A stretch of 64,000 nt of DNA from positions 1-64,000 of the forward strand of contig JAJUGJ010000009.1 in the NCBI GenBank assembly GCA_029268225.1, written 5' to 3'. Numbering within the stretch: position 1 is the stretch's first letter; the number at the start of each line of letters is the position of its first letter. The position numbers and the translations under genes are program-made. Positions 1 through 64,000 of this stretch are shown one piece after another. The notes beneath the pieces are model-generated. The model saw nothing but the letters and a program-made list of their open reading frames with translations. It did no database searches and was not told the DNA's origin. Origin of the DNA: Burkholderiales bacterium. GTDB taxonomy: Bacteria; Pseudomonadota; Gammaproteobacteria; Burkholderiales; Burkholderiaceae_C.

Positions 1-3000
1 AATCGCGCAGCATCTGCAAGTAAGTGCCCAAGTCGGTCAGCATGTTCGACAGGCTGGCCGAGTCCAGGTTGGCGAACTTGCGCAGCACGTCGAAATCATT
101 CGACAGCGAGACGGACAAGGCGCTTGATGCCACGTCATCGAACGAAACAGGGGTCACCACCTCGACGGACGAGTTGTCTGCGCCGAAAGACATGGCCACG
201 TGCGGCACCATCGCCTGGCTGACCACCACCGAGTACGTCCCAGCCGCAAGCGTCGTGGGCAGAGACAGCGTCCACTCGTGCGTGACGCTGTTGTAGTTCA
301 GATAGCCATCGCCCAGTTGATAGGTCTGTCCCACTTGTGTGGAACCAGACATCACCTGCACCGTCAATGTCTGCCCCTGCGACAACGTCGCCTTGCCCGT
401 CAGAACGGGCGTCGCAAAGTTGGTGGTCAGGGAATTGACCGTCGGCAGGTTCGTGTCATACGTCTTGGCTGACAGCTTGTTGACCACCTTCAGCGTGGCC
501 GTCCCCGACGTCCCGGTCGGCGTCTCGCCAGTCACGGTCTGGGTATAGGAGCCTGTGGTCAAGTCATCCTGAGGAATGACCAGGGTCCAAGTGCTGCCGT
601 CGTACGTCAGCTCGGTATCAGCCTCGGTGTAAGTCTTGTTGGACGGCCCGGACAAACTGACGGTCAAGCCCATCGCATCGGCGACCGTTCCCGTCAAGGT
701 CTGCGTACCCGCCGACACGTCAATGGCCACCCCATTGGTGACCTCTGAATAAGGCACCATCAGGGTGGCTGTGACGGTGTAACTTTGCTTGGCCATGGGG
801 GACGCGATGGTCAGCGTCCAAGCCCGCTTGGTCAGGTCATAAGTAGCCCCGGCGCCCGTCGTGTAGGTGGTCCCGTCAAAGCTCACCACAGCGTAGTCGG
901 CGCCGTTCACATTGACGATCAGCGTCTGCCCCGCACTCAACGTCGCAGTACCTGTCAGCGTTGGCGTGGTATCCGTTGTCGTCAGGGCATCGACCGTCGG
1001 GTAGGTCGTGATGACCAGCTCGTTGGTCGTTACGTCTGTGGCGATCCGATTGACCAGGGACGTGAAACTGGTGCTGCCAATCGAGCCTGTGACATCAAAG
1101 TCGGCAGCGGCCGAAATCGTGGGACTTGCCCCCACAGCGACCGTTGCGCCAGCCACACCGCCAGCCGTCACCGCGTTGCCACCGGCCACGTTCAGTGTGA
1201 GCACATCGGTGGCAAACGTCAGCGTACCAACGGCACGGGCCTCCAACACGCCCAAGACCAAGCCGGCGTCCAATTCATTGCTGGTGGTGTGGACTTGCGT
1301 CGTCAGGGTATTGACTTCGACGCTCGCACTTGAGGCTGCCTTCCAGATGGACTCATAACCCACATCCGCCTGCAGTTTCACGCCCTCGCCAGGCAACCAG
1401 TCCAGCCCCAAACCGGCCAACTTGTCATCAAACGTGAAGCGGCTGATGAACTGTCGCGCGAAACGCAACTTCAAATCGAGGGAGAAATTGCCTGACGTCC
1501 CTGTCAAACCGACATTCATGAACGCAGCGACGGCCGAAGCCGACATCATGGCCTCCAGCCCGTCGTAAACCCCGGTACCGGTGAGGTACTGCGTCATGTA
1601 CTCGATTAGCCCGGACACCTTGGGCGTGGACGTGCTGGCCAGGTAATCGTCCAGCACAGTGGTGTTTTGGGGTGTACGGAACGACAACACGTCGCTGAAC
1701 GAGCGGCCATCGCGGGTCGACAACAAGCTACCCAAAGAGACATCGGCCATGGGCAAAGCCACACCGAATTCATCCAGTGCGTCGACCTTGCTCAAGACTC
1801 CTGTCGCAACCGAGAAAACGTTGCGCAGATTGGTCAAATCGGTGGCGGTCAGCGACACATCGGCAAAGGTACTCGCCGTCAGAACGCCAGACACAACAGA
1901 GCCCGTGAGCACGCGCGTACCATCGTTGCCACGCAACGTGGCAATGGTGTCGACGTTGAGCGCACTGGCGGCTTTGTCTGCGGTGGACGCACCGGCCAAA
2001 TCAGCGAAATCGGCCAGAGTGATGCGACCCTGACGATCCGTATTGTTCGTGTCCAACACGCTCACCGAAACGCCGGCCTGTTCGACAAACCCGGCGCTGC
2101 CAGTGACTCTGACCTCCACATCAAACTGGCTGACACTGAACCAACTGGTGAGACTCGTGGCCGTGGCGTTGGTCAAAGCCGTCGCTGCATCGGTAGAGGC
2201 ACTCACGCCCGCCACCGTCAGTCCCGCATCCATTTCAATGTGAACATTCGCCACGCTGGTGAGCGTGCCACTTTCCGTGAAATTGGCGATGTCCTGGAAG
2301 GTCTGCCCGGTGCGCGTCCAGTTCGTCAAATCCAGTTCGATCTTCAGACCTGCCACCACCTCACCGGCAGACGGATCGAAACTCGGCGTCAGCAACACCA
2401 CCCAGGATTGACCATTGCCCGTCGGCATCGCTGCCTGCAGTGCAGACGTCAGGGCCGATGACAAGCCACTCAGCGTGGAATTGTTGCCCTGGGCCGCAAA
2501 ATACGACTCGGCAATGCCTTTGAGGCTGCTCGAACCAAAAAGGTTGATGGTCTTCGACGCGCCGGCATTGCTGTCGAGGCCAATCAACTCGTTCACGCTG
2601 ACGCCCAAACCGGGTAGATCCGCATTGAGGATGTTCTGGTTCAATGCGGCAGCCCCTACCGCATCCACCTTTTCCAGCACCGACAGAAGTTGCGATCTCA
2701 GCGTGGCATTGAGATTCAGCGTGGTGGCATCCAGAGAGAGCACGGCTTGCCACGTAGCGCTTTGCAAGGCCACGGCATCGATCACCCCCACGCTGCGTTC
2801 CAGCAGCCAATCCCCCCCCAGATCTGTCGCACCGGTGCGATCGTCTGACGCCGCGACGTCTGCACCCGTCAACTCGGACAGGCGCGCGACGAAAGACTCA
2901 CCGACGGGGCCCGCTGCCACGTCACAACCATAAATCAGAACGTCAGCCGAGTCCGTCAAGCCAGCAGCCCAACGCGCCAAGGCCTCGGCATGACTGTCCA

Positions 3001-3580
3001 GGGTGCCATCGCTCAAACGTGTGGCACCCAGTTGAATTTCGCCATCTGCACCGTGTGTCAACAAATGCACAGCACGCAAAGGCTGGTCTTGATACTGAGC
3101 CAACCAGTTGGCGATTTGGGCGACGCCATCGGTCTCCGCATCCAACACCACCACATCCACCCGCGCCGGGTCGCCCAAGCCACGCGCCGCCAAGGCCTGG
3201 TCCAACAGCGCCTGGTAATCAGCGACACGCGAATCAACGAACACAACTTCGTTCGCCTGCGAACGTGCCGACGGCCCCAGATTCGCCACGGCCTGCGCGG
3301 TCAGATCGATGGACGCCCCCCCCACTCCGCCGAGCGCACCCAATGCGAGCTGATCATTCAGATTGATGGACAAGACCTGCTGCTGTGGCGGAGAGGGTGG
3401 GATGACCAAACCCTCGCCGGACAAGAGCACACGAGGCTCCATGGCTTCGAAAACCATTTGCTCTCGCACCAGCTTCGGCGCCTTGCGCCGACGCTTGACA
3501 TCGGGCACCCCCAGGAACTTCCGGAGCCGCTGAGCCGTGTTGACGGCTGTCAGGGATGCTTTGTCAGTGGTCTTGTCCAT
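1..3580 (-). CDS. Giant LEPR-XLL / DUF4347 exoprotein (adhesin-like), 3' end outside window
   Basis: The frame is open from an ATG at 3580 to the window edge, giving at least 1193 residues with no stop; the C-terminus lies outside. The start has a purine-rich AAGGAAGAAG stretch just upstream. Residues 46-55 read AMEPRVLLSG, the LEPR-XLL motif found near the N-terminus of very large repetitive surface proteins. Residues about 108-265 match DUF4347 (EVVFVDSRV, HLLTHGADG, LIYGCDVA, ADVAASDD). The rest is Ser/Thr/Ala-rich and low in Cys. Towards the window edge there are repeated Ig-like strands with a recurring TPTLTGTATLSAGQTL-type phrase. No Sec signal peptide is visible, as is usual for type I secretion substrates. 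The TolC-like gene just upstream fits a secretion role. Adhesin/biofilm function is inferred; family placement is firm. Confidence 0.85.
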   Translation of the reverse strand, partial: MDKTTDKASLTAVNTAQRLRKFLGVPDVKRRRKAPKLVREQMVFEAMEPRVLLSGEGLVIPPSPPQQQVLSINLNDQLALGALGGVGGASIDLTAQAVANLGPSARSQANEVVFVDSRVADYQALLDQALAARGLGDPARVDVVVLDAETDGVAQIANWLAQYQDQPLRAVHLLTHGADGEIQLGATRLSDGTLDSHAEALARWAAGLTDSADVLIYGCDVAAGPVGESFVARLSELTGADVAASDDRTGATDLGGDWLLERSVGVIDAVALQSATWQAVLSLDATTLNLNATLRSQLLSVLEKVDAVGAAALNQNILNADLPGLGVSVNELIGLDSNAGASKTINLFGSSSLKGIAESYFAAQGNNSTLSGLSSALTSALQAAMPTGNGQSWVVLLTPSFDPSAGEVVAGLKIELDLTNWTRTGQTFQDIANFTESGTLTSVANVHIEMDAGLTVAGVSASTDAATALTNATATSLTSWFSVSQFDVEVRVTGSAGFVEQAGVSVSVLDTNNTDRQGRITLADFADLAGASTADKAASALNVDTIATLRGNDGTRVLTGSVVSGVLTASTFADVSLTATDLTNLRNVFSVATGVLSKVDALDEFGVALPMADVSLGSLLSTRDGRSFSDVLSFRTPQNTTVLDDYLASTSTPKVSGLIEYMTQYLTGTGVYDGLEAMMSASAVAAFMNVGLTGTSGNFSLDLKLRFARQFISRFTFDDKLAGLGLDWLPGEGVKLQADVGYESIWKAASSASVEVNTLTTQVHTTSNELDAGLVLGVLEARAVGTLTFATDVLTLNVAGGNAVTAGGVAGATVAVGASPTISAAADFDVTGSIGSTSFTSLVNRIATDVTTNELVITTYPTVDALTTTDTTPTLTGTATLSAGQTLIVNVNGADYAVVSFDGTTYTTGAGATYDLTKRAWTLTIASPMAKQSYTVTATLMVPYSEVTNGVAIDVSAGTQTLTGTVADAMGLTVSLSGPSNKTYTEADTELTYDGSTWTLVIPQDDLTTGSYTQTVTGETPTGTSGTATLKVVNKLSAKTYDTNLPTVNSLTTNFATPVLTGKATLSQGQTLTVQVMSGSTQVGQTYQLGDGYLNYNSVTHEWTLSLPTTLAAGTYSVVVSQAMVPHVAMSFGADNSSVEVVTPVSFDDVASSALSVSLSNDFDVLRKFANLDSASLSNMLTDLGTYLQMLRD

Positions 3581-3667
3581 AAACTTCTTCCTTACCGACC
3601 TGAGTGATGCACCTTGGGGGAAGTTGCCATCACGGTGTCAGCGTTGTGTGCACACAATGCAAGGGAC

Positions 3668-5965
3668 TTACTTGAGCAACGAAGCCAAATCCTCCAGATC
3701 CGCGCGACTCAACGAGCCGACGGCCTGCTTGAGCTTGAGGCGGTTCAGGAGGTAGTCATAGCGAGCTTGCAGGTAGTCGCGCTTGGCCGTGTAGTACAGG
3801 CGCTGCGCATCCACCACCTGGACAATCGAGTACAGGCCGGTGCGCATACCCTCTTCCTTGGCTTCCAAGGCGCTTTCCTGTGCCGTCAGCGACTTGCGCA
3901 AAGCTGTCATGGTCTGGGCACTGGTCAGCAAGCCTCGCACCGCCGCACCAGCCTGGCGCTCGGTCTTGCGCAACTCCTGTTCGTACTCTTCCTCGGACTT
4001 GCTCATCTTGGCAGCGGCTTCGCGCACCAGCGAGTTGGTCATCCCACCTTCGAACAGCGGCACATTCACACGCACGCCGAACTGCAGGTTGCTGATGTTG
4101 CTCTTGCCCATGTCATTGCCGGTCGTGTCACGGAACAGAGAGCCGCCCGAATTTTCACGAGAGTAGCTGGCGGTGAAGTTCACCGTCGGCAAATAGCCGG
4201 CTTGCTGGCGACGCACTTCCATCTCAGCGATGTTCTTGGCCATCATGCGTGCCTGCAACGCCAGGTTTTGCTCCAGCGCAGCGGACACCCAGGGGTCCAC
4301 CTGCATGGGCTGCGGCACCGACGGCTCGATGTCGCCGACAAAAGGCTGGATGCTGCTGACCTCGAAGCCCACGATTTCGCGCAACGCGCCACGGGCATCT
4401 TCCAGCTTGTTCAGCGCCTCCAACTCGCGCGCCTGGTTCACGGCCAGACGCCCTTGGGTTTCGTGGTACTGCGTGACCGTCCCCAAACCAGAGTCATATC
4501 TCACCTTGGCTTGCTGGGCTTGCTTTTCGCTGGCCTCCCGCTCTGAACGGGCCAACTCCACGCTGTCCTGAGCGGCCATCATGTTCAGGTAGGACGTTGC
4601 TGAGCGCAAGATCAGGTCCTGTTCGGCCGCGACCAGCAACAGGCGGGACTGCTCGACGGAAACCTTGGCCTGCTCCATCTGCACCCACGCTGCTGCCTTG
4701 ATGATGGGCTGGTTGATGGTCAGCGTGTGGCTGGTCACCGGGTAGCGCTGCGTCTGACCTTGCAGAGACTGGTATGCAGCGATGTTGGAGCTGTTGATCT
4801 TTTGACCCTGCTGGGTGCGCTGGAAGTCGTAAGCAGCCGTGGGCAGATAACCTGCCAATGCCTGCGCTTTGGCTTCCGCGTTCACCAGATAGTCGGCTTT
4901 CGCAGCACGGTACTTCGGATCGCTCTCCAGCCCCTTGATGAACAACTCCATCATGCCGATGGTCTGCGACGTCGTGCTGGGTCGCTTGGTGGTGGAGGCC
5001 ACTCCCGCCAAAGCAATCGGACTGACTTCGCGCAGCGCACCCATGGGCTCACGCCCCTTGTCGACGCCCCCTGCAGCCTGGTCAGCGGGAGACTCAGTCT
5101 TGGCGCGCTCCAGCTGGGCCACGCGCTCGGGAACGGGCTCAGGTACAACCACTGGCACAGGCGCCGCCTCAGGCACAGGTGGAGGTGCAACGGCCAGCAA
5201 AACCGCCGTCCCCGTCTCGGACCGGTTCACCCCTGGCTCGGCCAGCGCAAGGTTACGCTTCTCCCTGAAAGCCAGACTCACGCGCGTGCCACCGGACTTG
5301 GACAGCGGTAGGAAGTCCAGAGAACTGAACACCTGGGGATCCACTGTGACGCCCTTGAAGACCTCTTGCAAGTGCGCTTTGCCCAGCTTTGGGAAGTCGA
5401 TCACCAAGCGCTGCGGCTTGCTCAACAACTGCGGCTGCGCCTGCAAATCCTTGCCGCCGCGTAGCAACACGGCGACCTCGCCGTCCTTGATGTTCAGGTC
5501 GACACTGGCCAACTCATCCTTGACCGCACGACGCGCGAGCACCAACTCCCACTGACTCACCTTGCCGCCCACGGCCGCGATCGTTTCGTCAAGCAGATCA
5601 AAGGACTCGGTCAGGTCAATCAACAGACGCGAATCTTCCCGTCCGTCCGCCACGACCTTGACTTGCTTGACGGACTTCACCGACTTGCCGAGCGTGTCCG
5701 AAACCAACTTTCGCGCCTGCTCAGCGGTCACCCCTTTGAGGCTCACCACCAACTGGCGACCCTCTGGTGTCACGCCCGACTCTCGCAAGGTGCCCTGCTC
5801 GCTCTCCACCTGCAAACGAAGCACGTTGCCGTCTGCCCTGATTGCCACGCCCTGCAGCACGCCTGCAAACACGGAGGTACTTAATCCTGCCAGCGCCATG
5901 ACGGCCACCAGTTTCTTCAGGCCAGGCAGCGCTCTCCGCTGAATTGATTTCGTCTCTGCAGCCAT
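3668..5965 (-). CDS. TolC-family outer membrane protein with two N-terminal AMIN domains
   Basis: 765 residues. ATG at 5965 was chosen because it directly precedes a Sec signal peptide (Lys/Arg-rich start, hydrophobic core, cleavage after SVFA at residue 34); an upstream TTG start would bury it. Residues about 35-145 and 150-250 look like two AMIN beta-domains, as in PilQ and AmiC, where AMIN binds the envelope or peptidoglycan. A Pro/Val-rich linker follows at about 257-280. Residues about 337-765 are an outer-membrane efflux protein: two repeats of long coiled-coil helices, the first containing YLPTAAYDF and the second AGYLPTVNF. TolC proteins form trimeric outer-membrane exit ducts for type I secretion. 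The neighbouring giant exoprotein is the likely cargo. No inner-membrane ABC protein or HlyD adaptor for this system is in the window next to it. Confidence 0.88.
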   Translation of the reverse strand: MAAETKSIQRRALPGLKKLVAVMALAGLSTSVFAGVLQGVAIRADGNVLRLQVESEQGTLRESGVTPEGRQLVVSLKGVTAEQARKLVSDTLGKSVKSVKQVKVVADGREDSRLLIDLTESFDLLDETIAAVGGKVSQWELVLARRAVKDELASVDLNIKDGEVAVLLRGGKDLQAQPQLLSKPQRLVIDFPKLGKAHLQEVFKGVTVDPQVFSSLDFLPLSKSGGTRVSLAFREKRNLALAEPGVNRSETGTAVLLAVAPPPVPEAAPVPVVVPEPVPERVAQLERAKTESPADQAAGGVDKGREPMGALREVSPIALAGVASTTKRPSTTSQTIGMMELFIKGLESDPKYRAAKADYLVNAEAKAQALAGYLPTAAYDFQRTQQGQKINSSNIAAYQSLQGQTQRYPVTSHTLTINQPIIKAAAWVQMEQAKVSVEQSRLLLVAAEQDLILRSATSYLNMMAAQDSVELARSEREASEKQAQQAKVRYDSGLGTVTQYHETQGRLAVNQARELEALNKLEDARGALREIVGFEVSSIQPFVGDIEPSVPQPMQVDPWVSAALEQNLALQARMMAKNIAEMEVRRQQAGYLPTVNFTASYSRENSGGSLFRDTTGNDMGKSNISNLQFGVRVNVPLFEGGMTNSLVREAAAKMSKSEEEYEQELRKTERQAGAAVRGLLTSAQTMTALRKSLTAQESALEAKEEGMRTGLYSIVQVVDAQRLYYTAKRDYLQARYDYLLNRLKLKQAVGSLSRADLEDLASLLK

Positions 5966-5972
5966 TGTTGGG

Positions 5973-6021
5973 TTGACAAGGTCAATCGGTTGATCATCAA
6001 GATCGTTACAGATGTGTAACG
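5973..6021 (-). promoter_or_regulatory. Cluster of three inverted repeats in the leader of the AMIN-TolC gene
   Basis: Just upstream of the 5965 start lie three perfect short dyads: TTGAC-AAG-GTCAA (5973-5985), TTGAT-C-ATCAA (5990-6000) and CGTTACA-GATG-TGTAACG (6004-6021). They could be operator sites or 5'-UTR hairpins. No T-run follows, so they are not ordinary terminators. No regulator is assigned. Confidence 0.35.
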
Positions 6022-6195
6022 GTGTTTGCAATAATTAACGTTGCATTTTAGATAGCACAGCACCCGCATCCCACAGAAAAAAGAGGAAAAACAGGTGATG
6101 CGCCGCCATTCAGGTGTGTGAATAGTTGACAAATTCCGCAAAATCCGTACCAACCCATTCGTTAAGCACACCTCAAAGGCGCAGCCGGGCAACTG

Positions 6196-6933
6196 TCAGT
6201 GCGCCGAACGCTTGACTTGACGCTCGAGCATGCCAATCAGGTTGCGCAATGACAGCAGGTGCGCATACACCATGGCCAACTCGCCAGATTGGAATAACTC
6301 AAACACCTGATTTGAGTCCAGCTCTCTCAGCTTCGCTTCGTTGACGACCCAGGATCCCAAAAGGTTGGCCACTTGCCCGTGGCGTCCTTTGACTTCCATA
6401 TTGGTTTCGACCAACAGCCCCGCATCCATCAAACGCTGCACAAACTGGTGTGTTGCGCCTGCCTGAGCCTGGAACTCACCCAGCAGCTGCAAGACAGATT
6501 GAAGAGCTGGGGCAGGCTCACCCGAAGGCTCAAAGAGCGGCACACCACCTTCGATGTCTTCGCCTACGGCTTCAGAGCCCGTGTCAATCGCTACGCCCAA
6601 CTTGTCAGCCGCTGCGTCTTGCACCAAAACGAAGGGATAGCGACGCAGGCACGCAGGCACATACCGCCCTGTCCATCGGCCATCTTCGTCGACAAACAGG
6701 TTCTGCCCATCTCGCAAGCCGGTGACGGCCAGGGACAGCCATTGCCCGTCTTTCCCTATTGAAAACACGATGGGGTACTCGAGGCAGCTCTCCGCCCATT
6801 CGACGGACAAGACGGGCACAGCAGTCGCCTCTGCGGCAAAACGCACATCCGTCAGAGGACGGACTTTCAGGTTGCGGTGCAGCTCGCGATCGAGCAAAGT
6901 GGGTTGAACGTAAAAAAATGCGGACTTTGTCAT
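6196..6933 (-). CDS. SapC family protein
   Basis: 245 residues. ATG at 6933 gives an N-terminus (MTKSAFFYVQPTLL) without the odd Cys-rich extension of longer starts. The protein matches the SapC family (named after a Campylobacter S-layer-associated protein): the characteristic RYVPACLRRYPFVL segment is followed by an acidic stretch (GSEAVGEDIEGGVPLF) and a helical C-terminus ending in basic residues (ERQVKRSAH). It has no signal peptide or membrane helix, so it is probably cytoplasmic. SapC proteins are often found near giant LEPR-XLL/RTX exoproteins, which fits this locus. The biochemical role is not known. The 230 bp between it and the AMIN-TolC gene suggest a separate promoter for the latter. 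Confidence 0.82.
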   Translation of the reverse strand: MTKSAFFYVQPTLLDRELHRNLKVRPLTDVRFAAEATAVPVLSVEWAESCLEYPIVFSIGKDGQWLSLAVTGLRDGQNLFVDEDGRWTGRYVPACLRRYPFVLVQDAAADKLGVAIDTGSEAVGEDIEGGVPLFEPSGEPAPALQSVLQLLGEFQAQAGATHQFVQRLMDAGLLVETNMEVKGRHGQVANLLGSWVVNEAKLRELDSNQVFELFQSGELAMVYAHLLSLRNLIGMLERQVKRSAH

Positions 6934-7154
6934 GAGGTAGGTCGCTGAGAGCCAGGCACAAGTAACGAAACATGTCGCATGCCACATGCTTATCGCCATT
7001 TGAGACACTACCGCAAGAACCTGAAGAAAACATGTCGTTGCAAAAAGTCTCTATCGGGGTTACCCCGACAGCAGACCTTGCGTCCCCGCGATTTCCACAG
7101 CAGCAGGTCACATACGTGAGCCCATCGCAAGGCTACGCCATTGAACCAAAACAA

Positions 7155-7186
7155 AACGGGTCAGCACCTCACGATGCTGACCCGTT
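7155..7186 (-). terminator. Rho-independent terminator of tRNA-Pro
   Basis: Perfect 12-bp stem AACGGGTCAGCA / TGCTGACCCGTT with an 8-nt loop. Read on the minus strand it is followed directly by TTTTGTTTT. It lies 8 nt downstream of the tRNA 3' end. Confidence 0.85.
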
Positions 7187-7194
7187 GAATTCAA

Positions 7195-7271
7195 TGGTCG
7201 GGGCGGTGGGATTCGAACTCACGACCCTCTGCTCCCAAAGCAGATGCGCTACCAGGCTGCGCTACGCCCCG
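7195..7271 (-). tRNA. tRNA-Pro (anticodon UGG)
   Basis: A 77-nt tRNA: acceptor CGGGGCG pairs with CGCCCCG, the D-loop contains AGCCTGGTAGC, the anticodon stem-loop contains CTTTGGGAG (anticodon TGG), and the T-loop is GTTCGAATC. The CCA end is encoded. An apparent reading frame running across this stretch on the plus strand is an artefact. Confidence 0.97.
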
Positions 7272-7282
7272 ACTAGACCGCT

Positions 7283-7288
7283 AGTATA
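7283..7288 (-). promoter_or_regulatory. Candidate -10 element of the tRNA-Pro promoter
   Basis: On the minus strand TATACT lies 11 nt upstream of the mature tRNA 5' end, the right distance for a short-leader tRNA promoter. No good -35 hexamer is visible, so this is a tentative call. Confidence 0.4.
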
Positions 7289-7373
7289 GCCTGTGAAACC
7301 ACTCACCTCGTAGCCCGTGCACAGAAAAATGCAACGGGGCGGCAATGCCTTTTTGACGCGCTATAAAGAAGCC

Positions 7374-8129
7374 ATGCTCACCCCCGTTCAACAGGCCATC
7401 ACGCTGCTGGGTGACACGCTGCTGGCGGTGTGGCGTGGCACGCGGCGCGGCTGGCAATTCCGCCCGCAGGATTTCGCGCGCATCCTGGCCGATGCCAGTG
7501 CGCGGGCCTTACTCATCGTGCTGGTGGTCAATGTGCTGGTGGGCGCCATCATCGCTTTCGTCGGCGCGGTGCAGTTGCTCAAGTTCGGGGCCGGCATCTT
7601 CGTGGCCGATCTGGTGGCGATTGCCATCTCCCGAGAGATGGCTGCCGTCATCACTGCCGTGGTGATGTGTGGGCGCACCGGCGCTGCCTTTGCGGCCGAG
7701 TTGGCCACCATGCAGGCCAATGAAGAGATCGACGCACTGGCCGTGCTGGGGCTCAATGCGGTCGACTACCTGGTGTTACCGCGTGTGCTGACCCTGCTGC
7801 TCATGATGCCGCTGCTGTATCTGTTTGCCTGCGTGGGCGGACTGGTGGGCGGCTTCGCGGTGAGTTCATCGTTGCTCGATCTGGCTCCGGTGGCCTACTT
7901 TGACCGCAGCGTGGCCGCCCTCACCTACACCCACCTCGGCCTGGGCTTTTTCAAGAGCATGGCCTTTGGCCTGCTGGTGTCGCTGGCAGCCTGCTTCCAT
8001 GGTCTGTATGCGCCGCGCAATGCCGCCGGGGTCGGGTCAGCCACCACGCATGCGGTGGTGGCGGGCATCGTCGGCGTGATCGCGCTGGATGCCGTGTTCG
8101 CCGTGTGTGCCGACGCGCTGGGGATCTGA
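7374..8129 (+). CDS. MlaE-family ABC transporter permease (MCE lipid transport)
   Basis: 251 residues from ATG 7374, which has an AAAGAAG ribosome-binding-like stretch upstream; GTG 7317 or ATG 7329 would add up to 19 basic residues. The hydrophobic protein belongs to the MlaE permease family, with about five membrane segments and the conserved cytoplasmic helix in CGRTGAAFAAELATM, followed by NEEIDAL. It lacks the STAS-like N-terminal domain of some relatives. It is the first gene of a four-gene operon (permease, ATPase, MlaD, lipoprotein) with 1-bp gaps or overlaps. Such systems move phospholipids or other lipids between inner and outer membranes. The substrate is not evident from sequence, and this is not the canonical mlaFEDCB order. 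Confidence 0.9.
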   Translation: MLTPVQQAITLLGDTLLAVWRGTRRGWQFRPQDFARILADASARALLIVLVVNVLVGAIIAFVGAVQLLKFGAGIFVADLVAIAISREMAAVITAVVMCGRTGAAFAAELATMQANEEIDALAVLGLNAVDYLVLPRVLTLLLMMPLLYLFACVGGLVGGFAVSSSLLDLAPVAYFDRSVAALTYTHLGLGFFKSMAFGLLVSLAACFHGLYAPRNAAGVGSATTHAVVAGIVGVIALDAVFAVCADALGI

Positions 8130-8130
8130 C

Positions 8131-8883
8131 ATGAGCTTGCTCGGCGTGCGTGACCTGAAGCTGCAGTACGGTGCCAACCTGATTCAGGAGCACATCAGCT
8201 TCGACATTGAACCCGGCACCATCTTTGCTGTGATGGGCGGCAGCGGCTGCGGCAAGAGCACGCTGCTCAAATGCCTGATCGGGCTGCTGCAGCCGGCCGC
8301 CGGGCAGGTGCTATACCGCGAGCAGAACTACTGGGCCAGCCCGGAGCGCACCCGCAACGAACTGCGCGCCGACATTGGCGTGCTGTTTCAGAGTGCGGCG
8401 CTGTGGTCCTCGATGACGGTGCTGGAAAACGTCCTGCTCCCGCTGGAGGTGCAGGGCACCTTGCCCAAGGCACAGCATGAAGCCCGCGCCCTCGAAGCAC
8501 TGGAATGGGTGGGCATGGCGGACGCGCGCGACCGCCTGCCCGCCGATCTGAGTGGCGGCATGAAAAAGCGCGTGGGCCTGGCACGCGCCATCGTGGCCCG
8601 CCCTCACCTGCTGTTCCTCGACGAGCCCTCGGCCGGGCTGGACCCGATCAGCTCGGTCAAGCTCGACCGTTTGATTCTGGACATCCGTGAACGCACCGGA
8701 GCGGCCATTGTCATCGTCACGCACGAGCTGCCCAGCATCTACGCCCTGGCCGATGACGGCATCTTCCTGGACGCCGAGCACAAACGCCCCATTGCCCATG
8801 GCAAACCCACGCTGATGCGCGACACGGTCATGCACCCCACGGTGCAAGCCTTCATGCGCCGAGAGGAGATCGACACCCTATGA
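8131..8883 (+). CDS. ABC transporter ATP-binding protein (MlaF-like)
   Basis: 250 residues from ATG 8131, one base after the permease stop. Walker A is GGSGCGKST (about residues 36-44), the Q-loop is in GVLFQSAAL, the signature is LSGGMKKRVGLARAI and Walker B is LLFLDEPSAGLDP, followed by the H-loop in VTHEL. The GMKKR form of the signature is typical of MlaF/MCE ATPases. It should energise the MlaE-type permease at the inner membrane face. Its stop overlaps the start of the MlaD gene (ATGA). Confidence 0.93.
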   Translation: MSLLGVRDLKLQYGANLIQEHISFDIEPGTIFAVMGGSGCGKSTLLKCLIGLLQPAAGQVLYREQNYWASPERTRNELRADIGVLFQSAALWSSMTVLENVLLPLEVQGTLPKAQHEARALEALEWVGMADARDRLPADLSGGMKKRVGLARAIVARPHLLFLDEPSAGLDPISSVKLDRLILDIRERTGAAIVIVTHELPSIYALADDGIFLDAEHKRPIAHGKPTLMRDTVMHPTVQAFMRREEIDTL

Positions 8884-9854
8884 AACGCCATGCTTTTCTG
8901 GTGGGCGCCTTCGTGCTGCTGGCCCTGGTGCTGGTGGTGGCCGGCGTGCTCACCCTCAACAAATCCGGCTGGTTCCACACTCGACACCAGGCGGTGGTGT
9001 ACTTCGATGACAGCGTCAAGGGCCTCTACATTGGCGCGCCAGTCACCTTCCGCGGCGTGAAAATGGGCGAGGTCACACGCATTGGTGTGGAAGTGAACCA
9101 GCAGACCCTGGTGGCGCGCATCCCCGTCACCCTGACTCTGGGCACCGAATCGCTGCAGATGGATTCGGGCAGTGGGCAAGCCCAGGAGCTGGATCTGCCA
9201 GAGCTGGTCAAACGTGGTCTGCGCGCTCGTCTGATCCTGCAAAGTGTGGTCACGGGGCAGACCGCCATTGAGCTGGACTTCCGACCGGACCTGCCTGGTC
9301 GTTTGCTCGCTGATGGCAAAGGGCCCATCCCGGAGATCCCGACCATGCAGGACAAGCTGGACGCCCTGATCACCCAGGTCCAAGAGCTGCCGCTGGGCGA
9401 GATGGTGGCCGAATTGCGTCAGACCATGCGCACACTCAACGACACGCTCAAGACGAGTCAGACTGCGATTGAAAAGACCAGCCAACAGCTGAACGCCACC
9501 GGTGTTCAAGCCCGCCAGACCCTGGCCACCGCCGATGCGGCCTTGAAGAATGTGAAGGCGCAAACCACGCTCACCTTGCAGTCCCTGCAACAGCTGAGCG
9601 ACACGACGCGTGGCACCGTCACGCAGATGCAGCCGGCTCTGCAACAGACTTTGCAGGAAACCCGGCTGGCCGCCGAAGGCGCACGCCGAGCCATGCAGGA
9701 TCTGGCGGCTGTGGCCGCCCCAGGGTCGCCTTTGCGCACCGATGTGAATGCGGCGGTGAGCGACCTCTCGCAAGCGGCCCGCAGCCTGCGTTCGTTTGCC
9801 GACCAGGTCGAGCGTGAACCCAACAGCCTGATTTTTGGAGGAAGCCAGCCGTGA
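8880..9854 (+). CDS. MlaD/MCE-domain lipid-binding protein
   Basis: 324 residues, starting in an ATGA overlap with the ATPase gene. One N-terminal membrane anchor (residues about 7-25) precedes an MCE domain (about 39-115, with VVYFDDSVKGL and GAPVTFRGVKMGEVT). The C-terminal half is long, Gln/Thr-rich and helical (about 155-275), probably coiled coil. MCE proteins form hexameric rings that carry lipids across the periplasm. The long helical tail resembles PqiB/YebT-like or TGD-like members more than the short E. coli MlaD. Confidence 0.92.
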   Translation: MKRHAFLVGAFVLLALVLVVAGVLTLNKSGWFHTRHQAVVYFDDSVKGLYIGAPVTFRGVKMGEVTRIGVEVNQQTLVARIPVTLTLGTESLQMDSGSGQAQELDLPELVKRGLRARLILQSVVTGQTAIELDFRPDLPGRLLADGKGPIPEIPTMQDKLDALITQVQELPLGEMVAELRQTMRTLNDTLKTSQTAIEKTSQQLNATGVQARQTLATADAALKNVKAQTTLTLQSLQQLSDTTRGTVTQMQPALQQTLQETRLAAEGARRAMQDLAAVAAPGSPLRTDVNAAVSDLSQAARSLRSFADQVEREPNSLIFGGSQP

Positions 9855-10543
9855 CGATGCAAGCTGTTTCACCATCCCACCGTCAGGCTCGGCCTGGGCA
9901 TGCGTTCAAAGCCTGTTGCCTGCCGCTGTGTGTGGTGCTGGGCATGACCCTGGCAGGCTGTGCCAGCTCTCCGCCGGAGCGAACCTGGTTGTCGCTGCCT
10001 TTGGACGCCAGTCCCGCAACGCCGCAGGCGCCTGCGCCGGCCACCGGGAGTGCCTCGACGCCAGTCGCAACCGGCATCGTGTCCCGCGGCACCCCACAGT
10101 TGCGCCTGCTGCGCGTGCAGATCCCCGAATACCTGCAGAGCAACCGAGTCCGCTACCGCGACAGCGCCGCCACCCTGGCGGAGTGGCCGGGCGTGCGATG
10201 GGCGGAGCGTGTCGAGATCGGCCTCACCCGCCACCTGGCTGAGCAATTGAATGGCTTGGTGGGCACAGGCACGGTGTGCGACGACGCCTGCCATGCCACG
10301 CCCAATGTCGGCAACCTGCAAGTGAGCTATGTCGCGCTGGACCACGACCGGCCCCAGGCGCGCCTGCATGCCCAGGTGAACTGGGCGTTGACCCCAACAC
10401 CGGGCAGTGCGGCCACCCCACGCCAAGGGCAAGTGCGTTGGACGGAACCTGTGCAGGAAGACAGCCCAACGGGGCAGGCTGCTGCCATGGCACGCGCCAA
10501 TGCCGCCATCGCGCGAGAGCTGGCGCAGCAACTGCGTCTGTAA
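9851..10543 (+). CDS. ABC-type transport auxiliary lipoprotein (PqiC-like)
   Basis: 230 residues. GTG 9851 is preferred because GGAGGA lies 8 nt upstream and it overlaps the MlaD stop; ATG 9857 is an alternative. The N-terminus is a lipoprotein signal with lipobox LAGC, so the mature protein starts at a lipidated Cys, presumably on the outer membrane. The body (PQLRLLRVQIPEYL, RYRDSAATLAEWPGVRWAE) fits the PqiC/ABC-transport-auxiliary family (PF03886). It probably receives or docks the MCE ring at the outer membrane. It is the last gene of the operon and convergent with hrpA; no clear terminator is seen in the 72-bp gap. Confidence 0.88.
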   Translation: MTMQAVSPSHRQARPGHAFKACCLPLCVVLGMTLAGCASSPPERTWLSLPLDASPATPQAPAPATGSASTPVATGIVSRGTPQLRLLRVQIPEYLQSNRVRYRDSAATLAEWPGVRWAERVEIGLTRHLAEQLNGLVGTGTVCDDACHATPNVGNLQVSYVALDHDRPQARLHAQVNWALTPTPGSAATPRQGQVRWTEPVQEDSPTGQAAAMARANAAIARELAQQLRL

Positions 10544-10615
10544 ACCCTGTCGCCCCGCAGATCAGGCCTTGCACGGATCAGGCGGCGCACACCCTGGCGC
10601 TTCCGCCTCGGGTGA

Positions 10616-13600
10616 TCAAGCCGTGATCTGCCCCCAGGCCTTTTCCAGTCGCTTGATGCTGACGGGTTGGGGCGTGCGCAACTCCTGCGCGAACAGGCTC
10701 ACACGCAACTCCTCCAGCAGCCAGCGGAACTCGTCGGTGCGCGCGTCCAGCACGCCTTTGAGCTCGGCCAGACGGCGGGTGTAGCGCTGGTCCAGCGGGC
10801 GCAATTCGGTCAGGCGTTGTGCGTCGCGGGCCGGGTCACCTTTGAGCTTGTCCAGGCGCAGCGTGATGGCCTTGAGGTAGCGCGGGAAGTGCTGCAACTG
10901 CGTGTACGGTGTCTGCGCAATGAAGCGCTTGGGCATCAGGCGCTGCAACTGACCCGCGATGTCGTCGGCCACGTCCTTGGGCGGTTTGGCGTCTTTCAGC
11001 TTGCGCGTCGCCGCAGCATATTCAATCAGCACGGTACCCACCAGGCGCGCCACTTCCTGCGCGATCAGGTTCAGGCGGGTGCGCCCTTCTTCCACGCGCG
11101 CCTTGAAGCTGGCGGCATCGGTGGGCAGCGGGTCGGCGAGGTAGGCGCGGTCCAGCGCCACGGCGATGATCTGGTCACGCAGTTCATCGGCAGTGCCCAG
11201 GCTCATGTAGGCCATGGCCATCTTCTGCAGATCGGGGATGTTCTTTTCCAGGTACTTGAGTGGCTCCTTGATCTGCAAGGCCACCAGACGGCGTAGACCG
11301 GCGCGGTGTTTGGCCGCGGCCACGTCGGGCTCGTCAAAGATGTCGATCTCAACGTGAGCGCCCTTGTCGATCAGCGCTGGGAAGCCCACCAGCGTGTGGC
11401 CGCCCCGCTGGATCTCCATCAGCTCGGGCAGTTCGCCAAAGGTCCAGTCGGTGAAGGCTTGCGCAGCCTGAGGCTTGGCGGCGGCACCGCCGGACGCCCC
11501 ACCTGAGCCACCCTTGCCTGCGCCCCCCTGGGCGCCTGCAGGCACGCGCTGCGCCCCGCCCCCCGGGGTCGCACCTCGACCGTCGGCCTTGTCCGACGCT
11601 GTCTGTGAGCGCGCTCCAGGCTGAGCGGCAGAGGTGCCCTCACCTGCCGCGGCACCCGTAGCGCCACCGCTCGCACCGCCCTGGGCCACAGCCTGCGCCT
11701 TCAAAGCCGCCAAGGCCTGGAAGGCGCCTCGCGCCAGTGAACCCAACTCGGCCTTCAGCACCGCGAGGTTGCGACCCATGCCCAACTGACGCCCATGCTC
11801 GTCCACCACGCGGTAGTTCATGAACAGGTGCGGCGAGAGCATGTCCAGCTTGAAGTCATTGCGCTTCACATCGAGCTGGGTCTTGTCGCGCACGGCCTTG
11901 AGCAGCACGTCCATCAGGCCGCCCTGCCCGAACGGCACAGACTGCACGAAGGACTCGGCGTAATCGGGCAGCGGCACGAGGCGCGCACGGGGTTTCTGGT
12001 GCAGGCTCTTGAGCAGCGCCAGCACTTTGTCCTTGAGCATGCCAGGTACCAGCCATTCGCCGGGCTCTTCCTGCACCTGATTCAGCGCGAAGATGGGGAT
12101 GGTCACGGTCACGCCATCGCGGGCGTCGCCAGGTTCATGCAAATAGGTGGCAGCGCAGTCCACGCCGCCCATGCGGATCACCTTGGGGAAGGCCGCGCTG
12201 GTGATGCCGGCGGCCTCGTGGCGCATCAGCTCCTCGCGGCTCAGGTAGAGCAGCTTCGGGTTCTCGCGGCTGGCCACCTTGTACCAACGCTCGAAGCTAT
12301 GGCCGCTCATCACCTCGGGCGGGATCTGCGCGTCGTAAAAGGCGTAGATCAGCTCGTCGTCCACCAGCACGTCTTGGCGGCGCGACTTGTGTTCGAGCTG
12401 CTCAACCTGGCTGATCAGCTTGCGGTTGGCCGCCAGGAAGGGCAGACGCGTCTCCCACTCCTGCCCCACCAGCGCTTCGCGGATGAAGATCTCGCGGGCC
12501 TTGAGCGCATCGACCAGACCGAAGTTGACGCGCTTGTTGTTGTAGACCACCAGGCCATACAGCGTCGCCCGTTCCAGCGCCACCACCTCGCTGGCCTTCT
12601 TTTCCCAATGCGGGTCGAGCAGCTGCTTTTTGAGCAAGTGGCCACCCATCTGCACCAACCAGGGCTGTTCGATGTTGGCAATGCCACGACCAAACAGGCG
12701 CGTGGTCTCGACCAGTTCGGCCGCCAGAATCCAGCGCCCCGGCTTCTTGCTCAGGTTGGCGCCGGGGTGCTTGTAGAACTTGATGCCACGCGCGCCCAGG
12801 TACCAGTCTTCCTCGTCGCTCTTGCAGCCGATGTTGCCCAACAAGCCCGACAGCAGCGACAGGTGCACCTGCTCGTAGGTGGCCGGGGCACCGTTGAGGC
12901 GCCAGCTGTGCTCGGCCACGACGGTGTGCAGCTGGGTGTAGACATCCTTCCACTCGCGCACGCGGCGCGGGTTGATGTAGTTGTCGCGCAGCAGCTGTTC
13001 GTACTTGCGGTGGCTGAGCTTGTGCTTTTCTGGCTGGCCCGGTTCGTGGTGCCCATGCCCACCGCGCGACTCGTCCAGCCACTTCCACAGCTTGAGCGTA
13101 CCCATGAACTCCGACTTCTCGTCGTCGAACTGCTTGTGCTTGGTGTCGGCCTGCTGTTGCTGGTCAATGGGCCGGTCGCGCACGTCCTGCACGCTCAAGG
13201 AGGCAGCGATCACCAGCACCTCGGCCAGCGCCTGCCGGTCCTTGGCTTCCAGGATCATGCGGCCTACGCGCGGGTCGAGCGGCAAGCGGGCCAGGTCCAT
13301 GCCCAGCTTGGTGATCTCGTTGTTGTCGTCAACCGCGCCCAGCTCGTTGAGCAGCTGGTAGCCGTCGGCAATGGCCTTGCGCAGCGGCGGCTCAATGAAG
13401 GGGAAGTCGTCCACCAGGCCCAGGTGCAGCGACTTCATCCGCAGGATCACCCCGGCCAGCGAAGAGCGCAGGATTTCCGGGTCGGTGAAACGCGGGCGGG
13501 CGTTGAAGTCCTTCTCGTCGTACAGACGGATGCAAATGCCGTTGGCCACCCGGCCGCAGCGCCCTGCCCGCTGGTTGGCGGCCGCCTGGCTGATCGGCTC

Positions 13601-14653
13601 GATCTGCAACTGCTCAACCTTGTTGCGGAAGCTGTAGCGCTTGACACGCGCCAGACCCGAGTCGATCACGTAACGGATACCTGGCACCGTCAGCGAGGTC
13701 TCGGCCACGTTGGTGGCCAGCACGATGCGGCGTCCACCCCCGGTCTTGAAGACCTCGTCTTGCTCCAGCTGGCTCAGGCGAGCAAACAGCGGAAGGATGT
13801 TGGCCGTGACTCGGTGATGGGCAAAGTGCTTGCGCAGGTGGTCGGCCGCTTCGCGGATCTCACGCTCGCCGGGCAGGAAAACCAGGATGTCGCCACTGCC
13901 CTCACGCCACAACTCGTCGGCGGCGTCGGTGATGGCCTCGTTCAGGCCGTACTCGCGGCTTTCTTCAAACGGGCGGTAGCGCTGCTCGACCGGGAACAGG
14001 CGCCCGGACACCATGATGACCGGCGCCGGCCCCTTGGCAGACTCGAAATGCTTGGCAAAGCGGTCGGCATCGATCGTGGCCGAGGTCACGATGATCTTCA
14101 GGTCCGGGCGGCGCGGCAGCAACTGGCGCAGGTAGCCCAGCAGGAAGTCGATGTTGAGGCTGCGTTCGTGCGCCTCGTCGATGATGAGGGTGTCGTAGGC
14201 GCGCAGGTCCGGGTCGCCCTGGGTCTCGGCCAGCAAGATGCCGTCGGTCATCAGCTTGACGCTGGCACCGGGCTGCAGCCGGTCCTGGAAACGCACCTTG
14301 TAGCCCACCACCTCGCCCAGGGGCGTGTTCAACTCCTCGGCAATGCGCTTGGCCACACTGGAGGCCGCAATCCGCCGCGGCTGGGTGTGGCCGATCAGCT
14401 TGGGCCGCAGGTGGCGCGGCGCCTTCGGGTCGCGCGGCTGGCCCCAGCCCCCGCGCCCCATGGTCAAGGCGATCTTAGGCAGCTGCGTGGTCTTGCCCGA
14501 GCCCGTCTCGCCGCAGACGATGATGACCTGATGCTCGCGCAGGGCGGCTTCGATCTCGTCGCGTTTGCCGCTGACGGGCAGCGATTCGGGAAAGGTGATG
14601 GCGGGGAGGGACACGGGTAAGACTGGAGAAAGCCGCAGGGGAAAAGTGCGCAT
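10616..14653 (-). CDS. hrpA: ATP-dependent RNA helicase HrpA
   Basis: 1345 residues from ATG 14653, 9 bp from the start of the divergent amidase gene; GTG 14614 is an alternative start closer to the conserved region. It is a DEAH-box helicase: Walker A GETGSGKTTQ, motif II IDEAHERS, motif III VTSATIDADRF, motif VI QRAGRCGR. HA2, OB-fold and the long C-terminal DUF3418 region of HrpA follow. A Gly/Ala-rich low-complexity insert lies at about residues 980-1068. In E. coli HrpA acts on mRNA and stalled ribosomes. A long open frame on the opposite strand is a GC-rich shadow. Confidence 0.95.
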   Translation of the reverse strand: MRTFPLRLSPVLPVSLPAITFPESLPVSGKRDEIEAALREHQVIIVCGETGSGKTTQLPKIALTMGRGGWGQPRDPKAPRHLRPKLIGHTQPRRIAASSVAKRIAEELNTPLGEVVGYKVRFQDRLQPGASVKLMTDGILLAETQGDPDLRAYDTLIIDEAHERSLNIDFLLGYLRQLLPRRPDLKIIVTSATIDADRFAKHFESAKGPAPVIMVSGRLFPVEQRYRPFEESREYGLNEAITDAADELWREGSGDILVFLPGEREIREAADHLRKHFAHHRVTANILPLFARLSQLEQDEVFKTGGGRRIVLATNVAETSLTVPGIRYVIDSGLARVKRYSFRNKVEQLQIEPISQAAANQRAGRCGRVANGICIRLYDEKDFNARPRFTDPEILRSSLAGVILRMKSLHLGLVDDFPFIEPPLRKAIADGYQLLNELGAVDDNNEITKLGMDLARLPLDPRVGRMILEAKDRQALAEVLVIAASLSVQDVRDRPIDQQQQADTKHKQFDDEKSEFMGTLKLWKWLDESRGGHGHHEPGQPEKHKLSHRKYEQLLRDNYINPRRVREWKDVYTQLHTVVAEHSWRLNGAPATYEQVHLSLLSGLLGNIGCKSDEEDWYLGARGIKFYKHPGANLSKKPGRWILAAELVETTRLFGRGIANIEQPWLVQMGGHLLKKQLLDPHWEKKASEVVALERATLYGLVVYNNKRVNFGLVDALKAREIFIREALVGQEWETRLPFLAANRKLISQVEQLEHKSRRQDVLVDDELIYAFYDAQIPPEVMSGHSFERWYKVASRENPKLLYLSREELMRHEAAGITSAAFPKVIRMGGVDCAATYLHEPGDARDGVTVTIPIFALNQVQEEPGEWLVPGMLKDKVLALLKSLHQKPRARLVPLPDYAESFVQSVPFGQGGLMDVLLKAVRDKTQLDVKRNDFKLDMLSPHLFMNYRVVDEHGRQLGMGRNLAVLKAELGSLARGAFQALAALKAQAVAQGGASGGATGAAAGEGTSAAQPGARSQTASDKADGRGATPGGGAQRVPAGAQGGAGKGGSGGASGGAAAKPQAAQAFTDWTFGELPELMEIQRGGHTLVGFPALIDKGAHVEIDIFDEPDVAAAKHRAGLRRLVALQIKEPLKYLEKNIPDLQKMAMAYMSLGTADELRDQIIAVALDRAYLADPLPTDAASFKARVEEGRTRLNLIAQEVARLVGTVLIEYAAATRKLKDAKPPKDVADDIAGQLQRLMPKRFIAQTPYTQLQHFPRYLKAITLRLDKLKGDPARDAQRLTELRPLDQRYTRRLAELKGVLDARTDEFRWLLEELRVSLFAQELRTPQPVSIKRLEKAWGQITA

Positions 14654-14662
14654 TATCCCGCC

Positions 14663-16150
14663 ATGCACTTCGACGACTACCAACGCTACGACGCCCTCGG
14701 GCTGGCCGATCTGGTCCGCCGGGGTGAGGTTCACCCCGGCGAGTTGCTGGACGCGGCCCTGGCGCGCGCCGACGCCACGGCATCACTGAACGCCATCGTG
14801 ATGCGGCTGGACGACACCGCACGCGCACGGACGCAGGCACCATTTGATCCCTCGGCCCCGTTTGCCGGCGTGCCCTTCCTGGTCAAGGACCTATTCCAAG
14901 ACCTGAAGGGACTGCCCTCCTCAGGTGGCTGTCGCGCCCTGAAGAGCGTGCCCGCGCCCGAGGATGCCGACGTGGTGCGTCGCTGGCGTGAGGCCGGCCT
15001 GGTCATTTTCGGCAAGACCAACACGCCCGAGTTCGGTGCCAAGAACGTGACCGAGCCTCTGGCCTGGGGTCCGGCTCGCAATCCCTGGGACCCCACCCGC
15101 ACCCCAGGTGGATCTTCCGGGGGCTCGGCGGCCGCCGTGGCGGCGGGCATCGTGCCCGTGGCGGGCGCCAACGACGGTGGCGGCTCCATCCGCATCCCGG
15201 CAGCGGCCTGCGGGCTGTTCGGGCTCAAGGCGGGACGCGGGCGCATCTCCATGGGCCCACTGATGGGCGAGGCCCTCAACGGCGCCGCCGTCCAAGGTGT
15301 GGTCTCGCACAGCGTGCGCGACACCGCCGCCATGCTCGACGTGCTGCAAGGCCCCGAGGCGCACGCGCCCTATCACATGTCTGCGCCCGAGGTGCCCTAC
15401 CGGAAATGCCTGGAACGCCCGCCAGGGCGACTGCGCATTGGCTACAGCACCCACTCCCCCATCGGCACCCCGGTGGACCCGCAAGCCATCGCCGCCGTGG
15501 CCGATGCGGCCGCCTTGCTCACCGACCTGGGCCACCACGTCGAGCCTTGCGACACGCCCTTCAACGGCGTGCAACTGGCGGAAGACTTTCTGCTGGCCTG
15601 GTTCTGCGCCCAGGCCTTCATCATCGACCACATCGAGCGCACCCACGGGGCCAGCCGGAACGACTTTGAAGCCGACACGCGCCTGATGGCCGCCATCGGT
15701 CGCCGCACCTCGGCCTTGCAGTTGCTGCAGTGCGAAGCACGCTGGCATGAGCACAACCTGGCGCTGTCCACCTTCCACGCGCAATACGATCTGTGGCTGT
15801 CCCCCACGCTGGCCGCGCCACCGCCCCGGATCGGCAGCCTGGCCACCCCGCCGGCCCTGGCCATGGTCAGCGATGTCGCCGCCCGCCTGGGCCTGGCCGG
15901 CTGGCTCAGCGACACCCCGCAGTTCAAGCAAACGGTACTGAGCAACCTGGGCTGGACGCCCTACACCCAACTCGCCAACCTCACTGGGCGCCCCGCGATG
16001 TCGGTGCCGCTGTACCGCACGCCTGACGGCCTGCCGCTGGGCGTGCAGTTCGTGGCGCCGCTCAACGGTGAAGCGCAGTTGTTACAACTGGCATCGCAGT
16101 TGGAAGCAGCACGCCCATGGCGTCACCCCCTCAGCGCCACTGCAGCCTGA
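14663..16150 (+). CDS. Amidase signature (AS) family amidase
   Basis: 495 residues. The AS catalytic triad is intact: Lys75 in FLVKDLF, cis-Ser151 in GGSSGGS and nucleophile Ser175 in DGGGSIRIP; spacing agrees with the family. These enzymes hydrolyse amide bonds (amides, aryl-acylamides, nylon oligomers and others), so the substrate cannot be set from sequence. No GatB or GatC is nearby, and the C-terminal half differs from GatA, so a stand-alone hydrolase is likely. It is probably cytoplasmic, with no signal peptide. Confidence 0.92.
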   Translation: MHFDDYQRYDALGLADLVRRGEVHPGELLDAALARADATASLNAIVMRLDDTARARTQAPFDPSAPFAGVPFLVKDLFQDLKGLPSSGGCRALKSVPAPEDADVVRRWREAGLVIFGKTNTPEFGAKNVTEPLAWGPARNPWDPTRTPGGSSGGSAAAVAAGIVPVAGANDGGGSIRIPAAACGLFGLKAGRGRISMGPLMGEALNGAAVQGVVSHSVRDTAAMLDVLQGPEAHAPYHMSAPEVPYRKCLERPPGRLRIGYSTHSPIGTPVDPQAIAAVADAAALLTDLGHHVEPCDTPFNGVQLAEDFLLAWFCAQAFIIDHIERTHGASRNDFEADTRLMAAIGRRTSALQLLQCEARWHEHNLALSTFHAQYDLWLSPTLAAPPPRIGSLATPPALAMVSDVAARLGLAGWLSDTPQFKQTVLSNLGWTPYTQLANLTGRPAMSVPLYRTPDGLPLGVQFVAPLNGEAQLLQLASQLEAARPWRHPLSATAA

Positions 16151-16270
16151 AAGAGAGGTGGAGAAAACGGATGGGCTGTGTCGAATACACGGATCAAGAC
16201 CCGGATTTTCGGAAACATAGAAGACAACCGGTAAGATCAAGACAGACTGGTTCGTCACTGCCGGAGTCTC

Positions 16271-17380
16271 ATGGTCCTGCCCCCTCCACTGTTGCGCCTG
16301 TTGCTGGGCTCGGATCCTGAACGCCATGCGGCGATCGGTCTGACCCTGTCAACCAGTGGGCTCTACCTGTTCAACGCCGGGCTGGTCCTCGCGGCCGTGC
16401 CGCTGGGGTATGCATCGGCCAAATTGGCGCCCTATCTGCTCGCCTGCATGCTGACAGGCGCAGTGGTGTTTTATGCCCTGCTCCGCTCAGGGCTGAGTCG
16501 GCGCTTGCCTGACCCGAACCTGGTCATGGCGCAAGCCCTTTACTGTGCACTCACCGTGGCCGTGGGTTATCTGACGGTACACATGCACTTTCGAGGCGTC
16601 GTGCTGGCCTTCATGCCGGCGATCCTGTTGCCCACACAGTTTGCCCTGTCGCCACGGCGCATTCGTCAGCTGACCCTGGCCATGTTCCTGCTGTTGATCG
16701 GCACGACTGCGGTCAACTGGTACGTCAACGAGGGAGAAACTCACATCTACGGCGACATCCTGCGGTGTGCATATGTCAGTGCCATCTTGCTGGCAGTGTG
16801 TGAGGTGGCCCTGCGCGTCAGCCGCGCCCGACACGACATGAAGCTCAAAAGCGAAGCCTTGGCCAAGGCACTGCACAAGGTGGAGCACATGGCCTCTCAC
16901 GATCAACTCACCGGCTTGATCAACCGGCACCGCATGCACGAGATCCTGGACAAGGAATGGCATCGACTGCAGCGCCAGCATCATCCCACCACCCTGATCA
17001 TGATGGATCTGGATCACTTCAAGCGCGTCAATGACAGCCACGGTCACCAGGTAGGCGATGCCGTCTTGCGGCAGTTTGCGCTGCTGGCCGACACCTGCCT
17101 TCGTGACGCCGACGTGGTAGCGCGCTGGGGCGGAGAAGAGTTTCTGGTGTTTTGCCCAGACACCACCCCTGAGCAGGCTCTGGTCGCCCTGAATCGCCTG
17201 CGCGAGCAAGTGCGCTTCCAGCCCTTCCTGGGGCAGCATCCCAGCGTGACCATCACCTTTTCGGCCGGTTTGGCTGCGGTTCGCCCGAGCGAGAGCATGG
17301 AGAGCGCCATTGATCGCGCTGACCAGGCGCTGTACCAAGCGAAAGAGGCGGGGCGTGATCGCTTCATGCAAAGCCCATAA
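16271..17380 (+). CDS. Membrane-bound GGDEF diguanylate cyclase
   Basis: 369 residues. The N-terminal half has about five to six membrane helices without a recognisable ligand domain. A short coiled linker leads into a GGDEF domain with active-site GGEEF at 287-291, so synthesis of c-di-GMP from two GTP is expected. The inhibitory I-site RDAD (278-281) lies five residues ahead, so product feedback is likely. The signal sensed is unknown. The gene stands alone between the amidase and argA, with 120 bp upstream showing no clear promoter. Confidence 0.92.
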   Translation: MVLPPPLLRLLLGSDPERHAAIGLTLSTSGLYLFNAGLVLAAVPLGYASAKLAPYLLACMLTGAVVFYALLRSGLSRRLPDPNLVMAQALYCALTVAVGYLTVHMHFRGVVLAFMPAILLPTQFALSPRRIRQLTLAMFLLLIGTTAVNWYVNEGETHIYGDILRCAYVSAILLAVCEVALRVSRARHDMKLKSEALAKALHKVEHMASHDQLTGLINRHRMHEILDKEWHRLQRQHHPTTLIMMDLDHFKRVNDSHGHQVGDAVLRQFALLADTCLRDADVVARWGGEEFLVFCPDTTPEQALVALNRLREQVRFQPFLGQHPSVTITFSAGLAAVRPSESMESAIDRADQALYQAKEAGRDRFMQSP

Positions 17381-17410
17381 TATGGCTGGCTGACGCTTTT
17401 CACCTACCCC

Positions 17411-18793
17411 ATGGATCTGGTCTTCCCCCACACCTTCGTGCCCTGGTTTCGTTCGGTGGCACCCCACATCCACGCCCATCGAGGCAAGACCTTCGTGGTC
17501 GCCTTGTCGGGGGAGTTGATTGCGGCCGGCAAGCTCGAGAGCTTCGTACAAGACCTTGCGCTGATGCACGCCATGGGCATCAAGATCGTGCTGGCGCACG
17601 GCTTCCGCCCCCAGCTGGAAGAGCAGCTGCGCGCCAAGGGGCAGACCTCGCACTTCAGCCATGGCATGCGCATCACCGACCCGGTGGCGCTCGACTGTGC
17701 CCAGGAGGCCGCCGGCCAACTGCGCTACGAAATCGAGGCCGCCTTCTCGCTGGGCTTGCCGAACACGCCCATGGCTGGCGCGGCCATCAGCCTGATCTCC
17801 GGCAACTTCATCACGGCCCGCCCCGTCGGCATCGTGGACGGCGTGGACTTCATGCACACCGGTCTGGTTCGCAAAATCGATGCTGTGGCCGTGCGCCGCG
17901 CCATCGACACCGGTGCCCTGGTGATGCTCTCGCCTTTCGGGTTTTCGCACACCGGTGAAGCGTTCAACCTGAGCATGGAAGACGTGGCCACCAGCGCAGC
18001 CATCGCCTTGCAGGCCGACAAGCTGGTCTTCGTGACCGAAGTGCGCGGCATCTTGCAGAGCATCGTCGCCGACCCGGCCCGTGCGGTGGCCCTGGAGGCG
18101 CGCCAGTACGATCCCGATGAAGAGGTGGACCAGGAACTCGCCTTGGCCGATGCCAAGCGCCTGCTGGCCGCGCTGCCCAACCCTACCCAGCCTACGGATA
18201 CGGCGTTCTACCTGCAACACGCCGTGAAGGCGGCCGAAGGTGGCGTGGAGCGGGTGCACATCATCCCCTACCGGGTGGATGGTGCCTTGTTGATGGAGGT
18301 GTTCACCCACGATGGCGTGGGCACCATGATCGTCGACGAGAAGCTGGAAAGCCTGCGTGAGGCCACGCCCGATGACGTGGGCGGCATCCTGCAGTTGATC
18401 GAGCCCTTCGAACAGGACGGCACCCTGGTCAAGCGCAGCCGGACCGAGATCGAACGCGATGTGGCCCAGTACACCGTGATCGAACACGACGGTGTGATTT
18501 TCGGATGCGCCGCGTTGTACCCCTTCCCTGAAGCCGGCACGGCCGAGATGGCTGCGCTGACGATTTCGCCCAGCGTGCAGGGCCAGGGAGACGGCGAACG
18601 CATCCTCAAACGCATCGAGCAACGCGCACGCGCAATGGGCCTATCCACATTGTTTGTATTGACAACGCGTACCATGCACTGGTTTATCAAACGCGGCTTC
18701 GCGCCGGTCGATCCGAACTGGTTGCCCGAGGCCCGCAAGCGCAGCTACAAGTGGGACCGGCGCTCTCAAGTGCTGGTCAAGCACCTCAAGTGA
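17411..18793 (+). CDS. argA: Amino-acid N-acetyltransferase (N-acetylglutamate synthase)
   Basis: 460 residues, the usual length for ArgA. An amino-acid-kinase-like domain occupies about residues 15-270 (VVALSGELIAAGK, LAHGFRPQLE, VMLSPFGFS). A GNAT domain follows at about 310-450, with the acetyl-CoA loop in SVQGQGDGERI. It catalyses acetyl-CoA plus glutamate to N-acetylglutamate, the first step of arginine synthesis; the kinase-like domain normally binds arginine for feedback inhibition. The same window carries argD, but far away, so the arginine genes are dispersed. yggX follows 29 bp downstream, possibly co-transcribed. Confidence 0.95.
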   Translation: MDLVFPHTFVPWFRSVAPHIHAHRGKTFVVALSGELIAAGKLESFVQDLALMHAMGIKIVLAHGFRPQLEEQLRAKGQTSHFSHGMRITDPVALDCAQEAAGQLRYEIEAAFSLGLPNTPMAGAAISLISGNFITARPVGIVDGVDFMHTGLVRKIDAVAVRRAIDTGALVMLSPFGFSHTGEAFNLSMEDVATSAAIALQADKLVFVTEVRGILQSIVADPARAVALEARQYDPDEEVDQELALADAKRLLAALPNPTQPTDTAFYLQHAVKAAEGGVERVHIIPYRVDGALLMEVFTHDGVGTMIVDEKLESLREATPDDVGGILQLIEPFEQDGTLVKRSRTEIERDVAQYTVIEHDGVIFGCAALYPFPEAGTAEMAALTISPSVQGQGDGERILKRIEQRARAMGLSTLFVLTTRTMHWFIKRGFAPVDPNWLPEARKRSYKWDRRSQVLVKHLK

Positions 18794-18822
18794 TTTTTCT
18801 TCAGAACTGACAAGACGACACC

Positions 18823-19095
18823 ATGGCACGCACCATCCAATGCAAGCACCTCAACAAGGAAGCCGAGGGACTGGATTTCGCCCCCTACCCCGGCGAGCTG
18901 GGCAAGCGCATCTACAACGAGATCAGCAAGGAAGCCTGGCAGATGTGGCTCAAGCACCAGACCATGCTGGTCAATGAAAACCGCCTGAACCTGGCTGACG
19001 CCCGTGCACGCCAGTACCTGGCCCGGCAGATGGAGCAGTTCTTCTTTGGCGAAGGTGCCGAGCAGGTGCAGGGCTACGTGCCGCCGTCGGCCTGA
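18823..19095 (+). CDS. yggX: Probable Fe(2+)-trafficking protein YggX
   Basis: 90 residues, full length for the family. The conserved Cys7 is in [39 protein letters not shown] and QMEQFFFG are hallmarks. YggX is a small cytoplasmic protein tied to iron handling and protection of Fe-S clusters from oxidation. It ends before a strong terminator, so it is the last gene of the argA-yggX unit. Confidence 0.96.
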
Positions 19096-19137
19096 GGCAG
19101 ACTGACTGGCGTACGGCCGAAACGCCTGAAAAGACAA

Positions 19138-19161
19138 AGCCGACCCTGGGTCGGCTTTTTT
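19138..19161 (+). terminator. Rho-independent terminator after yggX
   Basis: AGCCGACC and GGTCGGCT form a tight 8-bp stem with loop CTG, followed by six T residues on the plus strand. It lies between convergent genes. Confidence 0.9.
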
Positions 19162-19179
19162 CATCGCTGATTCAGGGGC

Positions 19180-19851
19180 TCAACGGGCCTTGCCCTCCAC
19201 CACACGATGCCTCGACGGGCGGAAAATCCACCAAGTGCGCAAGGTGCTGGTAGCCAGGGTGAACAGGGCCCCCAGAGCTTCCAGCCCCTCTTCCAGCATC
19301 AAAGCCGACAGCACACGCAAATCGGTATCGGGCGTGTCTCGATGCCCCGCCCACCCTTCTGCCAGTTGCGCGCACACCAACAGAGCGAATGCAATGGCCA
19401 AAAACTGACCATCCGGCCTGCGCCAGCCGCGGTCGCGCCACAGGTAACGCACAGTAGACGTCACGCTGACCAGCAAAGACGCCAGCAAGGTCAGGACGAT
19501 CACACCGGTGATCAGGCGACGCGCCGGATCGATGCTGACATCAACGTAGTAACGCCAGCTGAGCAAGGCCTTGCCGCTGGGAACAAGCTCCGGCGGCAAA
19601 CCCGCCTCCCGCACGCCCATCAGCAACATCACCAGCGCAAAGGCCAGAGGCAGCCACCGCCGAGCGCCCAGCGCACGGCCCAGGGTCCACACCGCGGCAG
19701 CCAGCCAGATCCACACCGAGCCCTGCTCGATGGGGCCCACCTCAGACCCCAAATGGAACACGGTCTCGCGCGCCAAGATGAGCGGCGCCAGACACAAGGC
19801 CAGCACAGCCACGGTCAGGAAGCGCAGCCCCCACTTCAAATGCAGATTCAT
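19180..19851 (-). CDS. Hypothetical inner-membrane protein, possibly Fur-regulated
   Basis: 223 residues from ATG 19851 (MNLHLKWG); a longer TTG start is possible but adds only charged residues. Five or so hydrophobic segments are visible (LTVAVLALCLAPLIL, WIWLAAAVWTL, WLPLAFALVMLLM, GVIVLTLLASLLVS, LAIAFALLVCAQL), with Arg-rich loops between them. I do not recognise the family. The only hint of function is a good Fur-box-like sequence 51 bp upstream of this start, suggesting induction under iron limitation. It points away from the ATP-grasp cluster only in function; it is on the same strand, 89 bp after the alpha-E gene. Confidence 0.75.
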   Translation of the reverse strand: MNLHLKWGLRFLTVAVLALCLAPLILARETVFHLGSEVGPIEQGSVWIWLAAAVWTLGRALGARRWLPLAFALVMLLMGVREAGLPPELVPSGKALLSWRYYVDVSIDPARRLITGVIVLTLLASLLVSVTSTVRYLWRDRGWRRPDGQFLAIAFALLVCAQLAEGWAGHRDTPDTDLRVLSALMLEEGLEALGALFTLATSTLRTWWIFRPSRHRVVEGKAR

Positions 19852-19902
19852 ATCGCGTCTTGGGTCTTGGGGCCCAAAAACGCGCAATTATGACAAGATT
19901 GT

Positions 19903-19921
19903 GTCAATGATTCTCATTAAC
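19903..19921 (-). promoter_or_regulatory. Fur-box-like palindrome
   Basis: The 19-bp sequence GTCAATGATTCTCATTAAC agrees at 14 of 19 positions with the Fur consensus GATAATGATAATCATTATC and is a good dyad itself (7 of 9 half-site pairs). It lies between the end of the alpha-E gene and the start of the membrane protein gene at 19851, the only gene it could control from a promoter position. Confidence 0.6.
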
Positions 19922-19940
19922 AACCATCTGACGTCATGTT

Positions 19941-20897
19941 TCATGCGGGCATCAAGAAATCCCGGCTGATGCCATAACCCAAGTCACTGACCCGGTCGAG
20001 GAACTGGGTCAGGTAGGCGTGCAGACCAGTCGCCAGGATCTCGTCAATGCGGCTGAACTGCAGATCAGCACGCAGACGACCAGCGCGACGGATGGTTTCA
20101 TGGCTCTGGTCATTGGCCACAGCGCGCAGGTTGCTCACCACCTCATCCATGCAATACACCAGAGAGCGCGGCATCTCGGCACGCAAGATCAGCAACTCGG
20201 CCACCTTCTCAGGGCGAATGACGTTGCGATAGACCTTGCGGTACACCTCGAACGCCGACACGCTGCGCAGCACCGCCGACCAGTGGTAAAAGTCGACCTC
20301 CTTGCCCTCGTTGCCAATGCCTGAGCCAAAGAACTCGGTGTTGCGGGCGTGGAACTTCACGTCCAACAGACGCGCGGTGTTGTCGGCCCGCTCCAGGAAG
20401 GTGCCGATGCGCTGAAAGTGAAAGGACTCGTCCTGCAGCATGGTGCCCAAGGTCACGCCACGAGACAGGTGTGAGCGGAACTTCACCCACTCGAACAGCT
20501 CACCCGGGTCTTTCGCCAGCGCACCTTCCTTGACGAGGCGGTTGTACTCCAGCCAGGTCTGGTTCATGGTCTCCCACACCTCGGTGGTGAGGGCGCCACG
20601 CACGGCCCGCGCGTTCTCGCGCGCGGCACGCAAACAGTTCAGGATGCTCGACGGGTTGTTGGCGTCGGTCACCATGAAGGCCATCACGTCACGGGCGTTG
20701 ACCGTGTCGTAACGCTTCAGGTACTCGGGCATCAACTCGCTGATGCTCAGCAAGCCCTTCCAGCCTTGCAAGGCCGCCTCGCTGGACTGCGGCAGCAGCG
20801 AGGTCTGGTAGTTGACGTCCAGCAGGCGGGCGGTGTTTTCGGCCCGCTCCATGTAACGGGCCATCCAGAACAGGTGGTCGGCGGTGCGCGACAGCAT
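19941..20897 (-). CDS. Alpha-E domain-containing protein
   Basis: 318 residues from ATG 20897, chosen because MLSRTADHLFWMARYMERAE is the usual start of the family and GGAG lies 9 nt upstream. An in-frame ATG at 20999 would add 34 residues that look unlike the family. The protein is all-helical (alpha-E, DUF403, COG2307). Proteins of this family occur with circularly permuted ATP-grasp and transglutaminase-like proteins in predicted peptide-ligation or peptide-modification operons; direct biochemistry is lacking. Here it is the last gene of three or four same-strand genes: ATP-grasp-alpha-E fusion, transglutaminase, ATP-grasp, alpha-E. Confidence 0.9.
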   Translation of the reverse strand: MLSRTADHLFWMARYMERAENTARLLDVNYQTSLLPQSSEAALQGWKGLLSISELMPEYLKRYDTVNARDVMAFMVTDANNPSSILNCLRAARENARAVRGALTTEVWETMNQTWLEYNRLVKEGALAKDPGELFEWVKFRSHLSRGVTLGTMLQDESFHFQRIGTFLERADNTARLLDVKFHARNTEFFGSGIGNEGKEVDFYHWSAVLRSVSAFEVYRKVYRNVIRPEKVAELLILRAEMPRSLVYCMDEVVSNLRAVANDQSHETIRRAGRLRADLQFSRIDEILATGLHAYLTQFLDRVSDLGYGISRDFLMPA

Positions 20898-21024
20898 GGG
20901 CTTGATCTCCAGGTGTGAGGCGTTGCTGGCTCGCAAGGCCCCCGTGGCAGTCTCGATCAGATGGGCGGGCAGATGGTCTTCAATGCGTTCGTTGAGCATG
21001 ATGCTTCCCTTCTTTGTCGGTGTC

Positions 21025-22473
21025 TTACTCTTCCAGCACCCAGGTGTCCTTGGTGCCGCCGCCTTGTGAGCTGTTGACCACCAGCGAGCCCTCTTTCAAG
21101 GCCACGCGGGTCAGGCCACCGGGCACCATCTGCACCTCCTTGCCTGACAGCACAAAGGGCCGCAGGTCGATGTGGCGCGGCGCGATGCCGGACTCGACAT
21201 AGGTGGGACAGGTGGACAGCGAGAGCGTGGGCTGGGCGATGTAGTTGCTGGGGTTGGCCAACAGCACCTTGCGGAAGTCTTCGATCTCGGCCTTGGTGGC
21301 GGCTGGGCCGACCAGCATCCCATAACCACCCGCGCCATGAACCTCCTTGACGACCAGATCGGCCAGGTTGTCGAGCGTGTACTTCAGGGCATCCGGCTCG
21401 CGGCAGATGTGCGTGGGCACGTTCTGCAGGATCGGCTTTTCGCCCAGGTAGAACTCGATCATCTTGGGCACGTAGGGGTAGATGGACTTGTCATCGGCGA
21501 TGCCCGTACCGAAGGCATTGGCGAGCGTGACGTTGCCGGCGCGGTAGGCACGCAGCAGGCCCGCCACCCCCAGGGTCGAGTCCTTGCGGAAGACCTCAGG
21601 GTCCATGAAGTCGTCGTCTACCCGGCGGTAGATCACGTCCACGCGCTGAGGACCCCGGGTGGTGCGCATGTAGACGAAGTCGTCCTTGACGAAGAGGTCC
21701 TGCCCTTCGACCAGTTCGATGCCCATTTGCTGCGCCAGGAAGGCGTGCTCGAAGTAAGCCGAGTTGTGCATGCCCGGGGTCAACACCACCGCAGTGGGCT
21801 CGTTGACGGAGGCCGGTGCCATGGCCCGCAGGGTGTCGAGCAGCAAGTCCGGGTAATGCGCCACCGGGGCCACGCGGTGCTCGGCGAACAGCTCTGGGAA
21901 GAGGCGCATCATCATCTTGCGGTTTTCGAGCATGTAGCTCACCCCGCTGGGCACGCGCAGGTTGTCTTCGAGCACATAGTAGGTGCCCGAGCCGTCCGGA
22001 TTGCAAGCCCGCACGATGTCGATGCCTGAAATGATGGAGTAGATGCCCCCCGGCACATTCAGGCCCATCATCTCCTTGCGGAACTGGGCGTTGTTCAGCA
22101 CCGGCTCGGCCGGGATGACGCCAGCCTTGAGGATCTCCTGGTCGTGGTAGATGTCGTCCAGGAAGCGGTTCAAGGCGGTGACCCGCTGCTTGAGACCCTT
22201 CTCCATTTCGCGCCATTCGGCCGCCGGGATGATGCGTGGGATCAGGTCGAAAGGAATGAGGCGTTCGGTGCCCGAACCATCCTCGTCCTTGTCGCCGTAC
22301 ACCGCGAAGGTGATGCCCACGCGGCGGAAGATCATCTCGGCTTCGTCACGACGGGAGCGCATCAGCTCCCCCGCCTGACGTGCCAACCAGCGCTCGTATA
22401 CCTTGTAGTGATCTCGCACCGCCGTTTCGGCGCTGTGCATTTCGTCAAAGAATCGCATCGCTTGGTCTCTCAT
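21025..22473 (-). CDS. Circularly permuted type 2 ATP-grasp protein
   Basis: 482 residues from ATG 22473 (MRDQAMRFFDEM); ATG 22458 is possible. It matches the COG2308 (DUF404/DUF407) circularly permuted ATP-grasp family: GITFAVYGDKDEDGSGTER, RIIPAAEW, NAQFRKEMMGL, FEHAFLAQQMGIELVEG, YRRVDDDFMDP, DSTLGVAG, RAGNVTLANAFGTG and the C-terminal SSQGGGTKDTW. ATP-grasp enzymes join a carboxylate to an amine via acyl-phosphate, so a peptide or amide ligase role is predicted, with substrate unknown. It is closely similar in layout to the N-terminal half of the fusion encoded at 23543-26149. It pairs with the separate alpha-E gene downstream. Confidence 0.9.
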   Translation of the reverse strand: MRDQAMRFFDEMHSAETAVRDHYKVYERWLARQAGELMRSRRDEAEMIFRRVGITFAVYGDKDEDGSGTERLIPFDLIPRIIPAAEWREMEKGLKQRVTALNRFLDDIYHDQEILKAGVIPAEPVLNNAQFRKEMMGLNVPGGIYSIISGIDIVRACNPDGSGTYYVLEDNLRVPSGVSYMLENRKMMMRLFPELFAEHRVAPVAHYPDLLLDTLRAMAPASVNEPTAVVLTPGMHNSAYFEHAFLAQQMGIELVEGQDLFVKDDFVYMRTTRGPQRVDVIYRRVDDDFMDPEVFRKDSTLGVAGLLRAYRAGNVTLANAFGTGIADDKSIYPYVPKMIEFYLGEKPILQNVPTHICREPDALKYTLDNLADLVVKEVHGAGGYGMLVGPAATKAEIEDFRKVLLANPSNYIAQPTLSLSTCPTYVESGIAPRHIDLRPFVLSGKEVQMVPGGLTRVALKEGSLVVNSSQGGGTKDTWVLEE

Positions 22474-22556
22474 CGGGCTCACACGTTGACCGTGTGCAGG
22501 AGTCAATGCATGGACTGTGCCAACACCTTGTCACACGCAGGGGCATGGGCACGGTT

Positions 22557-23546
22557 TCAGGGCGTGCCCCATCTTGGGGCTGGGTTCGACAAGCCGCTTC
22601 CCTCGGCCAACAAGCGGGTGGTGACGCGCACCAAAAGGGTGTGCTCGCCCCCGCCGCGGATGACACCGCGCAGGGGTGTGACGTCCCCAAAGTCGCGACC
22701 GTGGGCCACACGCACGTGGTGCAGGCCCGGCACGCAGGCGTTGGTGGGGTCCAGGTCCAGCCAATCGTCGGCCGCGTCCAGGCCCAGGCCCGGCACCCAG
22801 ACGCTGAGCCAGGCATGGGAAGCGTCCGCCCCCACCAGAGGCGCCTGGCCCGGCGGCGGCAAGGTCAGGAGGTAGCCACTGACGTAGCGGCCGGCGAGAC
22901 CACAGGCGCGCAGGCAGGCCAGCATGAGGTGGGCAAAGTCCTGACACACGCCTCGCCGTTGCGCGAACACGGTCAGCACCGGGGTGGAGATGTCGGTGGA
23001 CGCCGGGGCGTAGGTGAAGTCGCGGTGGATGCGCTGCATCAGGTCGATGGCCGCCTCGGCCAAAGGACGCTCGTCTTGCAGGGATTCGGCCGCGTAGGCG
23101 CGCAACTCGGGCAGCATGGGCACATAGGGCGACGCGTGCAGGTACTCGCTGGCAGGCTCGAAAGGCGCGTGCGAACGGTAGCGCAGGCGCTCGCGCACCT
23201 CGGCGCAGGTTGGCCCCTGGCTTGGCTGCAGGCCGGCATAGCGCTCGCGCACCAGCACCTCGCTCACCGCCTTGACACGCAACTCGCCATGCGCCGCATG
23301 CAAGGCGAAGTGCGCGCGGCTGTTGCCGTGGCTGTCGGTGCGGGTGTGGTGCTGGGCCGGATGCGGGTGCACCGCCATGTCGAACTGCCGCAGCGCTTGC
23401 CCGGCGTCAGACAGTGGGCGCAGGCAGGCCACGTGCAGCGCCTGCTCCACCGGCACGCTGTAGGTGTAGAGGGTTTCGTGCTCAACCCGCAAGCGGGCCC
23501 AATCGGCTTGAGGAGCGAGGTGCGGTTGAAGCGTGGGATGCGTCAT
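22557..23546 (-). CDS. Transglutaminase-like family protein
   Basis: 329 residues. An N-terminal beta-domain typical of bacterial transglutaminase-like proteins (ETLYTYSVPVEQALH, LRPLSDAGQ) is followed by the catalytic core with Cys in RGVCQDFAHL (about residue 200), His in ASHAWLSVWVPG (about 245) and Asp in WLDLDPTN (about 263). All three catalytic residues are present, so a cysteine-protease or transamidase-like activity is expected. There is no signal peptide. Its start overlaps the stop of the upstream ATP-grasp-alpha-E gene by 4 bp, so the two are translationally coupled. It may cut or prime the peptide that the ATP-grasp enzymes extend; this is inference from context. Confidence 0.9.
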   Translation of the reverse strand: MTHPTLQPHLAPQADWARLRVEHETLYTYSVPVEQALHVACLRPLSDAGQALRQFDMAVHPHPAQHHTRTDSHGNSRAHFALHAAHGELRVKAVSEVLVRERYAGLQPSQGPTCAEVRERLRYRSHAPFEPASEYLHASPYVPMLPELRAYAAESLQDERPLAEAAIDLMQRIHRDFTYAPASTDISTPVLTVFAQRRGVCQDFAHLMLACLRACGLAGRYVSGYLLTLPPPGQAPLVGADASHAWLSVWVPGLGLDAADDWLDLDPTNACVPGLHHVRVAHGRDFGDVTPLRGVIRGGGEHTLLVRVTTRLLAEGSGLSNPAPRWGTP

Positions 23547-26149
23547 GCACTCACCATGGAATCAGTGGGTTCGGCATGGGCGAAGTACAGGCGCCCGACC
23601 TCGTCGGACAGACGCCAGCTGGCCTCCAGCAAGCGATCGAGCAAGCCCAACACCGCAGCATGGCCTCTCACCGGGTCACACAAGGCCGCTAAGGTGGCGC
23701 CCACGCCCTCATGCGGCAAGAGTGCCAGCAGGTCGGCCGGAGAACCCGCGCGCGCGGGCAGCTTGCCCAGCTCGGTGCGCAGGCGGCGCACGACGCAGGC
23801 CAGCGAGCGCTGGTTGGCATCGTCCATGACCAGCAGCGCCACCAAGGCGGGCACCTCCAGGCGGCGCTGGAAGCGGGCGCGGAAGGTGATGGTGCTGTCG
23901 AACATCTCCAGGATCTGGTCGAAGCCCTGTGGTTGCTGCAATGCTTGGTGAGTCCAGAAGGACTTGAGGATGTGCGCGTGGCCATGCAGTCGCTCAATCA
24001 GGCGACCCACCGTGAGCAGGCGCCAACCAGGATCACGCGTCATGCTGTCCGACTGGGCTCCGGTGACGGCGCCCAGTTGCACGCTCAGGTGGGCCAAGGC
24101 GTCCTGCACGGTGTTGACGCGTGCAGCCAGGTTCGCAGGATCCAGCGGACCGCTGGAGCGCAAGGCCTGTTGGAAATCGGCGGCCATGGCACGCAGCAGG
24201 CGTGCGTGCGCGGGCGACAGGCGCTCGCGCAAGGCCTGCGCGGTGCGGGTGAGCTCGGACAGGTTGAAGGCCAGGCTGTAAGCGCCCTGCCCTGCCTGGG
24301 CATCGCCCAAGGCCTCCAGGGCCACGCGCTCGAACACACGGTTGGACCTGTCGAGTGCGGGGGTGTCGGCAGGCACCATGCCGAACTGCACGCCCAACTC
24401 TGACAGCGCTTTCAGCAAGGCCGGCTCGGGATCGTCGTCCTCTGCCCGCAGGCTGATGAGGCGCTCGGCCAGACGCAACTGCTGCTCGCAACGCTCGGTG
24501 TAGCGCCCCATCCAGAACAGGTTTTCGCCGGTGCGGCTGGCCACCGGTCGCTGGCGTTGCTCCAGCTCCTCCAGCTTGATGGACTTGGGCAACATCGAAA
24601 ACGCGTCGATGGGCTCCTGGCTGATCACCCAGGTGTCCAGCGAACTGCCCCCCAGTTGCAGGGACACCGGCCCGTCGTCGCGGGTTGCAATGCGGGTCAT
24701 GCCGCCAGGCAGGACACGCCAGCCGCCTCGCCCGTCCGACAAGGCGTAGACCCGCACCGAGGCACTGCGCAAGCTCAGACCGCCCTCCGACCAGACGGGG
24801 GTCTGACCATAGGGCATGAAGGTCTGCACGGTGTAGGCCGCTGGGTCTTCGTCCACCGCCTCTTCCCAGGCGCGGACCTCCTGGGGCGTGAGGCTGGCAC
24901 CGAGCACCGTCTCCTTCAGTCCTTTGCGACGCGCCGACACCCCACCCGGTGTGTTCAACAAGGGATAAGTGGGGCGGATGACCTGACGGGCCAGCTGCGG
25001 CCGCACGGCCTCCCACGCCGAGGCCTCGCCACACCACCAGCTCGGCAAGGACGGCAAGATCAGGTCTTCGCCCAGCAGGTGCGAGGACAAGGCCGGCAGG
25101 AAGCCATGCACTGCAGGTGACTCCAGGAAACCGGTGCCCAGTGCGTTGGCCAGCACCACATTGCCAGCCCGAACCACCTGGGTCAGGCCCGGGATGCCCA
25201 AGGTCGAATCGGTGCGCAGCTCCAGCGGGTCGCAGAAGTCATCGTCCAGGCGGCGCAGCAGGCCGTGGATGGGCGTCAAGCCCTGCACGGTCTTGAGGAA
25301 CAGGCGGTCGTCGCGCACGATGAGGTCGCAGCCCTCCACCAGGGGCAGGCCCAGGTAACGCGCCAGGTAGGCGTGCTCAAAGTAAGTCTCGTTGTAAGGG
25401 CCGGGGGTGAGCAGCGCCAGGCTGGGCGTGTCGCCCTGGGCGCAGGGTTGCGCCAGCGTGCTGATCGTGTCCAGCAACTGGCGGTAGGTGCTGGCGAGAT
25501 GCTGCACATTGAGCGCCCGGTAGGCCTCGGGGAAAAGACGGGACACGATCAGGCGGTTTTGCATGACGTAGCCCAGTCCCGACGGAGCCTGGGTGCGTTG
25601 CCCCACCACCCACCAGGCACCATCCGGGCCGCGCGCCAGGTCAAACGCCACCACATGCAGGTACACGCCCCCCAAAGGTTGCGTGCCTTGCAGGCCACGC
25701 AGGTAACCGGGGTGGCCCAACACCAGCGCGGAAGGCAACAAGGCCTCGCGCAACAGGGTTTGCGCCCCGTAGGTGTCCACCAGGATGCGGTTGAGCAAAT
25801 CGGCACGCTGGGCGATGCCGCGCTCCAGCCAGGGCCACTCCTCAGGCGAGATCAAGTGCGGCAAAGGCTCCAGCGACCAGGGTCGGCTGCTGCCGCCCGC
25901 GGCGTTGTAAACGTTGTAGGTGATGCCGTCTTCGCGAATCTGACGCGCCAGTGCCTCCTGACAGCGGCTGAGCTCGGCCAAGGGTGTGCCCAGTTGCTCG
26001 GCCAGGGCCCGCCAGACCGGCCGCAACTGGCCATTGGGCAGGCGCAACTCGTCGTGATGCCCCGGCTCGACGGGGCGAGCCTGGCTGAGCCACGCTTCGG
26101 CCCAGTCGGAGGTCGGTGACGAAGAAAGCGAGGAAATAGGTAGCGGCAT
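23543..26149 (-). CDS. Fusion of circularly permuted ATP-grasp and alpha-E domains
   Basis: 868 residues from ATG 26149 (MPLPISSLSSS); longer in-frame starts would overlap the chemoreceptor promoter region. Residues about 1-500 are a COG2308 ATP-grasp domain (ITYNVYNAAGG, YFEHAYLARYLGLPLVEG, LRRLDDDFCDP, DSTLGIPG, RAGNVVLANALGTG). From about 510 an alpha-E domain follows (ENLFWMGRYTERCEQQLRLAE). The same two modules are encoded as separate genes at 21025-22473 and 19941-20897, so the cluster holds a fused and a split copy of one pair. Fusion supports direct partnership of the two domains. Probably a cytoplasmic ligase complex; the substrate is unknown. Confidence 0.9.
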   Translation of the reverse strand: MPLPISSLSSSPTSDWAEAWLSQARPVEPGHHDELRLPNGQLRPVWRALAEQLGTPLAELSRCQEALARQIREDGITYNVYNAAGGSSRPWSLEPLPHLISPEEWPWLERGIAQRADLLNRILVDTYGAQTLLREALLPSALVLGHPGYLRGLQGTQPLGGVYLHVVAFDLARGPDGAWWVVGQRTQAPSGLGYVMQNRLIVSRLFPEAYRALNVQHLASTYRQLLDTISTLAQPCAQGDTPSLALLTPGPYNETYFEHAYLARYLGLPLVEGCDLIVRDDRLFLKTVQGLTPIHGLLRRLDDDFCDPLELRTDSTLGIPGLTQVVRAGNVVLANALGTGFLESPAVHGFLPALSSHLLGEDLILPSLPSWWCGEASAWEAVRPQLARQVIRPTYPLLNTPGGVSARRKGLKETVLGASLTPQEVRAWEEAVDEDPAAYTVQTFMPYGQTPVWSEGGLSLRSASVRVYALSDGRGGWRVLPGGMTRIATRDDGPVSLQLGGSSLDTWVISQEPIDAFSMLPKSIKLEELEQRQRPVASRTGENLFWMGRYTERCEQQLRLAERLISLRAEDDDPEPALLKALSELGVQFGMVPADTPALDRSNRVFERVALEALGDAQAGQGAYSLAFNLSELTRTAQALRERLSPAHARLLRAMAADFQQALRSSGPLDPANLAARVNTVQDALAHLSVQLGAVTGAQSDSMTRDPGWRLLTVGRLIERLHGHAHILKSFWTHQALQQPQGFDQILEMFDSTITFRARFQRRLEVPALVALLVMDDANQRSLACVVRRLRTELGKLPARAGSPADLLALLPHEGVGATLAALCDPVRGHAAVLGLLDRLLEASWRLSDEVGRLYFAHAEPTDSMVSA

Positions 26150-26335
26150 GTTGAGAAGAGAAGCGACTTCGGCCTGTCTCGGATTCTCAACCACGCAAGC
26201 AATTAATTGGCCAACGTTCAGTCTTATTGCACGACATGGCCGACTTTGTCTGGCCTGCGCCATACAAATGGAAAACCCTATATCAAACTGCAGCACCAGA
26301 CCTTGATCGACCTCAAACTGCAACGATTTGAAACC

Positions 26336-27895
26336 ATGTCACTCCTGTCTCAACTCAAGATTGGCCAGCGCCTGGCTCTGGGCTTTGGTTTCCTGGTGGC
26401 CCTGTTCATTGCCGTTCAGGTTTTTGGCGCTTTTCAGGCCAACAAGCTCAACCGAAACACGCTTGCATTCAGCGAGAACATCGTGCCCTCCTTGACCGTC
26501 ATCTACAAGGTCAAAGATCAGCTGGACCTGAGCCGTCGATTGCAATTGCGCGCCTTGTCCACGACGACGGAGTCTGAGCGCCTCAGCGCGCTCCAGGAAG
26601 CACAGAGTGCGCAGGCCAAAGCCAAACTATTGCTCAGCGAGTACGACCAACTGGTGGCCGATGCCGAGGATGAACAACGTCTCAATGCGGTCAAATCCAA
26701 AGCAGAGACCTATGGCGAGCTGAGCGTCAAGTCGGCCCAATTGGCCGCCCAAGTGGATGCAGATCCAGCCCAACTCGAGGTCTATCACCATCTGGTTGCC
26801 AAAGAAGGCCGGGCCAGCTTCGACGAACTGAACAAGGCCGTTGAGCAATGGTGGGCGTACAACGAGACGCTGTCCGCCCAGCTCTCTGATGCCAGCAAGC
26901 AAACCAATACGCAGGTGATCGTGATGATCAGCGCGGCTGTCGTGGTGGTACTGGTGAGCTCTTTGCTGATTGCCCTGTTCACCACACGCGCCATCACCGT
27001 GCCGCTCCAGGAAGCTGTGCATGTGGCTGAGGCTGTCGCCTCCGGTGACCTGCGCTCGCGCATTGTGGTCAAGAGCAAAGACGAGACAGGACAGTTGATG
27101 TCTGCCCTCAAGGTCATGAACGAACAACTTTCGCAGCTTGTCAGCCAAGTGCGCCTCAGCAGCGACAACATCGCCACAGGTTCGGCCCAGATCGCCACCG
27201 GCAACGCCGACTTGTCGCAGCGCACAGAGGAACAGGCGTCCAACCTTCAACAAACCGCTGCTTCAATGGAGCAAATCAGCTCCACCGTGCTGCAGAACGC
27301 CGACACAGCGCGTCAAGCGGTACAAATCGCCTCGGGCGCCTCTGCTGCCGCCAGCCAAGGTGGCGAGGTCGTGCAGAAGGTGGTTGTCACCATGGGCGAC
27401 ATCTCACAGTCAAGCCGCAAGATCTCCGACATCATCTCGGTCATTGACGGCATCGCTTTCCAGACCAACATCCTCGCGCTGAATGCGGCCGTCGAAGCGG
27501 CACGTGCGGGTGAGCAAGGTCGCGGCTTCGCGGTGGTGGCTGGAGAAGTTCGCACGCTGGCGCAGCGCAGTGCCAACGCAGCCAAGGAAATCAAGACACT
27601 CATCAACGAAAGCGTGGAAAAAGTTGAAGCGGGTGCCACGCTGGTCAACGAGGCCGGCGAACAAATGCACGGCATCGTCACCCAAGTGCAACGCGTGACC
27701 GACCTCATTGCCGAGATCGCCGCAGCCACGCAGCAGCAGTCGTCCGGCATCGGTCAGGTCAGCGACGCGGTATCACAACTGGATCAAGTCACTCAGCAGA
27801 ACGCCGCGCTGGTAGAGGAATCTGCCGCTGCATCGGAGAGCCTCAAACATCAGGCTCAAGCCCTGAGCGACGTGGTCTCCGTGTTCAAGGTCTGA
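26336..27895 (+). CDS. Methyl-accepting chemotaxis protein
   Basis: 519 residues from ATG 26336 ([13 protein letters not shown]). TM1 is at about residues 11-31, a helical periplasmic domain of about 160 residues follows (four-helix-bundle type), TM2 is at about 195-215 ([20 protein letters not shown]), then HAMP and a signalling domain. The hairpin tip is [26 protein letters not shown]. There is no C-terminal CheR-binding pentapeptide (it ends VVSVFKV). Chemoreceptors pass ligand signals to CheA/CheW; the ligand is unknown. It is divergent from the ATP-grasp-alpha-E gene (186 bp between starts) and convergent, end to end, with the histidine kinase gene. Confidence 0.95.
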
Positions 27896-29836
27896 TCAAA
27901 CCAAGGGGTGGGCAACACGTTCGCCGCTCGCCCCGCCCAGCAACTCGTCAAGGCAGCGCAACAAGGCCACCACGTCCAAAGGCTTGGTCAGGTAGGCCGC
28001 GAACCCGCGATCCTTGGCCGCATGCACGCGATCCGGCATCGCGTCGGCCGACAGGGCCACACGGGGCACATGACGCAGGCGCGGATCAGCCTGCAGGGCG
28101 TCATCCAGCTCGAAACCCGTCATGTCGCCCAGGTGCATGTCCAGCAAGAGCAGATCAGGCGGCGCCGCCGTGATCAGGCTCAGGGCGTCTCGCCCGCTGG
28201 TCGCGACCTTCAGCGCCCAGGCAGGCCGCAGGGTCATGATCTGTCGCACCAGTTGCACATTGACCTCGTTGTCCTCCGCATAGACGATGGTCGCTGCGTG
28301 AGGCAATGGAGCGATCTCGTCACCCAGTGCAGCAAAGCTTGATGGCTCCGCGACTTCTCCGACTGGCAACGTGACGGTGAACGCACTGCCCACGCCATGC
28401 TGGCTCTCAACGGACAGGGTTCCATCCATCAAAGCCAGCAGGCGTTGCACGATCACCAGCCCGATGCCCGTGCCTTCGATTCCGCTCTGCTCTGCCCCCA
28501 ATCGGTTGAAAGGCTCAAACAGGTGGTCAAGCTGTTCAGGCGTCAGTCCCCGTCCGGTGTCAGACACCGCACACCGAACCAGATCGCCCTCGGACCACAC
28601 CTGCACGCGCACCATCCCACCAGCGTGGTTGTACTTGATGGCATTGCTCAGCAGGTTCACCAACACCTGACGCAGACGCACCCGATCGGCGCGAACTGTG
28701 AGCTCGGCATCTTGAGGGGCAATGTCCAGGCGGACACGCGCCTGCTCCGCCGCATCGGCCACCATGCTCACGGCATCGTGCAACACGGTCTCCAGGTGCA
28801 AGGACTCCACCGACATGGGCAGGGAGCCAGCCTCGATGCGCGACAGATCGAGCACGTCGCTGATCATCGCCAGCAGGTGTGCCCCTGCGCGCTCGATCAA
28901 ACGCACCTTGCGCAACTGGTCGTCCAGCAGCGGCTGCTGGGGGTCCATCCGCAGCAGCTGTGCAAAACCCAGCACGGCGTTCAACGGGGTGCGCAACTCG
29001 TGGCTCATGCGAGACAGGAACTCGGACTTGGCCTGGCTGGCGCGCTGCGCGGTTTCCGCCGCCACACAGGCTTCTTGATACAGCTTGTGTTCGGTGATGT
29101 CAGCGATGTAGCCACAGCGAACCTCATGCCCATCGGCATCCAGGCCCGAGATCGAATCAGCCGCACACCAACGCCACTCACCACGCGCGTTGCGCACGCG
29201 AAACTCGCTGTGCAAGCGCACCGAACCGGCCATGGCGGCGTCCCGTTGCTGGAAGAACAGAGCCAGATCTTCCGGCATCACACGGTCGTACAAGACCCAA
29301 GGTGAGGTCATGGCCTGCTCTGGTGTGGCGCCAAACATTTCGCGCACGCCTTCACTGACGAAATCAAGGTGTCCACCCACGTCCGCACCAGCCCGGAACA
29401 CATAGATCATGCCTGGCAGGTTGTGGGACAAGGCTGTGAGCAGCGCATTGCGCTCGTTCAGCCAGGCGGCGTGTCGCTTGCGATCGGTGATGTCGTTGAA
29501 AACGCAATACCAGCGCAGTCGCCCATCCTCCACCTGATGAGCGCGTGCCTGCACAGCGAACCATCGAAGACCGTGGACGGGTGAGATCACCCGGCAGTCC
29601 ATCTCAAAGGGATCCAGGGTGCGCGCACTGTTTTCGATGGTGTTGAACAGCACAGGCTGTTCTTGCGGGTGCACCAGATCTGCCAGACGCTGCCCGAGCA
29701 AGCGACCCTTTTCATAACCCAGGGCCGTACAAGCCAGCTGATTGACATCGTCGATGCACCCCCGGTGATCCATGATCACCTGGGCGGCGGGCGAGAGATC
29801 AAAGGCGGTCTGGTACGGCGAAAGGGGCGCAAACAC
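27896..29836 (-). CDS. Soluble PAS-PAS hybrid sensor histidine kinase
   Basis: 646 residues from a GTG at 29836; no good ribosome-binding site is seen, and ATG 29773 is an alternative that would trim the first PAS domain. Order: PAS 1 (about 8-125), PAS 2 (about 145-255, ending DITEHK), HisKA with phospho-acceptor His near 278 in MSHELRTPLNAVLGF, HATPase with N box (NLLSNAIKYN), G1 (DTGRG) and G2 (GTGIGL), then a receiver domain with Asp near 566 in LLLLDMHLGD and Lys in LTKPLD. No membrane segment is present, so it should sense a cytoplasmic cue. Its stop abuts the chemoreceptor stop. No output response regulator is adjacent. Confidence 0.92.
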   Translation of the reverse strand: MFAPLSPYQTAFDLSPAAQVIMDHRGCIDDVNQLACTALGYEKGRLLGQRLADLVHPQEQPVLFNTIENSARTLDPFEMDCRVISPVHGLRWFAVQARAHQVEDGRLRWYCVFNDITDRKRHAAWLNERNALLTALSHNLPGMIYVFRAGADVGGHLDFVSEGVREMFGATPEQAMTSPWVLYDRVMPEDLALFFQQRDAAMAGSVRLHSEFRVRNARGEWRWCAADSISGLDADGHEVRCGYIADITEHKLYQEACVAAETAQRASQAKSEFLSRMSHELRTPLNAVLGFAQLLRMDPQQPLLDDQLRKVRLIERAGAHLLAMISDVLDLSRIEAGSLPMSVESLHLETVLHDAVSMVADAAEQARVRLDIAPQDAELTVRADRVRLRQVLVNLLSNAIKYNHAGGMVRVQVWSEGDLVRCAVSDTGRGLTPEQLDHLFEPFNRLGAEQSGIEGTGIGLVIVQRLLALMDGTLSVESQHGVGSAFTVTLPVGEVAEPSSFAALGDEIAPLPHAATIVYAEDNEVNVQLVRQIMTLRPAWALKVATSGRDALSLITAAPPDLLLLDMHLGDMTGFELDDALQADPRLRHVPRVALSADAMPDRVHAAKDRGFAAYLTKPLDVVALLRCLDELLGGASGERVAHPLV

Positions 29837-29913
29837 GAATGAGGCCGAGTCATGACAACAGTGGGCCCTTGATTAAACCTCAGAATGGACGGCGGGCCAC
29901 GTAACAAGCCGCG

Positions 29914-32900
29914 TCAGGACCGCACCCGGGCACGCCGCAAGTCCAGCGTCAACGGGTGTTCGATGCCGGGTTGCAGCGGCTTGATGGACATCTTGCCCGG
30001 CGTGTGCCCCATGCGGAAGAAGCGCGCCAGGCGCCGGCTTTCCGCCTCATAGGCATTGATCGGGAAGCTGTCGTAATTGCGGCCACCAGGGTGGGCCACG
30101 TGATACTGACACCCGCCCACCGAGCGCTGCAGCCAACTGTCCACCACATCCAGCGTCAGCGGCGCATCGGCTTCGATGGTGGGGTGCAGACACGAGGGCG
30201 GCTGCCAGGCCCGATAGCGCACCCCGGCAACGTACTCGCCCACGCGACCGGTCGGATGCAGCGGCAAGACCTCGCCATTGACGGTGATCACATGGCGATT
30301 GGGGTTCAAGCCTGTGGCCTTCACCTCGATGCGCTCCAGAGACGAGTCCACATAGCGCACCGTGCCCCCGGCCGAACCCTCCTCACCCATCACATGCCAG
30401 GGCTCCAGGGCTGCGCGCAGCTCGATGTGCACGCCCGAAGCGGCCATGTCGCCGATGTGCGGGAAGCGGAAGGAGAAATGCGGCGCAAACCAGGCCGGCT
30501 CGAAAGCAAAGCCCGCCTGATTCAGTTCCGTCAGCACGTCGGCAAAGTCTTGCTCGACAAAGCTGGGCAGCAAGAAGCGATCGTGCAAGGCGGTGCCCCA
30601 ACGGGTCAGGCGCTGCGCCCCGTGACCGCGGTAAGGCTCACGCCAGAACCACGCCACCAAGGCGCGCAACAAGAGCTGCTGAACCAGGCTCATCTGGGCA
30701 TGCGGCGGCATCTCGAACGCACGCAGCTCCAGCAGTCCGAGGCGCCCCGTCGGCCCATCGGGCGAGTACAGCTTGTCGATGCAGAACTCGCTGCGGTGCG
30801 TGTTCCCGGTGGCATCGATCAAGAGATTGCGCAGGGTGCGGTCAATGATCCAGGGCGGACACTCCCCGTACATCGCCATCTGCCGCTCGATCTCGGCCAG
30901 CCCCAACTCGACCTCGTAGACCTGGTCGGTGCGGGCCTCGTCCACGCGCGGCGCCTGACTGGTCGGCCCGATGAACAGGCCGGAGAACAAGTAGGACAGC
31001 GACGGGTGGTTGTGCCAGAAGGTCAGCAGGCTGGGCAACAGATCCGGCCGACGCAAGAAGGGGCTGTCTGCGGGCGTCGCGCCTCCCAGCACGAAGTGAT
31101 TGCCGCCCCCCGTGCCGGTGTGCCGTCCATCCACCATGAATTTCTCGGTCGACAGTCGGGTTTCGTGCGCGGCCTGGTACAGGAACTCGGTGTGGTCCAC
31201 CAGTTGCGCCCAGCTGGACGCCGGATGGATGTTGACTTCGATGACGCCCGGATCCGGGGTGACCTGCAGCAGCTTGAGACGGGCGTCGCGCGGAGGTGGA
31301 TACCCCTCCAGCACGATGGGCATGCCCAACTCCTCCGCCGTCGCTTCCACGGCGGCGAGCAGGTCGAGGTAGTCATCCAGCACAGGCAGGGGCGGCATGA
31401 ACACATACATGACACCCCCACCGCGCCCCTCCCTTTCAACCTTGGGGCCACTTGCACGATCGGGGTTGCGCACTTCCACGCACAAAGCGGTACGGGTGAT
31501 CCAGGCGGCGGACTCAAAGGCGGCAGGCACCGCATTGGCATTCGCGGGCAAGTCGCCCCACTCACCGTTGCGTGCAGCCCCGCCCAGCCCCCCGACCCCT
31601 TGCCCCTGCACAGACACGGCGCCACCTTCTGCAAAACCGCCACCCACGCTGTGCGGCGCGTACTGCGTGCGCAACTGGCTGGCATCCGGCAAGGCATCGC
31701 GCGGTGCGAAGGGGTCGTGGGCGTGCACATAGGGGTAGTCGGCCTTCGACACCCACGGCAAGGCATCCAGAGGCAGGCGGTAGCCCATGGGCGAGTCGCC
31801 TGGGATCAGGTACATGCGCTCATCGCGGAAATGCCAGGGACCGCTGAGCCACGGGGCACCACCCGGGACGCCCTCACCACGCCGAATCGGCAGCACGAAG
31901 CCCACCTCGTGGTCCAGTCCCTGGTCGAACACCCGACGCAAGCGCACGCGCTCCATTTCGTCGTCCAGACGGGCGTCAAAGGGGTCCACGTTCACCGGCA
32001 GACGGCGTTCACGCCACAGGTAGTAGAACGTGTCTTCATAACCCGGCTGAACATGCGCTCCGCCCACGCCCAGCTTGTCGGCCAGAGTGTGGATGAACAG
32101 TCGGGCATCGTCGGTGCTGTAGCGCACCGCGCTGTGCTCGTCGGCAAACAACAGGGGGTTGTGCCAGCAAGGCTGACCATCGGTGCGCCAGAAGATGGAC
32201 AAGGCCCACCGGGGCAATTGCTCGCCGGGATACCACTTGCCCTGACCAAAGTGCAAGAAGCCGCCCTCACCATAGCGCGCGCGCAGTTTGTGCACCAATT
32301 CGGTGGCCAGCCCGCGTTTGGTGGGCCCGAGCGCATCGGTGTTCCACTCCGCGCCATCACGGTCATCGACCGACACAAAGGTTGGCTCCCCACCCATGGT
32401 CAGGCGCACATCGCCTGCCGTCAAAAGGCTGTCCACCTCGTGGCCCAAAGCATCGATGGCCCGCCATTGCGCCTCGGTGTAGGGCTTGGTCACACGTGGC
32501 GACTCGAAAATACGGGTGATGGCCATGTGGTGGTCGAACTCGCATTCGCACTCGTCCACAGCGCCAGACACCGGCGCAGCCCCGGTCGGCTCGGGGGTGC
32601 ACGCCACCGGAATATGCCCCTCCCCCGCCAGCAAGCCCGAGGTCGGATCCAGGCCAATCCAGCCGGCACCAGGCAGGAAGACCTCGCACCAGGCGTGCAG
32701 GTCTGTGAAGTCCACCTCGGTGCCCGATGGGCCATCCAGGGCCGCCACGTCGGCCTTGAGCTGAATGAGGTAGCCCGATACAAATCGAGCGGCCAAGCCC
32801 AGGTGGCGCAAGGTCTGCACCAGCAACCAACCGGTGTCACGACATGAGCCAGACTTGAGCGTCAAGGTCTGCTCCGGTGTCTGCACCCCTGGCTCCATGC

Positions 32901-33381
32901 GGATGGTGTAGGCAACCTCACTTTGCAGGCGCTGATTCAGGCCGACCAGAAAATCAATTGTGCGCGTCTCGCGGCGGTCAATCGTGTCCAGAAAGGCCTG
33001 AAAAGCGGGCGTGGGGGCCGATTTGACCAGATAGGGCTGAAGGTCTTGGAGCGAGGCCGCGTCATACTGGAACGGGAAGGTTTCCGCGTACGGCTCCAGG
33101 AAGAAGTCGAACGGGTTGTACACCGCCATCTCGGCCACCAGGTCCACCGTGATCTTGAACTCGGTGGTCTTCTCCGGGAACACCAGGCGCGCCAGGTGAT
33201 TGGAGAATGGGTCCTGCTGCCAGTTGATGAAATGGCTGGCGGGCTCCACCCGTAGCGAGTACGACAGGATGCGCGTGCGGCAATGCGGTGCCGGTCGCAA
33301 GCGGATGACCTGAGGCGACAGGCTCACCGGCCGGTCGTAGCGATAGTGCGTGACGTGATTGAGGGCAACGTGGATGGACAC
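29914..33381 (-). CDS. Transglutaminase-like protein with large DUF2126 domain
   Basis: 1155 residues. GTG 33381 ([16 protein letters not shown]) is chosen because GGAG lies 7 nt upstream and the family starts here. The N-terminal transglutaminase-like domain has Cys near 180 in SGSCRDTGW, His near 228 in [12 protein letters not shown] and Asp near 242 in IGLDPTSG. The remaining roughly 850 residues are DUF2126 ([44 protein letters not shown]). This two-part protein is a standard companion of COG2307/COG2308 proteins. It belongs to the same predicted peptide-modification system as the genes at 19941-26149, from which it is separated by the chemoreceptor and kinase genes. Confidence 0.93.
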
Positions 33382-33482
33382 ACAGTTCTCCGTGAAACGG
33401 TGCTGCCGCAAGCGTGCAGCCTGTGTGTGACATCAGCAAGTTACGGGCCACCAAGCTGGTGCATGCAGGGCCCAAGTCGCAC

Positions 33483-34214
33483 CTAGCCGCCCCACCACGC
33501 CAGCAAAACGGGCAAGAGCAGTGCAGTGAGCAGGCCGTTGAGGCCCATGGCCAAAGCTGAAAATGCGCCGCAGGTCTCGCCAATCTGCAAGGCCCGCGAG
33601 GTGCCAATGGCATGCGCGCAGGTGCCCAGCGCGGTACCCAGACCTGCGTCGTCGCCGGGCAGCAGTCGGTGAAAAATCCAAGGGCCCACCACGGCCCCCA
33701 GCAACCCTGTCACCAGCACGATGGTCGCCGCCAACGCCACATTCGCCCCGACCTCGTGCGCGAGCACCGTCGCCAAGGCAGTGGTCACCGATTTGGTGCT
33801 CAAGGCGAGAACCAGCTCGCGGTTGCCACCCAACCAGTGTGCGACCAACATGGCCGTGACCACGCTGACCACGCCTCCCACCAGGATCGCAGCCAGGGTG
33901 CTGCGCCAGCGCGCCCCCACATGCTGCAGCTCGGTGTACAGCGGGATCGCCAGAGAGACGATGGACAGACCCAGCATCCAATGCAGGAACTTCGTCGCCT
34001 CGAAATAGTGGGCGTATGACATGCCCAGCCCTTTCAGTGCCACGATGACCATGACCACAGACAGCACCAGCGGATGAACGAAGGGAGACTGCCCTGCCTT
34101 GCGGTACAGCCAGGTGGCCACTGCATAAGCCGACAAGGTCAGGAACAGCGGAAACAGCTGATGCGTCAGCACCGCCGACGATGCCTGATGCCACAGCGCC
34201 ATCAACTCAGACAT
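33483..34214 (-). CDS. LrgB/CidB-family membrane protein
   Basis: 243 residues from ATG 34214, overlapping the end of the LrgA-like gene by 8 bp; a longer start at 34235 is possible. Multiple hydrophobic segments and LrgB-family features are seen: LALSTKSVTTALATVLAHEVGA, GTALGTCAHAIGTSRAL, and a Gly-rich last helix. LrgA/LrgB pairs are holin-like or metabolite (pyruvate/glycolate-type) transport systems linked to murein hydrolase control and overflow metabolism. No LytTR or LysR regulator is next to it. Confidence 0.93.
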   Translation of the reverse strand: MSELMALWHQASSAVLTHQLFPLFLTLSAYAVATWLYRKAGQSPFVHPLVLSVVMVIVALKGLGMSYAHYFEATKFLHWMLGLSIVSLAIPLYTELQHVGARWRSTLAAILVGGVVSVVTAMLVAHWLGGNRELVLALSTKSVTTALATVLAHEVGANVALAATIVLVTGLLGAVVGPWIFHRLLPGDDAGLGTALGTCAHAIGTSRALQIGETCGAFSALAMGLNGLLTALLLPVLLAWWGG

Positions 34215-34566
34215 CGTGAGACTGCTTTCCGTCAAGTTTGCGCAACCAGCGAATGGTCAGACCCGTGGCCAGCATGCCCGCCACAATGCTCACCAGCAAG
34301 GCCACGGTCAGAGGCCACCAATTGGCTCGCAGCAAGTCTGCCTGCTCCATGATGCCCACGCTGACGGGCACCAGCAGCAGCGGCACCAGCAACAACATGG
34401 TGGAGCCTGCTCGCCGCAGCTCCGGCAAATGGCCTTTCCTGGCCAACAAGGCCAGCAGCACCAGCACCATGCCGACCACCGAACCCGGCACAGGCAAGCC
34501 TGTCACGGCCACTACCGCCTCGCCCATCAACTGCCCGGCCACCAGCAGTGCCATGCCCTGGATCAT
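34207..34566 (-). CDS. CidA/LrgA-family membrane protein
   Basis: 119 residues, usual family length. Four membrane helices are expected; the conserved motif PVPGSVVGMVLVLLAL is present, and EQADLLRANWWPLTVALLVS matches the family. It overlaps the LrgB-like gene, with which it is translated as a pair. The start used is the farthest in-frame codon, directly preceding MALLVAGQLMGEAVV; ATG 34566 or 34554 cannot be separated by sequence alone. Confidence 0.92.
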   Translation of the reverse strand: MIQGMALLVAGQLMGEAVVAVTGLPVPGSVVGMVLVLLALLARKGHLPELRRAGSTMLLLVPLLLVPVSVGIMEQADLLRANWWPLTVALLVSIVAGMLATGLTIRWLRKLDGKQSHDV

Positions 34567-34581
34567 TTCTTCACACCCCGC

Positions 34582-35913
34582 TCAACGCATCTCGAACAAT
34601 TCCTGATGGAAGTCATCGGGCGATCTGCCTTGAGCCGCCCAATCATCACGCAGCGCCTGTCCAAAGCTGGCCGGCCCACAGAACCAGACGCTGGCCTGCG
34701 CCCACTCGGGCACCAACTCGCGAACTCGCTGCGGCGTCAGTCGCCCCTGCTCTGCAGCAATCACCACATGCAGCGTCACACCCGCCTGCTCGGCCCGCTG
34801 ACGTACGCGTCGGATGAACTCGGCATCAGGCGCACTGGTGCTGTAGAACAGATCAATGGCCTTGCCGTCAGGCTTCTCGCACAAAGCCTGCATGCGCGCG
34901 ATGAAGGGGGTGATGCCAATGCCACCGGCCACCCAGATCTGACGTGGGTGTCGCCCCTGGAAGGAAAAGCGACCATAGGGCCCCTCCACCTGCGCCACAT
35001 CTCCCACCTTCACCTTGGATGGCAACGTCTGGGTGTAGTCTCCCAAGGCTTTGATCAGAAAAAACATCTTGCCGTCATCCTTCCAGGCTGACGACATGGT
35101 GAACGGATGCGGCCCCTCCCGAGGGTCCAAGGTGACGAAGGCAAACTGCCCCGCCTGATGTCCAGGCCAGCGGCTCTGCAGCGTCATGGCCACACGCAAC
35201 ACCTGGTTGTCGGCGTGGTACTCCACCTCATCCACGACCGCCACGGCACGTCGGGTCTGGCCCACGCGACGGGTCAGGCTCACCAGCGCGGCCAAAGAGC
35301 CCCCCGCAAGCAACACCGCCATGACGGGTCCGATGCCCTGAGTCCAGTAGCTGAACTTCATCAGCACAACCGAGTGGTAGACCAGCACCAGGTAAACGAC
35401 TGCCAGCCAGCGGTGTGTCTTGAAGAAGTAACGGTACGGGAAGCGCTTGATCAAGGCCAACCCGATCATGACCACCGCGGCGTAAAACGCCCACTCGCCC
35501 ACGTCTTCGGCCAAACCGCGCTGGCTTGACAACCAAGCTTGCAGACCTTCATACACAGGGCGTGCGCCCTTGCGTGCAGGTCTTTCCAACCACCCCCACC
35601 CCACAGCCCACTTCACGGCCTCCACCCAGAGCCAGTGCGCGATGGCCATCACCAGCGCGGTGATGCCCAGCCATTTGTGGAGCCGATACGACTTGTCCAG
35701 CCCACCGAAGAAGGACTCGATCCGCCCCCTCGGACGCAGCGCGAGCAACATCGCCACACTCATGGCCCCGATCGCAAGGATGCCGGTGTAGTTGAGCATG
35801 GCTGTGCGGAAACTGAAGATGGCAAACGCCTCCGACCAGACCGGGTCCGCCGCCAGCCACAAACCGGACAACAAAAGAATCAACCCGACCAGGGTGAGCT
35901 GTATGTGTTTCAT
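34582..35913 (-). CDS. Ferric-reductase-like transmembrane flavocytochrome (ferredoxin reductase family)
   Basis: 443 residues from ATG 35913 (MKHIQLTLVGLILLL); longer starts add a soluble stretch without family features. About six membrane helices carry paired His residues suited to b-haem (YRLHKWLG, IAHWLWVEAV, FKTHRWLAVVYLVLVYHS), as in ferric reductase/NOX-type proteins. The C-terminal half is an FNR module: FAD site HPFTMSS, NAD(P)H site VAGGIGITPFIARM and a terminal FCGPASFGQAL. It should move electrons from cytoplasmic NAD(P)H across the inner membrane to an unknown acceptor such as ferric iron or oxygen. LrgA follows 15 bp downstream on the same strand. Confidence 0.9.
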   Translation of the reverse strand: MKHIQLTLVGLILLLSGLWLAADPVWSEAFAIFSFRTAMLNYTGILAIGAMSVAMLLALRPRGRIESFFGGLDKSYRLHKWLGITALVMAIAHWLWVEAVKWAVGWGWLERPARKGARPVYEGLQAWLSSQRGLAEDVGEWAFYAAVVMIGLALIKRFPYRYFFKTHRWLAVVYLVLVYHSVVLMKFSYWTQGIGPVMAVLLAGGSLAALVSLTRRVGQTRRAVAVVDEVEYHADNQVLRVAMTLQSRWPGHQAGQFAFVTLDPREGPHPFTMSSAWKDDGKMFFLIKALGDYTQTLPSKVKVGDVAQVEGPYGRFSFQGRHPRQIWVAGGIGITPFIARMQALCEKPDGKAIDLFYSTSAPDAEFIRRVRQRAEQAGVTLHVVIAAEQGRLTPQRVRELVPEWAQASVWFCGPASFGQALRDDWAAQGRSPDDFHQELFEMR

Positions 35914-36018
35914 GGGCGCAGGAGGCAAAGCAGCAGAACCCTTCGAGTCTACGCCTGTCCGACTCAACCTCGGTCGTCGGGACATGGCGTGCACGTTCAA
36001 GTCGAATTCGCTGCTTTT

Positions 36019-36049
36019 TTGCATGCAGATGTGCCGCTCCCGGTATATT
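36019..36049 (+). promoter_or_regulatory. Candidate promoter of the binding-protein/diguanylate-cyclase operon
   Basis: TTGCAT (36019-36024) and TATATT (36044-36049) are separated by 19 bp, longer than ideal. The -10 lies 22 bp before the ATG at 36072. A weak call. Confidence 0.3.
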
Positions 36050-36071
36050 CTCAAAATCGGACATGTGAAGC

Positions 36072-37178
36072 ATGGCCTCCCTCACGACCCCACCACGGAG
36101 ATTCGTCAAATTGCGCCGTTTGCTGTTGCGCCTCGGGATGGCTCTGTGCCTCCCTCTGCTGACATCTCTGCCCCACACGGCGCGTGCAGACACGCCTGTG
36201 CTCCGTGTGCTGGCTTGGCCGGGTTATGTGGAATCCGAGGTCGTCAGGGAATTCGAAGCGCGCCATCAGGTCCGTGTCGAACTGACTGTCATCGACACCG
36301 ACGAGGCGCTCTGGCAAAAAGTCACCGCCACGCAAGGGCCTGCTTTTGACGTGTTCGCGGTCAACACGGCCGAATTGCAGCGTTATGTGGCGAGCAATCA
36401 CGTGCAACCGATCGACACGACGCGCATTCCGAACATCGAACGGCAACAGCCTCGCTTCCGTCAAACCGCAGCCATCCCCGGTCTGGTACGGCCCAGCCCG
36501 CACGGTGAAAGGGTGTACGCCATCCCGTTCACCTACTCGGCCATGGGCCTGATCTACGACAAGCGCCAGATGCAGGTGCCGCCCTCATCCATCCATGCAC
36601 TGTGGGACTCGCAGTGGCGTGGCAAGGTGATTGCCTACAACGGTGGATCCCACAATTTCTCTCTGGCTGCCCAGACCTTGGGCTTGACAACGCCCTTCCA
36701 CATCCCGCCAGATCAGCTGGAACCCAGCGTGACCAAGCTGATCGAGTTGCGCCGCAATGCGCTGGGCTTCTACACCCAGCCCGAGGAGTCGGCGCACCTG
36801 TTCGTGCGCCACAAGGCCGCCCTCATGTTTGCCAACTACGGCATGCAGCAGGTGCATCTGCTGCGGGCAGCCGGCGTTGACGTGGGCTACGTCATCCCGC
36901 GAGAAGGGGCTTTGGCCTGGCTGGACTGCTGGGCCATTCCCCGTGATGCACACCACGCTGCTCTGGCCCATGCATGGATCAACCACCTTCTGGACCGCAC
37001 GGCCAGCCAGCTGCTCGTCACGCGGCAAGGCCTCGCCAATACCGTTGACCCCGTCGATCAGCGCATGGGCGGCAGCAACCTTGTCTGGCTCCAGCCGGTC
37101 GAAGATGCGGCCCAACGTGAACGACTGTGGGGGCGGATCCACACCGGCAATCGCCTGAGCAAGGTCCTGGCACCATGA
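36072..37178 (+). CDS. PotD-like periplasmic substrate-binding protein
   Basis: 368 residues with a Sec signal peptide (Arg-rich start, LLLRLGMALCLPLL core, cleavage after ARA). The mature part (LRVLAWPGYVESEVVREFE) is a class of spermidine/putrescine-binding proteins. Trp283 and Asp285 (GALAWLDCW) align with the Trp-x-Asp that holds the polyamine amine group in PotD. No ABC permease or ATPase is adjacent. Instead the stop codon overlaps the start of a membrane diguanylate cyclase (ATGA), so the protein probably serves as a ligand-sensing partner rather than in transport, like NspS of Vibrio cholerae. Polyamine specificity is inferred. Confidence 0.88.
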   Translation: MASLTTPPRRFVKLRRLLLRLGMALCLPLLTSLPHTARADTPVLRVLAWPGYVESEVVREFEARHQVRVELTVIDTDEALWQKVTATQGPAFDVFAVNTAELQRYVASNHVQPIDTTRIPNIERQQPRFRQTAAIPGLVRPSPHGERVYAIPFTYSAMGLIYDKRQMQVPPSSIHALWDSQWRGKVIAYNGGSHNFSLAAQTLGLTTPFHIPPDQLEPSVTKLIELRRNALGFYTQPEESAHLFVRHKAALMFANYGMQQVHLLRAAGVDVGYVIPREGALAWLDCWAIPRDAHHAALAHAWINHLLDRTASQLLVTRQGLANTVDPVDQRMGGSNLVWLQPVEDAAQRERLWGRIHTGNRLSKVLAP

Positions 37179-38929
37179 GGCTGGGCATCGTTTGGCGTAC
37201 GGGTATTGCCATGGCCCTGATTGGTGTGCTGGCCGCAGGACTGACCGGCTACTACGGCTATACAGAAAGCCGTTCGCTGCTGCAAACCGCGGCCGAGCAA
37301 AGACTGTTGACCGCCACACGGGTGCTAGCCCGACAACTCAGTGTGGGACTGGACACCGCCAGCCGAGATGCGCTGATGGTGGCGCAGCACCCTGGCACCA
37401 TCGTCTTGCTCGATACCTGGCACAGTCAAGAGCCCGACGCCCGGGGCAGCACCATGGCAGCCTTGTTCAAGACCATTTTGCAAACCCGTCCGGAGTATTT
37501 CCAGATGCGGCTCATCGCCGTCGCCGACCATGGTGCCGAGCGCGTGAGGGTCGAGCGCAGCGAAGACGGCCTTGCGCGCGCGCCCGAAGATGCCCTTCGG
37601 GAGAAAGGTCACTACCCGTTCGTGGTGGAGACCTTGGCGCTGCCCAATGGGGCGGTGTATGTCTCTCGTGCCAGCCTCAACCACGAGACCCATGTTCACG
37701 ACGTCCGAGCACGCCCGTCTTTGCAAATCGCCACACCGGTCTACGGGGCACATCCACAAGCCATGGGCCTGATCGTCATCGACATCGACCTGGACCGCCT
37801 GTTCAAGCAACTCGCTGCCGACCTGCCCGACGCCCTGAGTCTGTATCTGAGCAACAGCGAAGGCGATTTCCTGATCCACCCCGACCCGAAGCAGGCCTTT
37901 GCCTTCGATCGCGGTCAGCGCTCCCTGGTGCAGGATGCGTTTCCCGAGACCCGCAAGCTGATCGGAGACCCTTCGGATGACACCCAACAGGTCGTCACCA
38001 CACAGGCTGCCAACGCATCGAATCAGGCGCTCGTGGCCGCTTTTGTCCGCCACCGCTTGAGTGGCATGCACAACGACGAGGGCTATGTGATCGGTCTGGG
38101 CCAGCCCTTGCGTGCCGTGCTCGCCGATGCCGATCAACTGGGGCGAACCAGCTTGCGCATTGTGCTGGCTTTCAGCGCCCTGGCGATCGTGTTGGCAGCG
38201 CTGCTGGCGCATCGACTGTCCAAACCTTTGCAGCAACTGCTGCGGGGCATTCGCGAGTTCGGACATGGTGCACATGATGCCCCCCTGCCCTTGCCAGTGC
38301 GGCGTCACGACGAGTTTGGCACCCTGGCACGCGCCATTGATGAGATGCAGGGGCAAATTCGCGCCCAGTTCGGCTCACTGGAAGTGAAGCAACAAGAGCT
38401 GGACCGACTCGCCAGCCATGACACCCTGACGGGACTGCCCAATCGCCGCCTCTTCATGGACCGTCTGACGCAGGCCATGGCCCGTGCCCGGCGTCACCAA
38501 AGCCAACTGGCACTGCTCTTCATCGACCTGGACAACTTCAAGGACATCAACGACAACGAGGGCCATGCCGCCGGTGATGATGTGCTCAAACTGATGAGCC
38601 AGCGCATGGGGGCGCTGGTGCGGGAAGTCGATACCGTGGCGCGGCTGGGTGGGGACGAGTTCATCATCTTGCTCGACGGCGCCGACAACCGCGATGAAAT
38701 CACCCAGATCGCTCAGCGCATGGTGGACGTGTTGCGCCAACCGGTGCTCTACGAAGGCAAGCTGCTGCAGTGCGGGGCCAGCATCGGCATCAGCTGCTTC
38801 CCGGACGATGCCACCGACATCACGGAACTGATCGCCACCGCCGATCAGGCCATGTACCGAGCCAAGCACAGCGGTCGCAACCAGCTGTGTTTTGCCTCGC
38901 CAGCAGGCCAGGTCAAGTCAGGTCCTTGA
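37175..38929 (+). CDS. Periplasmic-sensor HAMP-GGDEF diguanylate cyclase
   Basis: 584 residues from ATG 37175, which overlaps the binding-protein stop. TM1 is at about 5-25, then a periplasmic domain of about 300 residues (Cache-like; YFQMRLIAVADHGAERVRVER, ATPVYGAHPQAMGLIVIDID), TM2 at about 325-347, HAMP and a GGDEF domain. The active site GGDEF is intact at 492-496 and the I-site REVD is at 483-486, so c-di-GMP synthesis with feedback inhibition is expected. There is no EAL domain, unlike MbaA. Coupling with the PotD-like protein suggests that ligand-loaded binding protein modulates this cyclase. Confidence 0.92.
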   Translation: MRLGIVWRTGIAMALIGVLAAGLTGYYGYTESRSLLQTAAEQRLLTATRVLARQLSVGLDTASRDALMVAQHPGTIVLLDTWHSQEPDARGSTMAALFKTILQTRPEYFQMRLIAVADHGAERVRVERSEDGLARAPEDALREKGHYPFVVETLALPNGAVYVSRASLNHETHVHDVRARPSLQIATPVYGAHPQAMGLIVIDIDLDRLFKQLAADLPDALSLYLSNSEGDFLIHPDPKQAFAFDRGQRSLVQDAFPETRKLIGDPSDDTQQVVTTQAANASNQALVAAFVRHRLSGMHNDEGYVIGLGQPLRAVLADADQLGRTSLRIVLAFSALAIVLAALLAHRLSKPLQQLLRGIREFGHGAHDAPLPLPVRRHDEFGTLARAIDEMQGQIRAQFGSLEVKQQELDRLASHDTLTGLPNRRLFMDRLTQAMARARRHQSQLALLFIDLDNFKDINDNEGHAAGDDVLKLMSQRMGALVREVDTVARLGGDEFIILLDGADNRDEITQIAQRMVDVLRQPVLYEGKLLQCGASIGISCFPDDATDITELIATADQAMYRAKHSGRNQLCFASPAGQVKSGP

Positions 38930-39245
38930 CCTCGGCCTGGGCGGCGTGCCGCTGTGTGGAGGCGATCACGGCCTCGCGCGAGGTCTCGACCTCGTAGAGA
39001 CGGCTGCTGCCGATGACCTGCCCGTTGGCTGCCTTGAGGTTGAAATAAGGCTTGCCATTGGCTGACACCTGTCGCTCATAACGGGCATCGTTGGGGGCGT
39101 TGGACTTGACCGATGCGATGCCGTTCTCGGCCGAGGCTTTGGACTGGTACAACTCGCTGGTCAGTACGGTTTCACCGTTGTCCGCCTTGAGCACAAAGCG
39201 GAACTGGCCGTCTGAGCTTTTGCTCAGCTCGAACATCATCGTCAT
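38913..39245 (-). CDS. YegP-family protein with two DUF1508 repeats
   Basis: 110 residues from ATG 39245. Two DUF1508 repeats are visible, FELSKSSDGQFRFVLKADNG and YERQVSANGKPYFNLKAANG, each ending in a Ser/Ala-rich helix. YegP-like proteins are small, soluble, beta-rich dimers of unknown function. The 3' end overlaps the end of the convergent diguanylate cyclase gene by 17 bp. Confidence 0.92.
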   Translation of the reverse strand: MTMMFELSKSSDGQFRFVLKADNGETVLTSELYQSKASAENGIASVKSNAPNDARYERQVSANGKPYFNLKAANGQVIGSSRLYEVETSREAVIASTQRHAAQAEVKDLT

Positions 39246-39325
39246 CTCGGATCCCCTGATGTTGAAACTGGGAAAGCGCCACCCCATGCGGTCGTGACGC
39301 GGTGGCCTTCGCCCACTCTGCCAGA

Positions 39326-39721
39326 CTAGGCCTGCGCCGACAAGGCCGCCACCGCCAGCACCACCGCACCGACGCTCACAACAGCCAACCAGAGCGTGCG
39401 CACCCGATTTCGCTCAATGCGCTGAACCAGTTGCGCGTTCTGCTCGGCCAACTGCTGGGTCAACTCTGACGAGGCCAGCATCTGGGAGTGCAACTCGGCC
39501 ACCACACCTTCCAGCTCGCGGATGCGCAACTCCAAGGCAGCGGGGTTCAGCGCCTCAGCGGGCGCAGGCGCAGGCATCGGACCGCTTTGCGGCGTAGCGC
39601 TCCCCGTCTTGCCTGAAACGGACTTCCACAACTTCTTGGCACCCTCAGCCACCTTGGGAGCGTTGTTGATGACCTCCGTCCAAGGGACCTGAGACAGAAC
39701 CGTGAGCCAGCCAATCGCCAT
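39326..39721 (-). CDS. Hypothetical protein with coiled coil and C-terminal membrane anchor
   Basis: 131 residues; ATG 39721 follows AGGAGG at good distance. After an N-terminal amphipathic region and a Pro/Ala-rich linker (PMPAPAPAEALNPAA) comes a predicted coiled coil (LRIRELEGVVAELHSQMLAS through QLVQRIERNR) and a single C-terminal membrane helix (LWLAVVSVGAVVLAVAALSA). It may be tail-anchored. Family not recognised; it sits 22 bp downstream of the DUF805 gene and is probably co-transcribed with it. Confidence 0.75.
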   Translation of the reverse strand: MAIGWLTVLSQVPWTEVINNAPKVAEGAKKLWKSVSGKTGSATPQSGPMPAPAPAEALNPAALELRIRELEGVVAELHSQMLASSELTQQLAEQNAQLVQRIERNRVRTLWLAVVSVGAVVLAVAALSAQA

Positions 39722-39742
39722 GAAACCTCCTACGCCATCCGG

Positions 39743-40285
39743 TCAACTCACCCCTTTGGGGTTGAGCCCATACTGATTGCCGCCCGGCTGACTGTCTTGC
39801 ACCGTGAAGAACAACAAGATCAAGCCCCCCAAGAGGGGCAGCAAGGCGATGAGCATCCACCAGCCACTGCGACCGGTGTCATGCAAGCGGCGGACCGTGA
39901 CGGCCAGACTGGGCAGCAGCACGCCCAAATAGTACAAGCCGCTCAACAACCCGATACCCGCATCGTCATCGAAGCTGCCGGTGATGCTGTCGACGATCAC
40001 CAGCCCAATGATGGCCAAGCAGTTGAACAGCACAAAGTACCAGTACTCAGCCCGTTGCGCACGGCCGCTGAACACCGCGTACTTCTTCCATACCGAGAGA
40101 TACCAGTCCATGCCTGAACTCCTTGAAGATGGCAGTTCAACTCCGTGAGTCCCTGACTCCAACATGCCGCCACCCCGCTGTGCACGCCCCCCCGGCGGCG
40201 CGACAGACACCACGATCTGGGCACCACACGCCCCGCAGAACTTGGCATCTGGGTGGTTTTGCGCCCCACATTGCGTGCAGAACAT
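39743..40285 (-). CDS. DUF805 membrane protein with N-terminal zinc ribbon
   Basis: 180 residues from ATG 40285. The N-terminus is a zinc ribbon (CTQCG ... CGACG, two CxxC knuckles). A Gly-rich linker leads to a DUF805 domain: WKKYAVFSGRAQRAEYWYF, LAVTVRRLHDTGRSGWW and a last segment PLLGGLILLFF ending in GLNPKG. Four membrane helices are expected. DUF805 proteins are widespread with no established role. Confidence 0.9.
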   Translation of the reverse strand: MFCTQCGAQNHPDAKFCGACGAQIVVSVAPPGGRAQRGGGMLESGTHGVELPSSRSSGMDWYLSVWKKYAVFSGRAQRAEYWYFVLFNCLAIIGLVIVDSITGSFDDDAGIGLLSGLYYLGVLLPSLAVTVRRLHDTGRSGWWMLIALLPLLGGLILLFFTVQDSQPGGNQYGLNPKGVS

Positions 40286-40466
40286 CGGCTTCCTCAACTT
40301 GAATTGCTATGTATGCTGGAACCATAGCGCATACAGTTGGCTCTGGTGTGTCCAGTTGGACACAGCACATGAGCAAACCGGGCTAACCCTGAGGCCTTGG
40401 CCGCGCCAAACAGCAGGATTTACCGAGTTGGGTACGATGAAGCATCCTGTTGACACCTGCCACACC

Positions 40467-41141
40467 ATGTCCGCCACACTCAAGATTGACTTTGTTTCTG
40501 ATATCTCTTGCCCATGGTGTGCCATTGGATTGTCGTCGCTGCTGCAGGCCTTGGCGCGCCTCCAGGACGAGGTCCAAGCCCGGCTGCAATGCCAACCGTT
40601 TGAGCTGAACCCCCGCATGGCCCCAGGCGGCCAGGACATTGGTGAGCACCTGACCGAAAAGTACGGCAGCACCCCAGAGCAACAAGCGCAGATACGCGAG
40701 ACCATTCGGCTGCGCGGTGCCGAGGCGGGCTTTGAATTCAGCCCTGACGGCCGCGGTCGCATCTACAACACCTTCCAGGCCCACCGTCTGCTGCACTGGG
40801 CCGCCGTCGAATATCCGGAGCGACAAGTGGCACTGAAGCTGGCCCTGCTGCAAGCCTGTCACCGAGACCGCCAGGCCATGGACCAACCAGAGGTGCTGCT
40901 GGCCGCCGTCTCAGAGGCTGGGCTGGATGTGGATCACGCCCGCGCCATCTTGCAAAGTGACGAGTTTGCCGACGAGGTCCGTGAGCAAGAGTCGTTCTAC
41001 ACCAGTCACGGCATCCACTCTGTACCGGCCGTGATCGTGAACAACCGGCATCTCATTTCAGGCGGCCAGCCCGTGGAGGTGTACGAGCGTGCGCTGCGCG
41101 AGATTGCGGCGGCCGCTGAGAGCGAGGCCCCAACGGCCTGA
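40467..41141 (+). CDS. DsbA-family oxidoreductase (FrnE-like)
   Basis: 224 residues from ATG 40467 (MSATLKIDFVSD); ATG 40437 would add ten residues. It has a thioredoxin fold with helical insert: catalytic CPWC at 15-18 after the first strand, cis-Pro loop in GIHSVPAVIVN, and FELNPRMAPGG typical of FrnE/HCCA-isomerase-like proteins. There is no signal peptide, so unlike classical DsbA it should work in the cytoplasm. FrnE-like proteins act in disulfide handling or oxidative stress. The 181 bp upstream contain no clear promoter. Confidence 0.9.
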   Translation: MSATLKIDFVSDISCPWCAIGLSSLLQALARLQDEVQARLQCQPFELNPRMAPGGQDIGEHLTEKYGSTPEQQAQIRETIRLRGAEAGFEFSPDGRGRIYNTFQAHRLLHWAAVEYPERQVALKLALLQACHRDRQAMDQPEVLLAAVSEAGLDVDHARAILQSDEFADEVREQESFYTSHGIHSVPAVIVNNRHLISGGQPVEVYERALREIAAAAESEAPTA

Positions 41142-41152
41142 CACCCTGGGGC

Positions 41153-41833
41153 TCAACGCTCGGTCACCCCGGTCACCGCCAGGGTTTGCGTACCGGTCAC
41201 AATCATGCGCACCATCAGCACCAGTTGCTCGGTCAACTCATGGAGTTTGTCAGGCGGCGCGTCCATCACCGTGGCCCCAATGGCGAACACCAAACGGGTG
41301 ATGGCCTTCGCCGTCAAGGCCGGCTCAAACAAACCGGTCTTGTTCACTTCGGCCAGACGGATCAAGTCCAGTCGCAACTCTTCCTCAAAGTAGTTGAGCT
41401 GACGGTCCACCGCCTGTTTGAAAGCGTCAGAGCCCACCGAGCCCTCGCGCAAGAGAATGTGCAGCAACTTGTCGTCGCTTCGCAGTTGCTCCATGAAGGC
41501 CTCGACGGAGCCGCGTACCACGCTGCGGTCGGTGCTGGCACGCTTTCGGGCCTCACCAATGATCTGCCGCAGTGATTCGCCGGCACGCTCGATCAGGGCG
41601 ACGGCCAACTCGTCCATGTCCCGAAATTGTCGATAAAAGCTGTTGGGGGCAATGCCTGCTTCTCGCGCCACTTCGCGCAAACTCAAGGTCGACACGCTGC
41701 GATTGGGCCCAGCCAACTTCAACGCGGCCTCAATGATGTCATCTCGTGAAATGACGGCTTTTCGCCCAGGCGTACCCGGCGTGGTGGGCTTGTTCACAGG
41801 GATGTCAGATAGGGCGGTCAGGATGCTGCTCAT
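41153..41833 (-). CDS. TetR-family regulator, FabR/DesT-like
   Basis: 226 residues from ATG 41833; longer starts run into the intergenic control region. The helix-turn-helix is at about 42-62 (LSLREVAREAGIAPNSFYRQ), followed by FRDMDELAVALIERAGESLRQ, which matches the FabR/DesT branch of TetR proteins controlling unsaturated fatty acid synthesis. It is transcribed away from the ferredoxin reductase/desaturase operon, the same arrangement as DesT with desCB in Pseudomonas. It is expected to sense acyl-CoA or acyl-ACP saturation and repress the desaturase operon; this is an inference from family and context. Confidence 0.9.
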   Translation of the reverse strand: MSSILTALSDIPVNKPTTPGTPGRKAVISRDDIIEAALKLAGPNRSVSTLSLREVAREAGIAPNSFYRQFRDMDELAVALIERAGESLRQIIGEARKRASTDRSVVRGSVEAFMEQLRSDDKLLHILLREGSVGSDAFKQAVDRQLNYFEEELRLDLIRLAEVNKTGLFEPALTAKAITRLVFAIGATVMDAPPDKLHELTEQLVLMVRMIVTGTQTLAVTGVTER

Positions 41834-41876
41834 GGTGTGCGTGGCCAAGGCAACATCATATCGCCCAGCAATTAAT

Positions 41877-41908
41877 GCACAAGTGTATAGACAAATGTTC
41901 GCTTGTGC
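41877..41908. promoter_or_regulatory. Candidate FabR/DesT-type operator dyad
   Basis: GCACAAG (41877-41883) and CTTGTGC (41902-41908) form a perfect 7-bp inverted repeat over 18 bp. It overlaps the -35 and spacer of the candidate desaturase-operon promoter, a repressor-like position. A further AGACAAATGTTCGCT element lies inside. Which part is bound is not known. Confidence 0.4.
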
Positions 41909-41915
41909 GTATACT
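41888..41915 (+). promoter_or_regulatory. Candidate sigma-70 promoter of the desaturase operon
   Basis: TAGACA (five of six matches to TTGACA) and TATACT (five of six to TATAAT) are spaced by 16 bp. Transcription would start near 41922, about 23 bp before the GTG start of the reductase gene. Confidence 0.5.
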
Positions 41916-41944
41916 TCGTCCATCAAGATTCAAGAACCGCCTCT

Positions 41945-43069
41945 GTGACCGTTTCCTACTCCGCTTCTCGTGGCCAGGCCAATGTGGCACCCAGCGCTTT
42001 GCGCAAGGTGGTGGCACCCTTCGTGAACCCGGGCATCTTCGATTTCTGGGTCAGCAAGTTGAACCCGGCCTGGTCGTGGGACCGCCCGCTGGCCCGCGTG
42101 GTTGAACGCAAGGTCGAGGCGCTGGACACCGTCACCTTGCTGCTCAAGCCCAACGCGCACTGCGGCACGTTCGTACCGGGGCAGCACATCAACGTCACCG
42201 CCGAGGTGAATGGCCGCCGCACGACGCGCAGCTACAGCCTCACGGGTATTCCGCGCCGCGACGGCCGCCTGTCGCTCACCATCAAGCGGGTGGACAAGGG
42301 CGTGCTGAGCACCCACCTCGTGCAACACACGCAGGTGGGCGACGTGCTGGAATTGGGCCCCGCCTTTGGCGAGATGACCTTGCCCGCCAAGCCCGAGGGT
42401 GAATGGTTGTTCCTGGCAGCTGGCAGCGGCATCACGCCCTTGATGAGCCTGACGCGCAGCCTGGTCGCGCAAAACATGCCGGTAGACCTGACCCTGATCT
42501 ACTGGGCCAAGACCCGTGCCGAGTTGTGTTTCGTCCGCGAATTGCGCGAACTGGCGACCCAGTTCCCCCGCTTCAAGCTGCAGTTCGTGCTGGAGAAAGA
42601 GCCGCAACTGCTGCAAGGCGAAGAATCGGGCCTGATCAGTGCAGAACAGCTCGCCCGCGTGGTGGGTGACCTGTCGGCGAAGCAGGTGTACGCCTGCGGC
42701 CCCAGTGGTTTTGTCGATGCGGCCCGCGGCCTGACGGAAGGCCAGGTGCGCAGCTTCACGGCCGAGGGGTTCACGCCCGTGGCACCCATCACGGTGGCCG
42801 ATGCGGCCACCGCCACGGTGAAGGTGCACCTGGCGGCCAGCGGACGCGACCTCGAAATCCCCACCAATCTGTCGATTCTGGATGCACTGGAAGCCCAGGG
42901 GCTCAAGCCCAAGGTGGGTTGCCGCATGGGCGTGTGCCGCACCTGCGTGTGTACCCGCACTGAAGGCACCACCCTCGACATGCAGTCGGGCGAACAAGAC
43001 GCCCAGCCGGGCATTGACGTGCGCATTTGCATGACACGCGCCCGCACCGACCTCACGCTTGACCTGTGA
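41945..43069 (+). CDS. FNR-type ferredoxin reductase with C-terminal 2Fe-2S domain (desaturase electron donor)
   Basis: 374 residues from GTG 41945; an upstream TTG at 41903 lies inside the promoter/spacer, so it is not preferred. An FAD/NAD(P)H-binding FNR module comes first (RSYSLTG, FLAAGSGITPLMSL, YACGPSGFVDA). A plant-type 2Fe-2S ferredoxin domain follows with ligands Cys326, Cys331, Cys334 and Cys362 (GCRMGVCRTC and ICMTR). It passes electrons from NAD(P)H to a di-iron partner. The fatty acid desaturase encoded immediately downstream is the clear candidate, as with DesC and DesB in Pseudomonas. Confidence 0.93.
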   Translation: MTVSYSASRGQANVAPSALRKVVAPFVNPGIFDFWVSKLNPAWSWDRPLARVVERKVEALDTVTLLLKPNAHCGTFVPGQHINVTAEVNGRRTTRSYSLTGIPRRDGRLSLTIKRVDKGVLSTHLVQHTQVGDVLELGPAFGEMTLPAKPEGEWLFLAAGSGITPLMSLTRSLVAQNMPVDLTLIYWAKTRAELCFVRELRELATQFPRFKLQFVLEKEPQLLQGEESGLISAEQLARVVGDLSAKQVYACGPSGFVDAARGLTEGQVRSFTAEGFTPVAPITVADAATATVKVHLAASGRDLEIPTNLSILDALEAQGLKPKVGCRMGVCRTCVCTRTEGTTLDMQSGEQDAQPGIDVRICMTRARTDLTLDL

Positions 43070-43083
43070 AAGTGATTGCTGAC

Positions 43084-44199
43084 ATGAGCAAACCGACCAG
43101 CCGCGTTCTGAGTGGCGACGAACTGGAGCGCTTCGGCGCCGAGATTGACGACCTGCGCGCCCGCACCGTGGCCGACCTGGGTGAGCGCGATGCACGCTAC
43201 ATCCGCAATGTGTACAAGGCCGTGCGCTACTCCGAGATCCTGGGCCGCGCGCTGTTGATGGTGGCGTGGTTCCTGCCTGAAGGCTGGGTGTTCGGCACCG
43301 CGGCCCTGGGCGCCGTGATTCTGGGTCTGTCCAAGATCCTGGACAACATGGAGCTGGGCCACAACGTCATCCACGGTCAGTACGACTGGATGGGGGACCC
43401 CACGCTGAACGGCAAGAGCTTCGAGTGGGACATCATGGGCACCAGCGACAACTGGCGCAAGACCCACAACTTCCGCCACCACACCTACACCAACATCCAT
43501 GGCATGGACGAGGATCTGGGCTATGGCGTGCTGCGCCTGTTCCCCGAGCAGAAGTGGCACCCGGCCCGCCTGGGTCAACCGATCTACGCCATCATCTTTG
43601 CCATCCTGTTCGAGTGGGGTGTGGCCATTCAGGACCTGCGCCTGGGTCGCTGGCTGACAGGCCGCGTCAACAACAAGCAGATGTTCCAGATTGCGCAGCC
43701 CGCTCTGGTCAAGATGCGTCGTCAACTGATCAAGGACTACCTGATCTGGCCGCTGCTGGCTGGGCCGGGTTTCCTGGTGGTGCTGGCCGGTAACGCGGTG
43801 GCCAACGTGATCCGCAGCCTGTGGACCTACACAGTGATCTTCTGCGGCCACTTCACGACCGACGTGCAGACCTTCCCCAAGAGCGTGCTGAAGAACGACA
43901 GCCGCGCCCACTGGTATGTGCGCCAGATCGCTGGCTCGTCGAACCTGAGCGGCGGCTTCTTGCTGAACGTGATGACGGGCAACCTGAGCCACCAGATTGA
44001 GCACCACCTGTTCCCGGATGTGCCCGCCAACCGCTACGCCGAGATGGCCGTGCAGGTGCGCGACATCTGCCAGCGTTACGGCCAGCACTACAACACCGGC
44101 TCGATGGTCAAGCAGTTTGGTCAGGTGCTGTGGCGCATCCTGCGTCACTCCTTCCCCAGCTCGCCGGCGCGCACCCTGCGCCCGAAGATGGCCAAGTAA
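43084..44199 (+). CDS. Membrane fatty acid desaturase
   Basis: 371 residues from ATG 43084 (MSKPTSRVLS); GTG 43066 would overlap the reductase stop. The three histidine boxes of membrane di-iron desaturases are intact: HNVIHGQ from His93, HNFRHH from His128 and HQIEHH from His303. Two hydrophobic segment pairs flank them. The enzyme inserts a double bond into acyl chains of CoA esters or lipids; delta-9 activity is likely by analogy with DesB but regiochemistry is not readable. It is the second gene of the operon with the ferredoxin reductase, and ends before a strong terminator. Confidence 0.94.
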   Translation: MSKPTSRVLSGDELERFGAEIDDLRARTVADLGERDARYIRNVYKAVRYSEILGRALLMVAWFLPEGWVFGTAALGAVILGLSKILDNMELGHNVIHGQYDWMGDPTLNGKSFEWDIMGTSDNWRKTHNFRHHTYTNIHGMDEDLGYGVLRLFPEQKWHPARLGQPIYAIIFAILFEWGVAIQDLRLGRWLTGRVNNKQMFQIAQPALVKMRRQLIKDYLIWPLLAGPGFLVVLAGNAVANVIRSLWTYTVIFCGHFTTDVQTFPKSVLKNDSRAHWYVRQIAGSSNLSGGFLLNVMTGNLSHQIEHHLFPDVPANRYAEMAVQVRDICQRYGQHYNTGSMVKQFGQVLWRILRHSFPSSPARTLRPKMAK

Positions 44200-44235
44200 A
44201 GGACGACGGGCCGCACGCCTTGCGGCGTCCCCGCC

Positions 44236-44273
44236 AACCGCATCTGTGCTTACCGGCCTGATGCGGTTTTTTC
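44236..44273 (+). terminator. Rho-independent terminator of the desaturase operon
   Basis: AACCGCATC and GATGCGGTT form a 9-bp stem with a 15-nt loop, followed by a T-rich run. It lies 36 bp after the desaturase stop. Confidence 0.8.
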
Positions 44274-44295
44274 TTGCCTGTTCAGAGCTGCGTCA

Positions 44296-45027
44296 TCAGG
44301 CGTGGAAGATGTGGCAAGGCACGGTGCGCTGTTGCAGCGCGATGCGGATGGGGTACTCGGCCACATCACCCGGCAACATGGCCTGGTGCAGCAACTCCAG
44401 CTTGTCTTCCCCTGTGAGGTGGACGATGAGTTGGCGCGTGTCGAGCAAGGCCCGACGTGTGAGACTCACGCGGGGCACGGGGACATTGGGCGGCAGGGGT
44501 GCCTCCACGGCCAGGCAGCGGGCGGGCGCCGCGTCCAGCAGGGCATAGGGCAGTTCGGGCGCGTCGGGGAAGAGCGAGGCGGTGTGACCATCGCCGCCCA
44601 TGCCCAACACCACCGCATCGGCCGGCCAGGACAGCGCGGCCAGGGTGGCTTCGAGCGCGGGCACGCCCTCGGCGGGAGTGGTGGCACCGTTGTACAAGGG
44701 AACGAATTGGGCGGCCGCCGCATGGGCTTTCAGCAAATGGGTGCGCACCAGGGCTGCGTTGCTGTCCGGATGGTCGGGCGGCAGCCAGCGTTCGTCGGCC
44801 AAGGTCACCGTGACCGCAGGCCAGTCGAGCGCGCAGCGGGCCAGCGCCTGGAAAAACGGCACGGGCGTGCTGCCCCCTGAAACCACGAGCAAGGCCCGCC
44901 CGCGCTCGGCCAGCCCCTGGCGTAACAAGGCCGCGACATGGTCGGCCAGGTCCAGCGCCAGCAGGGCCGGATCGGCGGCGTGGTGAAAAGTGTGGTGCAG
45001 CGAGGGGGGACAAGACAGCTCAGGCAT
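44296..45027 (-). CDS. pgl: 6-phosphogluconolactonase
   Basis: 243 residues from ATG 45027. A further ATG at 45048 would share two bases with the start codon of the divergent edd gene and is less likely. It is a NagB/SOL-type lactonase: LLVVSGGSTPVPFFQAL, TLADERWLPPDHPDSN and LGMGGDGHTASLFPDAPEL. It hydrolyses 6-phosphogluconolactone to 6-phosphogluconate, the substrate of the Edd enzyme encoded divergently. The two genes have only 19 bp between starts, so promoters must lie inside one of the coding regions or overlap. Confidence 0.95.
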   Translation of the reverse strand: MPELSCPPSLHHTFHHAADPALLALDLADHVAALLRQGLAERGRALLVVSGGSTPVPFFQALARCALDWPAVTVTLADERWLPPDHPDSNAALVRTHLLKAHAAAAQFVPLYNGATTPAEGVPALEATLAALSWPADAVVLGMGGDGHTASLFPDAPELPYALLDAAPARCLAVEAPLPPNVPVPRVSLTRRALLDTRQLIVHLTGEDKLELLHQAMLPGDVAEYPIRIALQQRTVPCHIFHA

Positions 45028-45046
45028 CAGCCCATCATAATGAGCC

Positions 45047-46909
45047 ATGCCTACTGCTCCCCAGCATCCCCCTCTTCACGACACGGTGCGGGCGGTAACC
45101 GACCGCATCCGGGCTCGCAGCGCGGCCACGCGTACGGCCTACCTGCAGCGCATCGACGCGGCGGTGCGCGACAACGCGGTCGAGCGGGCGCAACTGGGCT
45201 GCACCAACCTGGCCCACGGCTACGCCGCGGCCCCGGCGGGCGACAAGATCTGGCTGCGTCAACAGCGCGCGCCCAACATCGCCATCGTCTCCAGCTACAA
45301 CGACATGTTGTCAGCCCACCAGCCGCTGGCGGCCTACCCGGACTGGATCAAGCAGGCCGCGCGCGAGGTGGGGGCAACGGCGCAGTTTGCCGGCGGCGTG
45401 CCTGCCATGTGCGACGGGGTGACCCAGGGCCAGCCCGGCATGGAGCTGTCGCTGTTTTCGCGCGACGTGATCGCGATGGCCACCGCCGTGGCCTTGTCCC
45501 ACAACAGGTTCGATGCCACGCTGTGCCTGGGCGTGTGCGACAAGATCGTGCCGGGCCTGCTGATCGGCGCGCTGAGCTTTGGCCACCTGCCTACGATTTT
45601 TGTGCCGGCCGGCCCGATGGGCACAGGCCAGAGCAACGAAGACAAGGCCAAGGTACGCCAGCGCCACGCTGCCGGCGAGCTCGACGATGCTGCCTTGCTG
45701 GCCGCCGAAGAAAAGTCGTATCACGGGCCGGGCACCTGCACGTTTTACGGCACCGCCAACAGCAACCAGATGCTGATGGAGATCATGGGCCTGCACATGC
45801 CGGGCACGGCCTTTGTGTCCCCAGGCACCGCCTTGCGGGAGGCGCTGACCCGCGCGTCGGCGCAACGTGTGGCCCAGCTCACCCGCCAGGGGCCGCAGTA
45901 CACGCCTGTGGGCCAGGTGGTGGACGAGCGCGCCGTGGTCAACGGCATCGTGGGCCTGCTGGCCACCGGGGGCTCCACCAACCACACCCTGCACCTGGTG
46001 GCCATGGCACGGGCAGCGGGCATCGTCATCAACTGGGATGACTTCGATGCGCTCTCCAGCGTCGTGCCACTGCTGGCCCGCGTCTATCCCAACGGCAGCG
46101 CCGATGTGAACGCGTTTCAGGCCGCGGGCGGGATGGCCCTGGTGATCCGCGAGTTGCTGGACGCCGGTCTGCTGCACCCGGATGTGCGCACCGTAGCCGG
46201 ACCCGAGGGCCTACGGCACTACACCCGGCAACCGGTGCTGCAGAACGGCACCTTGACATGGGTGGAAGCCCCTGCGCACAGTGGCGACCCCAGCATCATC
46301 GCCACCGTGCAGGCGCCCTTCTCCCCGGATGGCGGTCTGAAGCTGCTGCAAGGCAATCTGGGCCGCGCTGTGATCAAGGTGTCGGCCGTCAAGCCCGCAC
46401 ACCGCGTGGTCGAGGCGCCTGCGCTGGTCGTGCACAACCAGCAGGCCTTGCACGAGGCCTACCAGCGAGGCGAGCTGAACCGCGATGTGGTCACTGTAGT
46501 CATCGGCCAGGGCCCACGCGCCAACGGCATGCCCGAGCTGCATGCGCTCACCCCGCTGCTGACGAATCTGCAAGACCAGGGCTTCAAGGTGGCGCTGGTG
46601 ACCGATGGGCGCATGTCGGGCGCATCGGGCAAGGTGCCGGCAGCCATCCACGTGACGCCCGAGGTGCTGGCGGGTGGACCGCTGGGCAAGCTGCGCACCG
46701 GTGACCTGGTCCGGCTGGACGCCGAAGCGGGTACGCTGCAGGCTCTGGTGCCCGAGGTCGAGTGGGCTGATCGCACCGAGTTGGCGCTGGACGTGAGTGA
46801 CGCCCATGTGGGCGTAGGCCGCGAGTTGTTTGGCGGCCTGCGGCAGATGGTGAGCGGCGCCGAACAAGGTGCCATGACCTTTGGTGGGACGGAGCAAAGC
46901 GAAGCATGA
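45047..46909 (+). CDS. edd: Phosphogluconate dehydratase
   Basis: 620 residues, normal length for Edd. IlvD/Edd family: [65 protein letters not shown], and the C-terminal [18 protein letters not shown]. Conserved Cys residues in MCDG, GVCDK and GTCTF are the Fe-S cluster ligands. It dehydrates 6-phosphogluconate to 2-keto-3-deoxy-6-phosphogluconate in the Entner-Doudoroff pathway. The stop overlaps the start of eda (ATGA). Confidence 0.96.
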
Positions 46910-47559
46910 AGGGTGACGAACTGACACTGGAGAAGGCATTGACCCGCGGCCCGGTGATCCCCGTGCTGGTGATCGACCGGGTGGACGACGCCGTACCGCT
47001 GGCGCGTGCGCTGCTGGCCGGTGGGGTGCAGGTGCTGGAGGTGACGCTGCGCACCCCAGCGGCGCTGGACGTGATCCGCACCCTGGTGCGCGAGGTGCCC
47101 GAGGCCCTGGTGGCCGCTGGCACATTGACCACGCCCGAGCAGTGGGAAGCCGTGGCCCATGCCGGCGCCCATCTGGCCGTGTCCCCCGGGCTGACGCCGC
47201 GCCTGCTCAGTGCCCTGCACAGTGGTGCGCCCACCCCGCTGTTGCCCGGCGTGGCCACCGCCTCGGAATTGATGAGCGCGATGGACGCTGGCCTGAACCG
47301 CTTCAAATTCTTCCCAGCCCAGCAGGCTGGCGGGGTGGGCATGCTCAAGGCCTTTCAAGGCCCCTTTGCCGATGCGGTGTTCTGCCCCACTGGCGGCATC
47401 ACCTTCGACACGGCGGGCCAGTTCCTGGCCTTGCCGAACGTGGCCTGCGTGGGTGGATCGTGGCTGGCCCCTGCCTCGGCTGTGCGTGCGGGAGACTGGG
47501 AGCGCATCACCACTCTGGCGCGCGAGACACAGACGCTGGACGGCACGCTCACCGCCTGA
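46906..47559 (+). CDS. eda: KDPG/KHG aldolase
   Basis: 217 residues. The catalytic Schiff-base Lys is in [13 protein letters not shown] and the assisting Glu in [18 protein letters not shown] is the phosphate-binding region. It cleaves KDPG to pyruvate and glyceraldehyde-3-phosphate. It is translationally coupled to edd. A small ATCCGG-GCCA-CCGGAT hairpin without a T-run overlaps its stop codon (47559-47574). Confidence 0.96.
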
Positions 47560-47624
47560 TCCGGGCCACCGGATGCCGCGCCGATGCACCCTCTTTATGG
47601 GGGGGTGATCTGGCATTCCCTAAC

Positions 47625-47640
47625 CGTGAAGCAATTCACG
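47625..47640 (+). promoter_or_regulatory. CRP-like palindrome upstream of the glycosyltransferase/ABC operon
   Basis: CGTGAAGCAATTCACG is a perfect 16-bp palindrome-type site of form GTGA-N6-TCAC, the core spacing of CRP-family sites. It ends 81 bp upstream of the ATG at 47722. The same operon ends with a Crp-family regulator gene. Confidence 0.45.
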
Positions 47641-47721
47641 CTGGCGTAGTCTGACAACAAGCCCAACCAGTCTGGGCGCCCCTGCCAACACAGGGCTGTT
47701 GTCGATCCACCCAGAGGGCAC

Positions 47722-49056
47722 ATGCCAAGCTCCGCGCCAGACACCGCTGCTTCCCGTCGCATCGTGCTCACCACCTTCGGCACGCATGGCGACATCGTGC
47801 CCTTCATTGGTCTGGCCAAGGAGCTGCAGGCTTTGGGGCACCGTCCGGTGCTGGCCACGTCCGACTTCTTTCGCGGACTGGTGACCGAGCACGGCGTGGA
47901 ATACGCACCAGCCGCCCCGCACCATAGCCAGCATGAACGCGATCTGGGCCTGACCCAGGCCGAACGTCTGCAAAAAGCCTTTCACCCGCTGCTAGGTGGC
48001 AAGTTCGTGATGGAGAAGCTGGTCTATCCCTACATGGACCAGATCTGCGCCGAGCTGGACGCGGCCTGCGAAGGCGCCGACCTGCTGGTGGCGCCTCCCA
48101 CCACGCCCTGGGCCCACATGGTGGCGCACAAGCGCGGCCTGCCCTGGAAGTCCGTCATCCTGCAGGCGCTGACCCTGAGCCTGCACAGTGCCCAAGACCC
48201 TCCGGTGGTCTCCAATGCCTTGTCGCTGCGCCCCTGGCCGCGCCTGCTTGGTGAGGAGCGCTACCGTCGGTGGTTCCGCACCCTGCGCAACTCGGGCCGC
48301 AACTTCATCAAACCGCTGGACGACAAGGCGCGCGAGTACGGCATGTTCGACCCGGCCCGCAACCCGATCTTCGAAGGTTGCATCTCGCCCTGGGGCAGCG
48401 TGGCCATGATGGCACCCGAGATGATGCGCCAGCCCATGCCCACCGACCTGCCCGGCCCGGTGGACTTTGCCGGCTTCAACTTCTTCGACGGCAACACGGC
48501 CCCCTTGTCCGACGAGCTGGAAGCCTTCCTGCAAGCCGGCCCGCCGCCCGTGCTGTTCAGCCTGGGCTCGTCGTTGTGGTTCCAGGCCGCGCGCTTTTAC
48601 CCCGGCTGGTCGAAGCTGTGCGCGCGCCTGGGCGTACGGGCCATTTTCCTGGCTGGCCAGAACGCGCTGACCGGCCCCCTGCCCGCAGGCCAGATCACCG
48701 TGCCCTGGGCCTCGGTGGGCGCGCTGTTCCCGCGCTGCCATGCGGTGGTGAACACGGCCGGCTGCGGTATTTCCTCGCAGGTGATGCACGCCGGGGTGCC
48801 GCAGTTGCTGGTGCCCTTCGGCATGGACCAACCCGACAACGCCGCGCGCCTGGTGCGCCTGGGTGCAGCCCTGAGCGTGCCACCACGCAAGGCCCGCGGC
48901 AAAACCTTTGAGCAGGCCCTGCATCGCCTGATCCATGACCCCACCCTGCACGCACGCGCACGCCAGTTGCGACAGGACATCAACCCGGTGTGTGGCACGG
49001 TGACCGCCGCACGCCTGATCGCCCAATCTTGCCCCGCCCGCCATGAGCAGCAATGA
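47722..49056 (+). CDS. UGT-type glycosyltransferase (GT1/GT28-like)
   Basis: 444 residues; ATG 47722 is preceded by AGAGGG. Two-Rossmann GT-B fold: an N-terminal acceptor domain opening with IVLTTFGTHGDIVPFIGLAKEL and a C-terminal donor domain with LFSLGSSLWF, VPWASVGALFPRCHAVVNTAGCG and PQLLVPFGMDQPDNAARL, the macrolide/sterol/rhamnosyl transferase pattern. Notably the HHGGAGT-type donor motif is replaced by VNTAGCGISSQ, so donor binding may differ. It likely adds a sugar to a lipid or small molecule in the cytoplasm. It overlaps the adaptor gene by 14 bp, which suggests the product is exported by the ABC system downstream. Confidence 0.88.
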   Translation: MPSSAPDTAASRRIVLTTFGTHGDIVPFIGLAKELQALGHRPVLATSDFFRGLVTEHGVEYAPAAPHHSQHERDLGLTQAERLQKAFHPLLGGKFVMEKLVYPYMDQICAELDAACEGADLLVAPPTTPWAHMVAHKRGLPWKSVILQALTLSLHSAQDPPVVSNALSLRPWPRLLGEERYRRWFRTLRNSGRNFIKPLDDKAREYGMFDPARNPIFEGCISPWGSVAMMAPEMMRQPMPTDLPGPVDFAGFNFFDGNTAPLSDELEAFLQAGPPPVLFSLGSSLWFQAARFYPGWSKLCARLGVRAIFLAGQNALTGPLPAGQITVPWASVGALFPRCHAVVNTAGCGISSQVMHAGVPQLLVPFGMDQPDNAARLVRLGAALSVPPRKARGKTFEQALHRLIHDPTLHARARQLRQDINPVCGTVTAARLIAQSCPARHEQQ

Positions 49057-50278
49057 AGTCCCCCAGGCCTCGGCCTTGTCCAAACTGAAGATCGACCGCA
49101 GCGCGCAAGCGCCTGTGCGCAAGAAGTCCAGCCTGAATACCTGGCTGGTGGTGGGCGCCGTGGCCGTGGCCGCCGGCGCCTACGCGATGATGCCCCGCGC
49201 CACCGAGGTGAGCACCACCTCGGTGGTCTTGAGCACCCCCTCGCAGCAATACGTACAGCTGACTGCCTCGGGCTATGTGGTGGCCCAGCGGCGTGCCGCC
49301 GTGGCCTCCAAGGCATCTGGCCGACTGCTTGAGCTGAACGTCCGTGAAGGCTCTCAGGTCAAGCGCGGCGACCTGCTGGCCCGCCTGGACGCCAGCGACA
49401 TCCACGCGGCCATCCTGGCAGCTGAAGCGGTCGTGGCCCAGGCCGAGGCCAACCACAAACAGTTGTGGGTGCAGCTGATCAACGCCCGCGCCGAGACTGC
49501 GCGGGCTCGCAGCCTGGAAGGCCAGGGCTTCATCTCGCCGCAAATGGTGGACACCACAGTGAGCAAGAACAAGGCAGCGTTTGCCGCCGCGGCGGCCGGC
49601 CAGGCTGCGCTGGAACAGGCCCGCGCCCAGCTCAAGGCCCAGAAGGTGGCCCTGGATTACACCGAAATCCGCGCGCCGTTTGACGGCGTGGTGCTGGTCA
49701 AGAACGCCAACGTGGGCGACATCATCACCCCCATGTCGAGCGCCGCGGGTGCGCAAGGCGCCGTGGTCACCATGGCCGACATGAGCACGCTCGAAGTCGA
49801 GGCCGATGTGTCCGAGGGCAACCTGTCGAAGGCCCAGGTGGGCCAGCCCGTCGAGATCGTGTTGGACGCCCTGCCCGGCGTCCGCTTCAAGGGCCGCGTC
49901 TCCGGCATCGTGCCCACTGTGGACCGGGCCAAGGCCACGGTCATGACCAAGATCCGCTTCGAGCAGCTCGACGCCCGCATCCTGCCCGAGATGAGCGCCA
50001 AGGTCAGTTTCCTGTCGCAAGACATCAGTGCCGCCGATCAAAAGACCGTGCTGGCCGTGCCCGCTCACGCCATCGTCACGGACCAGGGCAAGAGCGTGGT
50101 GTACCGCATCGCCTCGGTGGACGGCAAGGAGGTGGCGCAGGCTGTGCCCGTGACCCTGGGTCGCCAGTTGGGTGACCTGCGCGAAATCAGCGGCGAGCTC
50201 AAGCAAGGCGACAAGCTGGTGGGCACGCCCCCCGCTCGACTGTCTGACGGCGCTCGCGTGCGCCTGGCCACGTCCTGA
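49043..50278 (+). CDS. Periplasmic adaptor (HlyD/MacA-like membrane fusion protein)
   Basis: 411 residues. A basic N-terminus and one membrane helix (about 35-50, WLVVGAVAVAAGAYAM) anchor it. Lipoyl/barrel-sandwich halves flank a helical hairpin: GYVVAQRRAAVASKASGRL and ALDYTEIRAPFDGVVLVKNANVGD. Beta-barrel and membrane-proximal parts follow. Such adaptors link an inner-membrane ABC exporter to a TolC-type duct. It precedes the MacB-like ATPase gene by 17 bp; no dedicated outer-membrane factor is in this operon. Confidence 0.93.
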   Translation: MSSNEVPQASALSKLKIDRSAQAPVRKKSSLNTWLVVGAVAVAAGAYAMMPRATEVSTTSVVLSTPSQQYVQLTASGYVVAQRRAAVASKASGRLLELNVREGSQVKRGDLLARLDASDIHAAILAAEAVVAQAEANHKQLWVQLINARAETARARSLEGQGFISPQMVDTTVSKNKAAFAAAAAGQAALEQARAQLKAQKVALDYTEIRAPFDGVVLVKNANVGDIITPMSSAAGAQGAVVTMADMSTLEVEADVSEGNLSKAQVGQPVEIVLDALPGVRFKGRVSGIVPTVDRAKATVMTKIRFEQLDARILPEMSAKVSFLSQDISAADQKTVLAVPAHAIVTDQGKSVVYRIASVDGKEVAQAVPVTLGRQLGDLREISGELKQGDKLVGTPPARLSDGARVRLATS

Positions 50279-50295
50279 GGCGAGGGCTTCGCAGT

Positions 50296-51024
50296 ATGAA
50301 CGCCACGCATGAAGCGCCTGAGAGCAGCACCGACGACACGCTGATCCGCATCGACCACCTCAGCAAGACCTACAGCCGCGGTGGCCAACCCATCCCGGTG
50401 CTGAAAGACATCAACCTGGCCGTGCGTCGCGCCGAGTTCGTCTCGCTGATGGGCCCCAGCGGCTCGGGCAAGAGCACCTTGCTCAACCTGATCGCCGGGA
50501 TTGACCAACCTACGTCGGGCACCATCCAGATCGCCGGGGTGGACATTGCCACGCTGGACGAAACCGCGCTGGCCGACTGGCGCGCCGCCAACGTGGGCTT
50601 CATCTTTCAGTTCTACAACCTGATGCCGGTGCTCACGGCCTTCGAGAACGTGGAACTGCCCCTGCTGCTGACCAACCTCACCCGCAAGCAACGCAAGGCG
50701 CATGTGGAGGCCACGCTGGAGATGGTGCGCCTGGCCGACCGCATGGACCACTACCCCAATGAACTGTCGGGTGGTCAGCAGCAGCGCGTGGCCATTGCCC
50801 GCGCCCTGGTGACCGACCCCACGCTGATCGTGGCCGACGAACCCACGGGCGACCTGGACCGCGCCACCGGCGAAGAGGTACTGGCCTTGATGGACGAGCT
50901 GCACCACGACCTGGGCAAGACCATCGTCATGGTGACGCACGACCCCAAGGCCGCCGCCCGCGCCAGCCGCATGATCCACCTGGAAAAAGGCGTGCTGGTG
51001 GACGACCCGAGCGACGCGCACTGA
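50296..51024 (+). CDS. ABC transporter ATP-binding protein (MacB/LolD class)
   Basis: 242 residues. Walker [11 protein letters not shown]-loop FIFQFYNL, signature [15 protein letters not shown], Walker [13 protein letters not shown] and H-loop VTHD are complete, and the sequence around [19 protein letters not shown] is typical of the MacB/LolD/FtsE group. It powers the two FtsX-type permeases encoded downstream. Stop and next start overlap as TGATG. Confidence 0.94.
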
Positions 51025-52184
51025 TGTTCCTCTTCAAGCTCCTGCTGAAAAACGCCTTCCGGCACAAGCTGCGCACCCTGCTGACCATGGTGGGGCTGGT
51101 GGTGGCCATCAGCGCCTTCGGGCTGCTGCGCACCATCGTCGACGCCTGGTACGCCGGTGTCGAAGGCACCTCCAGCACGCGGCTGATCACCCGCAGCGCC
51201 ATCTCGGTGGGCCAACCCCTGCCCCGCTACTACGCCGAACGCATCCGCAAGATCGAGGGTGTGAGCGGCGTGACCTGGGCCAACTGGTTTGGCGGCATCT
51301 ACCTGGATCGCCGCAACTTCTTCGCCCGCTTTGCCGTCGATGGCCCCAGCTACTTCGCGATCTACCCCGAATACCAGGTGACCGACGCCGAGCGCGCCGC
51401 CTTCATGGCCGATCGCCAAGGCGCCATCATCGGCCGTGATCTGGCCCAACGCTTTGGCTGGAAGGTGGGCGACACCATCCCGCTGAGCGGCACCATCTAC
51501 CCGGGCAACTGGAGCTTCACGGTCCGCGGCATCTACGCCTCGCCCGACCCGGCCACGGATGAGAGCATCATGCTGATGCACTGGTCACTGCTGTCCGAGA
51601 ACCTGCGCAAACGCCTGGGCAATCTGGCGGCCGAGCAAGTGGCCCTGTATGTGGTCGGCATCAGCGACCCCAGCCGCGCATCGGCCATCTCGCAAGAGAT
51701 TGACGCGCTGTTTCGCAACTCCAATGCCGAAACCAAGACTGAGACCGAGAAGTCGTTTCAGCTCGGCATGGTGGCCATGAGCCATACCGTGCTGATGGCA
51801 ATCCGGGCCGTGAGCTTTGTCGTGATCCTCATCATCATGGCCGTGATGGCCAACACCATGACCATGACCGCCCGAGAGCGCCTGGCCGAGTACGCCACGC
51901 TCAAGGCCCTGGGCTTTTCGCCCGCCTTCGTGGTCAAGCTGCTGTTTGGCGAAAGCCTGATGATTGCCGTGATTGGCGGTGCCGCGGGCATCGCGCTCAC
52001 CTTCCCGCTCACCGCGGCCTTCGTGCAACAAACGGGCACCTTGTTCAAGGTCTTCGAGGTGTCGCAAACCACCTTGGTGTACCAGGCCCTGGCGGCCTTG
52101 GTGGTGGGCCTGCTGGCCGCCGCCTGGCCGGCCTGGAAGATGTCGCGCATCGACATCGTGCAAGGCTTGCGCCACGTGGCCTGA
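51024..52184 (+). CDS. FtsX/MacB-type ABC permease 1
   Basis: 386 residues. An N-terminal membrane helix ([24 protein letters not shown]) is followed by a large periplasmic MacB_PCD-like domain of about 220 residues and three C-terminal helices with the FtsX signature ([32 protein letters not shown]). MacB-type permeases act by mechanotransmission on periplasmic cargo. Unlike MacB itself there is no fused ATPase, and a second permease is encoded next, so a heterodimer is likely. Confidence 0.92.
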
Positions 52185-52195
52185 GGCAGTACCCC

Positions 52196-53362
52196 ATGCG
52201 AGCGATTCCCCTGTCTTACGTGATGCGCAACCTGTGGGTGCGCCGGGTGACCACGGTGCTCACCGCCGGCGGCATGGCCCTGGTGGTGTTCGTGTTCGCC
52301 ACCGTGCTGATGATGAGCGAAGGCATCAGCGAGACCATGGTCGCCACCGGCCAGGACGACAACGTGGTGGTGATGCGCAAGGCGGCCGTCACCGAGATCA
52401 ACTCCAACATCACACGCGACCAGGCCAACGCCATCGACACCCTGCCCGGCGTGGCCACCGACAATCTGGGCCGCAAGATGGTGTCGCGCGAGGTGGTGGT
52501 GCTCAACAACCTGCCCAAGCGCGACGGCACCATGGCCAATGTCATCATGCGTGGCATGTCGGAGTTCGGCATCAGCCTGCGACCTCAGGTGAAGCTGCTG
52601 GAGGGGCGCATGTTCCGTCCTGGCACCTCCGAGATCGTGGCCGGCAAGGCCATCGCCAAGGGCTTTGCCGACGTCGAGGTGGGGCACACCCTGCACTTCG
52701 CGGGGCGCGACTGGACCGTGGTGGGCATCATGGACGCCGACCGCAGCGCCTTTGATTCGGAGCTGTGGGCAGACTCGCACCAGGCCATGCAGGCTTTCCG
52801 CCGCCCGGCTTACTCGACCATCTTGTTCCGCCTGTCGCGCCCCGATGCCTTGGAAGCCGCCCGCCAAGCTGTGGACGCCGACCCGCGCCTGCAACTCGAC
52901 GTGAAGCGCGAGACGCAGTTCTACGCCGAACAGTCCGAATCGATGTCGCGCTTCATCAAGCTGCTGGGCATGTCCTTGTCGGTGATTTTTTCGATCGGGG
53001 CCATCGTGGGCGCCATGATCACCATGTTCGCGGCCGTGGCCTCACGGATTGGCGAGATCGGCACGCTGCGCGCGCTGGGTTTTCGCAAGGAAGCGGTGCT
53101 GATCGCCTTCCTGGGCGAGTCGCTGGGCCTGTCGCTGGTGGGCGGGCTGATCGGGTTGGGCGCGGCTTCGCTGCTGCAGAGCGTGGACGTGTCCACGGTG
53201 AACTACGCCAACTTCTCGGAAATGGCCTTTCGCTTCCGCTTCACCGCCAGCGTGGCGTTCCAGACCCTGGCCTTTGCGCTGTTCATGGGCGTCGTCGGTG
53301 GCTTCATCCCGGCCTGGCGGGCGGCACGCCTGAGCATCATCGAGTGTCTGCGCCAGGCTTGA
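52196..53362 (+). CDS. FtsX/MacB-type ABC permease 2
   Basis: 388 residues, ATG 52196 is 11 bp after the first permease. Same layout: first helix TTVLTAGGMALVVFVFATVL, periplasmic domain, then three helices with ASRIGEIGTLRALGFRKEAVLIAFLGESLGL. Its periplasmic domain differs in sequence from permease 1, which supports a heterodimer rather than a recent duplication. It ends 10 bp before the Crp-family gene. Confidence 0.92.
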   Translation: MRAIPLSYVMRNLWVRRVTTVLTAGGMALVVFVFATVLMMSEGISETMVATGQDDNVVVMRKAAVTEINSNITRDQANAIDTLPGVATDNLGRKMVSREVVVLNNLPKRDGTMANVIMRGMSEFGISLRPQVKLLEGRMFRPGTSEIVAGKAIAKGFADVEVGHTLHFAGRDWTVVGIMDADRSAFDSELWADSHQAMQAFRRPAYSTILFRLSRPDALEAARQAVDADPRLQLDVKRETQFYAEQSESMSRFIKLLGMSLSVIFSIGAIVGAMITMFAAVASRIGEIGTLRALGFRKEAVLIAFLGESLGLSLVGGLIGLGAASLLQSVDVSTVNYANFSEMAFRFRFTASVAFQTLAFALFMGVVGGFIPAWRAARLSIIECLRQA

Positions 53363-53372
53363 GGAGCTTGCC

Positions 53373-54170
53373 TTGCCCACATCCGACCCCAAGCATTACC
53401 TGCCGGTGCTGCAAAAAAGTCTGTGGTTCAACGGGTTGCCAGCTGCGGCCGCACAAGACCTGCTCAGCGAAGCCACGGTGCTGCACCTGGGTGCAGGGCA
53501 GCAGCTGTTCCTGCGCGGTGACAGCTTCGACGGCATCTACTGCGTCCTGGAGGGAGGTCTGCGTGTCACCGGAATCGCCCCCAACGGACAAGAGAACCTG
53601 TTCAGCGTGATCTCGCCCCCCACCTGGTTTGGAGAAATCGCCTTCTTTGACGGCTTGCCACGCACACACGACGCACTGGCCGTGGGGCCCACGGTGCTTC
53701 TGAGGGTCTCTCCTGCGCGACTCCATGAACTGGTCCGCACCGACCCGCAGTGGAGCTTCCGGTTGGCGGTCTTGATGGCACAAAAAACCCGGTTGCTGTT
53801 CTTCGCGCTGGAAGCCATCGCGAGGTTGGACACGCAAGCCAGGCTCGCCCGCGTCATTGCGATGACGGTCACGCAAGGCGGCACGGCCATACCTGACCTC
53901 GTGGGCCGCATTTCCCCGCTGAATCAAGGCTCACTCGCAGAAACCCTGGGCGTGACGCGTCAAACCGTGGCCGCCGGACTGAAGGTGCTGCAAGACCAAG
54001 GCATCGTGAGCCTGAGCTACCGTCGGGTCACGGTAACCGACTGGCCACGCCTGTGTGAGATGGCCAAGATCGATGCCGAGTACCCGCCTCCTTCCCGGCA
54101 GCGCGATGACACCCCTGCGAATGAGGGGGTGGCGCAGAACATGCTCCATCGAAAACCCGGAGATTGTTAA
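53373..54170 (+). CDS. Crp/Fnr-family transcriptional regulator
   Basis: 265 residues from TTG 53373, which has AGGAG six nt upstream. A cyclic-nucleotide-binding-like beta-barrel (LHLGAGQQLFLRGDSFDGIYCVLEGGLRV, WFGEIAFFDGLPRTHDA) joins via a long helix to a winged helix-turn-helix (SLAETLGVTRQTVAAGLKVLQDQGIV). The N-terminal Cys cluster of Fnr is missing, so it is not a 4Fe-4S oxygen sensor. The effector is unknown. Being the last gene of the glycosyltransferase/ABC operon, it may control that operon through the CRP-like site at 47625-47640, or the genes that follow. Confidence 0.9.
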   Translation: MPTSDPKHYLPVLQKSLWFNGLPAAAAQDLLSEATVLHLGAGQQLFLRGDSFDGIYCVLEGGLRVTGIAPNGQENLFSVISPPTWFGEIAFFDGLPRTHDALAVGPTVLLRVSPARLHELVRTDPQWSFRLAVLMAQKTRLLFFALEAIARLDTQARLARVIAMTVTQGGTAIPDLVGRISPLNQGSLAETLGVTRQTVAAGLKVLQDQGIVSLSYRRVTVTDWPRLCEMAKIDAEYPPPSRQRDDTPANEGVAQNMLHRKPGDC

Positions 54171-54285
54171 ATACCGCACGTTATTCCAAACCTTGGCTGA
54201 TCACCATCGCGGCAGCCACTCGCGCCGACTGACTGCATTCACGGCGCCTGCTGGCGGTTCGCCCCCACAACCGAGGAAACATGGA

Positions 54286-55488
54286 ATGACCAACAGAAAC
54301 CATCTTGCTGCAGCGGGCCGTGTGGCCCTCGCCTGTGTTGCTTTGCTCGCTGGCACCGCATCGACTCCGGCCTTCGCCCAATCCGCCAAGAAGATCCTGG
54401 TCGTGGGAGACTCCGCCGGCGGCACCCTGAGTTTCGTGGACGAAACATCGCTGAACAGGCTGGGTTACGTCAACGCCATCCCCGACCTCAAGGAACGCCT
54501 GGCCGAGATGGACATCATCCGGCGCGCGACCTACGAGGTCGCCAAAGCCACCAAAGGCGGCGACCGCTTCGTCGATGACATCGCCGTCTCGCTGGATGGC
54601 AAGACCGTCTTCATCTCGCGCTCGAACCTGTCGGACGTGATCGCCATCGACCTGAGCTCGCCTGATCACCGCATCCTCTGGCGCTTCCCGATCCCCGGCA
54701 TCAACGCCGACCACATGGGCATCAGCCCCGATGGCAAACACATTGCGGTCTCGGCCACCAGCGCCGGCAACTTCTTCGTGATCGACACCGCCACCGGCAA
54801 GCAAGTCGCCAAGGTGCCGACCGGCGCCTTCCCGCACCAGAACGACTACTCGCCGGACGGCAAGTACATCTACAACTCCAGCCTGGGCATCATCCCCCTG
54901 CCCTATGCCATGAACGCCCTCAAAGGCAAGAAGCAGATGACCGTGGTGGATGCCAAAACCTTCCAGGTGGTCAACAAGTGGACCTTGCCCTACGGCATTC
55001 GCCCGAACGTCATCACCCGTGACGGCAAGATCACCTACCTGCAGATGTCTTACCTCAACGGCTACGCCAAGGTCGACATGGCCACCGGCAAGGTGCTCAA
55101 CAAGGTCGAGATCCCGATGAGCGACTACGCCAAGGAACACTTCAAGACCAAGGACGACTATCCGCTGAACTCGGCCTTCCACGGCATGGCCATTAACGGC
55201 GCCGAGACCAAGCTGTGCATGGCCGGCACGATCGACAACTACATCGTGGTCGCATCCGTGCCGTCCATGACGACCGATCGCATCCTCCCCTCCGGCTCCA
55301 AGCCCTACTGGGCCAGCACCAGCTCGGACGGCAAGCGCTGCTACGTGTCCAACAGCGAAAGCAACGACCTGTCGGTGGTGGACTTCGAATCGGCCACCGA
55401 AGTGGCGCGTGTGAAGGTGGGCCAATACCCTCAGCGCAGTCGCCTGGCCACCGTGCCGCAGGCCATTCTCGACAACCTGAAAAACTGA
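54286..55488 (+). CDS. Exported YncE-like beta-propeller protein
   Basis: 400 residues; ATG 54286 has GAGGA nine nt upstream. A Sec signal peptide (VALACVALLAGTASTPAFA) is followed by seven-bladed-propeller-like repeats: DDIAVSLDGKTVFISRSNLSDVIAIDL, HMGISPDGKHIAVSATSAGNFFVIDT, ASTSSDGKRCYVSNSESNDLSVVDF. YncE-like and cytochrome-d1-like propellers bind ligands or partner proteins in the periplasm; no haem-binding CxxCH is present. It opens an apparent three-gene operon of exported proteins with the MBL-like and small proteins downstream. Confidence 0.88.
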   Translation: MTNRNHLAAAGRVALACVALLAGTASTPAFAQSAKKILVVGDSAGGTLSFVDETSLNRLGYVNAIPDLKERLAEMDIIRRATYEVAKATKGGDRFVDDIAVSLDGKTVFISRSNLSDVIAIDLSSPDHRILWRFPIPGINADHMGISPDGKHIAVSATSAGNFFVIDTATGKQVAKVPTGAFPHQNDYSPDGKYIYNSSLGIIPLPYAMNALKGKKQMTVVDAKTFQVVNKWTLPYGIRPNVITRDGKITYLQMSYLNGYAKVDMATGKVLNKVEIPMSDYAKEHFKTKDDYPLNSAFHGMAINGAETKLCMAGTIDNYIVVASVPSMTTDRILPSGSKPYWASTSSDGKRCYVSNSESNDLSVVDFESATEVARVKVGQYPQRSRLATVPQAILDNLKN

Positions 55489-55557
55489 TCGCACTGACCT
55501 GGAGCTGGGGGCCAACGCCGCCAGCTCACAGGCATGCAATCCAGAGGAGAGCCCCCC

Positions 55558-56472
55558 ATGAAGACCATGTTGGCCCCATTGGTCGCAGCCATGGCCCTGT
55601 GCATGGGTGCACACCTGAGCCCGGCTCATGCTGAGAGCGTCAGACCGCCCCTGGCGGCGCCTGGCGTCATTCAGGTGCCGGGTGTCGAGCGCTACCAACT
55701 GGGAGACACTGAGGTCTTTGCCTTGTCGGACCAACGCTTCGTCATCGATGCGGCTCCGTTCGCCAAGCTGCCGCAGAGCGAGTGGCCCCAGGCCATGGCA
55801 CGCTCATTCCAGACCGATCCAAGCCTGCACAGCGTGACGGCGTATGCGATTCGCCAAGGCAACACCGTGGTGCTGGTCAACGCGGGTCGCGGTGTGCGTC
55901 TGGGCGAGGATCTGGGACAGGTCGCACAGAACCTGAAGTCTGCGGGCATCTCTCCCGATGAGGTTCAGGCGGTGTTCCTGACCAATCTGCACGCGCACCA
56001 GGTCAGCGGCTTGCTGAGCCGCGACGAGCAGCGGCAGTTCAAGAACGCGCAACTCTATGCCTCTCCGGAGGCCATGGTCCACTGGCTCGCAGACCACCAC
56101 TACGTTCAGGCCCCAGACCAAGAAAAGGTGGCCTTTGCCGCCACGATCACCAGCCTGATGCCGTATGTCAAATCCGGCAAGCTGCAGGCGGCTGACAGCG
56201 GCGTATCGCTGGTGCGGGGTCTGAGCGTTTTGCCCCTTGCGGGCGGCGCACCGGGCTCCGTGGGCTACCTGATCGAGTCGGGAGGGCACAAGCTCTTGAT
56301 CACCGGTGATTCGACTGCATCGGCTCGGGATCGCCGCCACGCCCTGTCCCAGGCCGCGAAGCAGCGCTGGATCGTGGCCGACGGCTTGGCGCCCTTTCCG
56401 GGCTTCGACCGCCGCCCCAAGAACGCGGAGGGCCAACTGAGTCAGGCACCTCGGGGCGTCGCGTCCAAGTGA
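55558..56472 (+). CDS. Exported MBL-fold protein with degenerate metal site
   Basis: 304 residues; ATG 55558 follows AGGAGA. It has a signal peptide (LVAAMALCMGAHLSPAHA). The fold is that of MBL metallohydrolases of the type with a long N-terminal part (YQLGDTEVFALSDQRFVID; VTAYAIRQGNTVVLVNAG). However, the HxHxDH motif reads NLHAHQ (residues 143-148): only the second His is in place. The later His in PGH is Ser234 (PGS), while the bridging Asp251 (ITGDS) is kept. It is therefore probably not a normal zinc hydrolase. It is 69 bp downstream of the propeller gene, likely the same transcript. Confidence 0.85.
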   Translation: MKTMLAPLVAAMALCMGAHLSPAHAESVRPPLAAPGVIQVPGVERYQLGDTEVFALSDQRFVIDAAPFAKLPQSEWPQAMARSFQTDPSLHSVTAYAIRQGNTVVLVNAGRGVRLGEDLGQVAQNLKSAGISPDEVQAVFLTNLHAHQVSGLLSRDEQRQFKNAQLYASPEAMVHWLADHHYVQAPDQEKVAFAATITSLMPYVKSGKLQAADSGVSLVRGLSVLPLAGGAPGSVGYLIESGGHKLLITGDSTASARDRRHALSQAAKQRWIVADGLAPFPGFDRRPKNAEGQLSQAPRGVASK

Positions 56473-56521
56473 TCCCTCGCTGCCCCACTCCTTCATCACG
56501 TCACCTCACGCCTGCTGTTTC

Positions 56522-57070
56522 ATGATCAAGATCCAATCCACCCGCTTCTCCCTGCGTTGGCTTTCTCTGGCAGCGGCGGGCATCGGGCTCGCCGCCATGG
56601 GGCAGTTCTGGCTTGCCCCTGTCGAGGACGCTGTGGGCGGAACGGCCGCGCAGCAGTTCAGCGCCGCCCCGCTTCCGGCCAACCCTGGCGGCCAGGGGGC
56701 GGCCTTCGTGGCTTCGCCTGACACGACCACCGCCCCCCTGCACGCCCAAGGCAGCAACGAAGACGGCAGCACGGCCCTCGAAACAGGCATGGAGGACTGG
56801 CAGAAGCCCGAGAACGTGGCCCTGCGTGCCGAGCTTCAACGCTGGTACGACCACCGTGAAGAGACATCCCTGGAGCAACGTCGGGCCGATGCCAGCGCCC
56901 TGATGGCCAAGGTGGAGGCACGGCAAGCGGCGGGCAAGATCAATCAGACCAGTGCAGCCCTGGCCAAGCTGATGTTGTTGCAGGGCGCGCCCAGTGATGA
57001 CCCTCAGCACGCGGCACGCCTGCAAGAAGTGATGACGCACCTGGCTGGGACACTCTCGTTTGGGGAGTGA
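56522..57070 (+). CDS. Hypothetical exported or membrane-anchored protein
   Basis: 182 residues, ATG 56522. The N-terminus is a signal/anchor sequence (LRWLSLAAAGIGLAAMGQFWLA). A disordered Ala/Gly/Thr-rich stretch (about 40-85) leads to a helical, charged C-terminal half (ALRAELQRWYDHREETSLEQ, ALMAKVEARQAAGKINQTSA). No family recognised. It lies 49 bp after the MBL-like gene on the same strand. Confidence 0.7.
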   Translation: MIKIQSTRFSLRWLSLAAAGIGLAAMGQFWLAPVEDAVGGTAAQQFSAAPLPANPGGQGAAFVASPDTTTAPLHAQGSNEDGSTALETGMEDWQKPENVALRAELQRWYDHREETSLEQRRADASALMAKVEARQAAGKINQTSAALAKLMLLQGAPSDDPQHAARLQEVMTHLAGTLSFGE

Positions 57071-57096
57071 CAGCCCGACCGGCAGCCCAGAGGACG

Positions 57097-57435
57097 CTAC
57101 ATCAGCCTGGTCCCCAGTGGGACCTCATGCTGGGGAACACACAATGACACGTGCCCGTTGGCTTGATGAAAGCCTGTGACCAAGCACTCTGACATGATGG
57201 GACCGATCTGCTTGGGTGGAAAGTTGAGGACGGCCACCACCAACTGCCCCAAGAGGCTCTCAGGCAGATAGAGATCGGTGATCTGGGCGCTGGACTTGCG
57301 AACGCCAATCTCTGGTCCAAAGTCGATGTGCAGGATGTAAGCAGGTTTGCGCGCCTGATGAAAGGGCGCCGCACCAATGATGCGCCCCACACGCAGTTCG
57401 ATCTTCGCGAAGTCGTTCCAATCAATGGTTGCCAT
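57097..57435 (-). CDS. csaA: tRNA-binding protein CsaA
   Basis: 112 residues from ATG 57435. It is a stand-alone OB-fold tRNA-binding domain: FAKIELRVGRIIGAAPF, YILHIDFGPEIGVRKSSAQI, QLVVAVLNFPPKQIGPIMSE and VPLGTRLM. CsaA is a dimeric tRNA-binding, chaperone-like cytoplasmic protein. It begins 29 bp after the stop of the upstream same-strand hypothetical gene. Confidence 0.94.
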   Translation of the reverse strand: MATIDWNDFAKIELRVGRIIGAAPFHQARKPAYILHIDFGPEIGVRKSSAQITDLYLPESLLGQLVVAVLNFPPKQIGPIMSECLVTGFHQANGHVSLCVPQHEVPLGTRLM

Positions 57436-57464
57436 GCCTACCCTTCCGCTGGACGCCTCCATGA

Positions 57465-58262
57465 TCAGTCCTGGACAACTGCTTTTTCCATTGGGAAACC
57501 CTTAATCCCCGGAAAGATGGAAAAAATCGACCCCTTGTAGCGCCCCTGAAAGGAGGTCACCTCCAGACCCGTGATCTCTCTCAACTGCAATGGTGGGGAC
57601 TCGTAGGAATAGAAGTAACGACCGCTTTGTGCGCAAAGGGGGCACGAGGTTGAGTCATATGTAAAAACTTCTATGGGCGTCTTGTTTGAAACACCCGAAA
57701 TGCGCTGCGCATGATATCCGCCCAGGATGACCCTTTTCACATCGACACCTGGACTCAACCTGACTTTCCAGTGCGTCTTGTCGTAGGCAGTGAAAGCCAG
57801 AACGATCGGCCGGGATGTGTCGCTCACATCCACGTAAACCTCCTTTTCCAGTTTCTGCCCTGCATATCGTTTAAAGCACTGCTCCTTGTCGTCCCTGGAC
57901 ATCACCCCAGGATCGCCCTTCCCGCACTTGGCCCACCATGGTCGATCATCTCCACCGGGCGGCGTCTCCCCCTCATAAACACCAATCACGTGCAGGGCAG
58001 GAATGGGCGCTGCAAATTTCAAGTAAAGCAACTTCAAATCTTGATACTCTCGCTCCTTCTGCGTGTACGCCTCATCTTTAGCCTGAAGCTTGATGCGCAC
58101 ATCGGCGAGGTTCTTCTCAGTTTCCTGAAGTTTCTTGGCAGCGGCCTCCAATTCAATTTTCATGATTGCGATATGCTTCTCGCTGGACATGAAGTAAACG
58201 GAAAAGGCGACGCTCAGTGCGGCGACCATTACCCAAGGAAGAAACACTCGTAAACGGCCCAT
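57465..58262 (-). CDS. Hypothetical membrane-anchored protein with coiled coil
   Basis: 265 residues from ATG 58262 (MGRLRVFLPWVM). One N-terminal membrane helix (about 4-25) is followed by a coiled coil (about 30-75, AIMKIELEAAAKKLQETEKN onward), then a soluble domain with Cys residues (WWAKCGKGDPG, EQCFKRY, TSCPLCAQSG). The CPLC pair resembles a thioredoxin-type or metal site, but the fold is not recognised. Base composition is clearly lower in GC than the neighbours. A rare, strain-specific gene is likely. Confidence 0.75.
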   Translation of the reverse strand: MGRLRVFLPWVMVAALSVAFSVYFMSSEKHIAIMKIELEAAAKKLQETEKNLADVRIKLQAKDEAYTQKEREYQDLKLLYLKFAAPIPALHVIGVYEGETPPGGDDRPWWAKCGKGDPGVMSRDDKEQCFKRYAGQKLEKEVYVDVSDTSRPIVLAFTAYDKTHWKVRLSPGVDVKRVILGGYHAQRISGVSNKTPIEVFTYDSTSCPLCAQSGRYFYSYESPPLQLREITGLEVTSFQGRYKGSIFSIFPGIKGFPMEKAVVQD

Positions 58263-58447
58263 CAGCACTCCATATGAAGACACGCACATCCACCGCCAGC
58301 GGCACCATGTATAACCTCTGCTTCACGATGACCGGGCGGAAGTGAGCGATGACGCTCGCAAAATTCAAAGCGCATCTGTGAACGTGCTCGTCATTTTGGG
58401 GCCTGCGCCACCGCAGGACGACGCAATCGGCGTAGCCTCGTGCTGCG

Positions 58448-59155
58448 TCAGACGGAGCCAACCGAATTGGCTTTGATTTGACGTCGCTGTTGGCGTACGC
58501 CAATGAAAGCCAACCCCATGCTGAAGAGCAGGTAGCTGGCCGGTTCTGGCACCGCTGAAATGACAGAACCAGTCAAAAACATCCGATACCTGTTGGGCTC
58601 ATCGCCTTCAATGCCCCATTGCGGATAGCTGGAGTCATTGATGGCAAACACAGTACCACTGGAGGTCTCACCCTCGTCAGGCTGAAGCAACGTCAATGTA
58701 CTTTTGCCTTGTGCGCCGAACAAGCCTGACCCAAAAATCAGACCATAATTTCCTGGCAAAAGATTGACATTGATCGATGCAAGATAGTCTGCACCAGAGG
58801 TAGGCGTAAAGACCGTATACGCAATGACGTTTTCCAGATACGTCAGATCACCAACGGGCAGGTCATTACCATCAAGATTGACGATTGCACCGAACACTGA
58901 TCCTGCAGCGCCTGTGGTGCCGTCAAAACCAAATGCCCCGCCAAAATCATTGAAGTGCCCGCCCAAGGCGTCCACGCGCGTTTCTTCCTGAATGTTGAAA
59001 GAGACGCCAATAAACTGATCTTTGCTGATCAAGGAACCACAGCAACTGCTGTCGTCGAACGGGCCTGTTGCCGACTCAAAAAATATATTTTCGCTTGCAC
59101 CTGCCGACGCCCCCAAACCCATCATGAACAAAACGGTGAAAAGTAATTTTTTCAC
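58448..59155 (-). CDS. PEP-CTERM sorting-domain protein
   Basis: 235 residues; GTG 59155 is preceded by GGGAGG four nt upstream, which decides the start. A signal peptide (KKLLFTVLFMMGLGASAGA) begins it. The C-terminus is a PEP-CTERM tripartite signal: VPEPASYLLFSMGLAFIGVR followed by basic residues. The body is beta-rich with Gly/Asp/Asn. Such proteins are cleaved and anchored by an exosortase, usually in strains that make exopolysaccharide; no exosortase is in the window. An 18-residue tail follows the basic cluster, a little longer than usual. Confidence 0.9.
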   Translation of the reverse strand: MKKLLFTVLFMMGLGASAGASENIFFESATGPFDDSSCCGSLISKDQFIGVSFNIQEETRVDALGGHFNDFGGAFGFDGTTGAAGSVFGAIVNLDGNDLPVGDLTYLENVIAYTVFTPTSGADYLASINVNLLPGNYGLIFGSGLFGAQGKSTLTLLQPDEGETSSGTVFAINDSSYPQWGIEGDEPNRYRMFLTGSVISAVPEPASYLLFSMGLAFIGVRQQRRQIKANSVGSV

Positions 59156-59437
59156 AATGCCTCCCAGCGAATATGAAATATATTGAAATCCGACCCAAAA
59201 TTGGGCAACATTGACTCTATCTGCAACATCGCTCTAAGGCAATCATCGCAATGGGGGGATACAAATACCAACCGTGATCACACGGATGAATGCAGATTTC
59301 CGTCCCCTTTGCGCACTGACCGGGGCGTGTCAATGCGCATGCCCGGGACCAAGCCAGGCATGCTTTGGGAGCACCCAATCAGGCGCCGAAAACAGGTGGA
59401 TGCATGTAACGCACCAGATGCTCCCTCTTGATTTCCC
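59156..59437. other. 282-bp intergenic region, nothing recognised
   Basis: Between argD's stop and the PEP-CTERM gene. It is AT-richer near the PEP-CTERM start. It must hold that gene's promoter; I saw no convincing sigma-70 or -24/-12 element and no terminator after argD. Confidence 0.4.
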
Positions 59438-60649
59438 TTATTGGCTCTCAATTGCCGCGCACAGTTGCTGACTCATGACCTCTGCCAATATGCTCAACCC
59501 CGTCTGAATCTCCTGCTCGGTGCTGTTGAGCCTTGGCATGAAGCGCAAGCAGTGCGGCCGCGCGGCGTTCACCAGCAAGCCTTGTTCGCGGCAAGACTGC
59601 ACCACCTGGGCCGCGTTGTCGCTGCCAAGTTCCAGCGCCCACAACAAGCCCGCCCCGCGAACCTCACCCAGGCCGTACCGCTGCGCCAGCTCCAGCAAGC
59701 CTTCTTGCAACTGCTGCCCTCGCTCACGCACCTGCGACAAGAAGTCCGGCTGACTCAACTCCTGCAATACGGCCAAGCTGACCGCGCACATCAGCGGATT
59801 GCCGGCATAGGTGCCGCCCTGGTCGCCATGCTCGAACACGCTGCAATGCTGCTGTGCCAACACCGCAGACATGGGCACGCCGCCTCCCAAACCTTTGCCC
59901 AAGGTCAGGATGTCGGGTTTCACGCCGTAATGCTGAAAGCCAAACAGCTCCCCCAGGCGGCCGCAACCGGTCTGCACCTCATCAAAAATCAGCAGCAGGC
60001 CACGCTCGTCGCACAACTGCCGTAGCGCCTGCAAAAACGCCTGCGAGGCTGGCCGCACCCCGGCTTCGCCCTGCACCGGCTCCAGCATGATGGCCACCGT
60101 GCGGTCGCTCAACACCCGGTGAACGGAATCCAGGTCGTTCAGCGTGGCCTTGGCAAAGCCCGGCATATTGGGCGGAAACAAGGCGTCCCACCCCGCTTTG
60201 CCGCTGGCCGCCATGGTCGCCAGGTTCCGTCCGTGAAACGCGTTGTCGAAGGTGATGATCTCGAACGCCGCACGCCCCCCTGTTCGCCCCCACTTGCGGG
60301 CCAGCTTGATCGCCCCTTCGTTGGCCTCCGCCCCCGTGCTGCCAAAGAAGACCTGATCGAACCCACTGAGCGCACACAGGCGCTCTGCCAACGCCAGCGA
60401 CGGCAGGTTGTACAGCGCTGGGCTGGGCGTGAGCAGCTGGGTGGACTGTGACTGCAGCGCCTGGGTGATGACCGCTGGACAATGCCCCAGTGCATTGACC
60501 GCCCAGCCTTGCAACCAGTCCAGGTAGCGTCGACCAGCCTGGTCCCACAGCCACGCGCCTTCGCCGCGCACGAAGACCTCGGCGGGGCGTGCGGTGACAG
60601 ACATCAGATGCTGGGACTGCTGTGGAGGTTGTGGCTGAACGGTGTTCAT
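59438..60649 (-). CDS. argD: Acetylornithine aminotransferase (class III PLP)
   Basis: 403 residues from ATG 60649; a longer start at 60691 would overlap the attenuator hairpin. Class III aminotransferase: VFFGSTGAEANEGAIKLARKW, LIFDEVQTGCGRLGELF, PLP-binding Lys in LTLGKGLGGGVP and GGTYAGNPLMCAV. It matches acetylornithine aminotransferases, converting N-acetylglutamate semialdehyde to N-acetylornithine in arginine synthesis. The related succinylornithine and 4-aminobutyrate enzymes cannot be wholly excluded. An arginine-codon-rich leader with terminator upstream supports the arginine assignment. Confidence 0.9.
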   Translation of the reverse strand: MNTVQPQPPQQSQHLMSVTARPAEVFVRGEGAWLWDQAGRRYLDWLQGWAVNALGHCPAVITQALQSQSTQLLTPSPALYNLPSLALAERLCALSGFDQVFFGSTGAEANEGAIKLARKWGRTGGRAAFEIITFDNAFHGRNLATMAASGKAGWDALFPPNMPGFAKATLNDLDSVHRVLSDRTVAIMLEPVQGEAGVRPASQAFLQALRQLCDERGLLLIFDEVQTGCGRLGELFGFQHYGVKPDILTLGKGLGGGVPMSAVLAQQHCSVFEHGDQGGTYAGNPLMCAVSLAVLQELSQPDFLSQVRERGQQLQEGLLELAQRYGLGEVRGAGLLWALELGSDNAAQVVQSCREQGLLVNAARPHCLRFMPRLNSTEQEIQTGLSILAEVMSQQLCAAIESQ

Positions 60650-60682
60650 GGTCAAGGGCCTTTCATGCGGAGGGACAAAGAA

Positions 60683-60710
60683 AAAGGCCACGGGGTGAGC
60701 CGTGGCCTTT
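60683..60710 (-). terminator. Attenuator-type terminator upstream of argD
   Basis: An 11-bp perfect stem AAAGGCCACGG / CCGTGGCCTTT with loop CTCACC on the minus strand, followed by TTTTTCTTT. It lies 23 nt after the leader ORF stop and 33 nt before the argD ATG. The left arm can also pair with CCGTGTCCT (60764-60772) inside the leader ORF (8 of 9 positions), giving an alternative antiterminator. Confidence 0.8.
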
Positions 60711-60733
60711 GGGGGAGGAAATCGGTGCGTCGT

Positions 60734-60832
60734 TTACATCTTCACCATTTCAACCTCGCGCGCAGGACACGGCAACGAGCAACGGGCTCGTGCGGCTCGG
60801 GCTGCGGCGATGTGGAGGGAAATGTGATGCAT
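60734..60832 (-). CDS. Leader peptide of argD, rich in Arg codons (putative attenuator ORF)
   Basis: 32 codons from ATG 60832 to TAA 60734; an in-frame ATG at 60841 would add three residues. The middle reads AAARAARARC, with codons CGA, CGA and CGT for Arg12, Arg15 and Arg17, and CGC for Arg25. CGA is rare in the neighbouring GC-rich genes. The C-terminal part is LPCPAREVEMVKM. It is followed by a strong terminator and then argD. A ribosome stalled at these Arg codons would leave the LPCP-coding segment free to pair with the terminator's left arm. No strong ribosome-binding site is visible, which is the main doubt. Confidence 0.55.
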   Translation of the reverse strand: MHHISLHIAAARAARARCSLPCPAREVEMVKM

Positions 60833-60953
60833 GTCGAACATCGTACAAGAAAGGCTGCTGCGATGCGACAGGTTCAGGGTCAATCAGAGTGCGAAGGTCT
60901 CCCAACCGATGTTGGATTCAAGCTGATTTCCGAGGGGTGAAGCATGCCATCTG

Positions 60954-61574
60954 CTACGAGGGGCGATACATGCGGAACCGCTGCTCATCGCCAATCGAGA
61001 AATAGTCTGCTGGGCCTCCCCCGCGCAGAATCACCCCGGAATTGGCCGTGTCGAACACCCCGTCCTTGAGCAGCCGACGATCGATGTAGACCTTGACCAC
61101 CTCCCCGAGCACGAGCCAAGTCGGAATCGACTCATGACCAGCGGTACGCAACTGGTGGATGTCGGTCAATCGACATTCGAAAGTCACCGGGCTCTGGGCG
61201 ACTCTGGGCACCCGGATCAACTCCGAATCCACGGCTTCCAACCCTGCCAGCTCGAACTCATTGACCTCCGGCGGGACAGCGGCACAGGTCTGGTTCATCG
61301 CATCGGCCAGCTCACGCGTGGCCAGGTTCCACGCGAACTCACCAGTCTCCTGAATATTGCGCACCGTGTCTTTCCAACCGATGCTGGAGAAGCCGATGAT
61401 AGGCGGGACGTAGTTGAAGGCGTTGAAGAAGCTGTAGGGCGCCAGATTCACCTGACCGCTCGCGCTCCTGCTCGAAATCCACCCGATGGGTCGCGGACCG
61501 ACGATGGCGTTGAAGGGATCATGCTGCAGTCCGTGCCCGTTACGGGGCTCGTAGGTATGCGAGTCAGTTTTCAT
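60954..61574 (-). CDS. Flavin reductase family protein (FMN-binding split barrel)
   Basis: 206 residues. Family features: AIVGPRPIGWISSRSASGQVNLAPYSFFNAFNY, WNLATRELADAMN and CRLTDIHQL. These proteins bind FMN and reduce free flavin or act with two-component monooxygenases. No monooxygenase is adjacent, so the role is open. It lies upstream of the argD leader on the same strand, and read-through into the leader is possible. Confidence 0.9.
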   Translation of the reverse strand: MKTDSHTYEPRNGHGLQHDPFNAIVGPRPIGWISSRSASGQVNLAPYSFFNAFNYVPPIIGFSSIGWKDTVRNIQETGEFAWNLATRELADAMNQTCAAVPPEVNEFELAGLEAVDSELIRVPRVAQSPVTFECRLTDIHQLRTAGHESIPTWLVLGEVVKVYIDRRLLKDGVFDTANSGVILRGGGPADYFSIGDEQRFRMYRPS

Positions 61575-61782
61575 CGCAGGTGGCTATGGCGTGTGGCCTG
61601 TCGGGAAACGCTCAACTGCATTTGGGGGCGGTCGTGCAAGTCTAAGGTCGCGTAGCTGGATGCTGGACTGCAGGAGGGGCCACCATGCCTGAAGTCTGAG
61701 CAGTCATTACAGGCAACTGGCCCGCCCACGCAAGAATACCGATGACGGCACGCCGACTGGCCGATGGCGGTCTCGCGGCAGC

Positions 61783-62001
61783 CTAGGAGGATCGTGAGAT
61801 ATTCGTTTTGCGGCCTGAGCCGCCCAGCGGGCCGTATGGAAGGTTGCGTCGGGCTTCGAACTCCTTCCTTGAGCGCTTGTTGGCGGCGACCCACCCACGT
61901 GTGTCGCGCCCAGGGCGAGCAGCGTCCTTTTCTGCACGACCTGCGTCGCTGAGAGCGTGCTTCTGCGCGAGAGGGTCGGCACGCTTGTGCTGCTTTGACA
62001 T
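61783..62001 (-). CDS. Small basic hypothetical protein
   Basis: 72 residues; ATG 62001 has AGGAG six nt upstream, a strong start. It is rich in Lys, Arg and Ala (MSKQHKRADPLAQKHALSD, GWVAANKRSRKEFEARRNLP) and ends in a Ser/Arg tail. It is probably disordered and may bind nucleic acid; no family recognised. A longer frame reaching 62184 has no comparable start signal. Confidence 0.6.
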   Translation of the reverse strand: MSKQHKRADPLAQKHALSDAGRAEKDAARPGRDTRGWVAANKRSRKEFEARRNLPYGPLGGSGRKTNISRSS

Positions 62002-62247
62002 GTAAGGCTCCTGAAGGCCGCCGAGACTTGGCACTGTCGCATTATCTAGGCTAAAACGAGGCGTCGTGTGGCGTATAGGGGCTCCCAGCGACACCCTAGT
62101 CGCGTCCGCCTCCCCCCCGAACTTGCCCGCCGATCGACTGGTTTGCAGCGTGTCCGGGCCTTCGACTATTAGCGCCCAACTCACGCTGTCGGTTGGTTAT
62201 GAGTCACTCGGCACCACCTTCCGTGTGGCGCCAGGGCGTCACTCCCA

Positions 62248-63240
62248 TCAGACCGTCACGACTACCTTACCAATCTGCTGGTTGCTTTCCAAGTAGCGAT
62301 GCGCCTCCACGATGTCGTTGAATTCGAAGGTCTTGTCGATCACTGGGCGAAGTGCGCCTGACGACAGCCCGTCGAGAATGAACCATTTGGCGGCGGCCAA
62401 CTTCGCGGGGCTCCCCACAATCTCCGTGAAAACATAGCCCCGCATGCTGAGGCTCTTTCGTAGCGCAAGGCGAAGCGGGAAAGGCGTGGGAGCCGGGTCA
62501 AGCATGCCGTGGGACACGATCACGCCGCCGGGCGCCATCGTCGCCGCGATAGTTTCGACTTGGGGACCACCCACGGCGTCGAATACCCGGTGCAAGCCAT
62601 CGGGACCCAGGATGTTCGACAACGCAGTGCTGAGGTCCTCTTCCTGAGTCGCGATTACGTGGAGCGCGCCAAGGGAACGTACCGCTTCCTTCTTGGCCTG
62701 TGTCGTTGTCGTTGCGATAGGAATCGCCCCAACACTCAGGGCAATCTGGATGGCTGCCAATCCGACGCTGCTCGAGGCCGCCGTAATCAGCACGTGCTCC
62801 CCCTGGCGCAGACTACCCGCTTGAACCAGGCCACCATAGGCAGTCAGATACTGCATCCAGGCCGAAGCTGCCAGCTCAAAGCTGAGCGAATCCGGTTTGG
62901 GCACAACGAAGCGTGCAGGCACGACGATGGATTCGCCGTAGGTGCCATAGCGGCTCAGCCCTATCGGGGGGATGACGCTGACGGCCTGGCCCGGCTGAAA
63001 TTCAGCGACCTCTGCGCCGACCGCCTCGATCAGTCCTGAAGCCTCGTACCCAAGTCGAGAGGGCAGCGTGGCCTTCTCGATGTACGTGCCGCGTCGAAAC
63101 ATGACGTCAGCACGGTTCAGCCCCAGAGCCTTGACTGAGATGCGCACTTCGTCCGCTGCGAGGGGCTCGCTGCGGGACTCTTCTTCGATTCGGAGAACCT
63201 CCGGACCTCCCAGCTCGTGAAAGCGGACAACGCGCGCCAT
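62248..63240 (-). CDS. MDR-family zinc-independent NADPH:quinone oxidoreductase-like protein
   Basis: 330 residues. Medium-chain dehydrogenase/reductase: catalytic domain LGLNRADVMFRRGTYIEK, EASGLIEAVGAEVAEFQPGQAV, then a Rossmann domain with VLITAASSSVGLAAIQIALSVGA and FDAVGGPQVETIAATMAPGG. The usual Cys/His zinc ligands are absent, so it belongs with quinone oxidoreductase-type members. Reaction: NADPH-dependent reduction of quinones or enones, substrate open. Five bases separate it from the similar gene upstream, so they form an operon. Confidence 0.92.
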   Translation of the reverse strand: MARVVRFHELGGPEVLRIEEESRSEPLAADEVRISVKALGLNRADVMFRRGTYIEKATLPSRLGYEASGLIEAVGAEVAEFQPGQAVSVIPPIGLSRYGTYGESIVVPARFVVPKPDSLSFELAASAWMQYLTAYGGLVQAGSLRQGEHVLITAASSSVGLAAIQIALSVGAIPIATTTTQAKKEAVRSLGALHVIATQEEDLSTALSNILGPDGLHRVFDAVGGPQVETIAATMAPGGVIVSHGMLDPAPTPFPLRLALRKSLSMRGYVFTEIVGSPAKLAAAKWFILDGLSSGALRPVIDKTFEFNDIVEAHRYLESNQQIGKVVVTV

Positions 63241-63245
63241 GGTAT

Positions 63246-64000
63246 TCAGGCCGCAACGTCGATGACAACCTTGACTGCCGCGCCACCTTGTTCGACCAAG
63301 GCATGAGCCGCCATCGCGCGGTCCAAGTTGAAGCGGCGCTCATCGACGATGGGCTTTACTCGGCCAGATTCAACCAGCTCCGTCAGCTGACGAAGAATGT
63401 CGCCATGATGGGTGCGTAACTCACCGCTTAGCATGGGCAGCAGAACGAAAACGCCGGACAGCGTGGCGCAGCGCAGCGACCCCGTCGCGAGCGCATGGTT
63501 CCCGAAGGCCGCGCAGCTAACGACATGGCCATAGTGAGCAATGGCTTCAAAGGCCGCATCCAGAACCGGACCGCCGACGGTGTCGTAAATCACATCGAAA
63601 CCCTTTCCATCGGTGTACTTGGCGACGTACTCGGCCACCGTGGTCGTACTCACGTCAATTGGCGTCGCGCCCAGGCTCTTCACGATGTCGGAGCCGCTGT
63701 TACGGACCGTGGCATACACCTCGGCACCACGGGCAACTGCCAGCTGGACGGCCAGGTGCCCCACGCCTCCTGCCCCTCCTGTGACCAACACCTTTTGTCC
63801 GGGACGCACGCCAGCGCGGTCGATCAGACCTTCCCAGGCAGTAAGTGCCACCAGAGGCAGTGCCGCGGCCTCGCGCATAGACAGGTTCTTCGGTTTGGGC
63901 GCCAGCAGACGTGCATCCACAGCGGCGAATTCGGCTAGCGAGCCTTGCAGGCCCCGCACGCCGCCGGTAAGGCCATAGACCTCTTCACCTACTGTGAAGG
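63246..64000 (-). CDS. MDR-family quinone oxidoreductase-like protein, 5' end outside window
   Basis: At least 251 residues; the frame is open through the window edge (FTVGEEVYGL), so the N-terminal part lies outside. It contains REAAALPLVALTAWEGL, the coenzyme motif VLVTGGAGGVGHLAVQLAV, IYDTVGGPVLDAAFEA and AAVKVVIDV at the C-terminus. It belongs to the quinone oxidoreductase/zeta-crystallin branch, without structural zinc Cys in the visible part. It is a distinct relative of the protein encoded downstream, not a recent copy. Confidence 0.9.
   Translation of the reverse strand, partial: FTVGEEVYGLTGGVRGLQGSLAEFAAVDARLLAPKPKNLSMREAAALPLVALTAWEGLIDRAGVRPGQKVLVTGGAGGVGHLAVQLAVARGAEVYATVRNSGSDIVKSLGATPIDVSTTTVAEYVAKYTDGKGFDVIYDTVGGPVLDAAFEAIAHYGHVVSCAAFGNHALATGSLRCATLSGVFVLLPMLSGELRTHHGDILRQLTELVESGRVKPIVDERRFNLDRAMAAHALVEQGGAAVKVVIDVAA

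Follow-up and report, generated by a model that had tools for sequence, protein, structure and literature searches.

The acetylornithine transaminase gene argD of this Burkholderiales bacterium is preceded by a short arginine-rich open reading frame (ORF) and an intrinsic terminator, and the question raised by this arrangement is whether transcription of argD is governed by translation of the ORF. The original prediction was one of classical attenuation, with mutually exclusive hairpins and induction of argD by low levels of charged tRNA-Arg. We analyzed the locus within the window (the whole stretch of DNA, 64,000 nucleotides in length) and compared it with its counterparts across the order. 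The relevant features are:

59438..60649, minus strand: argD, acetylornithine transaminase (NCBIfam NF002985, 586.8 bits, above the cut-off of 568)
60659..60663, minus strand: AAAGG, probable ribosome-binding site of argD
60683..60693, minus strand: terminator right arm (segment 4), CCGTGGCCTTT, from the terminator scan and the fold
60700..60710, minus strand: terminator left arm (segment 3), AAAGGCCACGG; the stretch that pairs in the antiterminator helix is CACGGC, 60704-60699
60734..60832, minus strand: leader ORF of 32 codons, MHHISLHIAAARAARARCSLPCPAREVEMVKM; ATG at 60832-60830, stop ending at 60734
60758..60760, minus strand: fourth Arg codon, CGC; Arg in 15 of 18 aligned leaders
60764..60773, minus strand: predicted 5' segment of the antiterminator (segment 2), GCCGTGTCCT; GCCGTG/CACGGC pairing, 2:3 in the stalled, truncated fold
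60772..60792, minus strand: protector hairpin 1:2, CACGAGC with GCTCGTTGC, present in the ribosome-free fold
60782..60799, minus strand: Arg codon cluster CGA GCC GCA CGA GCC CGT, proposed stall site, with Arg conserved in the aligned leaders; individual Arg codons CGA 60799-60797, CGA 60790-60788 and CGT 60784-60782
60840..60845, minus strand: -10-like box TACGAT, 7 nt 5' of the leader AUG; possible leaderless transcript

The ORF with its four Arg codons and the perfect 11-bp terminator before argD were thus found on the minus strand as predicted, and the predicted distances, 23 nt from the leader stop to the stem and 33 nt from the stem to the argD ATG (60649), are correct. The terminator reads AAAGGCCACGG-CTCACC-CCGTGGCCTTT (60710-60683), comprises 11 perfect pairs followed by a U-rich stretch, and is the sole terminator-like site in 60400-61100, where shuffled sequences yield a mean of 0.5. 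The match between CCGTGTCCT (60772-60764) and the terminator right arm, identical at 8 of 9 positions, was likewise reproduced. A scan of 60400-61100 for a sigma-70-type promoter with a -35 element found none. Family searches indicated that the three neighbors of the putatively attenuated argD in the window are not arginine genes; a PEP-CTERM domain protein is encoded downstream of argD on the same strand (58448-59155, minus strand).

With the 5' part of the transcript masked and arm 4 absent, as expected behind a stalled ribosome, the minimum-energy fold pairs GCCGUG.UCC with the terminator left arm; the energy of this fold is by itself not unusual (z -1.51, 16 of 200 shuffles as good). When arm 4 is included under the same masking, the terminator 3:4 becomes the minimum-energy fold (z -3.11, 0 of 200 shuffles as good), and the ribosome-free fold contains both hairpin 1:2 and the terminator (z -4.19, 0 of 200). 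As modeled, these three folds are the three states of classical attenuation, and the claim that stalling would favor the alternative pairing holds to the extent that the fold expected under such a mechanism was obtained for each of its states (ribosome-free, stalled and terminated), the stalled one with the shuffle frequency given above. The elements themselves, their conservation, the alternative folds and the link to argD were all observed in silico, and from them we infer a mechanism in which a transcript, probably starting at the leader AUG, would be translated while being made. If Arg-tRNA is ample, the ribosome would pass the Arg codons and segment 2, the terminator would form, and transcription would stop before argD. 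If Arg-tRNA is short, the ribosome would stall at the CGA codons, covering segment 1, and GCCGTG would be left free to pair with the terminator left arm, allowing RNA polymerase to read into argD. Without translation, hairpin 1:2 would sequester segment 2, resulting in termination by default.

A scan with the ArgD protein returned 70 loci, and the same element was recognized in 13 of the 19 upstream regions that were read (L002-L011 and L013-L015, among L002-L020), in records that include Ideonella, Thiomonas, Polaromonas and Rhodoferax; locus L012 bears an Arg-rich leader of a different type. Within the genus, a full argD orthologue with at least 79% identity is present in 3 of 42 genomes (the window genome, G011 and G030, G011 being apparently the same genome as locus L002), all three with a leader before argD, and a fourth genome (G023) has a fragment of argD only. 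A covariance model trained on argD leaders was run gene-blind over 299 family genomes, and among the 11 candidates scored per genome it gave 23 matches, of which the 8 top-scoring all lie upstream of argD; the other 15, all at or below 34.4 bits, were set aside as terminator-only or chance matches. The model added seven further family genomes, one of which (L102) duplicates L007.

In the resulting alignment (A3, 21 leaders), the antiterminator helix GCCGTG/CACGGC is paired in 126 of 126 cells (21 leaders by 6 pairs), with the consensus GCYGTG for segment 2 and CACGGY for the terminator arm. Sliding the columns by 1-3 positions lowers pairing to 18-50%, and a letter-shuffle control is also 100% paired (500/500) and cannot discriminate. 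Covariation had been proposed as a check: the pairing is kept in 21 of 21 leaders, whereas the five changes within the helix are all one-sided and G-U-preserving, with no two-sided compensatory change in A3. In each of the first 18 rows of A3 all three clustered codons specify Arg, the first spelled CGA or AGA, the second CGA only, and the third CGT, CGC or CGA, with AGA replacing one CGA in one leader; invariably Arg and synonymously variable in spelling, these codons point to a coding constraint on arginine. Thus, when conservation of the ORF and of the alternative pairing was checked, the prediction was not refuted, segment 2 and the terminator recurring in 21 leaders and the Arg core in 18. 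The CCG and TG in the neighborhood of the Arg codons are invariant, as the helix needs. Conservation of the peptide LPCPAR had also been proposed as a check; its PC residues are conserved, and in the aligned sequences they seem to follow from the RNA helix GCCGTG rather than to mark a peptide motif. In L107-L109 the helix and terminator are kept and the short Arg-containing leaders differ. The protector hairpin 1:2, intact in the window fold, appears by eye to be broken in some relatives, such as L008 and L074. The terminator loop CTCAC could also be matched by GTGAG, but this second candidate complement was discarded by eye, the loop being CTGAC in part of the L003-type group.

Because the covariance search scored 11 candidates per genome, divergent leaders were sought via the ArgD protein. 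An orthologue (E ≤1e-95) was found in at least 32 of 299 family genomes and at least 64 of 399 order genomes, counts that are lower bounds since 6 (family) and 4 (order) candidates were scored per genome and orthologues may be missed. The regions covered represent 60 of 65 order places and 27 of 31 family places other than the window. A qualifying terminator lies close before argD in 58 of the 115 upstream regions examined, the window included, and is absent in 57, among them 19 of the 27 family regions. Removal of three duplicates (L034=L172, L026=L193, L102=L007) left 55 loci, and exclusion by eye of L166 and L204, in which the top ORF (score 2 and 1, respectively) does not qualify as an Arg leader, left the 53 used in the pairing, -10 box and arm-swap analyses; L108, L109, L145, L147 and L150 were kept although their score is also 2. 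An Arg-rich leader with a terminator precedes 30 of 60 order-level orthologues, spanning 11 families besides that of the window (in 27 of the 30 the leader has ≥3 Arg within 6 codons), and 8 of 27 family-level regions. Many of these order-wide leaders are unrelated in sequence, e.g. MLSLQTNLRRRRSLLP, MNTAIIRRRARTLLPTGVPRG (from an inner ATG), MNMIRTLLRRRSPLPLPGKPCA and MRSPTPLLSLRRRARRHR. The same pipeline applied to 37 more distant ArgD loci (29-55% identical; not named as Burkholderiales, several with generic records) gave 8 terminators and 1 Arg cluster. This last locus (L033), from a Myxococcales lichen metagenome-assembled genome, encodes an ArgD 55% identical, preceded by a terminator and a leader of its own, MSLRANRRFARRAATCGGREMP; the arrangement may stem from gene transfer, convergence or mis-binning. 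Two further leaders (L129 and L132) end in RRRARRHR before the stop, and the hairpin that comes next has a poor U-run; L129 reads by eye as an Arg leader but was left uncounted, its hairpin not satisfying the U-run rule.

Clusters of at least 3 Arg in 6 codons occur in 48 of 55 loci, against a mean of 11.35 and a maximum of 19 in 100 dinucleotide shuffles, and runs of at least 3 Arg in 21 of 55, against a mean of 2.41 and a maximum of 7. With the ribosome assumed to stand at the first clustered Arg codon, the terminator left arm pairs upstream with a mean probability of 0.69 over the 53 loci, compared with 0.53 (sd 0.02) in shuffles, falling below the shuffle mean in 7 of 53 (L161, L173, L174, L179, L186, L187 and L192). 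The window's own 2:3 pairing is not above shuffles, a fraction of 0.30 of 60 shuffles being as high (0.17 by duplex energy). Taken over the loci together, leader segments match their own terminator arm better than swapped arms, with 0 of 5000 permutations as good both in the 53 loci and in the 32 outside the window's clade (outside A3), counts that overstate independence since the loci are related.

The start of the transcript also follows a recurrent pattern. In 30 of 53 loci a -10-like hexamer (score ≥7) is found 5-12 nt 5' of the leader start (mean 3.13, maximum 8 under a plain letter shuffle; the start of L179 was shifted by hand to an inner ATG), and in 28 of these 30 the two are 6-8 nt apart. 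Shine-Dalgarno-like motifs do not rise above background (4 of 53 leaders, 3.63 expected). This combination suggests that in many loci the leader mRNA is probably leaderless, a class of transcript described as rare in Proteobacteria (PMC3896937, in part).

Several other explanations of these observations were weighed. An Arg-rich ORF could arise by chance in GC-rich DNA beside an ordinary terminator, and shuffled sequences do give at least 3 Arg in 6 codons at 11.35 of 55 loci on average; the 48 observed, their recurrence across families, and the clustering, pairing, helix, arm-swap and codon conservation results already contradict this reading, whose probability we regard as next to negligible. 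It is also very improbable that an independent small RNA ends at the terminator, with argD served by its own promoter and the ORF incidental. An Rfam search at permissive thresholds gave four matches at the locus, all to small-RNA families and none to the T-box; three of these overlap the terminator, as a small RNA would predict, but all fall below the gathering score (best 25.7 bits versus 41), argD begins just 33 nt beyond the terminator, helix 2:3 and the Arg-codon ORF show conservation, and leader segments match the arm of their own clade.

Two further alternatives accept the leader as a regulator and differ on what it senses. Leaders such as fungal AAP and SpeFL act as arrest peptides, and here too a nascent chain could bind arginine or a related metabolite and stall the ribosome, with no codon-based sensing of tRNA. 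The core RAARAR is indeed conserved as amino acids in the window's clade, but the leaders of other families share, by eye, Arg runs alone and no peptide motif, and a peptide sensor would not need their strong preference for CGA, so that we consider arrest by the peptide improbable. That same preference is what would be expected if what the leader sensed were the slowness with which tRNA-Arg(ICG) decodes CGA, or a general slowdown of translation under antibiotic or stress, instead of arginine: CGA makes up 117 of 322 leader Arg codons, as against 13 of 404 Arg codons in 14 argD genes, and in 44 of 53 loci the Arg cluster starts with it. The original description of CGA as rare is correct in that the codon is uncommon, but it is not absent nearby, with 15 of 100 Arg codons in seven hand-picked ORFs of the window. 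On the other side, CGC (101) and CGT (68) are also heavily used, AGA once stands for one CGA, and the 8 best gene-blind matches all precede argD, albeit with a model trained on argD leaders; the gene downstream of the order-wide leaders carries no weight here, since these were found via ArgD. Sensing of slow decoding is thus about as improbable as an arrest peptide. One tRNA, tRNA-Arg(ICG), decodes CGA, CGC and CGT, and it is a reasonable inference from this shared decoding that the leader senses the charging of that isoacceptor.

Control of arginine genes by ArgR, taken in the original prediction as the usual arrangement, does not appear to be the default here. A search with TIGR01529, which covers ArgR as distinct from the AraC-type ArgR of Pseudomonas, gave no hit among 150 family genomes or among 250 order genomes, the window's included, with positive controls in 9 of 14 named genomes; the regulator is reported to be conserved in many gammaproteobacterial groups and absent in other classes (PMC5343134, in part). 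The window genome has a second ArgD (L217, G000:C22:13347-14531), about 38% identical to that of the window, with no Arg leader upstream and with argF, confirmed by family, beginning 8 nt after it, and the effect of the attenuator on arginine supply may for this reason be partial. Of the 22 genomes examined for it, 14 encode a relative of this second ArgD no more than about 1.5 kb from argF. The pipeline gave no Arg leaders before argF or argDF operons except for one overlapping ORF (L232), which was judged to be due to chance; in L242, what looked like an Arg ORF 5' of argF was discarded by eye, as its ATG overlaps a -10-like TATGAT. A GC-rich hairpin with a U-run stands directly 5' of the argF start codon in L236, L240 and L242 (the first two by eye), and is possibly another 5' regulatory element. 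Downstream of argD in the sampled relatives, no arginine genes were noticed by eye other than an argC-like ORF two genes beyond argD in L210.

Taken together, we consider it very probable that argD is subject to ribosome-mediated attenuation of the trp/his type, based on arginine codons and sensing charged tRNA-Arg, and that this form of control is widespread in the order but patchy; in silico, the prediction of classical attenuation before argD is supported. If true, this would go some way toward accounting for how one or more steps of arginine synthesis are adjusted in bacteria that apparently lack ArgR, and such sensors would become a natural setting in which to test why CGA codons and leaderless starts are favored. 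A more comprehensive picture is quite possible, though we would lean slightly against accepting it in full: that in an order in which ArgR was not found, argD came under arginine-codon attenuators on leaderless transcripts, CGA-tuned to the charging of tRNA-Arg(ICG), with the leader rebuilt many times while its logic, an Arg run and a segment 2 matching the terminator arm, was kept.

Among the known systems, trpL is a ribosome-mediated attenuator of the trp type, and the groups of Gelfand and Lyubetsky reportedly conducted earlier comparative surveys of attenuators. Among open PMC papers, screened by title or the beginning of the abstract, we found no arginine-codon attenuator of argD or any other arginine-synthesis gene, and the word arginine is absent from the main text of a wide attenuator survey (PMC2965389). 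The Pseudomonas carAB leader (PMC4997734, in part) resembles the present case in serving an arginine/pyrimidine enzyme through a leader stem-loop with proposed attenuation, but its stem-loop is for pyrimidine control and arginine acts through ArgR. Repression by ArgR likewise depends on arginine, with argD as a taxon-specific target (PMC5343134, in part), whereas ArgR is a DNA-binding protein, and one found in none of the 250 genomes of this order. The speF orf34 leader of Salmonella is a short ORF whose Arg codons sense arginine via alternative RNA folds, but it differs in having ornithine decarboxylase as its target and in employing Rho and RNase G without an intrinsic terminator (PMC6386406, in part); its core peptide with RR (HIRR..., DUF2618) is absent from the leader peptides read by eye. 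The closest likeness is to the trp/his/leu-type attenuators (his: PMC3896937, in part), which also combine a short codon-rich leader ORF, exclusive hairpins, an intrinsic terminator and a biosynthetic gene. Of five features of trp/his-type attenuators that were checked, four are found here in silico: 1) a short ORF in which codons for the regulated amino acid are clustered; 2) an intrinsic terminator separating the leader ORF from the gene, in 58 of the 115 orthologue regions; 3) a predicted antiterminator that uses the terminator left arm and would be exposed by a stalled ribosome, in the window alone not above shuffles; and 4) a downstream gene, argD, in the pathway of the same amino acid. 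The fifth, a protector hairpin 1:2 in the untranslated state, is predicted in the window fold and appears by eye broken in relatives such as L008 and L074. Unlike those systems, the attenuator described here uses arginine codons, apparently has its AUG as the first codon of the transcript, and carries segment 2 inside the ORF.
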